This document shows, piece by piece, positions 1-64,000 of a stretch of 64,000 nucleotides of DNA. The notes beneath the pieces were generated by a model that was given only the letters and a program-made list of their open reading frames with translations, did no database searches and had not been told where the DNA came from. Source of the stretch: Bradyrhizobium sp. CB1015 (GTDB lineage Bacteria > Pseudomonadota > Alphaproteobacteria > Rhizobiales > Xanthobacteraceae); NCBI RefSeq assembly GCF_025200925.1, contig NZ_CP104174.1:248001-312000 (forward strand). Direction: 5' to 3'. Made by a program: the position numbers and the translations under genes. Within the stretch, counting starts at the first letter, position 1. Each line of letters starts with the position of its first letter.

Positions 1-114
1 CAGCCGCGGATCTGGACCTATCTCCAGCGCTCGCTGGCGCATCCCGCGCTCAGCCATCTGCGCGATTGGTATCTCGCCAACGTGCCGGCGCCCCAAAGCC
101 CGCCGCAGGCCTGA
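1..114 (+). CDS. C-terminal end of an AmgK-like aminoglycoside phosphotransferase-family kinase (partial)
   Basis: The reading frame is open from the first base and stops at TGA 112-114, giving the last 37 residues of a protein that begins outside the window. The tail contains HPALSHLRDWY, which resembles the C-terminus of AmgK-type sugar kinases (N-acetylmuramate/N-acetylglucosamine anomeric kinases of cell-wall recycling). The MurU-like nucleotidyltransferase two genes downstream fits, because AmgK and MurU act in sequence to make UDP-MurNAc. With so little sequence the family call rests largely on context. Confidence 0.6.
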   Translation, partial: QPRIWTYLQRSLAHPALSHLRDWYLANVPAPQSPPQA

Positions 115-200
115 TTCGGGGCCGATTTACCGGCTGTTAGCCAAGACCTCGGTATTCTTGCGCCGAGGCAGCCGGGTCATTACGGGGCTGGAGCGGGCAG

Positions 201-518
201 ATGGCAGCGAAAGCGGATCAGCGCGGAAATAGCCGGGTTATTTTCGAGCGCGGGTTTTCGGCCCAGATGATGGGTATCGACGGCACCTGGCGGCGCGACT
301 GCACCATGGAGGACGTCTCCGAGACCGGCGCCAAGCTGACGATCGACGGGTCGGTCGAAGGCCTGCATTTGAAGGAATTCTTTCTCCTGCTGTCGTCCAC
401 GGGGCTCGCCTACCGGCGTTGCGAACTGGCCTGGGTCAATGGCGACCAGATCGGTGTCAATTTCCTGAAAGTGGGCGACAAGAAGAAGAAGGTACGTTCC
501 ACAGCCGTTGGGGCGTGA
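201..518 (+). CDS. PilZ domain protein
   Basis: A 105-residue protein that is essentially one PilZ domain, the usual cyclic-di-GMP receptor fold. Visible elements are the arginine-containing N-terminal segment NSRVIFERGF, the DVSETGAKL stretch matching the (D/N)xSxxG motif, and the closing strand ELAWVNGDQIGVNF. The binding motif near the N-terminus is not a perfect RxxxR, so actual c-di-GMP binding is uncertain. It lies between an AmgK-like kinase and a MurU-like gene and probably belongs to the same transcription unit. The C-terminal tail is lysine-rich. The start is the first ATG after the preceding stop. Confidence 0.75.
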   Translation: MAAKADQRGNSRVIFERGFSAQMMGIDGTWRRDCTMEDVSETGAKLTIDGSVEGLHLKEFFLLLSSTGLAYRRCELAWVNGDQIGVNFLKVGDKKKKVRSTAVGA

Positions 519-636
519 CGGCAACACCCGTCGTACAACCGTCACGGCGGGTGGTTAAGGCGGTCGAGATGCGGTGCGGCAGATCGAGCCTCGTGTTAGG
601 ATTGCTGCGATCGCGAAAGGTCCGAGAAGGGGAAGG

Positions 637-1359
637 ATGTCCGTCAAACCGACCAAAGCCATGGTGCTCGCCGCAGGGTTTGGCCTGCGCATGCGCCCCC
701 TGACGGACAAGATGCCGAAGCCGATGGTGCCGGTCGCGGGCCAGCCGCTGCTCGACCACGTGCTCGACAAGCTCGGCCAGGCCGGCGTGACCGAGGCCGT
801 GGTCAACGTGCATTACCTGCCGGACCAGATCATCGATCACGTCGCATCGCGCCGGCTTCCGCGCGTGACCATCTCCGACGAACGCGACCAGGTGCTCGGC
901 ACCGGCGGCGGCGTGGTCAAGGCGCTGCCGCTGCTCGGCGATGCGCCGTTCTTTCACGTCAATTCCGACACGCTATGGATCGACGGCGTGCGCTCGAACC
1001 TCTTGCGGCTCGCCGAAAACTTCGATCCTGATCGAATGGACATCCTGCTCCTGATGGCGCCGACCGCGACCAGCATCGGCTATGGCGGCCGCGGCGATTA
1101 CGGCATGCTGCCCGACGGTGCCTTGCGCAAGCGCAAGGAGAAGGAGGTCGTTCCGTTCGTCTATGCCGGCGCCGCGATCATGTCGCCGGCGATCTTTGCG
1201 GATGCGCCTGCGGGCGAATTCTCGCTGACGAAGATGTTCGACGGCGCCGAGGAGCAGGAGCGGCTGTTCGGCCTGCGCCTCGACGGCGTCTGGATGCATG
1301 TCGGCACGCCCGATGCCGTGCACGCCGCGGAAGAGGCGTTTTTGGAGAGCGTGGCGTAG
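637..1359 (+). CDS. MurU-like sugar-1-phosphate nucleotidyltransferase
   Basis: A nucleotidyltransferase of about 240 residues. The N-terminus MSVKPTKAMVLAAGFGLRMR carries the NTP-binding signature LAAGxGxRxRPLT, followed by the KPM(V)PV segment that binds the sugar phosphate. A conserved Asp follows in FHVNSDTLW. The length and the neighbouring kinase tail fit MurNAc-1-phosphate uridylyltransferase (MurU) of peptidoglycan recycling, although mannose-1-P guanylyltransferase relatives look alike. I chose ATG 637 over an in-frame start at 574 because a purine-rich ribosome site (GAGAAGGGG) lies just before it and homology starts there. Confidence 0.8.
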   Translation: MSVKPTKAMVLAAGFGLRMRPLTDKMPKPMVPVAGQPLLDHVLDKLGQAGVTEAVVNVHYLPDQIIDHVASRRLPRVTISDERDQVLGTGGGVVKALPLLGDAPFFHVNSDTLWIDGVRSNLLRLAENFDPDRMDILLLMAPTATSIGYGGRGDYGMLPDGALRKRKEKEVVPFVYAGAAIMSPAIFADAPAGEFSLTKMFDGAEEQERLFGLRLDGVWMHVGTPDAVHAAEEAFLESVA

Positions 1360-1385
1360 GGCGCTCTCGCTCCTGCCTCGGTGCC

Positions 1386-1472
1386 GTAGCCCGGATGGAG
1401 CGTAGCGTAATCCGGGGCCTCTCTCGCCGTGGAGAGACCATCCCGGATTGCGCTGCGCTCCATCCGGGCTAC
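1386..1472. repeat. Palindromic intergenic repeat, GTAGCCCGGATGGAGC family, copy 1
   Basis: The two arms (GTAGCCCGGATGGAGCG and its near-complement ending CCATCCGGGCTAC) form a long imperfect inverted repeat. It lies between the MurU-like gene and addB. A second copy lies at 18082-18165. This is a dispersed extragenic palindrome with no coding potential. Confidence 0.85.
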
Positions 1473-1566
1473 GAACCTCGGCGAACAGCGGGGACGACTC
1501 CTCCTCCACCAATGACCATTCGACTCCACCTCCCTATATTGCCTGATCCTTCGAATCAGGCGGCCC

Positions 1567-4500
1567 ATGCGCGTTTTCAGCGTTCCCATCTCAGTTCCCT
1601 TCCTGCGCACGGTCGTCACGGCCCTGCTCGACGGGCGGCTGGTCGAGGGGTTCGAGGCGCGCAAGGAACCGGCGCGGCTGGCTGATGCCACGCTGTATTT
1701 GCCGACGCGGCGCGCCATGCGGGTCGTGCGCGAGATCTTCCTCGACGAGATGAAGGCGGATGCCGTCGTGCTGCCGCGCATCGTCGCGCTCGGCGATATC
1801 GACGAGGACGAACTCGCTTTCGCGGGCGAAAGCGAACAGTTTTCCGGGACCGCGCCGCTCGACATTCCGCCGCGCTTGGGCGAGCTCGAACGGCGGCTGA
1901 CGCTGGCGCAGCTCGTCGCCGCCTGGGCCAAGGGCCCGGTGCTGGCGCCACTGGTGGTCGGCGGCCCCGCCTCGACGCTGGCGCTGGCTTCCGATCTCGC
2001 GCGCCTGATCGACGACATGGTGACGCGCGGCGTCGACTGGAGCGCGCTCGATGGGCTGGTGCCTGATAACCTCGACCGCTATTGGCAGCACTCGCTCGAA
2101 TTCCTGCGCATCGCCCGCATCGCCTGGCCCAATCATCTCGCCGAGATCAACCGGATCGAGCCGGCCGCGCGGCGCGATCTTCTGATCGCCGCGGAAGCGA
2201 GGCGCTTGACCGCGCATCCAAATGGACCCGTGGTCGCGGCGGGCTCGACCGGCTCGATGCCGGCCACCGCAAAGTTTCTCCATGCGGTCGCATTGCTGCC
2301 GCATGGCGCCGTGGTGCTGCCGGGACTCGACACCGATCTCGACGACGACGCCTGGCGCAGCATCGGCGGCGTGCGCGACGCGCTCGGCAAGTTCGCGGAG
2401 CATCCGGCCTCGAACCATCCGCAATACGCCATGAATGCGCTGCTGCAACGCTTCGGCATCAAGCGCAGCGATGTCGAGATTTTGCAGCCGGCAGCGGAAG
2501 GCGGGCGCGACCTGCTTGCGTCGGAATCGATGCGGCCATCCGCAAAGACCGAAGTCTGGCACGACCGTCTGAAGCAGCCCGATGTCGCCGCGAAGATCGC
2601 GGGCGGCATGAGGAACCTCGCCGTGGTCGAAGCGCCCAATCCTGAAATGGAAGCGCTCGCCATCGCCATCGCCATGCGCGAGGCGCGCCATCTCGACAAG
2701 TCGGCTGCCCTGGTGACGCCCGACCGCGCCCTGGCGCGGCGGGTGATGGCGGCGCTGACCCGATGGGATCTCGCCTTCGACGATTCCGGCGGCGACGTCT
2801 TGATGGAGACATCCGCAGGCACGTTTGCGCGCCTCGCGGCAGAGGCGGCGACCAAGGGCCTGGAGCCGCCGACATTGCTGGCGATGCTGAAGCATCCGCT
2901 GTGCCGGCTCGGCCGCGCGCCGGGTGCGTGGAAGATGGCAATCGAGAGCCTGGAGCTTGCGGTGCTGCGCGGCACGCGTCCACCTGCGGGCACGGCCGGC
3001 CTCCTGCGCGAATTCAACCGCTTCCGCGAGGAGCTGGCAAAGCTGTGGCGCGGCGAGGTCTCCGCGCTGCATCGCGCCGAGCCGCGGGCGCGCTTGAAAG
3101 CCGAGGATCTCGATCGCATCCAAGCTCTGATCGATGCGCTGCAAAAGGCATTGGCGCCGATCGAGAGCCTGCCGCACTCGAAGCCCTATGATTTCGCCGA
3201 GCTCGCGCATCGGCATCGCGAGAGCATGATCGAGCTGTCGCGCGACGAGCAGGGTATTCCGCTCGCCTTCGAGGATCGCGACGGTGTCGCGCTCGCCGGC
3301 GCGTTCGACGATCTCTTGCGCGGCGGCACGACCAGCGGATTGCTGGTGCCGCTGCCTGACTACGCGGACGTCTTCCAGACGGCATTCAGTGATCGCGCGG
3401 TGCGGCGGCGCGACAGACCGGGCGCGCGGCTGCAAATCTACGGCCCGCTGGAATCGCGCCTGATGCAGGCCGACCGCATCATCATCGGCGGCCTGATCGA
3501 GGGCGTCTGGCCACCGGCGCCGCGCATCGATCCCTGGCTCAGCCGGCCGATGCGGCACGAGCTCGGGCTCGATCTGCCGGAGCGCCGTATCGGCCTGTCC
3601 GCCCATGACTTCGCGCAATTGCTCGGCGGCGACGAGGTCATTCTCACTCATTCCGCCAAGGCCGGCGGCGCGCCGGCGGTGGCCTCGCGCTTTCTGCATC
3701 GGCTGGAGGCGGTGGCCGGCGACGAGCTCTGGAAGGCCGCCATTCGCGCCGGCGAAAAATACGTGCAGTTCGCAGCCGCGCTCGACCAGCCCGACGAGGT
3801 CAAACCGATCAAGCAGCCGGAGCCCCGGCCGCCGCGCGCGACACGGCCCCTCAAGATGTCCGTCACCGAGATCGAGGACTGGCTGCGCGATCCCTACACG
3901 ATCTACGCCAAACGTATCTTGCGGCTCGATGCGCTCGACCCCGTCGACATGCCGCTCTCGGCCGCCGATCGCGGCTCAGCCATTCACGACGCCATCGGCG
4001 AATTCACGGAAAGTTATGCCACGCGTTTGCCGGACGATCCCGCGCGGGTGCTGCGCGCGATCGGCGAGAAGCATTTTGCGCCGCTGATGGAACGGCCCGA
4101 GGCCCGCGCGCTGTGGTGGCCGCGCTTTCAGCGCATCGCGCGCTGGTTCGGCGAATGGGAGACGGCGCGGCGCGAGGCGATCGAGGCGATCGTCGCGGAA
4201 ACCCGTGGCGAGATCTCGATCACGCTCGATCCTCAGCGCAGCTTCCGCCTCTCTGCGCGCGCCGACCGCATCGAGCGCCGCAAGGGCGGCTTCTACGCCA
4301 TCCTCGACTACAAGACCGGCCAGCCGCCGACCGGCAAGCAGGTCCGCATGGGCCTGTCGCCGCAGCTGACGCTGGAAGCCGCGATCCTGCGTGAGGGCGG
4401 CTTTCCCGATATCGACGCCGGCGCATCCGTGAGCCAGCTCGTCTATGTCCGCCTCAGCGGCAACAATCCGCCGGGCGAGGAACGCATCCTCGAGCTCAAG

Positions 4501-4713
4501 TTCAAGCCGGGCGACGAGCCGCAGCCGCCGGATATGGCAGCCGCCGAGGCGCGGGCCAAGCTCGAGGCGCTGATCCGCGCCTTCGAGGACCAGAACCAAC
4601 CCTACACCTCGCTGAACCTGCCGATGTGGGCGAACCGCTATGGCACCTATGACGACCTCGCCCGGATCAAGGAATGGTCCGCGGCCGGCGGATTGGGGAT
4701 CGAGGAATGGTGA
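1567..4713 (+). CDS. addB: Double-strand break repair protein AddB
   Basis: A 1048-residue subunit of the AddAB helicase-nuclease, which processes DNA double-strand ends for RecA loading (the alphaproteobacterial counterpart of RecBCD). The N-terminal part is an inactivated helicase-like region. The C-terminal quarter is a RecB-type PD-(D/E)XK nuclease domain, recognisable by YAILDYKTGQPP near residue 910. Alphaproteobacterial AddB usually lacks the iron-sulfur cysteines of the Bacillus protein, and none is evident here. It overlaps addA by 7 nt, so the two are translationally coupled. The length is normal for the family. Confidence 0.95.
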   Translation: MRVFSVPISVPFLRTVVTALLDGRLVEGFEARKEPARLADATLYLPTRRAMRVVREIFLDEMKADAVVLPRIVALGDIDEDELAFAGESEQFSGTAPLDIPPRLGELERRLTLAQLVAAWAKGPVLAPLVVGGPASTLALASDLARLIDDMVTRGVDWSALDGLVPDNLDRYWQHSLEFLRIARIAWPNHLAEINRIEPAARRDLLIAAEARRLTAHPNGPVVAAGSTGSMPATAKFLHAVALLPHGAVVLPGLDTDLDDDAWRSIGGVRDALGKFAEHPASNHPQYAMNALLQRFGIKRSDVEILQPAAEGGRDLLASESMRPSAKTEVWHDRLKQPDVAAKIAGGMRNLAVVEAPNPEMEALAIAIAMREARHLDKSAALVTPDRALARRVMAALTRWDLAFDDSGGDVLMETSAGTFARLAAEAATKGLEPPTLLAMLKHPLCRLGRAPGAWKMAIESLELAVLRGTRPPAGTAGLLREFNRFREELAKLWRGEVSALHRAEPRARLKAEDLDRIQALIDALQKALAPIESLPHSKPYDFAELAHRHRESMIELSRDEQGIPLAFEDRDGVALAGAFDDLLRGGTTSGLLVPLPDYADVFQTAFSDRAVRRRDRPGARLQIYGPLESRLMQADRIIIGGLIEGVWPPAPRIDPWLSRPMRHELGLDLPERRIGLSAHDFAQLLGGDEVILTHSAKAGGAPAVASRFLHRLEAVAGDELWKAAIRAGEKYVQFAAALDQPDEVKPIKQPEPRPPRATRPLKMSVTEIEDWLRDPYTIYAKRILRLDALDPVDMPLSAADRGSAIHDAIGEFTESYATRLPDDPARVLRAIGEKHFAPLMERPEARALWWPRFQRIARWFGEWETARREAIEAIVAETRGEISITLDPQRSFRLSARADRIERRKGGFYAILDYKTGQPPTGKQVRMGLSPQLTLEAAILREGGFPDIDAGASVSQLVYVRLSGNNPPGEERILELKFKPGDEPQPPDMAAAEARAKLEALIRAFEDQNQPYTSLNLPMWANRYGTYDDLARIKEWSAAGGLGIEEW

Positions 4714-7700
4714 AGGCGCCGCGTCCCATCCCCGATGAGGTGCGCGCGCGGCAGGCGCGTGCCTCCGATCCGACTGCATCGGCCTTCGTGTCGGCCAATG
4801 CCGGCTCGGGCAAGACCCATGTGCTGGTGCAGCGCGTGATCCGCCTCTTGCTGTCGGGCGTGCCGCCGGAAAAAATCCTCTGCATCACCTTCACCAAGGC
4901 TGCCGCCGCCAACATGGCCGAGCGCGTCTTCACCACGCTCGGTCATTGGGTGACGCTGGACGATGAGGCGCTGGACGCAGCGATCCGCGCGGTCGGCATC
5001 CCGCATCCCGGCGCAAAGCTGCGCCGCGACGCGCGAAAGCTGTTCGCCTGCGCGCTGGAGACGCCGGGCGGTCTGAAGGTGCAGACCATCCACGCGCTGT
5101 GCACACGCCTGCTCCAGCAATTTCCGTTCGAGGCCAACGTTCCCGCGCGCTTCGCCGTGATCGACGAGCGCGACCAGACTGACATGATGGAGCGTGCCAA
5201 TCTGAAGGTGCTGCTGGAAGCCGCGCGCGGCCCGGAGAGCGTCACCGGCCGCGCGCTGCTGACCGCGATGGCGAGCGCCGCCGATGTCACCTTCAAGGAG
5301 GTCGTGCGCGAAGCGTGCCTCAGCCGCGATCATTTCATGGCCTGGACCGACCAAGCCGGCAACGCGGAAGCCGCTGCCGTGCAGATGGCTTCAGTGCTGG
5401 GCGTCGACGTCGCAGACCGCATCGAGACCGTCGAGACGGAGATTCTCGATGGGCCTTTCCTGTCGCGCGCGCGCTGGGACGACGTCGCCTTCGCGCTGGA
5501 GGACGGCAGCAAATCCGACAATGACCAGGCGGGGCGGCTGCGCGCGGCAACAGTGTTTTCCGGCAGCGATCAGGTCGATGCCTATCTGTCCGTGTTCCTC
5601 ACCGACGACAAGCTGCCGCGCAAGGCGGTGCTGACCAAGAAGTTCTGCGATCACAATCCGTCCGTCGCCCACCTGTTCGAAGCCGAGGCGCAGCGCCTTG
5701 CGGGGCTGATCGAGAAGCGTCGCGCGGTGACGGTTCGGGACCGCACCGCGGCCCTGCTGCATATCGCGACCGCGGCCGCCGCGAACTATCGCCGCGAGAA
5801 GCAGGAGCGCGGCCTGCTCGACTACGACGACCTCATCGACAAGACGCTGGCGATGCTGGACCGCATTGCCTCGGGCTGGGTGCATTACAAGCTCGACCGC
5901 GGCGTCGATCACGTGCTGATCGACGAGGCGCAGGATACCAGCCCGCGGCAATGGGACATCATTGCGCACATCATCTCCGAGTTCACCGCCGGCGAAGGCG
6001 CGCGCGAAGGGCTGAACCGCACCATCTTCGCCGTCGGCGACGAGAAGCAGTCGATCTTCTCGTTCCAGGGCGCCGCTCCCCACGAGTTCGACGCGCGCCG
6101 GCGCGAGCTGCACCGCAAGTTCACAGCGGCCGGGCTGAAATTCGATCCGGTCGCCTTCACCTATTCGTTCCGCTCGGGCGCGACGATCCTGCATTCGGTC
6201 GACCACGTCTTCCGCGATCCCGCGATCTACAAGAGCATCCATTCGGTCGAGATCGGCCATCCCCTGCACAACGCGCTCGCCGATGCCGGTCCGAGCGTGA
6301 TCGAGCTGTGGGACCTCGCGGAGGCCGACGATCGGCAGGACATCGAGGGCTGGCGCGCGCCGTTCGACGGCGTCGCCGTCACCAGCCCGGAGGTGAAGCT
6401 TGCCCGGCGCATCCAGGCCGAGATCAAGCGGCTGGTCGAGAGCGGCACGCTGACAGGACACGAGGGCGAGCGTCGTCCCTTGCGCTACGGCGACATGCTG
6501 ATCCTGGTGCGCCGGCGCGGCAACGCTTTCGACGCCGTGATCCAGGCGCTGAAGCACGCCGGCATTCCGGTCGCGGGCGCCGACCGGCTCAAGCTCACCG
6601 AGCACATCGCCATCATCGACTTGATGAACCTGGCCGACGCGCTGCTGCTGCCGCAGGACGATCTCGCGCTCGCGGTGGCGCTGAAGAGCCCGCTGTTCGG
6701 GCTCGACGACGACGATCTGTTCAAGCTCGCCCATGACCGCAACGGATCGCTGCGCCGCGCGCTCGGCGAACATGCGGCCACAAGCGAGAAATTCGCCACG
6801 GCGTTGCGACGCCTGGAAGCCTGCGAGATCCGTGCCCGCGACGAGACGCCGTTCGCGTTCTACGCCTGGCTGCTGGGCGGCGACGGCGGACGTGCGCGGA
6901 TCCTGCGCCGGCTCGGCCACGAGGCCAACGACGCGCTCGACGAATTTTTGGAGCTCGCGCTGAACTACGAGCGCAAGGCGCCGGCCTCGCTGCAGGGCTT
7001 CATGGCCTGGCTCCGCTCGGCCGACACCGAGGTGAAGCGCGACATGGAGATCTCGCGCGACGAGGTGCGGGTGATGACGGTGCATGGCGCCAAGGGCCTC
7101 GAGGCCTCGGTCGTGTTCATGGTCGACACCACGTCCTCGCCCGCGGACTCGCAGCGGCTGCGGCTGATCCACGTGCCGCGCGGCAATGGCGGCGAGGTCG
7201 TGGTCTGGGCCGGCCGCAAGGCCGACGATCCCAAGCCCGTGGCCGAGGCGCGCAAGGCGATGCTGGAGGAGACCGAGGACGAATATCGCCGCCTGCTCTA
7301 TGTCGCGATGACGCGCGCGGCCGACCGGCTGATCGTCGGCGGCTGCATGCCCGGCAATATGAAGACGGTGCGCAAGCTCAGCTGGTACGACCTCGTCGAC
7401 ACCGGGCTCAAAGGCTCGGGCCTCGACAAGCAGGTGGTCGAGACGCCGCTCGGCAAGGTGACGCGGTTCGCCCGGCCGGAGGATGTCGCGGCGCTGGGCG
7501 CGCCGGCGAGCACCGTGCACCAGACCATCGCGCTGCCGGACTGGCTGCGGACACTGGCGCCGCGCGAGACCATTGACGAGGATCCCGTGCGCCCCTCGGG
7601 CCAGTCTGCCGAGGAGGGCCGCAGCGTCCGATCGGGCGAATCGATCCAGTCGCGCGCGCTGGCGCTGCAACGCGGCACGCTGGTGCACCGGCTGTTGCAA

Positions 7701-8216
7701 TCGCTGCCCGACATCGCCAGCGAGCGCCGGCGCGAGGCCGCGCTCGGCTTCATGGCGCGCAACGCCTCGGACTGGCCGGAGGCCGACCGCATCGCGCTGG
7801 CCGACAAGGTACTCGCCTTGATCACTGAGCCGCGTTTCGCGCCCGTCTTTGCCGCCGGCAGCCGGGCGGAGGTCGCGATCGCCGGCCGGCTGGAGCGGCC
7901 GGGCCGCACCCCGGCCCTGGTATCGGGGCAGATCGACCGGCTGGTCGTGCGCCCCGAGGAGGTCCTGATCGTCGACTTCAAGACCAACCAGGCAGCGCCC
8001 AAGAGCGCGGCCGAGGCACCCGCGGCCTATGTCCGCCAGCTTGCGCTGTACCGGGCGGTGCTGTCGCGGCTTTATCCCCAAAAGCCGGTCAGGGCCGTCC
8101 TGATCTGGACCGAGGCCCTTGAATATATGGAGATTTCGGCCCCCGCGCTGGACGCGGCGCTGGCATCCCTTCATCTCGGTGTGAGCGTCCTTGACCCGGC
8201 AAGGGGCCGTTCATAG
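4707..8216 (+). CDS. addA: Double-strand break repair helicase-nuclease AddA
   Basis: A UvrD/Rep superfamily 1A helicase with a C-terminal nuclease, about 1169 residues. Visible parts are Walker A in SANAGSGKTHVL, Walker B/motif II as LIDEAQDTS, motif III around VGDEKQSIFSFQGA, motif VI-like LLYVAMTRAADRL, and the nuclease signature LIVDFKTNQAAP near the C-terminus. It forms a complex with AddB, encoded immediately upstream. The start is ATG 4707, which overlaps the addB stop. A longer in-frame start at 4674 lies inside addB and is less likely. Confidence 0.95.
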   Translation: MVKAPRPIPDEVRARQARASDPTASAFVSANAGSGKTHVLVQRVIRLLLSGVPPEKILCITFTKAAAANMAERVFTTLGHWVTLDDEALDAAIRAVGIPHPGAKLRRDARKLFACALETPGGLKVQTIHALCTRLLQQFPFEANVPARFAVIDERDQTDMMERANLKVLLEAARGPESVTGRALLTAMASAADVTFKEVVREACLSRDHFMAWTDQAGNAEAAAVQMASVLGVDVADRIETVETEILDGPFLSRARWDDVAFALEDGSKSDNDQAGRLRAATVFSGSDQVDAYLSVFLTDDKLPRKAVLTKKFCDHNPSVAHLFEAEAQRLAGLIEKRRAVTVRDRTAALLHIATAAAANYRREKQERGLLDYDDLIDKTLAMLDRIASGWVHYKLDRGVDHVLIDEAQDTSPRQWDIIAHIISEFTAGEGAREGLNRTIFAVGDEKQSIFSFQGAAPHEFDARRRELHRKFTAAGLKFDPVAFTYSFRSGATILHSVDHVFRDPAIYKSIHSVEIGHPLHNALADAGPSVIELWDLAEADDRQDIEGWRAPFDGVAVTSPEVKLARRIQAEIKRLVESGTLTGHEGERRPLRYGDMLILVRRRGNAFDAVIQALKHAGIPVAGADRLKLTEHIAIIDLMNLADALLLPQDDLALAVALKSPLFGLDDDDLFKLAHDRNGSLRRALGEHAATSEKFATALRRLEACEIRARDETPFAFYAWLLGGDGGRARILRRLGHEANDALDEFLELALNYERKAPASLQGFMAWLRSADTEVKRDMEISRDEVRVMTVHGAKGLEASVVFMVDTTSSPADSQRLRLIHVPRGNGGEVVVWAGRKADDPKPVAEARKAMLEETEDEYRRLLYVAMTRAADRLIVGGCMPGNMKTVRKLSWYDLVDTGLKGSGLDKQVVETPLGKVTRFARPEDVAALGAPASTVHQTIALPDWLRTLAPRETIDEDPVRPSGQSAEEGRSVRSGESIQSRALALQRGTLVHRLLQSLPDIASERRREAALGFMARNASDWPEADRIALADKVLALITEPRFAPVFAAGSRAEVAIAGRLERPGRTPALVSGQIDRLVVRPEEVLIVDFKTNQAAPKSAAEAPAAYVRQLALYRAVLSRLYPQKPVRAVLIWTEALEYMEISAPALDAALASLHLGVSVLDPARGRS

Positions 8217-8286
8217 GTTGACCGCATGATCCCGGGCGCGATTCCAGGTCGCGCCGATTCTCTTTCAACCGAGTGAGGTACTCCCA

Positions 8287-8607
8287 ATGGCCGTTAGCAA
8301 GGTTTCCGACGCCGATTTCGAAGCCGAAGTGCTCAAGGCGAACGGCCCCGTGGTCGTCGATTTCTGGGCCGAATGGTGCGGCCCCTGCCGCATGATCGCG
8401 CCCGCCCTCGACGAGATCGCCGGCGCGATGGGCGACAAGGTCAAGATCGTGAAGCTCAACGTCGACGAGAGCCCGAAGACCGCCTCCAAGTACGGCGTGA
8501 TGTCGATCCCGACCCTGATGATCTTCAAGGGCGGCGAGATGGCGTCGCGCCAGGTCGGCGCTGCGCCCAAGGCGAAGCTGCAGCAGTGGATCACCTCCGC
8601 GGTCTGA
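8287..8607 (+). CDS. trxA: Thioredoxin 1
   Basis: A 106-residue classical thioredoxin, a cytoplasmic dithiol-disulfide oxidoreductase. It has the active site AEWCGPCRM and the cis-proline segment [17 protein letters not shown] ribosome-binding site lies 7-8 nt upstream of ATG. It sits 70 bp after addA and is followed by a rho-independent terminator, so it is probably the last gene of the unit. Nothing unusual is seen. Confidence 0.97.
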
Positions 8608-8636
8608 TCCACCTCGCGCAAGATTATTTTTGGCAC

Positions 8637-8660
8637 CGGCCGGCGAAAGCCGGCCGTTTT
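8637..8660 (+). terminator. Rho-independent terminator after trxA
   Basis: An 8-bp perfect GC stem (CGGCCGGC / GCCGGCCG) with a GAAA loop is followed directly by TTTT, 30 nt after the trxA stop. Confidence 0.85.
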
Positions 8661-8700
8661 GCGTTGATGGGACGTGTTCAGCGTATGACGAGTCCCGCCC

Positions 8701-9756
8701 TTGCCTGCTCCTGCCCGAAAGCGCGACCGCAAGCCCGCCTCTCTCGCCGCAATGGAGGCGCGTTCGGTCGACGCGATCCCGCGCGGCAGTGAATGGCAGT
8801 ATGAACCCAAGTGGGACGGCTTCCGCTGTCTGCTGGCGCGCGACGGCAGCGACATCGATCTGCGCTCCAAATCCGGCGAAGACCTTGCGCGCTATTTCCC
8901 GGAAGTCGTCACTGCTGCCTTGGAGCTGAAGGCAGACCGCTTCACGCTCGACGGCGAGATCGTCGTGCCGCACGGCAAGAGCTTTTCCTTCGACGCGCTG
9001 CTGCAACGCATTCATCCCGCGGCAAGCCGCGTGAAGAAGCTCTCGGTGGAGACACCGGCGCTCTATCTCGTTTTCGATCTGCTCGCGTCCGGAGCGAAGA
9101 GCCTGGCTGAGAAGACGCTGCGCGAGCGCCGGCCGGCGCTGGAAGCCTTCGCGAAAGCCAACTTCAAGAACAGCCTCTTCCGGCTCTCGCCGGCGACGAC
9201 GAGTTACGCCATGGCCAAGAAATGGCTGGCGCAATCCGGCGGCGGCTCGGACGGCGTCATCGCCAAGCGCATCGACCTGCCCTACCAGGCAGGCAATCGC
9301 AACGGCATGCAGAAGATCAAGAAATTCCGCAGCGCCGATTGCGTGGTCGGCGGCTTCCGCTATGCCACCAACAAGATCGCCGGCCGCAACGTCGTCGGCT
9401 CGCTGCTGCTCGGGCTCTATAACGATGACGGCCTGCTGCACCATGTCGGCTTCACCTCGGCGATCAAGGCGGAGGCGAAGCCTGATCTGACCGATCGGCT
9501 CGAAGCACTGATCGGCGAGCCCGGCTTCACCGGCAACGCGCCGGGCGGGCCGAGCCGCTGGTCGACCGAGCGTTCCGCAAAGTGGTGTCCGCTCAAGCCG
9601 AAGCTGGTGATCGAGGTCTGCTACGACCATTTCAGCGGCGAGCGTTTTCGCCACGGCACCTCGATCCTGCGCTGGCGCTCGGACAAGGCGCCGCAGCAAT
9701 GCACCTTCGAGCAGTTGAAGCAGAAGGCGGCCGATCCGATGAAGCTGTTGAAGTGA
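8701..9756 (+). CDS. ATP-dependent DNA ligase (LigC-like)
   Basis: A 351-residue protein with adenylation plus oligonucleotide-binding domains. The nucleotidyl-lysine motif is EPKWDGFRCLL (KxDG, with the catalytic Lys). Later ligase motifs include TLDGEIVV, SDGVIAKR and the motif V-like KIKKFR. The lack of polymerase and phosphoesterase domains puts it with stand-alone LigC/LigD-type ligases linked to alternative end joining or base-excision repair. The frame starts at TTG 8701, which is the best upstream start. An ATG at residue 18 is the alternative. No Ku or LigD gene is seen in this window. Confidence 0.85.
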   Translation: MPAPARKRDRKPASLAAMEARSVDAIPRGSEWQYEPKWDGFRCLLARDGSDIDLRSKSGEDLARYFPEVVTAALELKADRFTLDGEIVVPHGKSFSFDALLQRIHPAASRVKKLSVETPALYLVFDLLASGAKSLAEKTLRERRPALEAFAKANFKNSLFRLSPATTSYAMAKKWLAQSGGGSDGVIAKRIDLPYQAGNRNGMQKIKKFRSADCVVGGFRYATNKIAGRNVVGSLLLGLYNDDGLLHHVGFTSAIKAEAKPDLTDRLEALIGEPGFTGNAPGGPSRWSTERSAKWCPLKPKLVIEVCYDHFSGERFRHGTSILRWRSDKAPQQCTFEQLKQKAADPMKLLK

Positions 9757-9765
9757 GCCAGCCTC

Positions 9766-9901
9766 GTGCCCGGACGCAGCGCAGCGCCTCTTCAGCGATG
9801 CGCTGCAGAGCCGGGGCCCATGTCGCGGCAAATGTGCTCTGTTGCTCCTGGGTCCCGGCTCTGCGGCTCATCGCTTGCGCGAGCGCCTTGTCCGGGACAC
9901 G
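9766..9901. repeat. Palindromic repeat family GTGYCCGGACGCAGCGCAG, copy 1
   Basis: About 136 bp with outer arms GTGCCCGGACGC... and ...TTGTCCGGGACAC, plus inner complementary arms around GAGCCGGG and CCCGGCTCTGC. It is nearly identical to the copy at 10671-10793, and the two flank the phosphoesterase gene. A shorter relative lies at 39403-39460. Confidence 0.85.
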
Positions 9902-9908
9902 AGCGTCA

Positions 9909-10649
9909 CTACCCGATCCACCCCGTCGCCAGCGCGTTCGCCAGCTCCGGCTGACCATTGCGCCGCGCCAGCGCGGCCATGGCCTCGTGATCATACACGA
10001 CATGCCGGAACGCCACCTGCCAGGCAGCATCGACGCGTTCGAGGATCGCATAACGCGCGTGCGGCGTGCCGGCCTCCACCACATGCGGGTACGGATGCTT
10101 GTCGCGAAAACCAGGGCTGCCGACGCTGCCGGGATTGACGATCAGCCGGCCATCGCGCAGGCGCACGGCGCGGGCGAGATGGGTGTGGGCGCACAGGATC
10201 AGCGGTTGCGTGATGCCTTCCGCGAGTTGCTCGATCCGATCAAGCGGCGACAGCGCCACCGCGCCGTCGGGATGAACGGTATCGAGCCAGTACACCTCAT
10301 CGCTGCCGGGCGTCGCATGGCAGAGGAACACCTGCTCGCGGAACACTCGCGTCATCGGCTGTGCGCGCAGCCAATCGAGGCGCGCAGCGTCGAGCTGTTC
10401 GTACGCGGGACGATCCCACGAACCCATCCTCTCCGGTGGACGGTCGAGCAGATAGCGGTCGTGATTGCCGAGCACGTGCACGGCATCGAGCGGCATCAGG
10501 ATCTCGATGGTGCGGCGCGCATCGAGCGGGCCACTCAGCATGTCGCCGAGATTGACGATGTCGGCAATGCCTTGCGCGCGGATGTCGGCGAGCACGGCTT
10601 CCAGCGCGAGATAGTTTCCGTGGATATCGGCAATCGCGGCAAAGCGCAT
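9909..10649 (-). CDS. Metallophosphoesterase (YfcE/MJ0936-type)
   Basis: A 246-residue calcineurin-like phosphoesterase. The binuclear metal signature is present in order: AIADIHGNYLAL (DxH), VNLGDMLSGP (GD), VLGNHDRYLL (GNHD), then CHATP and LCAHTHL (GHTH-like). Homologues hydrolyse small phosphodiesters or phosphomonoesters, and the substrate cannot be read from sequence. The gene is flanked on both sides by near-identical palindromic repeats, so it is probably transcribed alone. Confidence 0.85.
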   Translation of the reverse strand: MRFAAIADIHGNYLALEAVLADIRAQGIADIVNLGDMLSGPLDARRTIEILMPLDAVHVLGNHDRYLLDRPPERMGSWDRPAYEQLDAARLDWLRAQPMTRVFREQVFLCHATPGSDEVYWLDTVHPDGAVALSPLDRIEQLAEGITQPLILCAHTHLARAVRLRDGRLIVNPGSVGSPGFRDKHPYPHVVEAGTPHARYAILERVDAAWQVAFRHVVYDHEAMAALARRNGQPELANALATGWIG

Positions 10650-10670
10650 TTGTTATTTATCCCAACTCTC

Positions 10671-10793
10671 GTGCCCCGGACGCAGCGCAGCGCGTCTTCC
10701 GCGGCGCGCTGCAGAGCCGGGGCCCATGTTGCGGCATTCTGGGTCCCGGCTCTGCGGCTCATCGCTTGCGCGATGCGCCTTGTCCGGGACACC
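10671..10793. repeat. Palindromic repeat family GTGYCCGGACGCAGCGCAG, copy 2
   Basis: Near-identical to 9766-9901 apart from a small internal deletion. It lies between folC and the phosphoesterase gene on the far side from copy 1, so the two copies are direct repeats around the gene. Confidence 0.85.
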
Positions 10794-10798
10794 AATGC

Positions 10799-12142
10799 TC
10801 ATGCAGGAGGCGTGCCGTTGATCGCCAGCACGTGGCCGGCGAGATACAGCGAGCCGGTAATGAGGATGCGCGGCGGCAACTCGTAGGCGAGATGCGCCAG
10901 CGCGCGCAGGGCGGCTTCGACGCCGGGCGCGGGCTCGACGCGCATGCCGAGGCTGCGCGCGGCGTCGGCGAGACGGTCGACCGGCATCGCGTTCTCGGTA
11001 TCGGGAATCGGCACTGCGATGATGTGGCGGGTGAGGCCGGCGAAATTGGCGAGGAAGCCCCGCGCATCCTTGTTGGCCATCATGCCGGCGATGACCACCA
11101 GCGGCCGCGACACCCGCTCCTCGAGATCGCCGAGCGCCGCCGCCGCAACGCGCCCGCCCTCGGCATTGTGGCCGCCGTCGAGCCAGATCTCCGAGCCCTG
11201 TGGACCCCAGGACAACAGCTCGCCAGAGGTGAGGCGCTGCATCCGCGCCGGCCAGTCGGCACCGACGATGCCGGCCTCGAACGCGGCCTGGTTGACCTTG
11301 ATCGTTGGAAGCGCGCGCAGCGTCGCGATCGCGAGCCCGGCATTGGCGAATTGGTGGCGGCCGAACAGACGCGGCGCCGGCAGGTCCATCAAGCCGCGGT
11401 CGTCGGAATAGACCAGACGTCCGCGCTCGACATTGACGTGCCAGCTCTCGTTGGCAGCGAACAGCGGCGCACGCATGCGCCTCGCCTGGGCTTCGATCAC
11501 GGCCATCGCCTCCGGCATCTGCTCGGCGCAAATCACGGGCACGCCGCGCTTGATGATCGCGGCCTTCTCGCCGGCAATCGACGCCAGCGTATCGCCGAGG
11601 AAATCCATGTGATCCATGCTGACGGGCGTGATCACGCAGGCTGCCGGCGCATCGACCACATTGGTCGAATCGAGCCGGCCGCCGAGGCCGACTTCGAGCA
11701 GCACGATGTCGGCCGGATTCTGTGCGAACAGCAGGAAGGCCGCCGCCGTCTTCAGCTCGAACAATGTCGCGGTCTCGCCGGCATTGGCGCACTCGACCTC
11801 TCCCAGCGCGGCACGCAGCTCGTCGTCGCCGACGAGCACGCCGCCGCCGCCGCGGCCAAGGCGAAAACATTCATTGATGCGGACGAGATAGGGCGAGGTG
11901 TAAGCGTGGACGCGCAGGCCGGCGGCCTCCAGCGTCGCCCGCAGATAGGCGAGCGTCGAGCCCTTGCCGTTGGTGCCGGCGATGTGGATCACCGGCGGCA
12001 GCTTGCGCTCGGGATGGCCGAGCCGCTCGAGCAGACCGTGCATCCGCTCCAGTCCGAGATCGATGCGCTTCTGATGCAGGGCCGACAGCCGCCCGATCAA
12101 CTCGCCGAGCGGTGTCTTTGCACTGTCAGGGGAGGCGTTCAC
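10799..12142 (-). CDS. folC: Bifunctional folylpolyglutamate synthase / dihydrofolate synthase
   Basis: A 447-residue Mur-ligase-family enzyme that adds glutamate to dihydropteroate and to folates. The P-loop is [15 protein letters not shown] near residue 55. Other landmarks are [12 protein letters not shown] and the C-terminal domain's [10 protein letters not shown]. It starts with GTG at 12142 and overlaps the accD stop by GTGA, so it is the last gene of the trpFBA-accD-folC series. AccD-FolC adjacency is standard in proteobacteria. Confidence 0.95.
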
Positions 12143-13080
12143 GCGTGCGGCACAGCCGGCGCCGTCTCGGCAGCCGATACGATCTGCGCCGGGCTCGCGA
12201 CCGGCTGCGCCGGCTTCGATGCACCTTCCTGCGCCGGCGCCTTGGTGAGCAGGCGGCAGAGCCGCGCCAGCGTCGGGCGCAGCTCGTGGCGATGCACGAC
12301 CATGTCGACCATGCCGTGCTCCTTGAGGTACTCGGCGCGCTGAAAACCTTCGGGCAGCTTCTCGCGGATGGTCTGCTCGATCACGCGCGCACCGGCAAAG
12401 CCGATCAGCGCGCCGGGCTCGGCGATCTGCACGTCGCCGAGCATCGCATAGGACGCGGTGACGCCGCCGGTCGTCGGGTTGGTCAGCACGACGATGTAGG
12501 GCAGCTTTGCCTCGCGCAGCATCTGCACCGCAACGGTGGTGCGCGGCATCTGCATCAGGGACAAAATGCCTTCCTGCATGCGCGCGCCGCCGCTCGCCGC
12601 GAACACGATGAACGGCGACTTCTTCTCGACCGCGAGCTCCATCCCGCGGACGATGGCTTCGCCCGCGGCCATGCCGAGCGAGCCGCCCATGAAGTCGAAA
12701 TCCTGCACGGCGACGACGACGGCGGCGCCTTCGAGCTTGCCGTAGCCGACCTTGACCGCGTCGTTCAGATTGGTCCGCGCCCGCGCATCCTTGATGCGGT
12801 CGACATATTTCTTCTCGTCGCGGAACTTGAGCGGGTCAGGCGTGACCTCGGGCAGCGCGACGTCGAACCAGGTCTCGTTGTCGAAGATCGACTTGAGACG
12901 CGCCACCGCGCCCATGCGCATGTGGTAGTTCGAGCCGGGGATGACGAACTGGTTGGCCTCGACGTCCTTGTAGAACACGAGCTGTCCGGAATCCGGGCAC
13001 TTGATCCACAGGTTCTCCGGCGTCTCCCGCCGCAGCATGTTGCGGATCTTCGGCCGGACCACATTGGTAAGCCAGTTCAT
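12139..13080 (-). CDS. accD: Acetyl-CoA carboxylase carboxyltransferase beta subunit
   Basis: The beta half of the carboxyltransferase that makes malonyl-CoA for fatty-acid synthesis, working with AccA. The start is ATG 13080 ([16 protein letters not shown]), 313 residues. An in-frame upstream start at 13152 would add 24 residues of unlikely sequence. The crotonase-like core is intact ([36 protein letters not shown]). The N-terminal zinc ribbon of E. coli AccD (four Cys) is degenerate: only Cys28 in IKCPDSGQ remains. Loss of the zinc cysteines is, as I recall, common to AccD in this order. Confidence 0.95.
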
Positions 13081-13171
13081 GGTTTGCTCCGATGTGCGAT
13101 CCCGCTGGGAATCGCCTGAAGGATATATGGCGGCCGGACATCGGCCCGACAAGCCGCCGTGTCGCCCGCGT

Positions 13172-13241
13172 TAGAGCATGATCCGGAAAAGTGTGAAGCG
13201 GTTTTCCGACCAGATCATGCTCAAACTAAAGAGCTAAAGCG
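13172..13241. repeat. Alphaproteobacterial extragenic palindrome (AGAGCATGATCCGGAAAAG type)
   Basis: Inverted arms GAGCATGATC and GATCATGCTC with inner complementary GGAAAA and TTTTCC, followed by AAACTAAAGAGCTAAAGCG. This is a familiar intergenic element in rhizobia. It lies between trpA and accD, inside what would otherwise be a tight operon. Confidence 0.8.
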
Positions 13242-13251
13242 GAATTATGGC

Positions 13252-14088
13252 CTATTCCGCCGCCTGCTGTGCGCCCTTGACGCCCTGGGCCAGGGCAGCC
13301 GTCAATTCGGCGACGGCGTTAACGGTTTTGGCGGTCGCTCGCCCCTCGGCATCGAGGCTGTTCTTGAGCGCGTCGACCAGCGCGGTGCCGACCACCGAGC
13401 CATCGGCCTTCTCGGCAATGGCGCGCGCCGCCTCCGGCGTGCGGATGCCGAAACCGACGCAGATCGGCAGCTTGGTATGCCGCTTGATGCGGGCGACAGC
13501 TTCGCCGACGGCATTGGCGTCCGCCGCCGCAGCACCGGTGATGCCGGCGATCGAGACGTAATAGACGAAGCCTGATGTGTTCGCGAGCACCGCGGGCAGG
13601 CGTTTGTCGTCGGTGGTCGGGGTCGCCAGGCGAATGAAGTTCAGGCCCGCCTTCAGGGCGGGAATGCAGAGCTCGTCGTCTTCCTCGGGCGGCAGATCGA
13701 CGATGATCAGGCCGTCGACGCCGGCCGTCTTGGCGTCAGCCAAAAACTTGTCGACGCCGTAGATGTAGATCGGATTGTAATAGCCCATCAGCACCAGCGG
13801 CGTGACATTGTCGTCCTTGCGGAAGTCGCGCACCAGCTCCAGCGTCTTCTTCAAGGTCATGCCGACCTTGAGCGCACGCAGGCCTGCAGCCTGAATCGAA
13901 GGACCATCCGCCATCGGATCGGTGAAGGGAATGCCGAGTTCGATGACGTCGGCGCCGGACTTCGGCAGTGCCTTGACGATCTCGAGCGAGGTCGCGGGAT
14001 CGGGATCGCCGGCCATCACATAGGTGACAAAGGCCGCGCGGCCTTGGCTTTTCAGCTCGGCAAAACGGGTATCGATGCGTGTGGTCAC
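13252..14088 (-). CDS. trpA: Tryptophan synthase alpha chain
   Basis: A 278-residue TIM barrel that cleaves indole-3-glycerol phosphate to indole and passes it to TrpB. The N-terminal catalytic Glu lies in [17 protein letters not shown], the second acidic residue in [14 protein letters not shown], and the phosphate-binding segments near GFGIRTPE and [10 protein letters not shown]. It starts at GTG 14088 and overlaps the trpB stop by GTGA. Confidence 0.97.
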
Positions 14089-15299
14089 TTCTTACCCCTC
14101 AGGATATCGCCGACCTGCGGGACGTCCTTGTCGCCGCGGCCGGAGAGGTTGACGACCATCAGGTGGTCCCTCGGCCGCTTCGGCGCGAGCTCCATCACCT
14201 TGGCGATGGCATGCGCCGGCTCGAGCGCGGGGATGATGCCTTCGAGCTTTGACAGCAGCTGGAACGCGGCGAGCGCCTCGTCATCGGTCGCGGAGAGATA
14301 ATTCACGCGGCCGACCTCGTGCAGCCAGGAATGCTCGGGGCCGATGCCGGGATAATCGAGGCCGGCCGAGATCGAATGCGCGTCCTGGATCTGGCCGTCC
14401 GCATCCATCAAGAGATAGGTGCGGTTGCCGTGGAGAACGCCGGGACGGCCGCCCGCGATCGAGGCGGCATGCAGCTGTGTGAGGCCATGGCCGGCAGCTT
14501 CGACGCCGAAGATCTCGACCGTGGGATCGTCGAGGAACGGATGGAACAGGCCCATCGCGTTGGAGCCGCCGCCGATGCAGGCGACCAGCGAATCCGGCAG
14601 GCGTCCCTCGATCTCCTGCATCTGCGCCTTGGTCTCGTTGCCGATGACCGACTGGAAATCGCGCACCAAGGTCGGATAGGGATGCGGGCCCGCTACCGTG
14701 CCGATGCAATAGAACGTGTTGTGCACGTTGGTGACCCAGTCGCGCAGCGCCTCGTTCATGGCGTCCTTCAGCGTGCGCGTGCCCGACTGCACCGGCATCA
14801 CCTTCGCGCCCAGCATCTCCATGCGGATGACGTTGGGCTGCTGCCGCTCGACGTCGACGGCGCCCATATAGACCACGCATTCGAGGCCAAAGCGCGCGCA
14901 CAGCGTAGCGGTGGCGACGCCATGCTGGCCCGCGCCGGTCTCGGCGATGATGCGCTTCTTGCCCATGCGTCGTGCCAGCATGATCTGGCCGAGCACATTG
15001 TTCACCTTGTGCGAGCCGGTGTGGTTGAGCTCTTCTCGCTTGAGGTAGATCTTGGCGCCGCCGAGATGTTCGGTCAGGCGCTCGGCGAAATAGAGCGGCG
15101 AGGGCCGGCCGACATAGTTCTTGAGATAACCGTTCATCTCGGCCTGAAACGACGGATCGGCCTTGGCCGCGGTGTAGGCCTTCTCCAGGTCCAGGATCAG
15201 CGGCATCAGCGTTTCGGCGACGAAGCGTCCGCCGAAAATGCCGAAATGACCGCGCTCGTCGGGGCCGCTGCGGTAGGAGTTTGGCTTGGCGATGTTCAT
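14085..15299 (-). CDS. trpB: Tryptophan synthase beta chain
   Basis: A 404-residue PLP enzyme that condenses indole with serine. The PLP lysine lies in [13 protein letters not shown], and the phosphate loop is [10 protein letters not shown]. Its ATG overlaps the trpF stop (ATGA) and its stop overlaps trpA, so trpF, trpB and trpA are translationally coupled. Confidence 0.98.
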
Positions 15300-15967
15300 C
15301 GGACGCTCAACTCTTGACTTGCATCTTTGCTGGCGCGCGCGGCGCGGATGAAGGCCTTGATCATCTCGGGGTCCTTGACGCCGGGGGCGCTCTCGACACC
15401 GGAGGACACGTCGACGCCGCCGGCGCGGGTGACCCGAAGGGCCTCAGTGAGATTGTCGGCGTGCAGCCCGCCCGAGACCATGTAGGGCAATTTCAGATCG
15501 AGGTTTTCGAGCAGGTGCCAGTCGAAGGGTTCCCCGAGACCGCCGGGCCGCGTCGCATCCTTCGGCGCGCGCGCGTCGAACAGGATGCGGTCGGCGACCG
15601 CGGCATAGCCGGGCAGGACCGCGAGATCGGCTGCCGCCGCGACCGGCACCGCCTTCATCACCGGGCGGCCGAAGCGCTGCTTGATGTCGCGCAGCCGCGC
15701 GACGCTCTCCTTGCCGTGGAGCTGGAAAATGTCCGGCGACAGCGCGTCCATGATGTTGTCGAGCGTCGCGTCATCGGCATCGACCGTGAGCGCCACCTTG
15801 AGCGCGCGCCGCTGCACCTGACGGCCGAGATCACGGCCGAGCTCCAGGGACAGGTGCCGGGGCGACGGCGGGAAGAACACGAACCCCACCATGTCGGCGC
15901 CAGCGTCGAGCGCCGTTTCGAGCGTCTCGCGCGTGGACAGGCCGCAGATCTTGACGAGCAGGGACAT
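15296..15967 (-). CDS. trpF: Phosphoribosylanthranilate isomerase
   Basis: A 223-residue TIM-barrel isomerase of tryptophan synthesis. The start [17 protein letters not shown] contains the catalytic Cys (KICGL), and a later FDA segment carries the catalytic Asp. An in-frame extension upstream to 16186 is a GC-rich overhang without homology and overlaps the LapA gene, so ATG 15967 is preferred. It is the first gene of the coupled trpFBA set. Confidence 0.95.
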
Positions 15968-16034
15968 GGTCTCGAAGCAGGTGAAGGCCGCGGGGTCCGC
16001 GGCCGGAAAACGGGGCTTTCGGTCGGGGCCGCTT

Positions 16035-16427
16035 CTACAACGTCGCGCGCTGCTTGTCTCGCCCGACAGGCCCGTACAGGCCCATCCCGGAGGGAACGGG
16101 AAGCCGCCGGGACTCCGGCTTCGCTGCGGTTGCCTGGGCCCGCAGATCGGCCAGTTCGGCCCTGGCGGCCCGGGCCTCCGCGTCATTCCGGCGCGCCGCG
16201 CGCCGCCAGCGCCGCTGGCCGAACCAGACGGCGGAGCCGCCCGCGACGACGCCCAGGACCGCCACCAGGATCAGCAGCAGGAACAGCGGCAGGGTGATCG
16301 ACAGCGACGGGTCGTCGGAAATGAAGGGGTCGAAGGAGACCGTGATGAAATGCCGGTTCGCGACGGCGAACGCCACCAGGATCAGGCCCAGCGGAATCAC
16401 GATCAGCGCGGTCAGGAACTTTCGCAT
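16035..16427 (-). CDS. LapA-domain (DUF1049) inner-membrane protein
   Basis: About 130 residues starting MRKFLTALIVIPLGLILVAF. Two hydrophobic membrane segments (residues about 4-24 and 46-70) flank a short periplasmic loop, NRHFITVSFDPFIS. A basic, Arg/Ala-rich cytoplasmic helix follows. This is the layout of LapA/YciS, which in E. coli works in LPS assembly control with LapB. It lies between ihfB and trpF, as is usual in this group. ATG 16427 is preferred to an in-frame start 8 codons upstream. Confidence 0.8.
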   Translation of the reverse strand: MRKFLTALIVIPLGLILVAFAVANRHFITVSFDPFISDDPSLSITLPLFLLLILVAVLGVVAGGSAVWFGQRRWRRAARRNDAEARAARAELADLRAQATAAKPESRRLPVPSGMGLYGPVGRDKQRATL

Positions 16428-16509
16428 CTGGCTTCGCTCGCCCCGAATCAAGCCTGCGGCCGCATCCTGTGCGACCGCGAAAAACCCTGAAGCGCGCTCA
16501 CATCGCGCT

Positions 16510-16815
16510 CTAGTCTGCGCCGCCGGGATCCGGATGGTCGCGGTTCAGCCGCTCGCGCATTTCCTTGCCGGTCTTGAAGAACGGAACGCTCTTCTGATCG
16601 ACGGGCACATGGGCGCCGGTGCGTGGATTGCGCCCTGCGCGCGCAGGGCGATGCTTGACCGAGAAGGCACCGAAGCCGCGCAGCTCGACGCGATCACCGC
16701 GTGCAAGCGCCGCTACGATCTCTTCGAGAATCGCATTCACAATGTTCTCGACATCCCGCTGGTACAGATGCGGGTTGTGCTCGGCGATACGCTGAACAAG
16801 TTCGGATTTGATCAT
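16510..16815 (-). CDS. ihfB: Integration host factor beta subunit
   Basis: A 101-residue HU/IHF-family DNA-bending protein. Landmarks are [15 protein letters not shown], the conserved [17 protein letters not shown], the arm with [12 protein letters not shown] and the [14 protein letters not shown]-terminus, all typical of IhfB rather than HU. The conserved order rpsA - sppA - ihfB - lapA is interrupted here only by a group II intron. Confidence 0.95.
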
Positions 16816-16987
16816 CGAGAGATAGGACCCGGAAGCGTGCGGATGACCATTTCCGTGAAAATACCGTGATCTGTCAAGACGCTAAATCAAGGTTGAGCGT
16901 CGTGATAATGCGTGACAAATGCCGAAAAAGCGGGCTGCGCCGGCACGCGTCAGACGGGAAAAGGCTATGGAACTCGCCTGTCTCCGG

Positions 16988-17968
16988 TCAGTTGGACGCA
17001 GCCGGCTGCCACAAGGCCAGCATTCCATCCATTCCGAGCCGATCCACGGCCTGCGCGACGCCGGTTTGCCCGATCTGGTGCGCGATCGAGCCCAAACCGA
17101 GCGCTTCCAGCGTCAATGCGGCCGCGGTCTTCAGGAACGGCAGGTCGCCGAAGCGTGGCTGGAGCTTGTAATCGCGCACGGGTAGCCCCTTCTTGACGCC
17201 CTTCTGCTCGACGAGCCAGGTCACGGCCGTCTTCTCGTCGCCGATCTGGTCGATCAGCTTGAGATCCATCGCCTGGCGCCCGGTGAAGACGCGGCCATCG
17301 GCGACTTTTTCGAGCTGCGTGTCATCCATGCCACGCCGCTCCTTCACCATCCCCTTGAACCAGGCATAGGAATCCTTCACCAGCGCATCGAGCGCGGCGC
17401 GCGCCTCGGGACTGGTCGGCTCAAAACCATTGGGCGCGGCCTTCAGCGGCGAGGACTTCACCTCCTCGACCTTGACGCCGATGGTCTTCAGGAGCTCGGT
17501 GACGTTGGGGTACTGGAACAGCACGCCGATCGACCCGACCAGGGAGCTCTGTTGGGCGACGATGTGGTCGCTTGCAATCGCCGTGATGTAGCCTCCGGAG
17601 GCAGCGAGGCCCTCCACCACCACGACCAGCGGCTTTTTCGCCTTGAGACGAACGAGCGAGTCATAGAGCTGCTCGGAGCCGGCGGTGGTGCCGCCGGGCG
17701 AGTTGATGTGAACGATGACGGCGGCGGCCTGCGAATTCTCGAGCCGCTCCAGCGCCTGCGTGCGATCGGAATCGCTGCGGATCAATCCCTCGATATGGAC
17801 GCGCGCGATCGAACCGGCCGATGCGAAGGTGCCGCGTGCACCGGGTGTCGCAATCAGCGCGAAGCTTGCAATCGCCGCGATCGCGATCAGCGCCGCCATC
17901 ACGCGCCAGAACGTCAGCTTGCGGCGAATCCTGCGGCGATCGACGATGATGTCCGAATCGAGCGACAT
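16988..17968 (-). CDS. sppA: Signal peptide peptidase SppA (short form)
   Basis: A 326-residue membrane-anchored serine protease that degrades leftover signal peptides. One N-terminal membrane helix (around residues 20-42) is followed by a periplasmic Clp-like protease domain. The Ser nucleophile is in GLAASGGYITAIASD and the general-base Lys in EVKSSPLKAAP, the Ser-Lys dyad of short SppA enzymes. It lies between ihfB and the intron next to rpsA. Confidence 0.93.
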   Translation of the reverse strand: MSLDSDIIVDRRRIRRKLTFWRVMAALIAIAAIASFALIATPGARGTFASAGSIARVHIEGLIRSDSDRTQALERLENSQAAAVIVHINSPGGTTAGSEQLYDSLVRLKAKKPLVVVVEGLAASGGYITAIASDHIVAQQSSLVGSIGVLFQYPNVTELLKTIGVKVEEVKSSPLKAAPNGFEPTSPEARAALDALVKDSYAWFKGMVKERRGMDDTQLEKVADGRVFTGRQAMDLKLIDQIGDEKTAVTWLVEQKGVKKGLPVRDYKLQPRFGDLPFLKTAAALTLEALGLGSIAHQIGQTGVAQAVDRLGMDGMLALWQPAASN

Positions 17969-18081
17969 CGGAATATCTCCAAATGAAAGATCAGGCGCGT
18001 TGTGCCGTCACGGCGTGACCATCGGCTTATCTGGATACATCAATTGCGGGCCAATTTGAAGAAAACAAGGCCTACGGCTGC

Positions 18082-18165
18082 GTAGCCCGGATGGAGCGCA
18101 GCGTAATCCGGGATTCGTGCCACACTGGAGCAGCCCCGGATTTCGCTCCGCTCCATCCGGGCTAC
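18082..18165. repeat. Palindromic intergenic repeat, GTAGCCCGGATGGAGC family, copy 2
   Basis: Same family as 1386-1472. The arms are GTAGCCCGGATGGAGCGCAG and its complement ending CCATCCGGGCTAC. It lies between sppA and the 3' end of the group II intron. Confidence 0.85.
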
Positions 18166-18221
18166 AGAACGACAAGCAGCAATCGGGATAGGGGGGAGCC
18201 TCGCGACTCCGCCCCTCCCAC

Positions 18222-18253
18222 ACCACCGTACGTACGGGTCCGTATACGGCGGT
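18222..18253 (-). ncRNA. Group II intron domain V (catalytic hairpin)
   Basis: On the minus strand, ACCGCCGTA at 18253-18245 pairs over 9 bp with TACGGTGGT at 18230-18222. A short internal bulge and an ACCC-type loop lie between. The 5' strand contains a CGC triad as expected for class IIC. A GC-rich hairpin (18188-18220) that follows fits domain VI. Confidence 0.8.
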
Positions 18254-18261
18254 TCGGTGGA

Positions 18262-19638
18262 TTATGCGGGCCGCTGTGCCGCGACGGAAGCCAAGCCGAG
18301 TGTGCCGAAGAACGCGATTGGCATGGCGATGGTGAGCGCAGGACTGTTGGCGAGCCGCCAAGGGCCATGCGGGCTGCCGGCGGTTTGTGCCGCCAGCTCC
18401 CGGCCGACGCCGCGACGTCGCAACTCGGCAAAACGAGTGTCACCGCGCTTCCATTGTTTCCAGGCGATGGCGCGCAACCGCCGCCTGAGCCATTCGTCAA
18501 GTGTGCGCAATACCGACGGGGTTTGGCAGAAGCCGAAGTAGCCGCGCCATCCGATCAGATAGCGCGACAGCTCCTTGGCAATCTGCGCGAGGCTTCGGCC
18601 GCAGGTGCGTCGCGTCAGTCCTCGGACCTTCGCCTTGAAGCGGGCGAGTACCTGCGGCGCGATGCGCCGGCGCGGTTCTTTTTCGCCGGTAAAGCTGAAG
18701 CCCAGGAACTTGCGAACGCTCGGTTTGGCGACCGCGCTCTTGGCTTTGTTGACCTTGAGCTTGAGGCGCTTTTCGAGGAACCGTTCGATGCCCGCCAGCA
18801 CCCGCTCACCCGCCTTCCGACTGCGCACATAGATGTTGCAGTCGTCGGCATAGCGCACGAAGCGATGGCCGCGCTTCTCCAATTCCTTGTCCAGCACATC
18901 CAGCATCAGGTTCGACAATAGCGGCGAGAGCGGACCGCCTTGCGGCGTGCCCTCCTCCGTCGGGCTGACCAGTCCTCCCTCCATCGCACCCGTGGTCAAG
19001 AAGCCACGGATCAACTTGAGGAGGCGCTTGTCAGCCACCCGCCTGGCAATGAGCCCCATCAGGATGTCGTGGTTGACCCGGTCGAAGAACTTCTCCAGGT
19101 CGATGTCCACGACGACGGCATGTCCGGACGCAATATACGCCTGCGCCCGCTCCACCGCCTGATGCGCCGAGCGCCCCGGCCGGAAGCCGAAGCTGGTCTC
19201 GGAGAACGTCTCATCCCAATCCGCCTGTAGCACCTGCATCGCCGCCTGCTGGATGAAGCGGTCGAGCACCGTCGGGATGCCAAGCAGCCGTAGGCCGCCC
19301 GACGCCTTCGGTATCTCCACCCGCCGCACCGACTGCGGTTTGTAGGTGCCCTCAAGCAACTGGGCCCGGATCGTGGGCCAATGCTCTTTCAGGTAGCCCG
19401 GCAGCTCGCCGACGGTCATCCCGTCGACGCCCGCCGCGCCCTTGTTGCGCGTCACTTGCGCCAACGCTTTCTTCAGATTCTCACGCCCAACAACTGCTTC
19501 CATCGACGGCCCTTCGTCCGCCGGGCGTTCGAGGGCGGTGGCCGCCGCGCGCGCTACGGTCTCTCGGGCGGCGGCGTTCGGGGCTTCACCCTTCGTTCCG
19601 GTGCCCAAGTTCAGCTTGACCTGATTCTTCTGCCGCAT
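18262..19638 (-). CDS. ltrA: Group II intron reverse transcriptase/maturase
   Basis: A 458-residue intron-encoded protein. The reverse-transcriptase blocks are in order: the N-terminal GAAGVDGMT, IPKASGGLRLLGIPTVLDR, the FGFRPGRSAHQA block, VVDIDLEKFFDRVNHD, GTPQGGPLSPLLSN, and the catalytic RYADDCNIY with YADD at 263-266. A maturase (X) domain with YFGFCQTPSVL and SPHGPWRL follows. No HNH endonuclease domain is visible. The catalytic residues and frame are intact, so it could be active. The ORF stops 9 nt before domain V. Confidence 0.93.
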   Translation of the reverse strand: MRQKNQVKLNLGTGTKGEAPNAAARETVARAAATALERPADEGPSMEAVVGRENLKKALAQVTRNKGAAGVDGMTVGELPGYLKEHWPTIRAQLLEGTYKPQSVRRVEIPKASGGLRLLGIPTVLDRFIQQAAMQVLQADWDETFSETSFGFRPGRSAHQAVERAQAYIASGHAVVVDIDLEKFFDRVNHDILMGLIARRVADKRLLKLIRGFLTTGAMEGGLVSPTEEGTPQGGPLSPLLSNLMLDVLDKELEKRGHRFVRYADDCNIYVRSRKAGERVLAGIERFLEKRLKLKVNKAKSAVAKPSVRKFLGFSFTGEKEPRRRIAPQVLARFKAKVRGLTRRTCGRSLAQIAKELSRYLIGWRGYFGFCQTPSVLRTLDEWLRRRLRAIAWKQWKRGDTRFAELRRRGVGRELAAQTAGSPHGPWRLANSPALTIAMPIAFFGTLGLASVAAQRPA

Positions 19639-20059
19639 GGCTCGCGCGAGATCACCGTTCTACTAACCGCTTCTACCGTTTGGGCCTTCGGCGGCACGCC
19701 GCCGCCTACTATGCCCGCTGCTGACTTCTGCGCTGCGGTCAGATCGCCTTACGACGACCTCAGTCCCGTTGCCGGGACACAGCACAGACCTCCCGAGGTA
19801 AGACCGACCGCCTTCACCGCACGCTCGCCGGATTTACCACCCCGTCCCTTGATGACCATGGACTTCGCGATCATGTGCTCGCTCGTCCGGCCGGGTAGGC
19901 CTCGTTATCCGGTAATTGTCCATCGAGCCGCGGCTTTGCTCCACGCTGTCTTCAGACCCCACCTCGCGATGACGCCCTTGCGCTTCGCTAATCCTTCGCC
20001 GTCATCAGGCTGGATAGAGGACTTCCACCTCCAAGCTGTCGTTCATACTCGGCACACAC

Positions 20060-20088
20060 AAAAAAAGCCCCGGCTTGCGCCGGGGCCT
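20060..20088 (-). terminator. Rho-independent terminator of rpsA
   Basis: On the minus strand, GGCCCCGG - short loop - CCGGGGC is followed by seven T residues, 26 nt after the rpsA stop. The T-tract runs straight into the 5' end of the group II intron. Confidence 0.9.
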
Positions 20089-20113
20089 TGATGCAGCGAA
20101 ACGTACGTTTCGC

Positions 20114-21820
20114 TTACTTGCTGTCGCGGTTCTTGAGCGCGGTGCCGAGGATGTCGCCGAGCGTCGCACCCGAATCCGAGGAGCCGTACTGCGCGATGGC
20201 TTCTTTTTCTTCGGCGACTTCGAGCGCCTTGATCGACACCTGGACCTTGCGGGCCTTCTTGTCGAACTGGATCACGCGGGCATCGACCTTCTCGCCGACG
20301 GCGAAGCGTTCGGCGCGCTGATCGTTGCGGTCACGGGCGAGCTCGGAGCGCTTGATGAAGGTGGTGAAGTCGGTACCGGCGATCTTCACCTCGATACCGC
20401 TCTCCTTCACTTCCAGCACCTCGCAGGTCACGACCGCGCCCTTCTTGACATCGCCCGGCTCGGCGAAGGGGTCGCCTTCGAGCTGCTTGATGCCGAGCGA
20501 GATGCGCTCCTTCTCGACGTCCACATCGAGCACCACGGCCTTCACCATGTCGCCCTTCTTGTAGTTGTCGATCACCTGCTCGCCCGGAAGCTTCCAGTCG
20601 AGATCGGAGAGGTGGACCATGCCGTCGACGTCGCCCTCGAGGCCCAGGAACAGACCGAACTCGGTCTTGTTCTTGACCTCGCCTTCGACCACCGAACCGG
20701 TCGGGTGCTTCTCGACGAAGACCTCCCAGGGGTTGCGCATGGTCTGCTTGAGGCCGAGCGAGATGCGGCGCTTGACGGAATCCACTTCCAGCACCTGCAC
20801 GTCGACTTCCTGCGAGGTCGACACGATCTTGCCGGGGTGCATGTTCTTCTTGGTCCACGACATCTCGGAGACGTGGATCAGGCCTTCGATACCCGGCTCG
20901 AGCTCGACGAACGCACCGTAATCGGTGATGTTGGTGACGCGGCCGGTGAAGCGGGCACCCAGCGGGTACTTGGCTTCGATGCCCTGCCACGGATCGTCCA
21001 GCAGCTGCTTCATGCCCAGCGAGATGCGGTGCGTCTCGTGGTTGATCTTGATGATCTTGACTTTCACGGTCTGGCCGATCGAGAGCACCTCGGTCGGGTG
21101 GTTGACGCGGCGCCATGCGATGTCGGTGACGTGCAAGAGGCCGTCGATGCCGCCGAGGTCAACGAACGCACCGTAGTCGGTGATGTTCTTGACCACGCCG
21201 TCGATGACCTGACCCTCTTCGAGGTTCTGCACCAGCTCCTGGCGCTGCTCGGCGCGGGTCTCTTCCAGCACCGTGCGGCGCGACACGACGATGTTGCCGC
21301 GGCGGCGGTCCATCTTCAGGATCTGGAACGGCTGCGAGTTGTTCATCAGCGGCGCAACGTCGCGGATCGGGCGGATGTCGACCTGCGAGCGCGGCAGGAA
21401 GGCCACGGCACCGTCGAGGTCGACGGTGAAGCCGCCCTTGACCTGGTTGAAGATGACGCCGTTGACCTTCTCGTTGTTCTGGAAGGCCTTCTCCAGCTTG
21501 CCCCAGCTCTCTTCGCGGCGCGCCTTGTCGCGCGACAGCACGGCTTCGCCGAGGGCGTTTTCGATGCGATCGAGGAACACTTCAACCTCGTCCCCGACCT
21601 TGAGGTCGCTCTCACGGCCGGGGCCGGAAAATTCGCGAAGGGCAACGCGGCCCTCGGTCTTCAGGCCGACGTCGATGACGGCCATGTCCTTTTCAATTGC
21701 AACCACCTTGCCCTTGACGACGGAGCTTTCCTGCAGGTTGCCGCCCGCGAAGGACTCGTCGAGCATCGCGGCGAAATCGTCGCGCGACGGGCTGTAGGTA
21801 TCAGCAGAAGTCGAAGCCAT
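20114..21820 (-). CDS. rpsA: 30S ribosomal protein S1
   Basis: A 568-residue S1 protein with six S1 RNA-binding repeats, two binding the ribosome and four mRNA. Repeats are recognisable from phrases such as VKNITDYGAFVDLGG, VTNITDYGAFVELEP and VKNKTEFGLFLGLEG. The start is ATG 21820 (MASTSADTYSPSRDDFAAML), preceded by GGAG 5-6 nt upstream. A much longer in-frame extension to 22048 has no S1 homology and is intergenic. It lies downstream of cmk, the usual cmk-rpsA pairing. Confidence 0.97.
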   Translation of the reverse strand: MASTSADTYSPSRDDFAAMLDESFAGGNLQESSVVKGKVVAIEKDMAVIDVGLKTEGRVALREFSGPGRESDLKVGDEVEVFLDRIENALGEAVLSRDKARREESWGKLEKAFQNNEKVNGVIFNQVKGGFTVDLDGAVAFLPRSQVDIRPIRDVAPLMNNSQPFQILKMDRRRGNIVVSRRTVLEETRAEQRQELVQNLEEGQVIDGVVKNITDYGAFVDLGGIDGLLHVTDIAWRRVNHPTEVLSIGQTVKVKIIKINHETHRISLGMKQLLDDPWQGIEAKYPLGARFTGRVTNITDYGAFVELEPGIEGLIHVSEMSWTKKNMHPGKIVSTSQEVDVQVLEVDSVKRRISLGLKQTMRNPWEVFVEKHPTGSVVEGEVKNKTEFGLFLGLEGDVDGMVHLSDLDWKLPGEQVIDNYKKGDMVKAVVLDVDVEKERISLGIKQLEGDPFAEPGDVKKGAVVTCEVLEVKESGIEVKIAGTDFTTFIKRSELARDRNDQRAERFAVGEKVDARVIQFDKKARKVQVSIKALEVAEEKEAIAQYGSSDSGATLGDILGTALKNRDSK

Positions 21821-22087
21821 TTGTTCTCCAGTTGCGGATGTCTTGCCGGCCGTTGGGTTCATGGGCGCATCGCGCACGCAGTGTCGGAAGGTCCGCAAGA
21901 CCTTCGAGCGACCGCTCGTTGCCCCGGTCTTGCGACCAGAACAGCGGAAGCGGGCCGGCTGAGGCCCGCGCGTTCGATACGTGGAAAGCTTTGTCCGGAA
22001 CCTGGATCGCACCGGTCCCGAAACCGGGACGGAGCGTATCGACCTCAAAGAGCGGGAGCGGGCACTTCCTCCAATGACGGCGGCGGC

Positions 22088-22726
22088 TTAAACCCGCGAC
22101 CGGCCCGCTCGGACAGCCTCGATAATGTCGATGGCGGCCCGGACGCCGCCTTCTATATCCAGTTGGGAGTTATCTAGCAAGTAAGCATCCGGGGCCGGTT
22201 TTAAAGGCGCAATCGGCCGGTTCTTGTCGCGTTCGTCGCGCTGGAGGATGTCGGCGAGCACGGCCGCCTCGTCCGCATCCTCGCCCCGCGCCCTGGCTTC
22301 CATGGTGCGGCGGCGGGCGCGGACCTTGGGGTCTGCGACCACGAAGATCTTCACGTCGGCGTGGGGGCAGATCACGGTTCCAATATCCCGGCCGTCGAGC
22401 ACGGCGCCGGGCGGATCGGCGGCGAATTGACGCTGGAAATTGACCAGAACCTCGCGAACCCGAGGGATAGCCGAGACGATCGAGGCGCCCTCGCCGGCCT
22501 TCTGGGTCTTCAGCGCAGGATTGCCGAACTTTTCGGGATCGAGCTCCAACGCGGCCTGCACGGCAGCCGCCTCGTCGTTGAGATCGTGCCCTGACTGCAT
22601 CAGGGCATAGGCGACCGCGCGATAGATCACGCCGGTATCGAGATGACGATAGCCGTAATGGTGGGCGAGACGCTTGCCAAGCGTCCCCTTGCCCGAAGCC
22701 GCGGGCCCGTCGATGGCGATGATCAT
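22088..22726 (-). CDS. cmk: (d)CMP kinase
   Basis: A 212-residue cytidylate kinase that phosphorylates CMP and dCMP. The P-loop is [18 protein letters not shown], followed by [15 protein letters not shown] and the substrate segment [19 protein letters not shown]. Its ATG overlaps the aroA stop by ATGA, so aroA and cmk are coupled. Confidence 0.96.
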
Positions 22727-24060
22727 GAAAACTCGGCCCCTAACGAACGCATCATCGGAGTGAAATCCGGAAAGCTGGTGGCGATGAAGGCGGTGTCGTC
22801 GACGGTCACGGGCTGATCGGAGGCGCAGCCCATCACCAGCGCGGACATCGCGATGCGGTGGTCCATGTGGGTGGCGACAGTGCCGCCGCCGGGGACGTGG
22901 CCGCGGCCCTCGACGATCAGATCGTCGCCAGCCACCTCGACCTTGACGCCGTTGACGCGGAGCATGGCGGCGGTGGCTTCAAGCCGGTCGGATTCCTTGA
23001 CGCGCAGCTCCTGCAGGCCGCGCATGATCGTGGTGCCTTCGGCGAACGACGCCGCAACCGCCAGCACCAGATATTCGTCGATCATCGACGGCGCGCGCTC
23101 CGGCGGCACCTCGACGCCGCGCAGCTTCGAGGCGCGCACGCGCAATTGCGCCATCGGCTCGCCGGCATCGCCCCGCACTTCGCTCTCCTCGACGGACGCG
23201 CCCATTTCGCGCAGCGTGGTGAACAGGCCGGTGCGCAGCGGATTGGTCATGACGTCGGACAGCACGACATCGGAGCCTTCGACGATCAGTGCCGCGACGA
23301 TCGGGAAGGCGGCCGACGAGGGATCGGCGGGCACCACGACATTGGCGCCATGCAGCTCGGGCTGGCCGACCAGCGTGACGCGGCGGCCGTGCCGGCCTTC
23401 CTGGACCGAGGTGATGTCGGCCCCGAAATGCCTCAGCATCAGCTCGGTGTGGTCGCGGCTGGCCTCGGTCTCGATCACCGTGGTGGTGCCGGGTGCAGCG
23501 AGGCCCGCCAGCAGCACGGCCGATTTGATCTGGGCCGAGGCGACCGGGGTCTTGTAGGTGATCGGCAGGGGGTCGCGCGCGCCCTGGAGGGTCAACGGCA
23601 GGCGCCCGCCCTCGCCGCCCGTGGTGACCTTGGCACCCATCTTTTCCAGCGGATCGAGGATCCGGCGCATGGGGCGGCTGCGCAGCGAGGCGTCGCCATC
23701 GAATACCGCCGAAATCGGGCAACCGGCGACGGCGCCCATGACCAGCCGGCAGCCGGTGCCGGAATTCCCGAAATCAAGCGGCGCCTTGGGCTGGGCGAAA
23801 CCTCCGACCCCGACGCCGTTGACCGTCCAGGCGAAATCGCCGGTGCGCTCGACCCTGGCGCCCAGCGCCCGCATCGATTTGGCGGTGTTGAGGACGTCCT
23901 CGCCCTCGAGCAGGCCCGAAATCCTGGTCTCGCCGACCGCGAGCGCGCCCAAAATCAGGGCGCGGTGGGAGATCGACTTGTCGCCGGGCACCCGTACTTT
24001 CCCGGTCAGGGGACCGCTGGCGCGAGACTGGAGCGGCCTCGGTTGGTCGGAATGGGTCAA
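22723..24060 (-). CDS. aroA: 3-phosphoshikimate 1-carboxyvinyltransferase (EPSP synthase)
   Basis: About 445 residues. It joins phosphoenolpyruvate to shikimate-3-phosphate. Landmarks are [43 protein letters not shown] and LRVKESDRL. Overall wording resembles class II (Agrobacterium CP4-like) enzymes. The glyphosate-site loop reads [11 protein letters not shown], with Gly where CP4 has Ala. TTG 24060 is preferred as start because AAGGA lies 7 nt upstream and homology begins just after. An ATG 16 codons further upstream is the alternative. Confidence 0.95.
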
Positions 24061-24218
24061 GATTGTGTCCTTGAATAGGCCCGGTGGGCTGGCGCGCAGG
24101 TACCACATGGTCCGCGCCCCGTCACGGGCATGTCGTTCTCGCGTAATGCGCTATTGACAGCGGGCCGCCAACTAGCCAAGTGAAGCACCGCTTTTCAGAC
24201 ATTCCCAGGATTCCTGCC

Positions 24219-24626
24219 GTGGCCAAGTCCGAACTCGGAACCAAACGTATTTGCCCGACCACGGGCAAGAAATTCTATGACCTCAACAAGAATCCGGTGA
24301 TCTCGCCCTATACCGGCGAGGTGGTGCCGATCGCCCCGGTCGCTCCTGCGCGCGCCCCTCGTGGGGCCGAGGCCCGCAACATGGCCCAGGACAACGCGCC
24401 GGAGCCGGCAGAGGCCGAGGAATTGGTCTCGCTCGAGGAGGCCGATGCCGAGGAGAACACCGGCAAGGTGAAGGCCATCGTGCCCGAATCGGAGGACGAT
24501 ATCGAGGTCGACGAGACCCTCGACGACGATGATGACGACGATTCGACCTTCATTGCCGACGAGGAAGAGGGCGATGAGGACGTGACCGACATCATTGGTG
24601 ATGTCGGAGGTGATGAAGAGACTTGA
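24219..24626 (+). CDS. FYDLN acid-domain protein (TIGR02300 family)
   Basis: A 135-residue alphaproteobacterial protein of unknown function. The conserved N-terminus VAKSELGTKRICPTTGKKF is followed by YDLNKNPVISPYTGE, then an extremely acidic tail (runs of Asp and Glu, including DDDDDDD). GTG 24219 is preferred because AGGA lies about 9 nt upstream and the family starts with (M)AKxELGTKR. An in-frame start at 24180 adds 13 non-conserved residues. The Cys-containing front may bind metal or nucleic acid, but this is not shown. It is divergent from aroA. Confidence 0.85.
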   Translation: MAKSELGTKRICPTTGKKFYDLNKNPVISPYTGEVVPIAPVAPARAPRGAEARNMAQDNAPEPAEAEELVSLEEADAEENTGKVKAIVPESEDDIEVDETLDDDDDDDSTFIADEEEGDEDVTDIIGDVGGDEET

Positions 24627-24722
24627 GATCAGCCCTGATCTGTGAAAAAGGGTGCACCGCGCGAGTCGGAAAGGCTCGCCGGTCCGGGGTGATCGACCAG
24701 GTTCATCCCGTCTAGGGTTTAA

Positions 24723-24797
<75 letters not shown>

Positions 24798-24798
<1 letters not shown>

Positions 24799-24869
24799 GC
24801 CTTCGCTCGCTTCGCGAGCTTCGGCTGGGCAAGCCCGGGAAGTCTCTCGTAGCGAAGTGAGCGAAGGCT
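24798..24869. repeat. Inverted repeat AGCCTTCGCTC / GAGCGAAGGCT after tRNA-Ala
   Basis: The arms AGCCTTCGCTC (24798-24808) and GAGCGAAGGCT (24859-24869) are exact complements enclosing about 50 nt. It looks like another dispersed extragenic palindrome. Confidence 0.65.
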
Positions 24870-25004
24870 ACCGCGCCATAGCCCGAAGGGCGACGGCGGG
24901 CTGGGGCTGACATTCGCTTGGTCGCCCATAAAGCGACGGCAGGCTACAGAGACATCTTGAGCGTGTGCCGAAGCTGCTACCCTGCCTTTCAGGGAGGTAG
25001 CGCG

Positions 25005-25238
25005 ATGAATATGTCTATATCCTTGAAAGTCTTGATTCCCAGCACTTCTACGTCGGTATTGCGGACGACCTGCGAGCCCGTTTGGTGAAGCACAACGCCG
25101 GCGAGGTACCGCACACCTCGAAATATGGGCCATGGCGAATTCGGACTTATTTCGCCTTCGATGACTCCGCGCGCTGTCGGGTTCGAGCGATACCTGAAAT
25201 CAGGCTCGGGGCGCGCTTTCGCGAAGAAGCACTTCTGA
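25005..25238 (+). pseudogene. Frameshifted GIY-YIG nuclease-family gene
   Basis: Read with two frame changes, the region encodes a small GIY-YIG protein of about 77 residues: an N-terminal YVYILES, then HFYVGIADDLRARL and KHNAGEVPHTSKYGPWR. The end FERYLKSGSGRAF-AKKHF-stop is in a different frame. One frame break is near the start (ATG 25005 is out of frame with YVYIL). The second is at about 25173-25180 in the GCGCGCTGTCG stretch. Intact homologues are common single-domain proteins of unknown role in rhizobia. Sequencing error cannot be excluded, but two breaks favour decay. Confidence 0.75.
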
Positions 25239-25251
25239 TCGCATTTTCCCC

Positions 25252-25710
25252 CTACTCCCCGATCACCGCATTCAGCCGATCCCTCAGCGCGACGATCTCG
25301 TCCTTCATCGCGACCAGCTCGGACACCGAGCAGTCCGACGCCGCCAGGATCGATTGCGGCACGCTGCGCGCCTTCTCCTTCAGCGCATGGCCCTGCGGCG
25401 TCAGGGCGATCAGGACCTGACGTTCGTCCTCGCGCGAGCGGGTGCGCTTGACGAGATGGGCGGCCTCGAGCCGCTTGAGCAGCGGCGTCAGCGTGCCTGA
25501 GTCCAGGAACAGCCTCTCGCCGATCTCCTTCACCGGCACGTCGTCGCGCTCCCATAGCACCAGCATGACCAGATATTGCGGATAGGTCAGGCCGAGCCGG
25601 TCGAGCAGCGGCTTGTAGACGCGGTTGAAGGCGTGCGTGGCGGAATAGACCGCAAAGCAGATCTGGTTGTCGAGGCGAAGCGGGTCGACCGCCGTTGATT
25701 TCCGGGCCAT
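25252..25710 (-). CDS. ohrR: OhrR-type MarR family peroxide sensor
   Basis: A 152-residue winged-helix repressor of ohr. The reactive cysteine is Cys18 in [16 protein letters not shown], the OhrR sensing position, and a second cysteine is Cys127 in ASDCSVSEL. This resembles the two-Cys (Xanthomonas-type) class that forms an intersubunit disulfide. The HTH covers [25 protein letters not shown] and the wing [14 protein letters not shown]. The start [13 protein letters not shown] at 25710 is preferred over 16 extra codons upstream. It is divergent from ohr. Confidence 0.92.
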
Positions 25711-25755
25711 GAAGAATCTTTCGCGTTTCTCCCATTCTGGGCCCGGCCGGCGGCA

Positions 25756-25779
25756 CATTCAATTGCGAACAATTAAATG
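25756..25779. promoter_or_regulatory. Candidate OhrR operator
   Basis: A 24-bp palindrome, CATT-n-AATTG-CGAA-CAATT-n-AATG, in the ohrR/ohr divergent region, 46 bp upstream of the ohrR start. A/T-rich inverted repeats with AATTG/CAATT cores are the known style of OhrR sites. A second weaker palindrome (CGATT...AATCG, 25796-25816) lies nearer ohr. Confidence 0.65.
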
Positions 25780-25865
25780 TGAGGCGCGCGAAATTCGATT
25801 GTGTACGATCTAATCGTCTGCAATAAAGCTCGCACCCCAACCTGGAAAGACCCGAGGAGACGAAA

Positions 25866-26291
25866 ATGTCCGTGAACGTCCTCTACAAGACCAGCGCCAA
25901 GGCCACCGGCGGCCGCGACGGCCATGCCGCGACCCTCGACGGCGCGCTCGACGTCAAGCTCACCACGCCGAAGGAGCTCGGCGGCGGCGGCGGCGTCGGC
26001 AACAATCCCGAGCAGCTGTTCGCGGCCGGCTATGCCGCCTGCTTCATCGGCGCGATGAAGTTCGTGGCCTCGCAGGGCGGCCCGAAGGTTCCGGCCGACG
26101 CTTCCGTTACCTCGACCGTCGGTATCGGCCCGCGCTCGGAAGGCGGCTTCGGCCTCGACATCGACCTTGCCGTCTCGCTGCCGGGCCTTGCCCGCGCGGA
26201 GGCCGAGGCGCTGGTCGCCAAGGCGCACCAGGTGTGCCCGTACTCCAATGCCACGCGCGGCAATGTCGACGTTCGCCTGACGGTGGTCTGA
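25866..26291 (+). CDS. ohr: Organic hydroperoxide resistance protein Ohr
   Basis: A 141-residue OsmC/Ohr-family thiol peroxidase that reduces organic hydroperoxides with lipoyl-dependent recycling. The catalytic cysteines are in [14 protein letters not shown] (peroxidatic) and [13 protein letters not shown] (resolving). The family start [15 protein letters not shown] is present. It is paired divergently with ohrR and is probably repressed by it until hydroperoxide stress. Confidence 0.95.
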
Positions 26292-26463
26292 TCACGGCGG
26301 ATTGGCTGGCCCGGGATCCTGCTCGGGCCGGCCGCTTCCGAGGGAATTTGCCACCTCGCGGCATGGCAGCGCGGCCGCGCATGCGGCCCCACGCGAGGGC
26401 CCATTGCTGGCGCAAAAAAACCTCGCTAGGCCTGTGCTCGAACGTCGACACAGGAGCGAAGGC

Positions 26464-27669
26464 ATGAGTTCTGAAGCCGCAACGGGAGCCATGAGCGGAC
26501 TGCGCGTCATCGATCTCACGCGCGTGCTCGGCGGTCCCTACTGCACCCAGATCCTCGCCGACCATGGCGCCGACGTGATCAAGGTCGAGCCGCCCGCGGG
26601 CGACGAGGTGCGCGAATGGGGCCCTCCGTTCCACGAGGAGGATGCGGCCTATTTCGTCGGCATCAACCGCAACAAGCGCTCGATCGGCCTCGACCTCGCC
26701 TCCGAGGGCGGGCGCGTCGTGCTGCTCAAGATGCTGGAGACCGCCGACGTCCTGATCGAGAATTTCAAGCCGGGCACGCTGGAGAAATGGGGCATCGGCA
26801 ACGACGTCCTCAGCAAGAAATTTCCGCGCCTCGTGCATTGCCGGATCTGCGGCTTCGGTGCCGATGGCCCGCGCGGCGGCAATCCGGGCTATGACGCCAT
26901 CATCCAGGCCATGACCGGCATGATCGCGGCGACCGGCTCGCCCGAGAGCGGGCCGATGCGGATCGGCGTGCCGCTGGTCGACATCACCACCGGACTTTAT
27001 GCGGCGATCGGCATCCTGATGGCGCTGTCGGAGCGGCAGCGGTCGGGCAAGGGCCAGTTCCTGGAGACGACGCTGTACGAGACCGGCCTTGCCATCATGC
27101 ACCCGCACACCGCGAATTATTTCATGCATGGCAAGCCGCCCTCGCTCACCGGCAACGAGCATCCGAACCTCGTGCCTTATGCGATCTTCCCGACCAAGAC
27201 CGACAACATCTTCATCGGCGTCGGCAATGACGGCACCTTCCGCAAGCTGGCGAAGGAGATCGGCAAGCCCGAGCTCGGCACCGATCCGCGCTTTGCCCGC
27301 AACAAGGACCGCATCGCCAATCGCGAGGCGCTGCGCGCCGAGCTGGCCGCGGTGTTCAGCCAGCACGAGGCCGAGCCGCTGTGCAACCGCCTGCTCGCGG
27401 CGGGCCTGCCCGCGGGGCCGGTGCAGAAGATCGACCAGGCGCTGACCAATCCGCACACGATCGCGCGTGGCGATATCATCGAGAAGGACTGGTATAAGGG
27501 CGTCGCCTCGCCGATCCGGCTCGATCGCAGCAAGCCCAGCCTGCGCCGCGTGCCGCCGAAATTCAGCCAGCATGCCGCGGAGGTGCTGGGCGAGTTCGGC
27601 TACTCCAAGGTCGAGATCGACGCGATGGTCGAAAAAGGCACGGTCTGCGGTCCCGAGCGGAAACGCTGA
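26464..27669 (+). CDS. CaiB/BaiF family CoA transferase
   Basis: A 401-residue class III CoA transferase. The N-terminus GLRVIDLTRVLGGPYCTQIL is followed by DHGADVIKVEPPAGDE and the active-site Asp segment GGNPGYDAIIQAMTG. The family moves CoA between carboxylic acids through an aspartyl-CoA thioester. The substrate cannot be assigned. ATG 26464 is preferred to an in-frame upstream start at 26302, which lies in unconserved sequence. No acyl-CoA dehydrogenase or other pathway partner is adjacent. Confidence 0.9.
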   Translation: MSSEAATGAMSGLRVIDLTRVLGGPYCTQILADHGADVIKVEPPAGDEVREWGPPFHEEDAAYFVGINRNKRSIGLDLASEGGRVVLLKMLETADVLIENFKPGTLEKWGIGNDVLSKKFPRLVHCRICGFGADGPRGGNPGYDAIIQAMTGMIAATGSPESGPMRIGVPLVDITTGLYAAIGILMALSERQRSGKGQFLETTLYETGLAIMHPHTANYFMHGKPPSLTGNEHPNLVPYAIFPTKTDNIFIGVGNDGTFRKLAKEIGKPELGTDPRFARNKDRIANREALRAELAAVFSQHEAEPLCNRLLAAGLPAGPVQKIDQALTNPHTIARGDIIEKDWYKGVASPIRLDRSKPSLRRVPPKFSQHAAEVLGEFGYSKVEIDAMVEKGTVCGPERKR

Positions 27670-27704
27670 AATCATCGGACGTAGTCAAGCGACAGCGCAG
27701 GTGC

Positions 27705-27851
27705 GCTCCCTCCCCCGCTTGCGGGGGAGGGTCGGGGACAGGGTGTCTCCGCACCGGGACAATCCCCAAGAGGAAAGAGCCCTCACCCGGCGCGAGGGAC
27801 GATGCTTCGCATCGCCCGGACGCGCCGACCTCTCCCGCAGGCGGGAGAGGT
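27705..27851. repeat. Palindromic intergenic repeat (CTCCCTCCCCCGCTTGCGGGGGAGG type)
   Basis: Multiple nested hairpins: CCCCCGCTTGCGGGGG at one end and CTCTCCCGCAGGCGGGAGAGG at the other, with GCGAGGGACGATGCTTCGCATC between. The rest of the 415-nt gap before ugpB carries no evident gene. Confidence 0.8.
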
Positions 27852-28013
27852 TTTCGAGCCCGCGGCTAATCGCCAACTTCACATCAACCAATGCCGCACT
27901 GCGGCGCGCGCACGCATGTGCAGCGCGAACGGAGTTGGCTGACTGCTCCGTCTTCGCCTATTTGACGACTTCCCATTTGGCAGCGCTTGCTGCTTTCGTT
28001 TCTCCCGCTTACA

Positions 28014-28031
28014 CAGTCATGTGAACGTCAT
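28014..28031 (+). promoter_or_regulatory. Candidate Pho box upstream of ugpB
   Basis: Two half-sites, CAGTCAT and ACGTCAT, separated by GTGA. This reproduces the 11-bp periodicity of the PhoB box (CTGTCAT-n4-CTGTCAT) with three mismatches in 14 positions. It lies 54 bp before the ugpB start. The ugp operon is a classical phosphate-starvation target. Confidence 0.6.
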
Positions 28032-28084
28032 ATGGCGCTGCTAGCGCAAGCGCTTCTTAGTGACGGGCAAGGGAGGTTTTCTTG

Positions 28085-29401
28085 ATGGCTCTTCGACATT
28101 TTGGCGCGGCTGCTGCTGTCGCGCTCACGGCTGGTCTCGGCGCCTCGCCGGCACTCGCCGCGACCGAAATCCAGTGGTGGCACGCGATGACCGGCGCCAA
28201 CAACGACGTCATCGTCAAGCTTGCCAACGACTTCAACGCCACGCAGAGCGACTACAAGGTGATCCCGACCTACAAGGGCAACTACGCCGATACGATGAAC
28301 GCCGGCATCGCCGCGTTCCGCGCCGGCAACGCGCCGCACATCATGCAGGTGTTCGAGGTCGGCACCGCCACCATGATGGCCGCCACCGGCGCCGTGAAGC
28401 CGGTCTACAAGCTGATGGCCGAGACCGGCGAGAAGTTCGATCCGAAGGCCTATCTGCCCGCGATCACCGGCTACTACTCGACCTCGAAGGGCGAGATGCT
28501 GTCCTTCCCCTTCAACTCGTCATCGACCGTGATGTGGGTCAACCTCGACGAGCTGAAGAAGGCCAATGTCGAGATCCCGAAGACCTGGCCTGAAGTGTTC
28601 GATGCTGCCAAGAAGCTGAAGGCGGCCGGCCACGCTACCTGCGGCTTCTCCAATTCCTGGGTCACCTGGGTCAATCTCGAGCAGCTCTCCGCCTGGCACA
28701 ACGTGCCGCTCGCCAGCAAGGCCAACGGTCTCGACGGCTTCGACACCGTTCTGTCCTTCAACGGACCGCTCCAGGTCAAGCATCTTGAGAACCTGGTCGA
28801 GCTCCAGAAGGACAAGACCTACGATTATGCCGGCCGCACCAACACCGGCGAAGGCCGCTTCACGTCGGGCGAATGCCCGCTCTACCTGACCTCCTCGGCG
28901 TTCTTCGGCAACGTCAAGGCGCAGGCCAAGTTCGCCTTCACCGCGGTGCCGATGCCCTATTATCCGGACGCCAAGGGCGCGCCGCAGAACTCGATCATCG
29001 GCGGCGCTTCGCTCTGGGTGATGGGCGGCAAGCCGGCGGACGATTACAAGGGCGTCGCAAAATTCCTCACCTTCCTCTCGGATACCGATCGCCAGGTCTA
29101 CATCCACAAGGCCTCCGGCTATCTGCCGATCACCAAGGCGGCCTATGAGAAGGCCAAGGCCGAGGGCTTTTACAAGGACCAGCCCTATCTCGAGACGCCG
29201 CTGCTCGAGCTGACCAACAAGGAGCCGACCGAGAACTCGCGCGGCCTGCGCCTCGGCAACATGGTGCAGCTCCGTGACGTCTGGGCCGAGGAGATCGAGC
29301 AGGCGCTGGCCGGCAAGAAGACCGCCAAGCAGGCGCTGGACGCGGCCGTCGAGCGCGGCAACACCATGCTGCGCCAGTTCGAAAAGACCGCCGTGAAGTA
29401 A
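28085..29401 (+). CDS. ugpB: sn-glycerol-3-phosphate ABC transporter, periplasmic binding protein
   Basis: 438 residues with a Sec signal peptide (hydrophobic core AAAAVALTAGLGASPALA, cleavage near residue 25). The mature protein starts with TEIQWWHAM. KVIPTYKGNYADTMNAGI and NAPHIMQVFEVGTATMMA match the UgpB family closely. It delivers glycerol-3-phosphate (and probably glycerophosphodiesters) to UgpAE. ATG 28085 is preferred to the overlapping TTG 28082. First gene of ugpBAEC. Confidence 0.94.
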   Translation: MALRHFGAAAAVALTAGLGASPALAATEIQWWHAMTGANNDVIVKLANDFNATQSDYKVIPTYKGNYADTMNAGIAAFRAGNAPHIMQVFEVGTATMMAATGAVKPVYKLMAETGEKFDPKAYLPAITGYYSTSKGEMLSFPFNSSSTVMWVNLDELKKANVEIPKTWPEVFDAAKKLKAAGHATCGFSNSWVTWVNLEQLSAWHNVPLASKANGLDGFDTVLSFNGPLQVKHLENLVELQKDKTYDYAGRTNTGEGRFTSGECPLYLTSSAFFGNVKAQAKFAFTAVPMPYYPDAKGAPQNSIIGGASLWVMGGKPADDYKGVAKFLTFLSDTDRQVYIHKASGYLPITKAAYEKAKAEGFYKDQPYLETPLLELTNKEPTENSRGLRLGNMVQLRDVWAEEIEQALAGKKTAKQALDAAVERGNTMLRQFEKTAVK

Positions 29402-29448
29402 GGCGACAGCGGCAGGCCGGTCAGCCGGCCTGCCGCTTCTGGGGCATC

Positions 29449-30330
29449 ATGCAAAAGCAAGCCATTTTCCAGTCGAAGCTGTTGCCCTACGCGCTGGTTG
29501 CGCCGCAGCTCGCGATCGTCCTGATTTTCTTCTACTGGCCGGCCCTGCAGGCGGTGATCCAGTCCTTCCTGCTCCAGGACGCCTTCGGCCTGTCGACCAG
29601 CTTCGTCTGGTTCGACAATTATCTCGAGCTGTTCAGGGAGCGCGCCTATTTCGAGGCGATCCTGCGCACCTTCTTCTTCTCGTTCGCGATCGCGGTGTCG
29701 TCGCTGTCGTTCGCGCTGCTGCTCGCCGTGATGGCGGACAAGCCGCTGCGCGGCTCGATGCTCTACCGCACGCTGCTGATCTGGCCCTATGCGGTGGCGC
29801 CGCCGGTCGTCGGCGTGCTCTGGATCTTCATGCTGCATCCCTCGCTCGGCGTGCTCTCGCGCTACCTGCGGGCGCTGGGCATCGACTGGAATCCGCTGCT
29901 CGACGGCGACCAGGCCGCATCGCTGATCATCCTTGCCGCCGCCTGGAAGCAGATCTCCTACAACTTCCTGTTCTTCCTCGCCGGCCTGCAGAGCATCCCC
30001 AGGAGCGTGCTCGAGGCCGCCGCGATCGACGGCGCGCGCCCGATGCGCAGGTTCTGGACCGTGACCTTTCCGCTGCTGTCGCCGACCATCTTCTTCCTCC
30101 TGGTCGTCAACATCGTCTACGCCTTCTTCGACACGTTCGGCATCATCGACACCATGACCCGCGGCGGTCCCGGCAAGTCGACCGAGACGCTGGTCTACAA
30201 GGTCTATTCCGACGGCCTGCTCGGCGGCAATCTCGGCAGCTCGGCGGCGCAGTCGGTGATCCTGATGATCATGGTGATCGTGCTGACGGGCATCCAGTTC
30301 CGCTTCGTCGAACGCAAGGTGACCTACTGA
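29449..30330 (+). CDS. ugpA: sn-glycerol-3-phosphate ABC transporter permease UgpA
   Basis: A 293-residue inner-membrane permease with six predicted membrane segments. The EAA loop that contacts the ATPase reads EAAAIDGARPMRRFWTVTFP. It pairs with UgpE to form the channel. Its TGA overlaps the ugpE ATG (TGATG). Confidence 0.94.
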   Translation: MQKQAIFQSKLLPYALVAPQLAIVLIFFYWPALQAVIQSFLLQDAFGLSTSFVWFDNYLELFRERAYFEAILRTFFFSFAIAVSSLSFALLLAVMADKPLRGSMLYRTLLIWPYAVAPPVVGVLWIFMLHPSLGVLSRYLRALGIDWNPLLDGDQAASLIILAAAWKQISYNFLFFLAGLQSIPRSVLEAAAIDGARPMRRFWTVTFPLLSPTIFFLLVVNIVYAFFDTFGIIDTMTRGGPGKSTETLVYKVYSDGLLGGNLGSSAAQSVILMIMVIVLTGIQFRFVERKVTY

Positions 30331-31178
30331 TGGTCGAGCAAGAGGGCATCAGGCGCTACGTCGCGCATATCATCCTGTGGATCGGAATCGCGATCGTCGC
30401 CTTCCCGGTCTACATCGCGATCGTCGCCTCGACCCAGGACAACGCGGTGATCGCGAACGGGCAGATGTCGCTGCTGCCCGGCGGCCACTTCTTCGAGACC
30501 TACTACCAGACCATCTTCGTCGGCACGAGCGGCTCGACCCGCGAGCCGGTCGGCAACATGATGCTGAACTCGCTGATAACGGCGCTGCTGATCGCGGTCG
30601 GAAAGATCGCGATCTCGATCATCTCGGCCTATGCGATCGTGTATTTCCGCTTTCCGTTCCGGATGCCGATCTTCTGGCTTATCTTCATCACGTTGATGCT
30701 GCCGGTCGAGGTCCGCATCTATCCGACCTACAAGATCGTTGCCGACCTGCACATGCTGGACAGCTATGCCGGCCTGTCGCTGCCGCTGATCGCATCGGCC
30801 ACCGCGACGCTGCTGTTCCGCCAGTTCTTCATGACCGTGCCGGACGAATTGCTGGAGGCCTCGCGCATCGACGGCGCCGGCCCCTTCCGCTTCTTCTGGG
30901 ATACGCTGCTGCCGCTGTCGCGCACCAACATGGCGGCGCTGTTCGTGATCCTGTTCATCCTCGGCTGGAATCAATATCTCTGGCCGCTGTTGATCACGAC
31001 GCGCGACGACATGCAGACCATCCAGATCGGCATCCGCAAGATGATCACCACCAGCGACGCGCTGACCGAATGGCCGCTCGTGATGGCAACCGCCGTGCTG
31101 GCCATGCTGCCGCCTGTGTTCGTCGTCGTCGCCATGCAGAAATTGTTCGTGCGCGGCCTGGTCGAGACGGAAAAGTGA
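30330..31178 (+). CDS. ugpE: sn-glycerol-3-phosphate ABC transporter permease UgpE
   Basis: A 282-residue permease with six membrane segments. The EAA loop is EASRIDGAGPFRFFWDTLLP, and the C-terminus KLFVRGLVETEK is typical of UgpE. It follows ugpA with a TGATG overlap. Confidence 0.94.
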   Translation: MVEQEGIRRYVAHIILWIGIAIVAFPVYIAIVASTQDNAVIANGQMSLLPGGHFFETYYQTIFVGTSGSTREPVGNMMLNSLITALLIAVGKIAISIISAYAIVYFRFPFRMPIFWLIFITLMLPVEVRIYPTYKIVADLHMLDSYAGLSLPLIASATATLLFRQFFMTVPDELLEASRIDGAGPFRFFWDTLLPLSRTNMAALFVILFILGWNQYLWPLLITTRDDMQTIQIGIRKMITTSDALTEWPLVMATAVLAMLPPVFVVVAMQKLFVRGLVETEK

Positions 31179-31183
31179 GAGGG

Positions 31184-31278
31184 GCGAATAGTGAGTAGCG
31201 AATGGCGAGTGGAAAAACCAGTGAGCGGCTTCCTGTGCCGCTGTTCCCCATTCGCTACTCCGTATTCGCCATTCGCCG
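31184..31278. repeat. Inverted repeat between ugpE and ugpC
   Basis: GCGAATAGTGAGTAGCGAATGGCGA in one arm is partly complementary to the second arm, which reads CCATTCGCTACTCCGTATTC then GCCATTCGCC. This is an extragenic palindrome of another family, lying within the ugp operon. Confidence 0.7.
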
Positions 31279-31287
31279 GTGCAACCC

Positions 31288-32376
31288 ATGGCTAACGTCA
31301 CCCTGCGCAGCGTCCGCAAGACCTATCCCGGCGGCTTCGAGGCCATCAAGGGCGTCGACGTCGATGTTGGCGACGGACAGTTCTGCGTGCTGGTCGGACC
31401 AAGCGGCTGCGGCAAGTCCACGCTGCTGCGCATGGTCGCGGGGCTGGAGACGGTCACCGGCGGCGAGATCGACATCGGCGGCCGAATCGTCAACGGAATC
31501 GAGCCCGCCGATCGCGATATCGCGATGGTGTTCCAGAACTACGCGCTCTATCCGCATATGAGCGTCTACAACAACATGGCCTATGGCCTGCGCAACCGCG
31601 GCATGGCCGAGGCCGAGATCAAGACCCGCGTCGAGGAAGCCGCGCGCGTGCTCGAGCTCTCCGCCATGCTGGAGCGCAAGCCGCGCCAGCTCTCCGGCGG
31701 CCAGCGCCAGCGCGTCGCTATGGGCCGCGCCATCGTGCGCCAGCCGAAGGTGTTCCTGTTCGACGAGCCGCTGTCGAACCTCGACGCCAAGCTGCGCATC
31801 GCGATGCGGGTCGAGATCCGCAAGTTGCAGCGCCGGCTCAACACCACGTCGATCTACGTCACGCATGACCAGCTCGAGGCGATGACGCTCGCCGACATCC
31901 TCGTGGTGATGAACGGCGGCCAGGTCGAGCAGGTCGGCAATCCCCTGGCGATCTACGAAAAGCCGGCCACGACCTTCGTCGCCTCCTTCATCGGCGCGCC
32001 GCCGATGAACCTGATGTCGACGCGGCCCGAGGAGATCCGGTCGCAGCTCGCCGGCAGCACTGCTGCCGATGCCGGCATCCTCGGCATCCGCCCGGAGGAT
32101 TTTGTAATCACTGACGAAGTTCCGGCCGGCGGCGTCGCCTTGCCGCTCACCGTGGAGGCGATCGAGCGGGTCGGCGCCGAAACCTTCGTCTACGGCTCGC
32201 GGGAGCAAGAGGACCAGCGCGTCGCCGCCACACCCGGCGAGCTGCCGCCCGGCGAGGTCATCGTCCGCATTCCTGGAACCCAGGCCCCCGCCATCGGCGC
32301 GAGAATCCGTGTCGCGGCGGTGCGGGCCAAGCTCCATCTGTTCAGCGGCGACGGGCGGAAGCGGATCGAAGCCTGA
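31288..32376 (+). CDS. ugpC: sn-glycerol-3-phosphate ABC transporter ATP-binding protein UgpC
   Basis: A 362-residue ABC ATPase of the MalK/UgpC type. Walker A is [13 protein letters not shown], the ABC signature is [16 protein letters not shown], Walker B is [13 protein letters not shown], and the H-loop is [14 protein letters not shown]-terminal OB-like regulatory domain (GIRPEDF) follows. ATG 31288 is preferred to GTG 31279. Unlike the other ugp genes it is separated from its neighbour by a 110-nt palindromic repeat. Confidence 0.94.
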
Positions 32377-32467
32377 CGGGTTCCGGGAGGCGCTCGATCA
32401 AGTGCGAAACAACCCCATGCACAGTAGAAGGGGGGTTGTTTTTGTTGGAGAATTTTCTCGCGAATTC

Positions 32468-32596
32468 GTCATGCCCGGGCTTGTCCCGCCTGCGCGGCCG
32501 ACGCCGCCGCTTCGGCGCGGCGAAGGCCCGGGCATCCACGTTCTCAGTGCCGCGAGCAAGGACGTGGATGGCCGGGACGAGCCCGGCCATGACGCA
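32468..32596. repeat. Palindromic repeat, GTCATGCCCGGGCTTGTCCC family
   Basis: The outer arms GTCATGCCCGGGCTTGTCCC and GGGACGAGCCCGGCCATGAC are complementary. Inner GGCCCGGGCATCCACGT and ACGTGGATGGCC also pair. This is a typical Bradyrhizobium intergenic palindrome between ugpC and the hsp20 leader. Confidence 0.8.
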
Positions 32597-32637
32597 GCTG
32601 AGGCTATGTGAGCCTATCGAAGGTGGAATCGGCCCGT

Positions 32638-32756
32638 CCACAGGGCTCCCCGCTACGTCCTTGAACCCACAGGGGAACATGCCCATATTGCTGCTCAAGG
32701 GGTGCCAGTACGGGCCCCGACACACCAAAGTCGCTTCTGCGAGGACTTTGTAAACT
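32638..32756 (+). promoter_or_regulatory. ROSE-type RNA thermometer in the hsp20 leader
   Basis: Just before the hsp20 ATG, AAAGTC (32727-32732) pairs with GACTTT (32744-32749). Between them UCGCU (32731-32735, matching the ROSE UYGCU) lies opposite the Shine-Dalgarno AGGA (32742-32745), with one G left bulged. This is the SD-sequestering hairpin of ROSE elements, which melts on heat shock. Further hairpins upstream (around 32640-32720) fit the multi-stem leader. The 5' limit is approximate. Confidence 0.75.
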
Positions 32757-33182
32757 ATGTCTCGTGTTCCAACGCTCTCCAGTCCCTTCCTGCTGGGCTT
32801 CGACGAGATCGAGCGCGTGCTCGACCGCGTCGTCAAAGGCGCCGACGGTTATCCTCCCTACAATATCGAGAGGTGTGACCGCACGGACGGCCAGCCCGAG
32901 CGTTTGCGCATCACGCTGGCGGTCGCCGGATTTACGCGCGACCAACTCGATGTAACCATTGAGGAAAACCAGCTCGTGATCCGCGGGCGGCAGCAGGACG
33001 ACAAGACCCGGCAATACATCCATCGCGGCATCGCCGCGCGCCACTTCCAGCGCACCTTCGTGCTGGCGGAGGGGATGCTGGTGCTGGGCGCGGATCTGAA
33101 GAACGGGCTGTTGTCGATCGATCTGGCCCGGCCAGAACCGGAGCGGATCGTTAAGACAATCGCTATCAATGAGCACGAATAA
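32757..33182 (+). CDS. Small heat shock protein (Hsp20/IbpA family)
   Basis: A 141-residue alpha-crystallin-domain chaperone. MSRVPTLSSPFLLGFDEIERVLDRV is the typical N-terminus. The crystallin core covers YNIERCDRTDGQPERLRITL to FVLAEGMLVLGADLKNGLLSIDLARPEPE. It holds unfolding proteins in the cytoplasm. Translation is probably controlled by the ROSE element immediately upstream. A DUF1150 gene follows 50 bp downstream, a conserved pairing in Bradyrhizobium. Confidence 0.93.
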   Translation: MSRVPTLSSPFLLGFDEIERVLDRVVKGADGYPPYNIERCDRTDGQPERLRITLAVAGFTRDQLDVTIEENQLVIRGRQQDDKTRQYIHRGIAARHFQRTFVLAEGMLVLGADLKNGLLSIDLARPEPERIVKTIAINEHE

Positions 33183-33232
33183 TGGAACGAGTAGCGGACT
33201 CGACCGCTTAGTGTTCCAGAGGAGTCGAGACC

Positions 33233-33505
33233 ATGAGTGAAGGTCACGTTGCGTTCGAATACGAAGCCAAGAACGTCTCTCCGGAGACGCTGGCAACCCT
33301 GGGCGAAGGCCATATCGCCTATGTGAAGCAGATCCGCTCCGAGGACGTGCCGGACCTGTTCCCCGAGGCGCCCAAGATCGCGCCGGGCCTCAAGCTGTTC
33401 GCGCTCCATGCCGCCGACGGCACACCGATCATGCTGACCGACAGCCGGGAAGCTGCGGTCGCCAACGCCTGGAGCAACGAGCTGCAAGCGGTGAGCGTGC
33501 ACTAA
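33233..33505 (+). CDS. DUF1150 family protein
   Basis: A 90-residue cytoplasmic protein of unknown function, MSEGHVAFEYEAKNVSPETL... ending WSNELQAVSVH. The family usually sits directly after an hsp20 gene in alphaproteobacteria, and this one is 50 bp downstream with its own GAGG site (CCAGAGGAGTCGAGACC). The last third of the gene plus its terminator is duplicated 1053 bp downstream, on the other side of a toxin-antitoxin pair. Confidence 0.85.
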   Translation: MSEGHVAFEYEAKNVSPETLATLGEGHIAYVKQIRSEDVPDLFPEAPKIAPGLKLFALHAADGTPIMLTDSREAAVANAWSNELQAVSVH

Positions 33506-33571
33506 GCGCACGCGCGTCGCACGAATAGGGTTTCAAACGGGCATGCCTTCACGCGAAGGCGTGCCCGTTTT
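33404..33571 (+). repeat. 168-bp direct repeat, copy 1 (3' end of DUF1150 gene plus terminator)
   Basis: The segment from within the DUF1150 gene to the end of its terminator T-tract recurs at 34457-34624 at a constant offset of 1053. I see three single-base differences and no indels. The repeats bracket the Phd/VapC pair. Confidence 0.95.
33535..33571 (+). terminator. Rho-independent terminator after the DUF1150 gene
   Basis: A 16-bp stem (AAACGGGCATGCCTTC / GAAGGCGTGCCCGTTT, one wobble pair) with an ACGC loop, ending in TTTT. Confidence 0.9.
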
Positions 33572-33629
33572 ACTTTGACGTCGAATTCGGATACTCTAAA
33601 TTCTGGTTGATCTGACCAGAAAGAGCAAC

Positions 33630-33923
33630 ATGACGGCAAGACGTCCCTCTTCCAAGAAGGGCTCCCGGTCCGGGCGATGGAGTCTTCAGGATGCGAAGAC
33701 GCATCTGAGCCAGATTGTCAGAGAGGCCCAACGCTCCGGCCCACAGCGCGTGACGCTGCACGGAAAGGACGCCGCGGTTGTCATCGCGGCAGAGGAGTTT
33801 GATCGCCTCCAGCGGCCCGTCAGTGGCCGCGACATCGTTGCCGCCCTTGCCAAGTCTCCGTTGGACGACCTGGAATTCGAGCGCCTGTCGGTCAAGTCCA
33901 AGGTTCGGGATGTCGAGCTTTGA
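33630..33923 (+). CDS. Type II antitoxin, Phd/YefM family
   Basis: A 97-residue protein. The N-terminal DNA-binding region is WSLQDAKTHLSQIVREAQ followed by GPQRVTLHGKDAAVVIAAEEFDRL, the Phd/YefM signature. The C-terminus (DDLEFERLSVKSKVRDVEL) is the likely toxin-wrapping tail. The N-terminal 16 residues are basic. It overlaps the PIN toxin by TTGA and probably autorepresses the pair. Confidence 0.9.
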   Translation: MTARRPSSKKGSRSGRWSLQDAKTHLSQIVREAQRSGPQRVTLHGKDAAVVIAAEEFDRLQRPVSGRDIVAALAKSPLDDLEFERLSVKSKVRDVEL

Positions 33924-34414
33924 GAGGATGGCTGCTCGATACCAACGTGGTTTCAGAGCTACGCAGGCCCAAGCCTAACTCTGACTGCGCGAATTTTGTC
34001 GCCAACCAAGCAGGCGATGATCTCTACATAACGGAGGTCACGTTCGCCGAAATCGTCTATGGCATCGAACAACTCTCCGACCCGGCCAGGCGCGCCGATC
34101 TCCAATCGTGGCTGGGTAACATCCTTCGACCGCTCTTCGCGGGTCGGGTCCTTGCCATCACCGAAGACGTCATCGTGCGATGGAAAACGATGATTGTTGA
34201 AGGCCGCAAGCGCCGCCATACGTTCAGCCAACCAGACCTGTTCATCGCTGCGATCGCCGCCCTTCAGGATCTGGTTGTGGTTACACGCGACGTCGACGAG
34301 TTCGCCGAAGCGCGCGTCCCGGTGTTCGATCCGTGGACGCACAGGTTCTACCGTCACGGCAAGGAGACGCTCGTGCGGCCACCCGTGTGGTTAGATGCGA
34401 TCGCCAAGCTATAG
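33920..34414 (+). CDS. VapC/FitB-like PIN-domain ribonuclease toxin
   Basis: A 164-residue PIN-domain protein. The acidic catalytic residues are all visible: Asp in WLLDTNVVSELRRP, Glu in TFAEIVYGIEQL, Asp in FSQPDLFIAAIAAL and Asp in VVVTRDVDEFAE. The frame must start at TTG 33920 (overlapping the antitoxin stop) because the LLDTN motif is only 5 codons in. The C-terminal 25 residues after VPVFDPW extend beyond the usual PIN end. Its antitoxin partner is the Phd/YefM protein upstream. Confidence 0.9.
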   Translation: MRGWLLDTNVVSELRRPKPNSDCANFVANQAGDDLYITEVTFAEIVYGIEQLSDPARRADLQSWLGNILRPLFAGRVLAITEDVIVRWKTMIVEGRKRRHTFSQPDLFIAAIAALQDLVVVTRDVDEFAEARVPVFDPWTHRFYRHGKETLVRPPVWLDAIAKL

Positions 34415-34456
34415 CGGAAGTGGCGACTTTAGGCCTGGGAGCAGGCGGCAGCGTCA

Positions 34457-34558
34457 CTCCACGCCGCCGACGGCACGCCGATCATGCTGACCGACAGCCG
34501 GGAAGCTGCGGTCGCCAACGCCTGGAGCAACGAGCTGCAAGCGGTGAGCGTGCACTGA
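34457..34558 (+). pseudogene. Truncated C-terminal fragment of the DUF1150 gene
   Basis: Encodes only HAADGTPIMLTDSREAAVAN through to SVH-stop, identical in protein to the end of the intact gene at 33233-33505. It lacks the N-terminal two thirds and a start. Confidence 0.9.
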
Positions 34559-34624
34559 GCGCACGCGCGTCGCACGAATAGGGTTTCAAACGGGCATGCC
34601 TTCACGCGAAGGCGTGCCCGTTTT
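34457..34624 (+). repeat. 168-bp direct repeat, copy 2, with terminator
   Basis: Second copy of 33404-33571. It includes a headless DUF1150 C-terminus (frame ending at TGA 34556-34558, where copy 1 has TAA) and a complete second terminator at 34588-34624. Nothing upstream of it can start translation of the fragment. Confidence 0.95.
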
Positions 34625-34737
34625 CATTTGAGCGGTGATGTTTTCGCGTCGCCATCGCCAGCCAACGGGAATTCGGCGATGTCCCTGCCCGCGTGCGGTC
34701 AGGGCAATCGCATATGGGAGCGATATCGCCTGTGGCC

Positions 34738-34870
34738 ATCCTTCGAGACGCCCGCCGTTGGCGGGCCCTCAGGATGAGGACCGAGTGCGTTGCGCTGGTT
34801 CCAACGAGCACCGATGCCGCTTAGCCTCATCCTGAGGGCCCGCCGGAGGCGGGCGTCTCGAAGGACGAGG
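34738..34870. repeat. Palindromic repeat, CCTTCGAGACGCCCGCC family
   Basis: The arms CCTTCGAGACGCCCGCCGTTGG then GGCCCTCAGGATGAGG, and CCTCATCCTGAGGGCCC then GCGGGCGTCTCGAAGG, form a long inverted repeat. It lies between the toxin-antitoxin region and the TetR gene. Confidence 0.85.
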
Positions 34871-34966
34871 CGCGCGCTCAGCTCGCGCAAAGCACCATAT
34901 GCGATGTCCACGCCCGCGTGCGGGGGCGGCCTTGGCTCTTGCGCGCACGAGACCTCATCAACCCGT

Positions 34967-35004
34967 GATTTGACAGTTCCTGCGTATTTGTCAAATCTGA
35001 CAAA
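34967..35004 (+). promoter_or_regulatory. Candidate TetR operator abutting the start codon
   Basis: GATTTGACA (34967-34975) is the exact complement of TGTCAAATC (34989-34997). TTTGTCA-AATC-TGACAAA (34987-35004) is a perfect 18-bp palindrome that ends at the base before the ATG. This gives three TGACA/TGTCA half-sites in 38 bp. Binding here would block both the promoter and the start of the operon. Confidence 0.65.
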
Positions 35005-35646
35005 ATGCAGGCCAAGGCCCCTCCCCAGGACCGGATCCTCGACGCCGCCTTGCGCGTGTTCCGGCGCCACGGCTTCCGCCGCTCCTCGATCGAGCAGGCG
35101 GCGGAGGAAGCCGGACTGACGCGGCAGGCGCTCTATCATCACTTCGCCTCCAAGGAGGCGCTGTTTCGCGCCGTGCTCGAGCGGATCTACGAGCAGGGGC
35201 TCGCTGCCGAGATCGCGGCAGCGAAGGCGGCGGAAGAAGCGGGCCTCGAGCTTGCCGACATTCTGCTCGCCGAGATCGGCGCGCGGATGCAGTCGCTGCT
35301 CGCCTCGCTCAAGGACTCGCCCCATACCGAGGAGCTGTTTTCCGAGCACCTCGCGCAGGCGCGCGACCTCTACCAGAGCTATTCCAATCGTTTCGCCGAC
35401 GAGATCGCAGCCACGATCGCGCGGGTGTGCCGCAAGCGAAAGCTTAACCTCGAAAGCGGCGTCAGCGTGCGCGAGCTCGCGCGCTGCGTCGAGATGGCGA
35501 TCCACGGCACCAAATCCGCTTTCCCTGCCATGCAGCCGGTCGAGGCGTTCCTGAAACAGCTCGAGACCATGCTGCGCATGCTGATCGCCGGCGCGATGGC
35601 GCCGTCCGCAAAGAAATCCCACCGCAAAACGGGAGTTCGAAAATGA
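35005..35646 (+). CDS. TetR/AcrR family transcriptional regulator
   Basis: A 213-residue regulator. The N-terminal HTH is RILDAALRVFRRHGFRRSSI then EQAAEEAGLTRQALYHHFAS, and the remaining helical domain is the ligand domain. It is the first gene of a coupled set: its TGA overlaps the ATG of the molybdenum hydroxylase (ATGA). It probably autoregulates through the palindromes immediately upstream and controls the hydroxylase genes. The inducer is unknown. Confidence 0.88.
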   Translation: MQAKAPPQDRILDAALRVFRRHGFRRSSIEQAAEEAGLTRQALYHHFASKEALFRAVLERIYEQGLAAEIAAAKAAEEAGLELADILLAEIGARMQSLLASLKDSPHTEELFSEHLAQARDLYQSYSNRFADEIAATIARVCRKRKLNLESGVSVRELARCVEMAIHGTKSAFPAMQPVEAFLKQLETMLRMLIAGAMAPSAKKSHRKTGVRK

Positions 35647-38330
35647 CCACCACGACCATCAATGGACGGCCTCTGGTGCTACCCGACGATCCGGATGCGC
35701 TCTTGATCGACGTGATCCGCGATGACGGCCTCACCGGCACCAAACTCGTCTGCGGCTCCGGCGTCTGCGGCGCCTGCACCGTGCTGCTCGACGGCACGCC
35801 TGTCGTGAGCTGCCTGTTGCCGGCGCAGGCGGCCGCCGACAAATCGCTGACGACCATCGAGGGGGTCGGAGCAGCCGGATTGCATCCGGTGCAGAAGGCG
35901 TTCATGGCGCACGACGCCCTGCAATGCGGCTTCTGCACGCCCGGCTTCGTCGTCGAAGCCACCGCCTTCCATGACGGCTGGCGCGCGACCAGGGGCGCGG
36001 CGACACCCTCGCGCGAGGAGATCGCCGCCGCACTCTCAGGACATCTCTGCCGCTGCGGCGCCTATGAAGGCATTTTTCGCGCGGTGGCGGAGGCTTGTTC
36101 AGGCCGCTTCGACGGCAACGATCCCATCGCGCCGCGGCTGGAAGCCCGCGACAAGGTGACGGGACTGGCCCGCTACACAGTCGACATCCACCATGACGGC
36201 CAGCTCGAAGGCGTCATCCTGCGCGCGCACGTCGCGCATGCGAGGATCACCGGGCTTGATCTGGCACCGGCGCGGGCCATTGCCGGTGTTGCCGCGGTCG
36301 TTCCGCTGCTCGACGATGACAACATGGTCCGCTTCGTCGGCGCGCCGATTGCAGCAGTCGCGGCCAAGGATCGCCGCACCGCACTGAAGGCGATTGCCGC
36401 GATCAGCTTCAAGCCCGAGCCTTTGCCCGCGGTGATCGGGCTCGATGCAGCGCGACGCGACGATGCGCCAGTCGTGTTCGAAAAGAAGGACCGCAAGCGT
36501 GCCGGCAACGTGTCCGAGGGCGCGGGCGGCGCTCCGGTATCGTGGAAGGGCAATGTGCGCGGGCCTTCGGCGCCGTTCTCGCAGAAAGCCAAAAAGGCCA
36601 AGAGCTGGCTTGACGAGGCGCGCCGGCAACGCAATCCGCTGCTGGTCGAGGAAACCTTCCGCGTCTCGACGCAACAGCACGCAAGCCTCGAACCACATGC
36701 CGCCGTGGCCAGGTTCGACGGCGATCAGCTCATTGTGCACATCTCGACCCAGGCCATTCACGAGAGCATGGAGAAGATCGCCAAGCGTTATGGCCTTCCG
36801 CACGACAAGGTGCGCGTGATCGCCGATCATGTCGGCGGCGGGTTCGGCTCCAAGGGCAGCGTTGGGCTGGAGACCATCGCCGCAATCGAGCTAGCGCGCG
36901 CCGCGAAGGCGCCGGTGCGTGTCGCCTTCGATCGTGAAGAGGAGCTTTCCGTCGCCGGCTATCGTCCGGCCGCCGAGCTGAAGCTGTCCTTGCTGCCTTC
37001 GGCGGAAGGCCGCCTCAAGGCTCTGTCGCTCACCGCCCACGCCGATACCGGCGCCGCCGTGAATTCGCTGATCGCGGGCCTCGCGCGGCTGATCTATCCG
37101 GCCGAAGCAAAAGAGCTCGTCGACTTCGACGTGCTCAGCAATTTGCCGCCCGGCGCGCCGTTCCGCGGCCCCGGCGGTCCGCCGATGTCGTTTGCGCTGG
37201 AACAGGCGGTCGACGAAGCGGCGCTGCGCATGAAGGTCGATCCGATTCAGCTGCGCAAGCTCTGGGACCCCGATCCCAACCGCCAGCGATTGTACGAATG
37301 GGCTGCCGGCCTCGACGTCTGGAAGAGCCGCAAGCCGGCCGCCTCGCAGACCGGCCGCTACCGGCGCGGCGTCGGCGTCGCCACCGGCTACTGGCTCTAT
37401 CTCTGGCAGACCGGCTCCTCGGTCGAACTCGCGATCAAGGGCGGCCGCATCGTCGCAAGCTGCGCGGTCCAGGATATCGGCACGGGCACGCGCAGCGTGA
37501 TCGCGAACACCGTCGCGAAGGCGTTCGATCTCGAGCCGCAGGATGTGGACGTTCGCATCGGCCGCTCCAACCTGCCGCCCGGACCGGGCTCCGGCGGCAG
37601 CCGCGTCACCGCCTCGGTGGTGCCGCCGACCTTGCTCGCCATCGACAAGCTGAAAGCGGAGATCAAGCGCACCGCGTCTCGCACACCTGCTCCGGGCTCG
37701 AACGCGCCGTGGCGCGAGATGATCGCGGCTTCTCCTGACATCGCCGTGTCGGCGAAACGCCAGGAGGACGGCAAGCCGCCGCCCGGCGTCAGGCCAGCGC
37801 TGCACGAGGCGGGCATCATGGGCCGGGTGTTCGGTTGGGTGCTGCGTCTGATGAACCACATGGTGGTCGGCGCCGGCGTGCCGAGCTCGGTGCAGGTGAT
37901 GGAAGTCGAGGTCGATACCTGGCTCGGCCATGTGCGCGTGCTCAACGCCTATACGGGCCTCGCGGTCGGCAAGCTCGCCGCACCGGCGCTGGCGCGAAGC
38001 CAGGCCGCGGGCGCGGTGATCCAGGGCATCGGCTACGCACTCTATGAGACGCGGGAGACCGATCCTTCGAGCGGCCACATCCTGAGCGGCAGCATGGAGG
38101 ATTACCGCATTCCGGGGATGGCCGACATGCCGAAACTGGACGTGCATTTCGACGAAGCCGGCTTCGAGCATGTGCCGGGCGGCAGCGTCGGCATTGGCGA
38201 AGTCGCCACCGTGCCGACCTCGCCCGCGATCGCCAACGCCATCCGCGATGCGATCGGCGTGAGACTGACGGAAATTCCGTTCCGGCCCGATCGTCTTGTG
38301 GCCGCGCTGAAAGGGAGGGATGCAGCATGA
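35643..38330 (+). CDS. Molybdenum hydroxylase, fused [2Fe-2S] and molybdopterin-binding subunits
   Basis: 895 residues combining two normally separate subunits. Residues about 1-155 are the CoxS/IorA-type [2Fe-2S] subunit, with CGSGVCGACTVLLDG plus a further Cys, and QCGFCTPG...CRCG for the second cluster. From about 165 on is an aldehyde oxidase/xanthine dehydrogenase molybdopterin domain with GGGFGSKG, FRGPGGPP, QDIGTGTRSVIANT and the catalytic Glu in GSVGIGEVATVP. The substrate is unknown; aldehydes or N-heterocycles are typical. No signal peptide is seen. The gene is coupled to tetR upstream and to the FAD subunit downstream. Confidence 0.9.
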   Translation: MTTTTINGRPLVLPDDPDALLIDVIRDDGLTGTKLVCGSGVCGACTVLLDGTPVVSCLLPAQAAADKSLTTIEGVGAAGLHPVQKAFMAHDALQCGFCTPGFVVEATAFHDGWRATRGAATPSREEIAAALSGHLCRCGAYEGIFRAVAEACSGRFDGNDPIAPRLEARDKVTGLARYTVDIHHDGQLEGVILRAHVAHARITGLDLAPARAIAGVAAVVPLLDDDNMVRFVGAPIAAVAAKDRRTALKAIAAISFKPEPLPAVIGLDAARRDDAPVVFEKKDRKRAGNVSEGAGGAPVSWKGNVRGPSAPFSQKAKKAKSWLDEARRQRNPLLVEETFRVSTQQHASLEPHAAVARFDGDQLIVHISTQAIHESMEKIAKRYGLPHDKVRVIADHVGGGFGSKGSVGLETIAAIELARAAKAPVRVAFDREEELSVAGYRPAAELKLSLLPSAEGRLKALSLTAHADTGAAVNSLIAGLARLIYPAEAKELVDFDVLSNLPPGAPFRGPGGPPMSFALEQAVDEAALRMKVDPIQLRKLWDPDPNRQRLYEWAAGLDVWKSRKPAASQTGRYRRGVGVATGYWLYLWQTGSSVELAIKGGRIVASCAVQDIGTGTRSVIANTVAKAFDLEPQDVDVRIGRSNLPPGPGSGGSRVTASVVPPTLLAIDKLKAEIKRTASRTPAPGSNAPWREMIAASPDIAVSAKRQEDGKPPPGVRPALHEAGIMGRVFGWVLRLMNHMVVGAGVPSSVQVMEVEVDTWLGHVRVLNAYTGLAVGKLAAPALARSQAAGAVIQGIGYALYETRETDPSSGHILSGSMEDYRIPGMADMPKLDVHFDEAGFEHVPGGSVGIGEVATVPTSPAIANAIRDAIGVRLTEIPFRPDRLVAALKGRDAA

Positions 38331-39259
38331 GTGTCGCCGTCATGACCGCCACGCCCGCTGCCGAGCCCGCGCCTGAATTCCGCGCCGGAGGCACCGACTT
38401 CAGCGAACGCCGGCGCAGCGGGGTGTCGCAGGGAATGCTGATCGATATCTCGGCCAGCGGCGACAAGACGATCACCTGGGGCGCCGATGGAGCCGCCCGG
38501 ATCGGCACGCTGACCACCATCGCCACGATCGCGACCGACCCGCGCATCGCCGCTGCCTATCCCGGTCTTGCGGCGAGCGCGCAAGGGCTCGCCACGCCTC
38601 AGGTGCGCCACGTCGCGACGCTCGGCGGCAATCTCGCGCAGCGTTCGCGCTGCTGGTATTTCCGCAGGGCCGACATCGATTGCCTGAAGAAAGGCGGCAG
38701 CACCTGCCCTGCCCGGTCAGGCAATCATCTCTATGGTGTTGCCTTCGATCTCGGCGACTGCGTCGCGCCGCATCCCTCGACCATGGCGGCGGCTCTGCTC
38801 GCCTATGATGCGACCATCACCACGGACCGGCGCAGCGGATTGACGATTGCCGGCCTGCTCGGCGACGGCTCGGTCTCGCACGCCGATCATACACTCGCAG
38901 CAGGCGAGATGATCATGAGCATTGCGCTTCCTGCTCCGCTTCAAGGCGAGCGCGCGTCCTACAAGCGGGCGATCAGCCGGACCTATGCAGAATGGCCGCT
39001 GGTGGAACTCTGCGCCCGCGTTGTGATCGCCGGCGGCAAGTTTCACTTCGTGCGTCTCGCTGCAGGCGGCGTCGCGCCCGTGCCGCTTCGCCTCACCGCC
39101 GTGGAAGTCCAGCTCAGCGGCAAGATTGCCAATGCGGCATCGATCGCAGAGGCGGCGAAAGCGGCGAGCTCGGGCGCCAAGCCATTGCCGATGACGGCCT
39201 ACAAGCTCGATCTTCTGCAAGGGCTGGTGCGCGACGTGCTGGAGCGGCTTTCGGGCTAG
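38327..39259 (+). CDS. Molybdenum hydroxylase FAD-binding (medium) subunit
   Basis: A 310-residue CoxM/PaoB-type subunit that carries electrons to FAD. FRAGGTDF and ATLGGNLAQRSRCWYFR correspond to the FAD-binding segments. Four cysteines (109, 119, 127, 145) fall in an insertion resembling the one that binds an extra [4Fe-4S] cluster in HcrB and PaoB. The start overlaps the large subunit by ATGA, so tetR, the fused subunit and this gene form one coupled operon. No XdhC-type maturation gene is adjacent. Confidence 0.88.
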   Translation: MSVAVMTATPAAEPAPEFRAGGTDFSERRRSGVSQGMLIDISASGDKTITWGADGAARIGTLTTIATIATDPRIAAAYPGLAASAQGLATPQVRHVATLGGNLAQRSRCWYFRRADIDCLKKGGSTCPARSGNHLYGVAFDLGDCVAPHPSTMAAALLAYDATITTDRRSGLTIAGLLGDGSVSHADHTLAAGEMIMSIALPAPLQGERASYKRAISRTYAEWPLVELCARVVIAGGKFHFVRLAAGGVAPVPLRLTAVEVQLSGKIANAASIAEAAKAASSGAKPLPMTAYKLDLLQGLVRDVLERLSG

Positions 39260-39288
39260 CTGGTATTTGCGCGACGTTTTTCCGCCCC

Positions 39289-39373
39289 GTCATTGCGAGG
39301 AGCACTTGCGACGAAGCAATCCAGGCTGCTTCCGCGGAGGGAGTCTGGATTGCTTCGCTGCGCTCGCAATGAC
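39289..39373. repeat. Palindromic repeat, GTCATTGCGAGGAGC family
   Basis: The arms GTCATTGCGAGGAGC... and ...GCTCGCAATGAC, with inner complementary GAAGCAATCCAG and CTGGATTGCTTC, form an extragenic palindrome after the FAD-subunit gene. Confidence 0.85.
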
Positions 39374-39402
39374 GGAGTGCGATGCTGCAGCGTGCTCAAC
39401 TC

Positions 39403-39460
39403 CCATGTCCCGGACGCGCTGCAACGCTCTTGGCGTTGCAGCGCACAGCCGGGACCCAGG
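39403..39460. repeat. Short palindrome related to the repeats at 9766 and 10671
   Basis: TGTCCCGGACGCGCTGCAACGC - TCTT - GGCGTTGCAGCGCACAGCCGGGAC. The inner stem GCGCTGCAACGC/GCGTTGCAGCGC is perfect. It lies convergent between the hydroxylase operon and the glycosidase gene and may act as a bidirectional terminator. Confidence 0.7.
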
Positions 39461-39490
39461 AAGCCACGGAACTCGCGAACGTGTCCCGCC

Positions 39491-40510
39491 TCACCGCACC
39501 GCCGGAATCAGCGCACGCAGGATCTCCGGCTTCCAGCTTTGGCGCGCGCTGTCGAAGGCCGCGAAATCGTGATCGAACTGCCAGTAGGCCCAGGCCCAGC
39601 CGAGCCGCTCCGCGCTTCGCGCCACGAACGACAGATATCTCGTTCGTGCTTCGGCGGGAGCGGCCTCGTACACGCCGAACTCGCCGAGATAGATCGGGCG
39701 CTGTTCCCTTTCTGACCAGGACCTGACCTTCTCGAAATCGGCGCGCGCCTTCTGCTCGTCCTCCGGCGTGCCCCAATCAAGCGGGCCGATTTGCGAGAAC
39801 GTCTGCGACCACGGTGCGCCCTGATGGGTGAAACGGATCGGCGCGTAATAGTGAAACGTGACGATGAGGTTTCGGTCGTCCGACGGCAGGACCAGGTCTT
39901 CGACCGGCATCTCATCCACGTTGAGAACCGCAGCGATCACCGTCCGCCGAGGATTGGTGGCGCGGATGATGCCGAGACACTCGTTCAGCAGGGCGTTCCA
40001 GGCGGCGGACGTCATCTGCCCGCCCGGCTCATTGAGCACCTCGAAGACAAGCCTCGGATATTTTCCGGCATAGCGCGCGGCGATTTGCGTCCAGAATGCT
40101 TTCAGCTTCTCGGCGCACTCGGAGACGTCGCGCTGACAGACATGGGTGTCGTGCTCGTCCAGGATGGGGATGAGATTTCGGGCGAGCACCGCCTCGATGA
40201 CGGCATCGAGCCGCCTCAAGACGACTTCATCCAGCGAATTCTCCGGGTTCATGAACTTGAAGCCGAAGAAATTGATGCGAACGTGCGAGAACCCGGCGCG
40301 CCTGATCGCGGTGAGGTTGTCCAGACGAAATGGCGCGTTGCGGCCTCCCTCCCAGATGCCGTCGTAGCCGAGGATGTTGATGCCGCGCCCCAATCTTGGG
40401 GGAGCGGATTTGGCCTGTCCGGCTGCCTCCGCCGGGGAGCAGATCGCAAGCACCGATAGCGCCAAGGCGAGACCGAGAGTTACCGCCCAGCGGGCGCAGA
40501 CGGTGTTCAT
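39491..40510 (-). CDS. Secreted glycoside hydrolase family 5 (cellulase-like) enzyme
   Basis: 339 residues with a signal peptide (MNTVCARWAVTLGLALALSV, cleavage near AEA-AGQ). The TIM barrel shows GRGINILGYDG at the start, the acid/base Glu in VFEVLNEPGGQ and the nucleophile Glu in YLGEFGVYEA. The substrate is probably a beta-linked glucan or exopolysaccharide. It starts 13 nt after the O-antigen ligase gene, so the pair likely handles one surface polysaccharide. ATG 40510 is preferred because a signal peptide follows. The upstream in-frame extension is Cys/Ser-rich noise overlapping the ligase. Confidence 0.88.
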   Translation of the reverse strand: MNTVCARWAVTLGLALALSVLAICSPAEAAGQAKSAPPRLGRGINILGYDGIWEGGRNAPFRLDNLTAIRRAGFSHVRINFFGFKFMNPENSLDEVVLRRLDAVIEAVLARNLIPILDEHDTHVCQRDVSECAEKLKAFWTQIAARYAGKYPRLVFEVLNEPGGQMTSAAWNALLNECLGIIRATNPRRTVIAAVLNVDEMPVEDLVLPSDDRNLIVTFHYYAPIRFTHQGAPWSQTFSQIGPLDWGTPEDEQKARADFEKVRSWSEREQRPIYLGEFGVYEAAPAEARTRYLSFVARSAERLGWAWAYWQFDHDFAAFDSARQSWKPEILRALIPAVR

Positions 40511-40523
40511 CCTGCCTGCTCCA

Positions 40524-41813
40524 TCATTGCTGAGAGCCTTGTTGCGGCACCGGCCGGCACACTGCGAAGAAGAATGCGACGAGCAGCACCGAGGTGAACA
40601 TCGTGGAGCGCAGGAACATCGTCTCGGTGAAATTCGATTGAAAGCTGAGGACGACAAATCCGATCACGAGAGCGCAGTGGCGACGGTCGATCGACCGGCT
40701 GGCGATCAAGTACAGGACCTTTTCCGAGAACAGATAGACGCTCGCGACGAACAGCACGTATCCCAGGAAACCCGTCTCCATCGCCACCGCGATGTAGCCG
40801 CTATGGTAATTGTCGAGCACCCAGCCATGGTTCTGGTTGAAATAGTCGTAAATCGCAGGGCGCGTCCAGAATCCGTTGATGCCGAAGCCCAGCAGCGGCG
40901 CATCGTTGAAATGGCTGATGGCGTACTGCCAGATGAACGTTCGCTCGGTCAAATTGATGGTCTCTTCGCCGAGATGGATGGAATCGTACCCGGTGACGTA
41001 GAAATACAGCATCAGCAGCGCAGCCAGGATGCACATGATGACCGGCAGCACCGCGTAGATCCTCATGCAGCGAATCGACCACATCGAGGTCACGAGCAGT
41101 GCGCCGGCGGCAATCGCGACGGCGCCGGCACCACGGGATTCCGAGGCGATGACGCATGTCGATGTCAGGAGAAACGTCAGGAGGAAAACAATCCAGCCCT
41201 GGCCCGACATCTTCTGATAGCAGGCAAAGAACATCAGATAGGCGCTGATGAAGCCGAGCGTCTGCTTCGATTCGTAGATCCCTTGCCACTGGCCGCTGTG
41301 CATCCAGCTCTGATCGACGCCGATCTCGGGCACGAAGACCGCACACAAGGCCGAGGCGGCGACCAAGATGAAGAGTCCCAGCGCCGTCGATCCGACGATC
41401 TCGTCGATGTCGATCCGCGTGATGAGGCAGTACGCACCGAAGGTCGTCGCCACGAGGGCCGCGCTCTTCATGATCGCTGCAGTGGCGAGGCTGGTCCAGA
41501 GCACGGAAACAGCGGCGAGAGCATAGAATGCGACCAGCGCGATGAGATCGGGATTGGGCTGCACGCGCACGCAGGGACGCACGAAGGCACTGGCGTAGAT
41601 CAAGATGACCCACATCAAGAGCGCAACGGCCTGTTGCACAAAGCTCCATTCTGCGGGAAGCAGCGCGGGGTGGAGGACACCCATCGACGCGATCACATTG
41701 ACGGTGATCGAGCCGCGCATCACGTTTCTGGCCAGCTTTTCCACGCCGACGCCGGGCGCTGTCCAGATCGCGCGTTCGTCCTCCTCGGAATCGTCGGTGT
41801 GCAGGCTGGTCAT
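40524..41813 (-). CDS. O-antigen ligase / Wzy-ExoQ-like polysaccharide polymerase
   Basis: A 429-residue inner-membrane protein with about ten to twelve hydrophobic segments. The Wzy_C region contains NLTERTFIWQYAISHF, LLGFGINGFW and DNYHSGYIAVAMETG, a long loop with the conserved Arg and His typical of ExoQ/WaaL proteins. It polymerises or ligates sugar repeat units at the periplasmic face. The ATG overlaps the stop of a small upstream ORF (ATGA). Confidence 0.85.
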   Translation of the reverse strand: MTSLHTDDSEEDERAIWTAPGVGVEKLARNVMRGSITVNVIASMGVLHPALLPAEWSFVQQAVALLMWVILIYASAFVRPCVRVQPNPDLIALVAFYALAAVSVLWTSLATAAIMKSAALVATTFGAYCLITRIDIDEIVGSTALGLFILVAASALCAVFVPEIGVDQSWMHSGQWQGIYESKQTLGFISAYLMFFACYQKMSGQGWIVFLLTFLLTSTCVIASESRGAGAVAIAAGALLVTSMWSIRCMRIYAVLPVIMCILAALLMLYFYVTGYDSIHLGEETINLTERTFIWQYAISHFNDAPLLGFGINGFWTRPAIYDYFNQNHGWVLDNYHSGYIAVAMETGFLGYVLFVASVYLFSEKVLYLIASRSIDRRHCALVIGFVVLSFQSNFTETMFLRSTMFTSVLLVAFFFAVCRPVPQQGSQQ

Positions 41814-41959
41814 GAGCTGACCGCCTGAAGCACGGCGAAGCTTTCCTCACCGCGCATCACGAGCGCCTTCGCACGCGCGCCTGCCGCGGGCACCGGCCGG
41901 TCCAGGCCTGATTGCCAGGGCCGTTCTCCCGCCACGGCCGCGAGGCGCATCGGCGTCAT
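41810..41959 (-). CDS. Possible 49-residue upstream ORF coupled to the O-antigen ligase gene
   Basis: Begins MTPMRLAAVAGERPWQSGLD and ends FAVLQAVSS. Its TGA overlaps the ligase ATG by ATGA, the same coupling as in neighbouring operons. A GTG 6 codons further upstream is an alternative start. It has no recognisable domain. It may be the tail of a decayed upstream gene or a leader peptide. The rest of the 345-nt gap up to ptsN holds nothing I can identify. Confidence 0.3.
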   Translation of the reverse strand: MTPMRLAAVAGERPWQSGLDRPVPAAGARAKALVMRGEESFAVLQAVSS

Positions 41960-42159
41960 TCCATTCCCAGTCACGGCCGCTCAGTCCACAGCTTCGAACG
42001 GCTCTCAGCGGATGTTGGCGCCGCCCAATGTGCCGTGCGTCTCAAGCGGGAAGATTTTCGTACCTTCTACCTTTGAGATCAAGGTGGCAGACGGGACACT
42101 GCCCTCACAATCAGGTGCCAGACACGATCGGGCCCTTGACCGGCGAGAAGGACGGAGGG

Positions 42160-42621
42160 TTACGCCGCCGTTGCCGGCGGCAGCGCCAGCACGGAATAGA
42201 TCGCCTGCGCATCGCGCGAGGCGCGGAGCTTCTTGGCGATGTCCTGGTCGCGCAGCAGGCGGGCGATGCGGGCGAGCGCCTTGAGGTGATCGGCACCGGC
42301 GCCCTCGGGGGCGAGCAGCAGGAAGACGAGATCGACCGGCTGGCCGTCCATCGCCTCGAAATCGATCGGACGATCGAGCCGCGCGAACAGGCCGAAGATC
42401 TTCTCCAACTTGGGCAGCTTGCCGTGCGGAATGGCGACGCCATAGCCGACCGCGGTGGTGCCGAGCTTCTCCCGCTGCAGCAGCACCTCGAACACCGAGC
42501 GCTCGTTCTGCCCGGTCAGCTCGGCGGCCTTGGCCGCGAGCTCCTGCAAGGCCTGCTTCTTGCTGTTGACTTTCAATGCCGGGAGAATCGCCTCGGGTGC
42601 GACCAGATCGGTAATCGGCAT
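42160..42621 (-). CDS. ptsN: PTS IIA-like nitrogen regulatory protein
   Basis: A 153-residue EIIA-Ntr. MPITDLVAPEAILPALKVNS begins the fold, and His66 in YGVAIPHGKLPKL is the phosphorylation site of the PTS-Ntr chain (PtsP-NPr-PtsN). It regulates potassium transport, nitrogen and other processes. It lies downstream of hpf and rpoN, the usual order. Confidence 0.96.
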   Translation of the reverse strand: MPITDLVAPEAILPALKVNSKKQALQELAAKAAELTGQNERSVFEVLLQREKLGTTAVGYGVAIPHGKLPKLEKIFGLFARLDRPIDFEAMDGQPVDLVFLLLAPEGAGADHLKALARIARLLRDQDIAKKLRASRDAQAIYSVLALPPATAA

Positions 42622-42851
42622 GGAAGCTTTCCGAGGTGAATTAAACCGTCAGGTTCCGATTTGGCCAGCTTGATAGACCAAGCTCGGCCGGCGTCAATAA
42701 CATGAAGCAGGAGGCGGACTTAGCCCCAAGTCCTGCCAAGTCCAGATGTGGGGGGCTTCTACTCCAACGCAATCCCGGTGCCAACTCCCGCGTGCGGCTT
42801 TGCCCCCGTCATTGTTAAGGGCCGGGATGGTACGGGTGCCGACCCACGGGC

Positions 42852-43457
42852 CTAGCCGCCGGCCTGGCCGTCCACCTTCGCTCCCGGCGGGTCGATCCAG
42901 CCCACATTGCCGTCCGCCCTGCGGTAAATGATGTTCACCCGGCCGGACGAGCCATGCTGGAACACCAGGCAGGGTGCCCCGCTGAGGTCGAGTTCCATGA
43001 CCGCTTCGCTGACCGAGAGCCGCTTCAGAGACGTGGTTTGCTCCGCGATGATGACGGGGCTGTAGCCGGCGACTTCCTCCTCGCCCTCTCCGGGCGCTTC
43101 CAGCACATAGCTGGTGGCGTCGAGCGCGGCCATCGCCTCGGAGGCGGCATGGGCCTTGCGCGCGGAGCGGTCCTTGAGCCGGTTCTTGTAGCGCCGCAGC
43201 CGCTTCTCGATCATCAGCAGCGCCTGGTCGGCGCTGGCATAGGCATCCGGTGCGTTCGAATCGGCCTCCAGCGTGATTCCCGAATCGAGATGCAGCGCGC
43301 AATCGGTGCGAAAGCCGAAGCCGTCCTTGCTCAGCGTGATGTGGCCGGAATAATTGCCGTCGAAATATTTGCGCAGCACCTCGTCGGTGCGGTCGGCAAC
43401 GCGGCCGCGCAGGGCCTCGCCGACGCTGATGCTCTTTCCCGAGATTCTGAGAGTCAT
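42852..43457 (-). CDS. hpf: Ribosome hibernation promoting factor (long form)
   Basis: 201 residues: an N-terminal RaiA/YfiA domain (MTLRISGKSISVGEALRGRV) and a C-terminal dimerisation domain (VVIAEQTTSLKRL-like segment VIIAEQTTSLKRLSVSEAVM, then GNVGWIDPPG). The long form dimerises ribosomes in stationary phase. ATG 43457 starts at the conserved MTLRISG. It lies between rpoN and ptsN. Confidence 0.93.
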   Translation of the reverse strand: MTLRISGKSISVGEALRGRVADRTDEVLRKYFDGNYSGHITLSKDGFGFRTDCALHLDSGITLEADSNAPDAYASADQALLMIEKRLRRYKNRLKDRSARKAHAASEAMAALDATSYVLEAPGEGEEEVAGYSPVIIAEQTTSLKRLSVSEAVMELDLSGAPCLVFQHGSSGRVNIIYRRADGNVGWIDPPGAKVDGQAGG

Positions 43458-43538
43458 GTGATGCCTCGCTTGGTTGGTGCCCAGCTTGGATCGGTCTCGA
43501 TGGGGCATCGAGAGTAGCGCGATTTGGCGCCAGCGCAA

Positions 43539-45161
43539 TCAGGCCGGTTCGGGATTGCGGGAGCGATCGGACAAGGCGGTAGAGAGGACGTTACCAAGAG
43601 CACTCTGCTTGTCGCGGCGGCGTTGCACCGAGGAGGGTATGCGCATGGCTTCGCGGTATTTCGCGACCGTGCGGCGGGCAATATCAATGCCCGAGGCGCG
43701 CAAGCGTTCCACGATGGTGTCGTCCGACAGGATCGCGGAGGGCTCCTCCGAATCGATCAGCTGCTTGATGTGGTGACGCACCGCTTCCGCCGAATGCGCC
43801 TCGCCGCCATCGGCCGAGGCGATCGAGGCCGTGAAGAAATATTTCAACTCGAACGTGCCGCGGTTGGTCGCCATGTATTTGTTGGCGGTGACGCGCGACA
43901 CCGTGGATTCATGCATCTGGATGGCGTCGGCGACGGCCTTCAGATTGAGCGGCCGCAAATGCGCGACGCCGTGGGTGAAGAACCCGTCCTGCTGGCGCAC
44001 GATCTCGGTCGCCACTTTCAGGATGGTGCGGGCGCGCTGGTCGAGCGCGCGCACGAGCCAGGTCGCGTTCTGCAGCGCGTCGGTGAAATAGGACTTGTCG
44101 CCGTCCTTGCCGATCTTCTTCGACAGCTCGGAATAATAGGTCTGGTTGACCAGCACGCGCGGCAAGGTGTCGCTGTTGAGCTCGACATGCCAACCGCCGT
44201 CGGGACCCGGACGAACATAGACATCGGGCACCATGGTCTGCAGGCGCGCCGAGCCGAACTTCATGCCCGGCTTGGGATTGAGGCGGCGGATCTCGCCGAT
44301 CATGTCGGCGATGTCCTCATCGTCGACGCCGCAGATCTTGCGCAGTGCCGCGATGTCGCGCTTGGCGAGCAGATCGAGATGCTCGACCAGCGCCTGCATT
44401 GCGGGGTCGTAGCGGTCGAGCTCGCGCAGCTGGATCGCCAGACACTCGCTAAGAGAGCGCGCGCAGACGCCGGGCGGGTCGAATTTTTGCAGCACCGCGA
44501 GGACGTGTTCGACCTCGGCCTGCGATGCGCCAAGACGCTCGGCGGCCTGGCCGAGATCGGGCGGCAGATAGCCGGCCTCGTCGACGAGGTCGATCAGGTA
44601 CTGGCCGATCATGCGCTGCGCGGGCGCGGTGAAGGCGACCGAGAGCTGCTCGGCGAGATGGTCCGACAACGTTGTCTCGGCCGCGACAAAAGCTTCGAGA
44701 TTGTAGTCTTCGTCACCGGAGGCGCCGCCGCCCCATTCGGTATAGGTGGTCGGCGCGGCATCCTGGGCGTTGCGCGCCGCAGCCTCGGCCGGCTCCTCGG
44801 AGAAGACGTTGTCGAGGCCGGTGTCCAGGGTCTGCTCGATCTCGGCCCGGGTGCCGAGATCCTTGCTCATCCATTCTTCCTGGCCCGGCTCGAAGCCTTC
44901 CGCGCTGCCGCCGAAGCCGTCCTCGCCCTGAGCCTCGCCCTGACCACCCTCGGAATCGCCGTAACTGCCGGCCTCGGCCGGGGCTTCCGCGGGGCCCTCG
45001 TCACTGGCCCGCTCCAGCAGGGGGTTTCGCTCGAGCTCCTCTTCCACGAAGGTCGTGAGATCGAGATTGGACAATTGCAGCAGCTTGATCGCCTGCATCA
45101 GCTGCGGCGTCATGACCAGCGACTGCGATTGCCGGAACTCTAATCTCTGCGTAAGCGCCAT
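43539..45161 (-). CDS. rpoN: RNA polymerase sigma-54 factor
   Basis: A 540-residue sigma-54. Region I is Gln-rich and reads FRQSQSLVMTPQLMQAIKLL. An acidic region II follows. The C-terminal DNA-binding part has the HTH and the RpoN box ARRTVAKYREAM. It directs nitrogen-fixation, C4-dicarboxylate and other enhancer-dependent promoters. It is downstream of lptB and upstream of hpf-ptsN, a conserved cluster. Bradyrhizobium often has two rpoN genes, and this neighbourhood fits the housekeeping-locus copy. Confidence 0.96.
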   Translation of the reverse strand: MALTQRLEFRQSQSLVMTPQLMQAIKLLQLSNLDLTTFVEEELERNPLLERASDEGPAEAPAEAGSYGDSEGGQGEAQGEDGFGGSAEGFEPGQEEWMSKDLGTRAEIEQTLDTGLDNVFSEEPAEAAARNAQDAAPTTYTEWGGGASGDEDYNLEAFVAAETTLSDHLAEQLSVAFTAPAQRMIGQYLIDLVDEAGYLPPDLGQAAERLGASQAEVEHVLAVLQKFDPPGVCARSLSECLAIQLRELDRYDPAMQALVEHLDLLAKRDIAALRKICGVDDEDIADMIGEIRRLNPKPGMKFGSARLQTMVPDVYVRPGPDGGWHVELNSDTLPRVLVNQTYYSELSKKIGKDGDKSYFTDALQNATWLVRALDQRARTILKVATEIVRQQDGFFTHGVAHLRPLNLKAVADAIQMHESTVSRVTANKYMATNRGTFELKYFFTASIASADGGEAHSAEAVRHHIKQLIDSEEPSAILSDDTIVERLRASGIDIARRTVAKYREAMRIPSSVQRRRDKQSALGNVLSTALSDRSRNPEPA

Positions 45162-45250
45162 GAAGCAAGAACCGTTCCCAAAAATGGTCCGATTTTTGCT
45201 TATCCTAGTCCGAGCCCGATGTACACGTCTTGACGAAACGCAAAAACGGG

Positions 45251-46255
45251 CTAGAGGCGGAATTCCTCGCCAAGGTAAAGGCGGCGCACGTCCGGATCAG
45301 CGACGATCTCATCCGGGGTTCCCTCCGTCAAGATTTCCCCGGCATAGACGATATAGGCACGGTCGGTGAGGCCGAGCGTCTCGCGGACATTGTGGTCGGT
45401 GATCAGCACGCCGATGCCGCGATTGGTGAGATGGCGGACGAGATCCTGGATGTCGCCCACCGCGATCGGATCGATGCCGGCGAAGGGCTCGTCGAGCAGC
45501 ATGTAGTTCGGCCGTGTTGCCAGCGCGCGCGCGATCTCGACGCGGCGGCGCTCGCCGCCGGACAGCGCAATCGACGGTGATTTCCTGAGGCGCGTGATGT
45601 TGAACTCGTCGAGCAGCGAATCGAGCTGCTGCTCGCGCTTCTTGCGCGAGGGCTCGACCACTTCGAGCACGGCGCGGATGTTCTGCTCGACAGTGAGACC
45701 GCGGAAGATCGAGGCCTCCTGCGGCAGATAGCCGATGCCGAGCCGCGCGCGCTGATACATCGGGAGCTTGGTGACGTCGTGGCCGTCGAGCTCGATCGCG
45801 CCGCGATCGGCCTTGATCAGGCCGGTGATCATGTAGAACACGGTGGTCTTGCCGGCGCCGTTCGGGCCGAGCAGGCCGACGGCTTCACCGCGGCGCACAT
45901 AGATGCTGACGCCGCGCACCACCTGGCGGCTGCCGAAGGCTTTTTCCACGCTATGCACAGCCAGGAAGCCGGGCCGCTTCAACAGCTGCGGCCCGCCGGC
46001 ACCGTTGGACCTGGCGGCAGTCCGGACGGGATGGACCGCCTGCGGACGCGGCTCGGTCTGATAATCGGCCTGGTAGTCACCCTGGAATTGGTCGGGGGAG
46101 CGCGGCTGGTCGCGGGCAATCGGCGGCGCGTCCCTGATCGGACTGGGCACGAGGCCGCCGACGCTGTCACCGAGCGCGGTGATGTCCTGACGCGCAAATC
46201 CTGGCCGGCCGCGCTTGGCGGGGCGCCGACGGAACATGCTGAAGAGATCGACCAT
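45251..46255 (-). CDS. lptB: LPS export ABC transporter ATP-binding protein LptB, with N-terminal extension
   Basis: 334 residues. The last 240 or so are LptB: Walker A in [19 protein letters not shown]-loop [13 protein letters not shown], signature [16 protein letters not shown], Walker [14 protein letters not shown]. It powers LPS extraction with LptFG. The first 90 or so residues are an extra low-complexity stretch rich in Pro, Gln, Arg and Asp (with DYQADYQ) that E. coli LptB lacks. The extension is in good frame from ATG 46255, so it may be real. Confidence 0.93.
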
Positions 46256-46491
46256 CCCCGCCTTCTAGCCTTTCGCGATCGTCTGGCGCGTCGTCTTGCG
46301 CGAAATCCGCGCGATCTGCCGCGCCAGCCTGACCGATTCGCTGACGCAGCATGGGTGAAGGGATGTCTCATGCCCAGTGAAACACGCCCGAAAAGCGGCG
46401 GACCCCGCTTCGAAAGCCCTGCGCGCTAGATACAGGCTCGCTCGCCAAGCTTCAACCTCGGATCGGGAGCACCCGATACAAGTTGTTGAAT

Positions 46492-47211
46492 TCACTTTTG
46501 TTTAGTTGCGCCGGGCTGCGGCAGCGAAGGGGAGGTGCCCGGCTTCCCCGTGCCGCCGGGACCGCAATCGTCCTTGCCTCCCTGCGGCAGCAGGACCTGA
46601 ACCCGGCCGGTATCGGATTCCACGCGGGACACGCCGGTCGTCATGTCGACCGTCAGCCGGTCACCACGCATCACGTTCTTGCACTGCGTCAGGACCACCT
46701 GGCCCGAGCCGCCGAGCATGGTGATGAGGTTGGTCTTGGTGTCGAACACCGCGGTGTCGCCCGTCACCACCTGGTCCTTCTGGGTGACCACGACATTGCC
46801 GCGCGCCTCGAGCCGCTTGATCGAGGAGCTGCCGCCCGGCCCCGGCTGCGCCGACTGCATGGGCGCCGATTTCGCGCCCTTCGCTGCAGGCTGCGGCGTG
46901 GCGGGCTTGTCGCCGCCGCCGGATTCATAGAACACCACCAGCGTCTTCGAGGTCATGGTGGTGTCGCCCTGCACGACCTTCACATTGCCGGCGAAGGTCG
47001 CCTCCTTCTTCTTGTCGCGCATCTCGAGCGAGGCGGCTTCGATCTGGATCGGCTGATCGCGGTTCTGCGAGAAGCCCTGCATCGCATTGGGCACGCCCTG
47101 CATCGTGCTCTGCGCAAGGGCCGCACCCGTGGCGAGCAGTGCGAGGCCGATTGCGAGCGCGGCCTTGCTGACAACGGCATCGCGCGGAAAACAGGTCATC
47201 ATGAAAATCAC
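46492..47211 (-). CDS. lptA: LPS transport periplasmic protein LptA
   Basis: About 239 residues with a signal peptide (VVSKAALAIGLALLATGAALA-QS). The OstA/LptA fold is shown by PIQIEAASLEMRDKKKEATF, AGNVKVVQGDTTMTSKTLVV and VVTQKDQVVTGDTAVFDTKT. It bridges LPS across the periplasm. A Pro/Lys/Gly-rich insert (PATPQPAAKGAKS) interrupts the first third. GTG 47211 overlaps the lptC stop (GTGA). ATG 47202 is an equally plausible start. Confidence 0.88.
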   Translation of the reverse strand: MIFMMTCFPRDAVVSKAALAIGLALLATGAALAQSTMQGVPNAMQGFSQNRDQPIQIEAASLEMRDKKKEATFAGNVKVVQGDTTMTSKTLVVFYESGGGDKPATPQPAAKGAKSAPMQSAQPGPGGSSSIKRLEARGNVVVTQKDQVVTGDTAVFDTKTNLITMLGGSGQVVLTQCKNVMRGDRLTVDMTTGVSRVESDTGRVQVLLPQGGKDDCGPGGTGKPGTSPSLPQPGATKQK

Positions 47212-47939
47212 TTCGAATTGGCAGACTTGTTCTGAGGCGCGCGCGTCTTCGTCGGCGCGGGCTCGGGTGGTGGAGGCTGAGTTGCGGCGGGCTCGTCCAG
47301 CTTGTCCAGATGCATCACCACGTTGCCTTCGAAGCGGATGACGTCACCGCCTTCGGTAATTCGCAGGCGATCCGCGCTCAGCGTGCCGTTGGTCAGCTTG
47401 ACGTCGACGCGCTCGTCCGAGGAGACCGTGCCCTTGCCCATGTCGACGAAGGCCGAGTTCAGCCGCGCCTCATAGCCGGTCGAGGTGCGCAGCAAGATAT
47501 CCTTGCGCAGATCGAGCTGCTGCTGCTTGTTGTCGAAGCGGCCGGTGCGGGCGTCGAGGAACAGGGTCGATTGATCCTCCATCAGCACCTTCGCGCGCAA
47601 ATCCGACAGATCGACATGGTCGGGGTCGGTGATGTCCTGCGTCGCGGTCTTGGCCCAGAGCTCATAGGGCCGCTGGTCCGGCGTGTAACCGGCGAGGTGC
47701 GGCGATTCCATCGTGATCCTGGTGCCCGACACCACCAGATGTCCGGAGTCGAGCGGCAGCTTCGGCATCAGCATGCGGAACGGATTGAAGATCGAGACGC
47801 CGACGATGGCGGCCATGGACAGCAGCACCGCACCCGGCACGGCGATGCGCAGAATCCGCACCAGGCGGCTGTGGCGCGCCGCGCTGGCGAACTTCGCCGC
47901 GAGCGCGGCGTCGTAGGCGGGGTTCTGGGCCGAATTCAC
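47208..47939 (-). CDS. lptC: LPS export protein LptC
   Basis: About 243 residues. One N-terminal membrane anchor (LVRILRIAVPGAVLLSMAAI) is followed by the periplasmic LptC jellyroll (ITMESPHLAGYTPDQRPYEL...) and a Pro/Thr/Lys-rich tail. It links LptBFG to LptA. GTG 47939 has AGGAA 8-9 nt upstream and starts VNSAQNPAYDAALAAKF, the usual family N-terminus. A GTG at 47999 would add 20 residues. Confidence 0.85.
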   Translation of the reverse strand: MNSAQNPAYDAALAAKFASAARHSRLVRILRIAVPGAVLLSMAAIVGVSIFNPFRMLMPKLPLDSGHLVVSGTRITMESPHLAGYTPDQRPYELWAKTATQDITDPDHVDLSDLRAKVLMEDQSTLFLDARTGRFDNKQQQLDLRKDILLRTSTGYEARLNSAFVDMGKGTVSSDERVDVKLTNGTLSADRLRITEGGDVIRFEGNVVMHLDKLDEPAATQPPPPEPAPTKTRAPQNKSANSK

Positions 47940-48102
47940 CTGGGTTCCTACTTGCCTGGCTCCTGACGAGAAGCTCGCCTTCTCCGGTCGAGCGGGCACC
48001 CCATTCTATCCGGCGCCGCCCGAATATGCAGCCGGCGACAGGCCGTTACGAAAGTGTCCGAAACGGGGCGGCAAGGCCAGGCCAATCGCCGCGCGGGGGC
48101 GT

Positions 48103-48717
48103 TCAGGAATGCGCGAAAATGTCCTCTTCCGCCCAGCCCTGGAGGTCGAGCAAAGCGCGGGTCGGCAGGAAGTCGAAACAGGCCTGCGCCAGCTGGCTGC
48201 GGCCTTCCCGCACCAGCATGGCATCGAGCCGCTCGCGCAAGGCATGCAGATGCAGCACGTCGGAGGCGGCGTAGGCGAGCTGCGGCTCGGTCAGGCTGTC
48301 GGAACCCCAGTCGCTGGACTGCTGCTGCTTGGAGAGGTCGATGTTGAGCACCTCGCGCACGAGATCCTTGAGGCCGTGGCGGTCGGTGTAGGTGCGGGTC
48401 AGGCGGGAGGCAATCTTGGTGCAATAAATCGGCCCGGTCATGACGCCGAAGGTCTGGTACAGCACCGCGACGTCGAACCGCGCGAAGTGGAAGATCTTCG
48501 TGACCGCCGGGTTGGCGAGCAGCGCCTTCAGGTTCGGCGCGTCGGTGTGGCCCTTGGGGATCTGCACCACGTCGGCGCTGCCGTCGCCCGGCGAGAGCTG
48601 CACCACGCAGAGCCGGTCGCGGTGCGGGTTCAGCCCCATGGTCTCGGTATCGATCGCCACCGCTCCGGTGTAGCGGGACAGGTCGGGCAGGTCGCCGCGG
48701 TGCAGGCGTACGGTCAT
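48103..48717 (-). CDS. rnd: Ribonuclease D family 3'-5' exonuclease
   Basis: A 204-residue DEDDy exonuclease without HRDC domains. Exo I is AVAIDTETMGLN, Exo II FHFARFDVAVL and Exo III YAASDVLHL (YxxxD). It is likely to act in tRNA or stable RNA 3' trimming. It lies upstream of lptC, the normal position in this group. The short form is usual for alphaproteobacteria. Confidence 0.9.
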   Translation of the reverse strand: MTVRLHRGDLPDLSRYTGAVAIDTETMGLNPHRDRLCVVQLSPGDGSADVVQIPKGHTDAPNLKALLANPAVTKIFHFARFDVAVLYQTFGVMTGPIYCTKIASRLTRTYTDRHGLKDLVREVLNIDLSKQQQSSDWGSDSLTEPQLAYAASDVLHLHALRERLDAMLVREGRSQLAQACFDFLPTRALLDLQGWAEEDIFAHS

Positions 48718-48826
48718 GAAAACCTCGGGTCGAATCGGTGCGTCGATATCACAGCCAGTCGAATGGATCGCGATGTAACCAGTCGCAGCAGGTCACGCAA
48801 GCGGCGGCCGTGGCCTTGCGGGCCGG

Positions 48827-50137
48827 TCAGATCGCGGCGAGCATGATGCAGATCATCGCCGCGACCGCGATGCGGCTCGGACCGTCTCGGAAAGCATACA
48901 GGATCGGATCGTCCGGCATCTCGCGGCGATGCGCCATCATCAGGGCACGGCCGAACCAGTACAGCAGCAGCGGCGTGAGCAGCCACAGCATCCAGGGGCG
49001 GCTGTAGAGCGGCGTCACCGCCGAGGACGAGACGTAGAGCGCGAACACGGTCACCGCGTTCATGGCGCTCGCCGCCGCCATCGCGGCGATGACGTGCAGG
49101 TCGGTGATGCGATAGTCGCGGTTGGAGGGATCGGCGAGGCCCGCGCTCTCGCGCATGCTGAGCTCGCTGAAGCGCTTGATCAGGGCGAGCGAGGTGAACA
49201 CGAACAGCGAGAAGATCAACAGCCATTCCGACAGCACCACGCCGACGCCGACCGCGCCGGCGACGATGCGAAGCGTGTAGAGGCCGGCGAGCGTGACGAT
49301 GTCGACCAGCATCTTGCGCTTGAGCACGAGCGAGTAGGCGATCGTGGTGGCGAGGTAGAGGCCGAGCACGCCGAGGAACAGCGGCGAGATGCAGAGGCTG
49401 GCGGCGAGCGCGAACAACCACAACGCGGGAATGGCCGACAGCGCCGACGAGATCGGCAAATCGCCGGCCGCGAGCGCGCGGTGGCGCTTGGTCGGATGCT
49501 GCCGGTCGGCGGCGAGATCGAGCAGATCGTTCATCAGATAGGCGCCGGAGGCGCAGGCCGAGAAGGCCAGGAACGCGAGCAGCGCATAGCCCAGTGCCGA
49601 AAGGCTCATCTGATGCGCCGTGAGCGCGGGCACGAACACCAGCGTGTTCTTGGCGTATTGATGGACCCGCAGCGCCTTCACCCAGGTGGCGAGGCCGGCT
49701 CTGCGGGCCTCGCGATTTTCGATGCGCGCGCTGGAGGCACGATCGAACCGCACGTTGCCCACAGCGAGGTCGGCCGGCGTGACGACACCATCGAAGCCGA
49801 GATGCGCCGCGATCGCCGCGGCATGAGCGGCGAACCGATCCGCGACGAGATAGATCTTATCGCCGCGCGCCCGCGCCGCCAGCGCCCGGTTCATCACATC
49901 GGAATCGTAGGGCAGATGGGCGCAGTCGATCTCGGCCCGCGCCAGGACCTCCGTCAGCGCCGCCATCCCGGCCCGTCCGCCCGCGCCGAAGCGCGCCAGC
50001 ATACGGCCGGGGTTGGAGAACAGCGCCTCCATCAGCAGCTCGGAACGCAACAGGGCGCCTTCGAGGTCGATGACGAGGGTCCGGGCCGCCGCCGGCTCGG
50101 ACACGCCAGGATCGTACTGCGGGGCACGCTGCTCCAT
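48827..50137 (-). CDS. UbiA-family prenyltransferase with N-terminal HAD-like domain
   Basis: About 436 residues in two parts. Residues 1-150 resemble a haloacid-dehalogenase (HAD) fold (TLVIDLEGALLRSELLMEAL, a DGVVTP segment). The rest is a UbiA membrane prenyltransferase with about nine helices. The catalytic motif is MNDLLDLAADRQHPTKRHRA, closest to decaprenyl-phosphate phosphoribosyltransferases (DPPR synthase type) of arabinofuranosyl-donor or hopanoid-like pathways. The HAD nucleophile motif reads DLEG rather than DxDxT, so phosphatase activity is doubtful. ATG 50137 is chosen, and 50173 is the longer option. Confidence 0.8.
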   Translation of the reverse strand: MEQRAPQYDPGVSEPAAARTLVIDLEGALLRSELLMEALFSNPGRMLARFGAGGRAGMAALTEVLARAEIDCAHLPYDSDVMNRALAARARGDKIYLVADRFAAHAAAIAAHLGFDGVVTPADLAVGNVRFDRASSARIENREARRAGLATWVKALRVHQYAKNTLVFVPALTAHQMSLSALGYALLAFLAFSACASGAYLMNDLLDLAADRQHPTKRHRALAAGDLPISSALSAIPALWLFALAASLCISPLFLGVLGLYLATTIAYSLVLKRKMLVDIVTLAGLYTLRIVAGAVGVGVVLSEWLLIFSLFVFTSLALIKRFSELSMRESAGLADPSNRDYRITDLHVIAAMAAASAMNAVTVFALYVSSSAVTPLYSRPWMLWLLTPLLLYWFGRALMMAHRREMPDDPILYAFRDGPSRIAVAAMICIMLAAI

Positions 50138-50410
50138 CGAAAATGCTCTGACTTGCCGCGACATGACCGGCATTCGGCCGGGGGAGCAGGAAATGGACGG
50201 CCAACCCTATGGGAACATTCGCTAAAGGCGGCTTAATTTGCCTGGGTAAGGTGGGTACGGTTTCCTCCCCAGGCGCTGTTGCCCGGAACCCACAATCCGG
50301 CGCGAGCTTCCTGTCCCGGCAGAACTTTTGCTCTGGTGCCGTGGACATCGTCCCGGCCCACCCTATCTGCCAGTTTCCCTCCCCGGGGCTCCCACTCTGA
50401 ATCAGGTGCC

Positions 50411-51676
50411 ATGACCGAACAGACGCCCGCTGCGCCGATCGACGACCAGCGCCCGCGGGGCTTCTCGCGCTACCAGGCGCTCCTCATCGCGCTGCTGGCG
50501 CTGACGCAGTTCACGATCATCCTCGATTTCATCATCATGTCGCCGCTCGGCGCCATCCTGATGCCGTCGCTCAACATCACGGCGGGGCAGTTCGGCGTCG
50601 CGGTGTCGGCCTATGCATTCAGCGCGGGGCTATCGGGCATCCTCGCCGCCGGATTTGCCGATCGTTTCGATCGCAAGCGCCTCTTGCTGTTCTTCTATGT
50701 CGGCTTCACGCTGGGCACCCTGCTGTGCGCGGTGGCGCCGAACTACCATGTGCTGCTGATCGGCCGGATCGTGACCGGATTGTTCGGCGGCGTGATCGGC
50801 TCTGTCGTGCTCGCCATCATCACCGACCTGTTTCCGCTGCAGATGCGCGGCCGCGTGATGGGAATCATCCAGACCGCGTTCGCCGCCAGCCAGGTGCTCG
50901 GCATTCCCGCCGGCCTGTTTCTTGCCAATCACTGGAGCTGGCATGTCTGCTTCGTCGCGATCGTCGTGCTGTCGATCGTGACGATCGCGATCATCGCCTT
51001 CGCCATGGCGCCGGTCGACGCACATCTGAAGCTGAAGCAGGACAGAAACCCGTTCCATCACCTGGTCGCGACGATCAGTGAGCCGCGCTACACGCTGGCC
51101 TTCGCCGTCACGACGCTGCTGGCGACCGGCGGCTACATGCTGATGCCGTTCTCCAGCGCCTACACCGTGCATAATCTCGGCATCGACATCACGCATCTGC
51201 CGACGATCTATCTCGTCTCCGGCCTGTTCAGCATCGTCACGGGACCGCTGGTCGGCCGCGCCAGCGACGCGTTCGGCAAATATCCGACCTTCGTGTTCGG
51301 CTGCGCCATGACCGTCCTCATGGTGCTGATCTACACCCATCTCGGCCACGTTTCGCTTGCGACCGCGATTCTGGTCAACGTGCTGATGTTCGTCGGCATC
51401 TTCTCGCGCATGATCCCGTCGCAGGCGCTGATGTCGGCGATTCCCGATGCGAGCCAGCGCGGCTCGTTCAGCGCGGTCAGCGCCTCGCTGCAACAGCTCT
51501 CCGGCGGCCTCGGCTCGGTGCTCGCCGGCGCGATCATCGCGCAAGGCGCGGACGGCGCGCTGCTCCATTTCGACTGGATCGGCTACGTCGTCGTGACCAC
51601 GACGATCGTCACGCTGGTGATGATGTATTTCGTGCAGAAGGCGGTGGCGGAGCGGACGGGGAAGAAGGTGGTGTGA
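50411..51676 (+). CDS. MFS transporter (DHA1-like)
   Basis: A 421-residue inner-membrane carrier with twelve hydrophobic segments. The loop 2-3 signature is GFADRFDRKRLLLFFY, and FPLQMRGRVMGIIQTAFAAS resembles the motif-C antiporter region. It is probably a drug or metabolite exporter. ATG 50411 begins MTEQTPAAPIDDQRPRGFSR. An upstream in-frame extension to 50279 lies in intergenic sequence. Confidence 0.88.
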   Translation: MTEQTPAAPIDDQRPRGFSRYQALLIALLALTQFTIILDFIIMSPLGAILMPSLNITAGQFGVAVSAYAFSAGLSGILAAGFADRFDRKRLLLFFYVGFTLGTLLCAVAPNYHVLLIGRIVTGLFGGVIGSVVLAIITDLFPLQMRGRVMGIIQTAFAASQVLGIPAGLFLANHWSWHVCFVAIVVLSIVTIAIIAFAMAPVDAHLKLKQDRNPFHHLVATISEPRYTLAFAVTTLLATGGYMLMPFSSAYTVHNLGIDITHLPTIYLVSGLFSIVTGPLVGRASDAFGKYPTFVFGCAMTVLMVLIYTHLGHVSLATAILVNVLMFVGIFSRMIPSQALMSAIPDASQRGSFSAVSASLQQLSGGLGSVLAGAIIAQGADGALLHFDWIGYVVVTTTIVTLVMMYFVQKAVAERTGKKVV

Positions 51677-51902
51677 GGGGGTCTCGCAGCGGCGGAGATG
51701 CTACGTGCGGCTTATCCAGGAGCATACAAAGGAAAGGACTGGATTGCCACTGCCGGAAAAGCCTACATTTGGTGGGGTTTTTCCAGCCGTCCGGTAGGAT
51801 CTTGTGTACCGGCGTCGTGTACCGTTTTCAAACAGGATCAGCCAACCGATGCGCTTGCTCGCGATCGTGGCGCTCGTCATAGCCGTTTAGTCGCCACCCA
51901 TC

Positions 51903-52814
51903 ATGAGCACAGCGCAGACTTTCCAGATTCCGGGACCTCACGGTCCGCTCGCCGGAACGATGCTCGCACCCGGATCGTCCAGCGCGCCGGTCGTTCTCAT
52001 TGTCCCCGGCTCCGGCCCCACGGATCGCGACGGCAATGGTCCAGCGGGACTGATGGCAGCGACTTATCGGTTGCTGGCAGAGGGTCTGGCAGCTCGCGGC
52101 ATTGCAAGCGTCCGCATCGACAAGCGAGGCCTATTTGGCAGCCGTGCCGCCGTCGCCGACCCCAATTCCGTGACGATCAAGGACTACGCCGCCGATGTCG
52201 GCGCGTGGGTGTCTGCGATCCGCGCGCGTACCGGAGCGTCGTGCGTTTGGGTGCTGGGACATAGCGAAGGCGGACTGGTTGCGCTCGTTGCCGCGCAGGA
52301 CACGGCGGATCTCTGTGGATTGATTTTGGTTGCTACAGCCGGCCGTCCGCTCGGCGCCGTCCTCCGGGAACAACTGCGATCAAATCCAGCGAACGCGCCG
52401 TTATTGGATCAGGCTTTGTCAGCGATCGCTCGCCTCGAAGCCGGCCAGCGGGTGGACGCGTCCGGAATGCATCCCGCGCTGCTGCCGTTGTTTCGACCTG
52501 CGGTGCAGGACTTCCTCATCAATGAATTTTCCTTCGATCCTGCGAAGTTGATTGCGAGTTGCCGCCAACCCGTTCTCATCGTGCAGGGACGGCGGGATAT
52601 CCAAGTCGGAATCGGCGACGCTGAACAGCTGCAGCGAGCCAATTCCGCTGCCCAGCTCGCGCTTCTACCCGACACCAATCATGTGCTGAAGACCGTCACT
52701 TCCGACGATCGGACCGCGAACGTCGCGACGTATTCTGACCCCGGCCTTCCCCTGGCTCCGGGGGTGGTCAATGCGATCGCCGGGTTCATCGCGGCCCGCG
52801 GCGACATCCGCTAA
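51903..52814 (+). CDS. Alpha/beta hydrolase
   Basis: A 303-residue cytoplasmic serine hydrolase. The oxyanion segment is LIVPGSGPTDRDGNG, the nucleophile elbow WVLGHSEGGLVALV (GxSxG), and the late acid/His elements are IVQGRRDIQVG and LLPDTNHVLK. The substrate is unknown. It is the last clear GC-rich gene before the A/T-richer accessory region. In the 226 nt between it and the MFS gene I see only short open frames. Confidence 0.87.
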   Translation: MSTAQTFQIPGPHGPLAGTMLAPGSSSAPVVLIVPGSGPTDRDGNGPAGLMAATYRLLAEGLAARGIASVRIDKRGLFGSRAAVADPNSVTIKDYAADVGAWVSAIRARTGASCVWVLGHSEGGLVALVAAQDTADLCGLILVATAGRPLGAVLREQLRSNPANAPLLDQALSAIARLEAGQRVDASGMHPALLPLFRPAVQDFLINEFSFDPAKLIASCRQPVLIVQGRRDIQVGIGDAEQLQRANSAAQLALLPDTNHVLKTVTSDDRTANVATYSDPGLPLAPGVVNAIAGFIAARGDIR

Positions 52815-52869
52815 GTAAGGCCAGCGGCCTAGCTTCTCTGCAATTGAGCGATTTCAACCACTTGGGAGA

Positions 52870-52930
52870 GTGGTGCCCAGGAAAGGATTGTCTCTCACTC
52901 GTCTTAAGATTAGCAAAATCAGATACTTAC
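52870..52930. repeat. Possible attachment-site remnant, left copy
   Basis: GTGGTGCCCAGGAAAGGATT... to TAGCAAAAtCAnnnACTTAC. It aligns without gaps to 62218-62278 (about 41 of 61 positions identical by eye, best at both ends). On the minus strand the sequence ends CCTTTCCTGGGCACCA, like a tRNA acceptor 3' end with CCA. The 135-nt stretch after it, up to 53068, shows no gene. Confidence 0.4.
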
Positions 52931-53067
52931 AGCCACCAACGATTACCCCTTTGTACCAGAAGAATGTATCGATGTCGACCGGTTGAACAGACAGCCGCCG
53001 GGTGGGGGTGCGCCAGTCGAACACCCGCGTGCCTCGTCAAAGTTAGCGTCATAAAGCCGACCCCCAA

Positions 53068-53328
53068 TCAGTAGCCAAAATGCCTGATGTAAGCAGCTTC
53101 ATTGATAAACCACTCCGGAACGCCGTCGTTTTTGTGGTGGTTTGCTGCGCTCCTACGAACAGGAGGTTGACTGGTCTTTTGGGCAACTGGCCTACGGCTT
53201 GCGGCCGGCTCCTTTCCGAATACGCGTTGGAAAAAGTCTGCATCAAATGACTTCATCCGATCCTGCCTTGCTTTCATCAAACCAGCCTCCCTGATCTGCA
53301 CTGGACGCGCTTCCTCACGCCCCAGCAT
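53068..53328 (-). CDS. Hypothetical protein, 86 residues
   Basis: Starts MLGREEARPVQIREAGLMKA and ends VPEWFINEAAYIRHFGY. It is basic, with a central SFDADFFQRVFGKEP segment and a Ser/Arg/Pro-rich linker. I do not recognise a family. The frame extends upstream to 53553, but that part overlaps the divergent gene at 53425, so the internal ATG 53328 is preferred. It is probably a small accessory gene. Confidence 0.5.
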   Translation of the reverse strand: MLGREEARPVQIREAGLMKARQDRMKSFDADFFQRVFGKEPAASRRPVAQKTSQPPVRRSAANHHKNDGVPEWFINEAAYIRHFGY

Positions 53329-53424
53329 GGTCAGTGCCGGACGTTGAGGTGTTGCAATGTCGTGATCCCAATGATTGTAATCTAAACATAAAAGGGAAAC
53401 ATTTAGATTCGGCGGGGAGAGAGC

Positions 53425-53727
53425 TTGGGTCGAGGGCCGGGACACGTCGCGCAGACTTTGAAGGCTATTTTCGACGAATCGCCCGGCGCGATACATTCGA
53501 CCGAAATGCTTTGCCAGATCGTCTACGGCATTGAAGCCGTGGAAAAGAGGCATCGCGTCGCTGTACTAAGGGCGTTAAAGGGATTGGCCAGGACCTCAAT
53601 GCCTCACCTTTGGCGTCGCGCCGCAATGCACCAGCGCGATGACGAGTGGTACGACGGGCGCACCTTTCCTGGGCGACGTCCACGTGGCACTGCGCCGGCA
53701 ACAGATCCACGGCCGAGAAAGAGTTAG
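53425..53727 (+). CDS. Hypothetical protein, 100 residues
   Basis: The frame opens at TTG 53425 with GRGPGHVAQTLKAIFDESPG and continues CQIVYGIEAVEKRHRVAVLRAL...MPHLWRRAAMHQRDDEWYDGR. The arrangement suggests a small winged-helix-like protein, and similar sequences occur, as I recall, as conserved hypotheticals in rhizobia. The charged, non-random composition supports a real gene. The Pro/Arg-rich last 15 residues may be unconserved. No function can be assigned. The 290 nt after it, to 54020, hold no evident gene. Confidence 0.55.
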   Translation: MGRGPGHVAQTLKAIFDESPGAIHSTEMLCQIVYGIEAVEKRHRVAVLRALKGLARTSMPHLWRRAAMHQRDDEWYDGRTFPGRRPRGTAPATDPRPRKS

Positions 53728-54019
53728 TGTGCGGCAGACAGGTGAGGGCCAGCAACGGTCCGTCCGGGAACAGCCCACGTTATCGCCATCAGAGTGAGCA
53801 TCACCTCTCCATTACCCGCGGGCCCGTCCGGTTCGGCGCCCATCGACAGCGCATCCACCACCGCAGCATCGCACAGTTTGCAGGATTCCCAGTTTGCAGG
53901 TTTTCGAGCGCTATTATGCAGGATCATAGTTCGCTAGGCGATCTGCTATCGTCATTTATGCTACTGATTTTATTTATATTTTTGTCTCCTGCACTCCGGC
54001 AATGCGATAAGGGACTGGC

Positions 54020-56062
54020 TTAAGGCTCTCGCCACCATGCGCCCCAACTTCGCAGCATCTTGCGCGGGTCGGATGGGTATGACGCGCGCAATGCAGCGAG
54101 TTCGTGAGTGTACTTCGCGACGTCGAGTTGGTCGTGTTGATTGAATCGAGCGCGGAGCTTCGCTTCGATATCGCCGCGCCGTTCAAGCTCGCGAAGACGA
54201 TCCAAATGTTCCACCAACTCCCAACCACTATCGATGGACTTCCAAACCTGATCCTGCAGTGCGCTTAGGAAGGGCATTAGGCCTTGATGTGCTCTGCGTT
54301 GCGCAGTCGGTGTTAAGGTCTTGGAAGATCCGCGCGCCCGAGCGCATTTCACGCCGGCGGCTACCGGCGCCTGCAAACGCCGCGGTATGTTGAGAAGGTC
54401 CGTCAACGGCGCAAAGTCTCCGCGTTCCGATTTGGCCAAGACCGACGGATCAAGGGAGCGGCTGAAGGCGCGGATTGACTGCCAATGAAACCTAGTTTGG
54501 CTCGTGGCATCCGTCCGGAAAGCGAAATGATAGCGTAGGACTTCCCGTCTTTGCTGACGGGCAACAAAGAATTTGCTCGCCCACCGCTGCGCTCTCTTTA
54601 TGAACTGGTACGGCATTGCAATAGCAATTCGCGTGACGAGCCGACCATACTCATCGGTTTCGTGTCGGTATTCCCAATGAAACCGGTCAGGGTCTTGCTC
54701 AGTCCCTATCCACCATTCCGATATCCGCATTCCCAATTGATGCGTGAATTGAGACACCAAATCGGCTCCACTCTCGTGGTCTCCTTGCGCGGTACCATGG
54801 TGATGAACCGTCGTGCGTACGTTGAAAGTCTGGCCGTAGTGCTGCATCAGAAACGATGCTGCGCGCCAATGCGGTTCGATCTTGCTCCAAGGAAGATAAC
54901 CGGCTTGGACCTCGGCACTACCAACACCAATTAGACGCTTTGACCCTTGCTTCTTCTGTTTGATACGGCGAATAGCCGTCGGTTTTCCCAATGCATCATT
55001 GGCCTTGGTGATCACCATCCTTAATTGAGGGTCCGTTATCGAATCTCGCGGCTCATATTTGTCAATCAGCCCCTGCCACAGGGAACCAAGATCCGCCTGC
55101 AACTCAACAGCACGCGATTCCAACAATGTTATGAGGCCAAGACGTGATGCTGCATCAGCGCCGTGCATCAGTAGGTCTCCACTTCGAATCTGCCTAATCT
55201 CGCTGAAGTAGCACTCAACGAGATAGCGGTGCAGCAGCGTCAACTTTCGCGTTGCATTCTCATCCCACGCTTGGATCACATCGATTTGCGCCTGCAGATC
55301 GCCACGACAAAGCGCGTCAAAGAATTCGTCGAGTTGGGACATGACATTGAGACCCAACATGCCCTTAACTGTCGATACGTCGACACGACCGTATGACGCA
55401 CATTTCTGCAGAGCACCAACCATGGACCGGACATGGCCCTTGAGCTCCGCATGAAGAACGATCAGGCCGTCTCGCTCGTACGGGATCTCCTCGGCTGAAC
55501 AGATCCTTGATAGATGTTGGACGGCAGCCTCAACGCCAATCAATTTTGTCTTGAATTCCGTCAGTCGTGAGAAAAGCGGCGGCGAGATGTGCTCTGGATT
55601 TGTCGTCAGTAAAATGAGCGACGATAAATGAGGCGTGTTTTCCGTGACGTTCAGCAACGCCTCGAACGCTTTTTTGGAGAGGCCTGCGACTTCATCGAGG
55701 ACATGCACTCGTTTTCGCGAAAGGAGAGGCGCTGTTTTGATTTGATCCAGCACGTCTCTAATGTCCTCGATTCTCGACCTCTCCCCACAGGGAACATAGT
55801 GGAAGTCGTAGTTGCGCTCTTTGGAGTATGAGGCGCACGCCTCACAGGTTCCGCACCATTCTCCGTCTTTTGGCGAAAGACAAAGCAAGCTGCGCGCATA
55901 AATGAGGCCCAGCGAGGTCTTTCCAGTTCCATGCGGCCCGGAGAGGAGAATAATCGATTGTTTGTCTCGGAAGCTTTGAGACCGAAGTTCGTCGGCTACC
56001 TTTTCTTGGCCCACTACGTCCGCATACCGTTTTGGACGGTACTTCTCAGTAAGATCGATCAT
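54020..56062 (-). CDS. DnaX-like clamp-loader AAA+ ATPase fused to an unrecognised C-terminal region
   Basis: 680 residues. Residues 1-235 are a DNA polymerase III gamma/tau-type AAA+ module: YRPKRYADVVGQE, Walker A GPHGTGKT (42-49), a complete zinc module (Cys61, 70, 73, 76), Walker B VHVLDE (119-124), sensor-1 LLTTNPEH and the SRL arginine finger at 165-167. Residues about 236-360 look like the collar domain. The region after about 390 is not DnaX. It has a strand-helix-strand-helix pattern (NVRTTVHHHG ... RHETDEYGRLVTRIAIAMP) that faintly recalls replication-initiator folds. It is divergent from a clamp-like gene, and the base composition is A/T-richer than the core. Confidence 0.8.
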   Translation of the reverse strand: MIDLTEKYRPKRYADVVGQEKVADELRSQSFRDKQSIILLSGPHGTGKTSLGLIYARSLLCLSPKDGEWCGTCEACASYSKERNYDFHYVPCGERSRIEDIRDVLDQIKTAPLLSRKRVHVLDEVAGLSKKAFEALLNVTENTPHLSSLILLTTNPEHISPPLFSRLTEFKTKLIGVEAAVQHLSRICSAEEIPYERDGLIVLHAELKGHVRSMVGALQKCASYGRVDVSTVKGMLGLNVMSQLDEFFDALCRGDLQAQIDVIQAWDENATRKLTLLHRYLVECYFSEIRQIRSGDLLMHGADAASRLGLITLLESRAVELQADLGSLWQGLIDKYEPRDSITDPQLRMVITKANDALGKPTAIRRIKQKKQGSKRLIGVGSAEVQAGYLPWSKIEPHWRAASFLMQHYGQTFNVRTTVHHHGTAQGDHESGADLVSQFTHQLGMRISEWWIGTEQDPDRFHWEYRHETDEYGRLVTRIAIAMPYQFIKRAQRWASKFFVARQQRREVLRYHFAFRTDATSQTRFHWQSIRAFSRSLDPSVLAKSERGDFAPLTDLLNIPRRLQAPVAAGVKCARARGSSKTLTPTAQRRAHQGLMPFLSALQDQVWKSIDSGWELVEHLDRLRELERRGDIEAKLRARFNQHDQLDVAKYTHELAALRASYPSDPRKMLRSWGAWWREP

Positions 56063-56149
56063 CTGTTATTCGCTTTTGACGGGCAGATTTTTTGGATTTT
56101 GCCAATATGATTCTGCTTTATAGGCTGCGAGCTTGAACTTTCCAGTGCA

Positions 56150-57424
56150 ATGGACGTAGCTGGACTCTATATTCCGGCGGAGCCAATCATGCTAATTTCG
56201 AATGAACTTGGTCCGTCAGATGACGCGGACCTTTCCGACTCTCAACTGTCGATGATTTTCTGGGTCGATCGTGACCCCAACTCGAAATACGAGCCCTTCA
56301 TCAAATTTGACGTCGATGCGCAGTCGTTTGGGCGACTACTCCACACTCTTGATCTCCCGCGCCGTCCCACCAACCAGCTCCATCTCCAAATCCGTCATGG
56401 TCGGTTGACCGCTCGCGTGACGGATGAAACCGGCACGCTATGGCTGGAAGGGTCGATCTCGCTGCTCGACGCTCTGACATCGGACGATCGCGAGTTCGCG
56501 ATCGTGACCGACCGATCTTATTTGACAAAGCTGGGGAAATTGCTTTTGGGTCGTTGGTCCTTTCGACTTGACCGAGCATCCCAAGAACTTAGCTGGACAA
56601 ACGAGGATTACCGGTCTCAATGCAAAGCCGTAGAAACGGCCTTGTTGCCGACATCACTTTTGACGAGGCGACACCGAATTTTTGGCAAGACTCTTAGTAC
56701 TTGCTTACACGATGCGACCGTGCTGCGGCAGCGCCGTATTTCAGATGAGCGAACGTATCATGGCGCACGGATCTGGAATGGCTTTGCGATGGGCGGACAC
56801 ATCCAGGGCCTCTCGCAGATCGCCAGCAATGAGATCCCAAAAGAATTGGACATTGTGGTGCCTCATTCTCAACTGGCTAACGCCATTCACGTTCTGCGAG
56901 CTATGAACGGAGAGGCATGGGTCGACACCCAGAACGGCGCCGTCATGATTGAGAATGCCACCACTAGATTAAAGGGAGGATGGTCTGACTCCGACACAAA
57001 TTTGCCAAGGGAGCTGGCTGGCGCCTTCGATCGGCATGATCCCGTCATCACCTTACACATCAGGTCTGACTTGCTTTGCTCGAAATTTACGCTGCTGGGC
57101 GCCTTCTCGAAAGAGCTTCAGACGGTTCGCTTCGATGTTGAGGCAGACAGCACCGAAGATGCACACGCAAAATTGTCGATCACAGCGGTGTTCGGCGCTC
57201 TTCCCTGGAACATCAAAATTTCTGCGCGGATGGAGCCAACCACGGCTGATTTTGCCGACGCACTGAAAAACCTGCGGTTTAGTGTCAGCGATCTCGATAA
57301 GGCCACGTCAGCTCTGCCCGCGTCTACCGAAGTCAAGCTGCAGTTCAGCGCACGCGCCTTGATGCTTTCGGCCGACCACTCCGGGATCATCAGAAGGACT
57401 CTGCTTGTCCCATCGTCGAGTTGA
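56150..57424 (+). CDS. Putative divergent DNA sliding clamp (DnaN-like)
   Basis: 424 residues with no standard name. Length and strand-rich three-part layout fit a beta clamp. Residues 178-290 resemble DnaN domain 2: a helix LSTCLHDAT, then VVPHSQLANAIHVLR (compare DnaN VIVPRKGVIELMRML), a GAVMIENATTRLKGGW stretch, and NLPREL where DnaN has its FPDYRRVLP loop. The end, SADHSGIIRRTLLVPSSS, is like the DnaN C-terminus. The neighbouring clamp-loader gene supports this. The start is ATG 56150, and ATG 56189 has a better ribosome site (GGAG). It is an inference, not a motif-proven call. Confidence 0.5.
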   Translation: MDVAGLYIPAEPIMLISNELGPSDDADLSDSQLSMIFWVDRDPNSKYEPFIKFDVDAQSFGRLLHTLDLPRRPTNQLHLQIRHGRLTARVTDETGTLWLEGSISLLDALTSDDREFAIVTDRSYLTKLGKLLLGRWSFRLDRASQELSWTNEDYRSQCKAVETALLPTSLLTRRHRIFGKTLSTCLHDATVLRQRRISDERTYHGARIWNGFAMGGHIQGLSQIASNEIPKELDIVVPHSQLANAIHVLRAMNGEAWVDTQNGAVMIENATTRLKGGWSDSDTNLPRELAGAFDRHDPVITLHIRSDLLCSKFTLLGAFSKELQTVRFDVEADSTEDAHAKLSITAVFGALPWNIKISARMEPTTADFADALKNLRFSVSDLDKATSALPASTEVKLQFSARALMLSADHSGIIRRTLLVPSSS

Positions 57425-57634
57425 GCATAACGCCGGCTAGCGAGCGGCCGATTTCAGCTTTATTGGACAGGGTCATCACTGCTCCGTCAATGTGGAGCCT
57501 GTGTAGCGGCTCTGAACTTTGACCCCTATCGGCGCCCAACTGTGGTCCCAGATCGACGCTGATTTCCTTCGCAGCGGCAAGAGCTTCAAACGCCGTGGAT
57601 GGGGTCAGGGTTGGAAGCCTCTTGGAGGCAAATG

Positions 57635-57832
57635 CTACGGCGGTTCACAGGCCTGAATCGAATACACTCGCTCAGACCTCGTCGCATCTGCCGCCTGGTT
57701 GCGGACGATGAACAAGATTGCGTCGGCGCCCCTCTTAGACGCTTCTTCAACTTCGAAACACCAGACAATCGGCCAAGTTAGGTTCCGCCTTATACAAAGT
57801 ATTGCGTTAGTCTCGGATTGAGGTCGAACCGA
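57635..57832 (-). pseudogene. Decayed fragment, possibly of a nucleoside 2-deoxyribosyltransferase- or TIR-like gene
   Basis: In one minus-strand frame the segment reads NLTWPIVWCFEVEEASKRGA then DAILFIVRNQAADATRS, stopping at TAG 57637-57635. Just upstream in another frame is FDLNPRLTQYFV. Together they resemble the (F)NPxxxxW...E.E...ADxxLFVI pattern of deoxyribosyltransferase-2 proteins, with a frameshift and no start. The rest of the 680-nt gap between 57424 and 58104 shows no gene. Confidence 0.3.
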
Positions 57833-57939
57833 TGCGACCAGGCTACTAGAGCGTTAGCTGGTGGACGCCGTGTTCGGTCCGCAAAACGCTATAGGGGTAT
57901 CCGCATTTTGTCGGCCACTGTCCTGTCAACGGCTACTGA

Positions 57940-58100
57940 CCGCCCCCTATATTATCCTACTCCCTCTCTCCACCTGACGCGCTGACCATCCGCAGCTCAC
58001 TCCAATCGGAGACTTATCTCACTCTGCGGCTGTCTTATCCACCAAACTACTCACCTCTATCCACTATCACTCATCGCTATCCTGCTCTCTCGGAGATAAT
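57940..58100 (+). promoter_or_regulatory. Pyrimidine-rich leader before the 103-residue gene
   Basis: About 150 nt that is strongly C/T-biased on the plus strand, with repeated CTATCC/CTCTC/ATCAC words, preceded by TATATTATCC (a possible -10). It ends in a good ribosome site, CGGAGATAATCCC, before ATG 58104. No hairpin-terminator structure is obvious. Confidence 0.4.
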
Positions 58101-58103
58101 CCC

Positions 58104-58415
58104 ATGGCAACGGACACCCCTTATGAAACACTGCTCGCCATGAAGCGGCTGAAAGCTGAAGGTATCTGGTACAAAAAGCTTACGCCCTTCCACCTCAAAG
58201 TCGATCGCTACAATTTTTGGCCAAAGCGTGGGACAATTCATATCGACGGAGAAACATCGCCTGTTCCCCAGCGCGGCCTGGAAAAGTTTGTTAGGCTCAT
58301 AAAGACGGATGCGGTTGTCATGGATCGCCTCCGCCACAACGCTGATGAGTTGCGCCCAAAAGCACACATCGATACAGATGTCGAAGCAGTTTCGATTAAG
58401 CTGTCTGAAGCTTGA
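58104..58415 (+). CDS. Hypothetical protein, 103 residues
   Basis: Starts MATDTPYETLLAMKRLKAEG and continues IWYKKLTPFHLKVDRYNFWP, ending VEAVSIKLSEA. It is basic in the middle, with aromatic clusters. There is no family I recognise. A strong GGAG site 8 nt before ATG and a long leader support expression. The next gene (nuclease) begins 240 nt later on the same strand. Confidence 0.6.
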   Translation: MATDTPYETLLAMKRLKAEGIWYKKLTPFHLKVDRYNFWPKRGTIHIDGETSPVPQRGLEKFVRLIKTDAVVMDRLRHNADELRPKAHIDTDVEAVSIKLSEA

Positions 58416-58656
58416 GGCGAATTCGATCTTGCTAACTTGCTGTTATAAGCACTCAAATCGCCACAGCCGCCAAGTAACGACTTCGTAGCGCTCATCAAGC
58501 GCTACTCATGGTGACCAGTTCCGTAGCCGCGCATGCGGCGCTCCTGCCACCTTTCTTAGATTTCACGATTCGCTTTGAGTTCGGCGATTCTTGCTGCGTG
58601 TCGCAAGAACTCCTGTCTGCGCCTGAATCTCCCGCATAGTTTCGCAGGAGCCCTTC

Positions 58657-59820
58657 ATGACCGCCATCACGTATACCAAGTTCACTTCTTTGCCGCGCGT
58701 ACCACTCGTCCCGGACGAAATCGTCCGCCGTAACAACGTATTCTTCGAAATCGACACGCGCTTCCGCCGCGCCGCTCGCCTTCTTCAATGCCTGTGGCTG
58801 AGAGATCGCGAGATCCCCACCGGTCAGCACGTTCGCGGCGATGGCGACGACGCCGTCACCATGGAGCTTCATTCATACCTCAGCCGTGACGCTGCGCGTG
58901 CCGGGCGGAATTTCCTCTCGCCAGAAATCCATGCCCTCGTTCGTCGCGAGTTGCTGATGCGGGAGGAAGGCGCCGCCATCGACGAAGATCGACTGTTTGG
59001 CAACGCCCTCAGCTCCATGCCGCTGACCTTTAACCTGTTTGGGCCGATGGCCCTCGACCTCAAGCTTGCCACAGCCGCCCTGCGTCAGCTGCTGCCAGGC
59101 TTCGTTCATGAGGTGACAGGTTTCATCTTCGAGCACTCACCCGGCCGTCGCCAAGAACGTTTTCTCAATGACGGCACTGCCTTCGATCTCGCCATCCGCG
59201 TCATCACGCCTGAGCGTGAAGATGGGACTATCTTCGTCGAGACAAAATATTCCGAAGACATGAGCGGACCCGCGGCTAGGCTCCGGGATCGCTACGACGA
59301 AGTTTGCCGCTCCGTCGGTCTCTTCGTCGACCCGGACAGCCCGACGCTCCGTTCGTTGGCGCTGGAGCAGCTTTGGCGTGAGCATATGCTAGCCCAACTG
59401 ACCGTCGACCAAGGCCTCACGCCCCGGGCCATGTTCATTGCCATCGGCCCTCGGCTCAATCGCAGGGTCATGGCCGCCTTTCGAGTCTACGAAAACGAAC
59501 TGATCGATGCCGACGACCAAGACGCCAACCGTGTCGCATTCCAAGCTTTCACACTGGAACGCTTCATCGACGCCCTTGCCGAGTCCGGCGCCGATGGCCT
59601 CGCTCGCGATCTGTGGGGTCGCTACTGCGACTTCGAGCGTGTCTATCACCTCGCCTTGGGCGAATACCTCGAACAGCCCTCCGGCCAAGCCATCGCAGCG
59701 CCGCTTACCGCGCCTTCATCGAAAGACGTCGACGCCTCACCTCAAAAGGTCACGACGAGAGCGACGGACAAGCGCGCAACGAAAAGCAGGGCTCAAAAGG
59801 CCGCGGGAGGGTCCCAGTGA
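58657..59820 (+). CDS. PD-(D/E)XK nuclease, PGN_0703-like putative restriction endonuclease
   Basis: 387 residues. An N-terminal region with FLSPEIHALVRRELL and SSMPLTFNLFGPMALDLKLA precedes a restriction-like nuclease core: Glu159 in FEHSPGR, Asp177 in TAFDLAIRV and Glu195-x-Lys197 in TIFVETKYSE. The C-terminal 40 residues are Thr/Lys/Arg-rich and likely disordered. GGAG lies before ATG 58657. The stop overlaps the DUF2958 GTG (GTGA), so the two are co-translated. No methyltransferase partner is seen nearby. The target and role are unknown. Confidence 0.75.
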   Translation: MTAITYTKFTSLPRVPLVPDEIVRRNNVFFEIDTRFRRAARLLQCLWLRDREIPTGQHVRGDGDDAVTMELHSYLSRDAARAGRNFLSPEIHALVRRELLMREEGAAIDEDRLFGNALSSMPLTFNLFGPMALDLKLATAALRQLLPGFVHEVTGFIFEHSPGRRQERFLNDGTAFDLAIRVITPEREDGTIFVETKYSEDMSGPAARLRDRYDEVCRSVGLFVDPDSPTLRSLALEQLWREHMLAQLTVDQGLTPRAMFIAIGPRLNRRVMAAFRVYENELIDADDQDANRVAFQAFTLERFIDALAESGADGLARDLWGRYCDFERVYHLALGEYLEQPSGQAIAAPLTAPSSKDVDASPQKVTTRATDKRATKSRAQKAAGGSQ

Positions 59821-60158
59821 AGACGGGCTCCCTGCTGACAGTCTCCGACCGCGTCGAGCTTCTCGTGAACGCTCTTCATCCGGACACCGATCACTTGCCT
59901 GTGGTGAAGCTATTTACGCCAGATGGCGGCGCGACATGGCTTCTCACCGAATGCGATCCGGATGAACCGGATCTGCTGTTCGGTCTCTGCGATCTCGGCC
60001 TTGGCTGTCCCGAGCTCGGCTACGTCAGCCTTGCGGAAATCATGGAGGTCCGAGGTCGCCTCGGACTTCCGGTCGAGCGAGACCTTCATTTCGTCGCGGA
60101 CAAGCCACTCTCAGCTTATGCCGACGAAGCGCGGGCCAAGGGACGGATCGTGACCTGA
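59817..60158 (+). CDS. DUF2958 domain protein
   Basis: 113 residues. The diagnostic core is VKLFTPDGGATWLLTECDPD followed by LFGLCDLGLGCPELGYVSLA and LPVERDLHF. Family function is unknown. Such genes are typical cargo of conjugative plasmids and integrative elements in proteobacteria, which supports mobile origin of this region. GTG 59817 overlaps the nuclease stop. A longer in-frame start at 59613 is inside the nuclease gene and is rejected. Confidence 0.9.
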   Translation: MKTGSLLTVSDRVELLVNALHPDTDHLPVVKLFTPDGGATWLLTECDPDEPDLLFGLCDLGLGCPELGYVSLAEIMEVRGRLGLPVERDLHFVADKPLSAYADEARAKGRIVT

Positions 60159-60375
60159 GCCGACGCACCATGCGGAGTGAAATGCAGGTCGGACTCACAA
60201 GAGCTACGGCTGTTGCCTTCGATGGCAGCAGCCGGGGAGCGGTACACCTCGGTACCTCTCCATTTGCAAACGACTTTCGTGCGAATCTTCCCAGAGCAGC
60301 GACGAGGGGTACCGGCACGTGAGGGACTTTGAAAACGTGACGTAGCCTGATGACTTGCAAGGTGCGAAAGCCAAA

Positions 60376-60418
60376 GAGCCCCCCGTCGATCGCCGTCGAT
60401 CGGGGGGCTCTCTTTTTT
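60376..60418 (+). terminator. Strong rho-independent terminator
   Basis: A 10-bp stem GAGCCCCCCG / CGGGGGGCTC with a 15-nt loop containing two GTCGATC words, followed by TCTTTTTT. It is 218 nt after the DUF2958 stop with no gene between, so either a long 3' UTR or a small RNA ends here. Between this and 60614 nothing is seen. Confidence 0.85.
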
Positions 60419-60613
60419 ACGCCCATGAGGCTGCCTCGCGCTCTTCTCGCAGCCCCGCAATTTCTTTGGCCCCCGTCTGAATATCAAGGCAGTGGATCGG
60501 ACGGGGCATTTCACTAGGAATACCTGGCTCGCCAACTTGGCCCGGACCTTCGTCAACGACAGAGTTCGGCACGGTCCGCTCACGCAGCGTCACATTGCGG
60601 GAGACCAAACCCT

Positions 60614-61027
60614 ATGAAAACTATCCTCTCAATAGCCCCCGTCGTTACCCTTGCCTCTCTGCTTGCGGGCTGCGGCAAGTCAGAGGTTTGCAGCGACCCA
60701 GACGTGCTGGCAACCGTTAAGCAACTGTTCGAGGAGCAGGAGTTCGGAAAGTTCTATAAGATGCCGCCCGGCATCGTTCTTGTGAGAGATAAGTCGGCAA
60801 CCCACCTGTCGACGGATCCGAACAACCAGATCGCTCGATGCTCAGTTATTATCACGATCGACCTCTTCGAGATGCTCAAGAAGGTCCAGGGATACTCGGA
60901 TGAGCAGATCGCGGCGGTGAGAGTGAAAGCACAAAGCACGGGGCAGAATGCGGCCCCAGACTCTCTCATCAACTATTCGGTTCAGTCCATGGCGTCGGGA
61001 GAGTACTATGTCATGATGCTACCATAG
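60614..61027 (+). CDS. Hypothetical lipoprotein, 137 residues
   Basis: A lipoprotein signal MKTILSIAPVVTLASLLAGC with lipobox LAGC (Cys20), then a soluble domain of about 117 residues with two more cysteines (SEVCSDPD, ARCSVIIT). Likely membrane-tethered in the periplasm. No family is recognised. It stands alone after a strong terminator and is followed by a 136-nt gap. Confidence 0.7.
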   Translation: MKTILSIAPVVTLASLLAGCGKSEVCSDPDVLATVKQLFEEQEFGKFYKMPPGIVLVRDKSATHLSTDPNNQIARCSVIITIDLFEMLKKVQGYSDEQIAAVRVKAQSTGQNAAPDSLINYSVQSMASGEYYVMMLP

Positions 61028-61163
61028 GGAAAATTAGCCTGGATCAGACGCTGTTCTCGCACGTTTCCGGCGTCCGGCGGTCATTACCGCGAGCTGACCG
61101 AGATGCTCCTTCATCAATAGCAACGCACGCCGCACGGTCATAGCTGACGAGACCAGTGGGAGC

Positions 61164-62183
61164 ATGAGAATGGACTGGTTCACGCGCATCACCGGCTTCA
61201 ATGAAAGCACGTACGCCGCTACACGCGCGCAGCTTGAGGTGCACGGCAGTACTCTCCGCTCCAAGGCCAACGGCTGCAGCTATGGAATCGGCGAGTTCGA
61301 GCTGGCATCGCTCGACGACCTGCGCGCCCGAGTAGCCGGTGGCACCGGCGCCGCAGGCCAGGCTCGCGTGCGGATCGTTACCGGCGACGTGCGCAAGATG
61401 CACCAGGTGCCCGAGTATGCAGGTGCGCTGTTCCAAGTTGCCAGCCAGTTCAATTCTCTGGAGATGATCAGCCCCAGCGTGACGCCCGAGGATGGCGTCA
61501 CGCGCTACGAGCACGACCGCACGCAGGGCCCGGCGTGCGCCGTGGCAGCGGGCGCGGCGACGATCTACCGCAACTACTTTGCGCCCGTGGGCGACCAGAT
61601 CGGCCAGACGGTACAGCGCCAACTTGACGGCCTTGCGGATGTCGGCGCCGAGTTGAGCGCCCAATTGGTCCGACCCGTCACCGATCTCTGGGAGTGGCGC
61701 AATGGCTATGCTCTCTGCACGCGCCAGGGCCTGGACCTGATCACGGATCATCTGCGAGGCATGGGCCCCAGACTGGCTGATGCGCTTGCCGGCAAGCTGC
61801 GCATCGGCATTCATCGCGACGTCGAGGTGACGGATGCGCCGAGCGCACCAAGGCCTGTAGTGAGCCAGGCTTTCTGCTCAGCGTTGCCCGTCGCGTACGG
61901 CAGTGTGCCGCAGCAACACTGGGCAGCATTCGCACAGTTGGTGCTCGATGCCGCCTATGAGGCAACGATGCTTGAGGCAGTGATCAACTGCCGGCGCGGG
62001 GCATCGAACATTCTGTTGCTCACATTCCTTGGCGGCGGGGCGTTCGGCAACGCGCCCGAGTGGATTCATGCTGCCATCAAGCGCGCCGTGATCAAAATAC
62101 AGGGCTTCGACCTGGATGTGCGGCTGATAAGCTATGGCGAGCCATCGGTTCAGACACGCGAGCTGGTGAAGGAACTGGCTTAG
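61164..62183 (+). CDS. Uncharacterised protein with macrodomain-like features
   Basis: 339 residues. Conserved-looking blocks are LFQVASQFNSLEM, GVTRYEHDRTQGPACAVAAG then AATIYRNYF, and a late TFLGGGAFGNAPEWIHAAI. The N/Q-rich first block, the GPACA loop and the GGGxFGN loop recall ADP-ribose-binding macrodomain/PARG proteins. If so, it may bind or remove ADP-ribose. GGGAG precedes ATG 61164, and ATG 61170 is an alternative. The gene is more GC-rich than its neighbours. The function is inferred only. Confidence 0.6.
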   Translation: MRMDWFTRITGFNESTYAATRAQLEVHGSTLRSKANGCSYGIGEFELASLDDLRARVAGGTGAAGQARVRIVTGDVRKMHQVPEYAGALFQVASQFNSLEMISPSVTPEDGVTRYEHDRTQGPACAVAAGAATIYRNYFAPVGDQIGQTVQRQLDGLADVGAELSAQLVRPVTDLWEWRNGYALCTRQGLDLITDHLRGMGPRLADALAGKLRIGIHRDVEVTDAPSAPRPVVSQAFCSALPVAYGSVPQQHWAAFAQLVLDAAYEATMLEAVINCRRGASNILLLTFLGGGAFGNAPEWIHAAIKRAVIKIQGFDLDVRLISYGEPSVQTRELVKELA

Positions 62184-62217
62184 TTTGTTCGGGTGTATCT
62201 GGAAGCGCTTCGATCAA

Positions 62218-62278
62218 GTGCTGCCTAGGAAAGGGTTGGGGCTCGATCCGTCAAACTATAGCAAAAACAAGGACTTAC
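62218..62278. repeat. Possible attachment-site remnant, right copy
   Basis: Counterpart of 52870-52930, 35 nt after the macrodomain-like gene. The minus strand reads GATCGAGCCC...CCCTTTCCTAGGCAGCA, again like a tRNA T-arm and acceptor end. Confidence 0.4.
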
Positions 62279-62965
62279 TTCTCCGCCAGGTGCGGCGCTT
62301 GTACCACTTGACTGTGCTCGTGTCGACCCTGCTCTGATCGCCGAACCGAACGCACTGCCGGAGCAGCAAGACTGCGCCTTGAAGCGGCTTGCGGCAGTTT
62401 CTGACGACGCTCGACATGTCAATCGGCTTGCCGGGAGCGTTCGCGGTCCTGCAGCCGACGAGTTCGCGATGCCGTCGGAGGCCGCCGATTTGTCTGGACC
62501 ACGGTCGTGTCGGCGAAATCCGAGCCGAGATTAACGCCGCTGGGAAACTAAGCAGCCGCATTCCGCCAGCAGCGCCACCTGGCCCCACGGTAGACCGGTG
62601 GCCGCCCTCCGCGATCAGCACAAGAGCGGCCCGGTCGAGCCTGCGGCGCGCTTTTTCGTGGCCGGCACGGCCATCGCCGCGCATGAGCAGGTGCGCGAGG
62701 CGATCGTCTTCGATCCGCGAAGTATCGGCCGGCTTCCTCGGCCCTCTCTTCACGGCATGGCACGCTCAGCCGCTTTCAATCACCTGGACGCGCGGCAGCC
62801 CACGAGGGCAAGGCGACGCCTCCGACCACGCTGGAAGAGGCACATTCGTATAGATTGTAGAACTGGATTGTGCAATCGATAGCCGAAACCAACGCAATCT
62901 GAGCGATAAGCAGAGTGTGTTCGGTCTATGACGATGGCTCCAAGTTGTACTGGCGGGAGAGGCAT
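62279..62965. other. Gene-poor stretch
   Basis: Several overlapping open frames exist on both strands (for example 62389-62853 plus and 62256-62753 minus). None has a recognisable motif, a good ribosome site or natural composition. This may be decayed coding sequence. Confidence 0.5.
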
Positions 62966-63616
62966 GTGAAGCAATGCCCCAAATGCGCTGAGAATATTCA
63001 GCTAGGTGCAACAAAATGCCGATACTGCCTATCCGATCTCGCGCCAAAAGGAATTGGTCAGCGCATCCTCGGTTGGCGCGATTACATCACCTTACCAACG
63101 GCAGTTCTTGCACTCGTCGCGGCGCTTTACACGCCAATCGCTGAAACAGTACGCGGTCTGCTCGGCTGGGACAGGGCGAGAGTTATTGCCTTCCTGCTGA
63201 ACCCCGATGTTGTCAACGCCGGACTTGACGACCGCGGCGCTGGAAAACGTGTGGACGTTGTGACCGAGTACGACTCACTACTAAGAGTCATGCTGATCAA
63301 CGAAGGCTACGCCCTTACCACCTTGTCGAGCAGCTTTTTGTGCACGGGAAAGGATGAAGGTGACTCGCGGATGGTCTTTCGATTCACTTTCTACGATCCG
63401 AAGACCCAGACCAAGCATTTTCCAGAGATCGCGGCCGGCGCGTCCGTTGGGCTGTTTGGCCGGCTTGGGGAGGCTCAGCCCTACAAAATTTCTGACCGCT
63501 CAATCCCTGGACCACGCAAATGCTCATTCAGCTACTACGACAAATATGGTCCCAAGGTGTTCGAGCGCGACATCAACGAGGCTCAGGAGAATATCCTGCT
63601 GAGCTTGCCCCGATAA
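62966..63616 (+). CDS. Zinc-ribbon membrane-anchored protein
   Basis: 216 residues from GTG 62966 (GGGAGAGGC just upstream). A zinc ribbon CPKCAENIQLGATKCRYCLS (CxxC...CxxC) is followed by one or two membrane segments (YITLPTAVLALVAALYTPIA) and a soluble domain of about 140 residues with one cysteine pair. This resembles zinc-ribbon plus effector/sensor architectures, but I cannot name the C-terminal domain. It lies 9 nt before the next reading frame. Confidence 0.7.
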   Translation: MKQCPKCAENIQLGATKCRYCLSDLAPKGIGQRILGWRDYITLPTAVLALVAALYTPIAETVRGLLGWDRARVIAFLLNPDVVNAGLDDRGAGKRVDVVTEYDSLLRVMLINEGYALTTLSSSFLCTGKDEGDSRMVFRFTFYDPKTQTKHFPEIAAGASVGLFGRLGEAQPYKISDRSIPGPRKCSFSYYDKYGPKVFERDINEAQENILLSLPR

Positions 63617-63624
63617 TTTCCGTC

Positions 63625-64000
63625 ATGCGAGAGGCAGTTTGCGCCGATTTAGAGTTGAACAATAATTTTGGCGTCTCTGGATCGATATCCGTATACAAAG
63701 ACCTTTTGGAATCGGGTCAATTTCTGGTCGTCCAGCCACAACGACAACCTCTTTTGCCTCTTCAAGTAACCTATGAACAGTTGGACGGCACTGGCGATCT
63801 ATTCTCGATACTGGAATCCGTCCACCCTAAGGTCTCCTTCTGGAGCAGCGACATTGAGGCTGAAATATTTAGTGTTCCAGGTCGGCGGTTGCTTCAGCTC
63901 CCACGAGCATTTGCGCAGCAAGGTAATGCAGAACAGTTTAGCGATGACCAGCGCCAGGTCCTTGCCTGGACAGGTCCGGTCCTGCGGGTCGACAACGGCG
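63625..64000 (+). CDS. Hypothetical protein, N-terminal part (cut by window end)
   Basis: Open from ATG 63625 to the window end, 125 codons: MREAVCADLELNNNFGVSGS, then VYKDLLESGQFLVVQPQRQP and GRRLLQLPRAFAQQGNAEQF. It follows the zinc-ribbon gene by 8 nt, so the two are probably one operon. A/T-richer codon use than the core. No family is recognised from this part. Confidence 0.6.
   Translation, partial: MREAVCADLELNNNFGVSGSISVYKDLLESGQFLVVQPQRQPLLPLQVTYEQLDGTGDLFSILESVHPKVSFWSSDIEAEIFSVPGRRLLQLPRAFAQQGNAEQFSDDQRQVLAWTGPVLRVDNG

Follow-up and report, generated by a model that had tools for sequence, protein, structure and literature searches.

For plasmid RK2, oriV-dependent replication in vitro hinges on the complex between TrfA and the beta clamp, and the accessible part of the article concerned poses the cooperation of a Rep protein with the clamp loader at a plasmid origin as a question (PMC4980987). 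Divergent environmental clamp-loader clusters comprise clamp-loader paralogues besides the housekeeping copy; the accessible part of that report deals with AAA+ subunits in ocean data and mentions no fusion to a Rep and no cognate clamp (PMC12153180). Our literature search, with most subscription papers outside its reach, returned no account of a clamp paired with a Rep-fused loader. The locus considered here lies in a 64,000-nucleotide stretch of Bradyrhizobium sp. CB1015 (contig NZ_CP104174.1, positions 248,001 to 312,000; the window), where two divergent genes, A and B, appear to form such a pair. It is a new form of known machinery, bearing on the cooperation of Reps and clamp loaders at plasmid origins. 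The locus has the following layout, in window coordinates.

54020..56062, minus strand: gene A, 680 aa, DnaX-type AAA+ ATPase joined to an HUH Rep-derived domain without catalytic motifs (ORF, Pfam, PDB, hhalign)
54953..56062, minus strand: A residues 1-370, AAA+ clamp-loader part (motif blocks of 26 A proteins and alignment; the boundary at 370 is an estimate)
54203..54910, minus strand: A residues 385-620, HUH Rep-derived domain, HxH and YxxK lost (hhalign and motif table)
56063..56149, no strand: divergent A-B intergenic region, 87 bp, GC 0.41
56150..57424, plus strand: gene B, 424 aa, predicted DnaN-type sliding clamp (AlphaFold, Foldseek, VIA-align; codon 14 or 35 may be the true start)
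56297..57421, plus strand: B residues 50-424, three predicted clamp domains (secondary structure of the model and alignment to Deinococcus radiodurans beta)
58104..58415, plus strand: 103-aa protein with no Pfam family and with relatives at several sister loci (clusters, profile)
58657..59820, plus strand: PDDEXK_13 nuclease-family protein, a regular neighbour of A or Rep (Pfam 9.8e-101)
59832..60158, plus strand: DUF2958 protein, the domain part of ORF 59613-60158 (Pfam 6.5e-40), adjoining the nuclease at several sister loci
60614..62183, plus strand: two more genes, 137 and 339 aa (clusters c24 and c12), in the same order in a second island of the same genome

A matches Pfam DNA_pol3_delta2 (2.3e-20), the gamma/tau subunits in the PDB (8.9e-34) and the clamp-loader families of PHROG. 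Motif blocks and alignment reveal that Walker A (residues 42-49), the zinc cysteines (Cys61, 70, 73 and 76), Walker B (D123 E124) and the SRC arginine (SRL, 165-167) are all kept in the window protein, as the sequence-only reading had stated. DnaX domain III (PF12169) stays below its cut-off, at 12.7 bits vs the 24.4 needed. Comparisons among A proteins used 26 sequences, namely those of 16 of the 17 A loci (L044, where the gene is broken into two frames, was omitted) and ten database proteins, leaving aside P0004 (the window protein itself), P0006 and P0013; in the tree, 25 of these 26 rows are separate from housekeeping DnaX. The presumed host copies of DnaX and HolB are encoded elsewhere, at 944605 and 4923223, and A was accordingly rejected as either. 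Among named genome contigs, relatives of A were confined to strain dw_411 and one AAA+ match of 183 residues. Nothing next to A in the window was recognisable as a gene for delta or delta-prime. Neither of the two type IV A proteins retains the glutamate of Walker B or the arginine of SRC, so clamp loading may not be general in the family.

By profile, the C-terminus of A is homologous to Rep-like proteins of the rolling-circle HUH class (hhalign P 2.4e-9 and 9e-32, over 183-230 columns; the controls in the former comparison gave P 0.28 or worse). Of the four REP_ORF2-G2P search matches that were compared first, only L087, itself under the family cut-off, matched the A C-terminus (P 3.6e-4; L085, L086 and L088 gave 0.38, 0.64 and 0.042), and the other four Rep-like proteins in the 2.4e-9 comparison were found through it. 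Profile searches at sister loci recovered eight stand-alone Reps (L043, L045, L047, L096, L098, L099, L102 and L103) and none at L097, L100 or L101. One stand-alone relative matches both Pfam REP_ORF2-G2P at 9.5e-6, slightly under the curated cut-off, and, at 8e-4, the PHROG family "rolling circle DNA replication initiation". The A C-terminus itself does not match the Rep family in Pfam; that of the window was unmatched in the phage collection and two A C-termini were unmatched in the plasmid collection. Rep homologues on plasmids amounted to one record. All eight stand-alone Reps possess the HxH motif and the YxxK motif, which we take, from other HUH proteins, to hold the catalytic tyrosine; each motif is present in 0/26 A proteins. 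A was thus rejected as an active relaxase or Rep. The 26 A proteins all fall on one side of a branch with support 96/93 (midpoint root). This HUH domain without catalytic motifs, overlooked in the sequence-only reading, is the main clue to function.

A Rep fold that is kept after its catalytic residues have gone would fit a shut-off factor, with A competing against active Reps from related elements for hairpins at the origin and blocking or redirecting their replication, and B serving as a roadblock. An intact ATPase and a conserved clamp exceed the needs of a decoy, however, and we consider this explanation quite improbable.

The product of gene B has no match to the DnaN Pfam family, and PDB profile searches with it gave two and one matches that look like chance. 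Its relation to sliding clamps emerges from structure prediction. A first fold, from an alignment of three sequences, was poor (pLDDT 36), and the structural matches listed for it were by title clamps or clamp complexes, save one unclear title. The AlphaFold model (pLDDT 72.4, pTM 0.72), predicted for the window copy alone among the three B loci, matches DnaN by Foldseek and VIA-align, residues 50-423 aligning to D. radiodurans beta 1-361; Foldseek also finds phage clamps. Six units, whose first residues are 50, 117, 175, 234, 300 and 376, make up three domains in the model, which thus has the predicted three-domain, six-unit clamp architecture. Identity to DnaN in the structural alignment rows is 9-16%. 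The B profile matched host-type DnaN colinearly over 213 columns at P 0.0022 (best unrelated control for the same profile 0.11), and smaller B alignments did so more weakly (P 0.016 and 0.056). From inspection of the sequences, B ends in TLLVPSSS vs VLMPMRV in host DnaN, positions that presumably play a part in the client pocket of clamps. Clamp-binding motifs, sought with a regular expression, were absent from the window proteins scanned and matched one L038 protein. B appears, from this model, to be a DnaN-type sliding clamp too divergent for recognition by sequence. On the predicted fold, an unrelated protein was rejected. A recent copy of host DnaN was likewise rejected: a search of its own genome with B finds B alone (E up to 10). 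The presumed dnaN lies at 2424, away from B. Neither named genome contigs nor viral contigs yielded a B relative.

The back-to-back arrangement is confirmed, and B-A adjacency was seen in three genomes; compared with the window's B, those of L030 and L031 show only 18-19% identity. This conserved adjacency, together with the clamp architecture predicted for the 424-residue protein, supports the proposal that an accessory region carries a private clamp next to an ATPase of loader type. No promoter-like site was found in the 87-bp gap, and its repeats and hairpins are not above those of shuffled sequences, so that origin repeats were rejected as a feature of it. Hairpins were present in the gaps of L030 and L031 and, at L096 and L099, upstream of the Reps, each observation comprising two sequences only.

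The two halves of the A branch differ in the partners of A. In one, B or a pair of genes termed c35 and d388 is present at all five loci seen; in the other, genes D and C accompany A at 11 of 11. Clamp-type genes are thus found at 5/17 A loci, namely B at three and the unproven c35-d388 pair at two. These type IV neighbours match one another (P 3e-5). Depending on the B alignment, c35 matches B profiles at P 0.0027 and 0.026 and d388 at 0.06, 0.0063 and 0.044; vs host DnaN the values are 0.15 and 0.047. Since unrelated pairs reached P 0.019, their identity as clamps stays unproven. At loci of types II and III, C, a gene or a domain, is of the DNA_pol3_delta2 type. Protein D of the same loci was considered as a HolA delta and rejected (P 0.78 and 0.42 by hhalign, where A itself reaches 7.8e-6 vs the same HolA profile), and a PDB search with D was empty. 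A VapE-like gene is directly upstream of A at seven loci (Pfam run on two of them).

The eight stand-alone Reps, motifs intact, occupy the same position as A and are divergent from the same PDDEXK_13 nuclease family. The A C-terminal profile matches 19 of 392 genomes, and the nuclease is present in all 18 genus genomes with such a match (Fisher p 2.7e-19 for the association, the first 233 genomes being taken as the genus set). Among 14 genus genomes with the nuclease and no A-profile match, the eight strongest were opened; two of these eight, G400 and G419, were apparently outside the A search.

This regular neighbour brings in the chief rival to a role in replication, which is defence. The dead HUH domain would recognise rolling-circle hairpins or junctions of invading plasmids or phages, A would load B there, and B would direct cutting by the PDDEXK_13 nuclease. 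Besides its constancy in those 18 genomes, the nuclease is codirectional with B at 3/3 loci, a fixed core is combined with varying partner genes, and defence genes, e.g. a GajA-like gene, lie near sister loci. Against this, the PADLOC matches of A are weak (IetA 3.4e-4 over 48 residues; mad8 0.041), B and the nuclease have none, and intact stand-alone Reps also have the same nuclease family beside them, which makes it look like element backbone and not part of the A-B pair. We regard defence as unlikely. The sequence-only reading, which had offered a replication-associated or anti-phage system, is partly supported: its anti-phage half is without direct support, though defence genes such as the GajA-like one keep it a lesser possibility, and its replication half gains from the Rep-derived end of A, the stand-alone Reps at the same place and the integrase and VapE-like genes at some loci.

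Repair deserves mention as well. By analogy to 9-1-1 with Rad17-RFC, B might be a repair or checkpoint clamp that A loads at damaged or stalled host DNA; in its favour, loader and predicted clamp look dedicated and are separate from replisome genes, a Ku gene is close to three A loci (L031, L034 and L040) and an IMS-polymerase cluster gene to two of these (Pfam run on the L031 copies only). Such genes, however, occur at a minority of loci and do not belong to the shared backbone, the distribution seen with the A C-terminal profile is patchy, and the Rep-derived domain points toward element DNA, which leaves repair an outside chance.

An integrase of one family occurs close to three A loci, to five loci with a stand-alone Rep and to one that has neither, the sister loci concerned including L006, L032 and L046. 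A search of the window and of the adjoining 20 kb on the right did not find it, and the window copy may therefore be immobile. Genes for tRNA-Ser were observed at L043 and L102, and one for tRNA-Ala at window position 24723. A search of L006 for att repeats gave nothing convincing, and tRNA or att sites were rejected. The missing integrase could also mean that A and B are a non-functional relic, the decaying genes of an old element, like the A gene of L044 in its two frames and the close B relative P0003, shortened to 280 aa. In the window, on the other hand, both frames are open with motifs and predicted fold kept, and relatives match over nearly the full protein at 56-58% identity for A (P0005-P0008) and 52% for B (P0002). 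A relic is highly improbable.

We favour, by a narrow measure, the view that a Bradyrhizobium integrative element, or its resident remnant, has in A and B its replication module, in which a Rep-tethered loader places clamp B. An ancestral rolling-circle Rep would have been fused to a DnaX-type clamp-loader ATPase and have lost the residues for nicking. Its dead HUH domain may bind the origin of the element, or else a hairpin or junction at that site, and so keep the loader in place. The AAA+ part, probably with host delta and delta-prime since the locus is without recognisable ones, would open B, which A would close on element DNA; loaded B would then recruit a polymerase or another client. 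In this picture the computed parts are B's fold, A's domain make-up and motif loss, how the A proteins group, gene adjacency and the common backbone; binding to the origin, loading of B, participation of host subunits and a replicative purpose are inferred. More tentatively, A may exemplify a non-nicking initiator: Reps would have been turned into origin-tethered clamp loaders, and targeted loading of a private clamp, not strand cutting, would start replication. Sister elements would in that case exchange the clamp for other loader genes or the VapE-like gene.

Were the replication module borne out, a cellular mobile element would own its clamp, and origin recognition and clamp loader would be one polypeptide, which hints at a new mode of starting the copying of mobile DNA. 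A natural Rep-loader fusion with its own clamp would make the question of cooperation posed in the accessible part of PMC4980987 directly testable. The locus also suggests a route by which a nicking enzyme loses its catalytic residues and persists as a targeting domain, for which the intact Rep relatives at the same position in sister elements are ready controls. B would add a clamp family that sequence searches miss.

Compared with known systems, B shares the predicted fold of DnaN and differs in its low identity, its lack of a Pfam match, its C-terminal end and the position of its gene, divergent from a loader gene and away from the presumed dnaN. A is like DnaX gamma/tau in Walker A, zinc module, Walker B and SRC arginine, whereas domain III is below cut-off and the C-terminus is HUH-derived. 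That C-terminus resembles HUH Reps of the REP_ORF2-G2P type by profile homology, but HxH and YxxK are lost in 26/26 and the domain is fused to an AAA+ loader. Phage clamps and loaders are likewise element-owned, and Foldseek and PHROG connect B and A to them; the C-terminus of A, unmatched in the phage collection for the window protein and in the plasmid collection for two A proteins, sets it apart. The likeness to RK2 TrfA with the host beta clamp, judged from the accessible part of PMC4980987, would be functional, an origin-bound initiator engaging a clamp, and not a family relation. TrfA binds iterons and relies on the clamp and loader of the host, whereas A carries a loader part and is accompanied by a predicted clamp of its own.

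The home genome, a single contig of 8.41 Mb, carries a divergent gene pair, confirming the clamp-like and loader-like genes observed in the sequence-only reading:

54020-56062, minus strand: gene A, open frame, DnaX-type AAA+ ATPase with a predicted HUH Rep-derived C-terminus (680 aa)
56150-57424, plus strand: gene B, open frame, predicted DnaN-type sliding clamp (424 aa)

The listed starts are 87 bp apart. Since the database copy of B begins 13 codons downstream and residues 1-45 are modeled with low confidence, the true start of B may lie downstream of that listed. The GC content is 0.54 for each gene, 0.41 for the gap between them, and 0.64 for the window. The organism-named relatives of B are from Bradyrhizobium; the genes of sister locus L030 also occur in a Bradyrhizobium sp. 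dw_411 record.

Residues 4-254 of A align with E. coli gamma (8.9e-34) and residues 3-237 with a PHROG clamp-loader family (3.7e-43). The Walker A, four cysteines, Walker B, and SRC arginine are all intact in the window protein, and Pfam found no DnaX domain III at cut-off. The C-terminal 300 residues match no Pfam family. A profile of this region from 26 A proteins matched five HUH Rep-like proteins (P 2.4e-9 over 183 columns; controls at least 0.28) and eight stand-alone relatives not fused to AAA+ (P 9e-32 over 230 columns), one of which matches Pfam REP_ORF2-G2P at 9.5e-6, slightly under the curated cut-off, and a PHROG rolling-circle family at 8e-4. Counting against Rep homology, three of the four REP-family proteins first compared with the A C-terminus gave no match. 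In the joint alignment all eight stand-alone proteins keep both H-[ST]-H and Y-x-x-K, which we take from other HUH enzymes to be the metal and tyrosine sites, respectively; neither motif is retained in any of the 26 A proteins. On this alignment evidence gene A is a predicted clamp loader fused to a dead Rep. This fusion, missed by the sequence-only reading, gives the A-B pair a plausible job. Seven of the eight stand-alone Reps (L043, L045, L047, L098, L099, L102, and L103) carry a short C-terminal tail in which the second residue before the terminal isoleucine is hydrophobic (e.g., LQI, VTI, VKI).

The A C-terminal profile matches 19 of 392 genomes, 18 from the same genus (including the home genome) and one from another family of the order; of 385 genomes sampled evenly across the class, the home genome alone matched. 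The phage collection held nothing matching the C-terminus of the window A, and the plasmid collection nothing matching two A C-termini. The home genome having two, there are 20 loci: A occurs at 17, split over two frames at L044, and a stand-alone Rep at the other three (L043, L045, and L047). The layouts of the 17 A loci are as follows:

Type I, 3 loci (window, L030, L031): A and divergent B
Type II, 4 loci (L006, L032, L033, L034): A, D, and DNA_pol3_delta2-type C, in the same direction
Type III, 7 loci (L037, L038, L039, L041, L042, L044, L046): VapE-like gene (Pfam call from the L037 and L041 copies), A, and a D-C fusion
Type IV, 2 loci (L035, L040): A and two divergent genes, c35 and d388, candidate but unproven clamps
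L036: A and a D-C fusion

D shares homology with the N-terminal portion of the D-C fusion (P 1.6e-27) and shows none detectable with HolA. In both type IV A proteins the P-loop is kept but the Walker B glutamate and SRC arginine are gone. Next to one of these loci, L035:11624-18706 encodes an RHS/FG-GAP repeat protein of 2360 aa that Pfam matches to SpvB and TcdB-mid.

A single branch (96/93, midpoint root) of the HUH-part tree sets all 26 A proteins apart from the stand-alone Reps. One half of the A branch (15 rows, 95/93) neighbors B or c35-d388 in all five cases of known context, and the other (11 rows, 94/90) has D and C genes in 11 of 11. A plain reading would be one fusion, then loss of the nicking residues, and then differing partner sets. 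The AAA+ tree, which is unsure owing to long branches, separates 25 of 26 A rows (database relative P0018 being the exception) and all 12 C rows from housekeeping DnaX (97/90).

Several intergenic structures were observed. Short tandem repeats (G/A-rich; 9-bp unit), far over shuffles, lie upstream of A at L036 and of the VapE-like gene at L046, and a strong inverted repeat (score 22 versus a shuffle maximum of 8) lies 5′ of the operon's VapE-like gene at L041. The A-B gaps of L030 and L031 share a related hairpin, clearly over shuffles in L031 and barely in L030, which is absent from the window gap. A hairpin upstream of the stand-alone Rep is conserved between L096:9542-9564 and L099:8868-8890, with both members of its outermost pair substituted; in these two sequences it is a candidate nicking origin.

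The PDDEXK_13 nuclease gene (window 58657-59820) is present in 32 of 262 genus genomes, including every one of the 18 matched by the A profile (15 carrying A and three a stand-alone Rep; Fisher p 2.7e-19, the first 233 genomes taken as the genus set). Of the 17 A loci, 16 have it divergent from A; the L039 copy is cut short where the contig ends, and L046 lies on a contig of only 9 kb, with the nuclease on another contig. Fourteen genomes have the nuclease without an A-profile match; among the eight strongest, which were examined, a stand-alone Rep is divergent from it in five (L096, L098, L099, L102, and L103) and none was seen in three (L097, L100, and L101). The sequence-only reading had proposed a private clamp plus loader in a replication-associated or anti-phage system; this holds in part, the private clamp and loader being supported and the anti-phage role not directly supported. 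The nuclease as a regular neighbor leaves room for a defense role, but intact stand-alone Reps have it beside them as well, so it looks like element backbone.

One integrase family (Pfam check on the L006 copy) is represented near A loci L006, L032, and L046, Rep loci L043, L047, L096, L098, and L102, and also L097. Loci L006, L032, L043, L047, L096, L098, and L102 share one gene order: the integrase, then the Rep or A operon, then the divergent nuclease. Gene order in the window matches that of the home genome's second island across the nuclease, DUF2958, and two additional genes; no integrase of the sister family was found in the window or 20 kb to its right. Near stand-alone Reps are a GajA-like gene (L099:2193-4031; PADLOC), DUF499, DUF3780, and DUF1156 genes (L096:11485-18458; Pfam and PADLOC), and DUF499 and DUF1156 genes (L099:10750-18001; Pfam), likely defense cargo of putative element membership.

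A Ku gene is close to three A loci (L031, L034, and L040), two of which also have an IMS-polymerase-cluster gene, and this proximity suggests an insertion region in common; in the home genome another Ku gene lies approximately 10 kb past the window's right end (L048:10373-11551). Also to the right, L048:2896-6108 encodes a protein of 1070 aa that combines SAM, adenylate/guanylate cyclase, and AAA_16 domains. Elsewhere in the home genome, at approximately 2.52 Mb, a second, Pfam-recognizable accessory DnaN-like clamp (L134:5820-6926) is directly followed by Prim-Pol and helicase genes and has a resolvase and an HNH/EVE protein close by, forming another replication-like module.

We hold the computed anatomy of the A-B locus with high confidence. 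In the simplest model A would act as an origin-tethered clamp loader: its dead HUH part would locate the element's origin, the loader part would close B on the DNA there, and B would then hold a polymerase or other client; this replication mechanism we consider an even call. Against it count the integrase missing here, the lack of recognizable delta partners and of a visible origin in the A-B gap, and the ATPase of the type IV A proteins, which is degenerate. For plasmid RK2, cooperation between Rep and loader is posed as an open question, and the complex of TrfA with the host clamp is described as key to origin-dependent replication in vitro (PMC4980987). TrfA with the host clamp provides a precedent for the origin-tethered loader.
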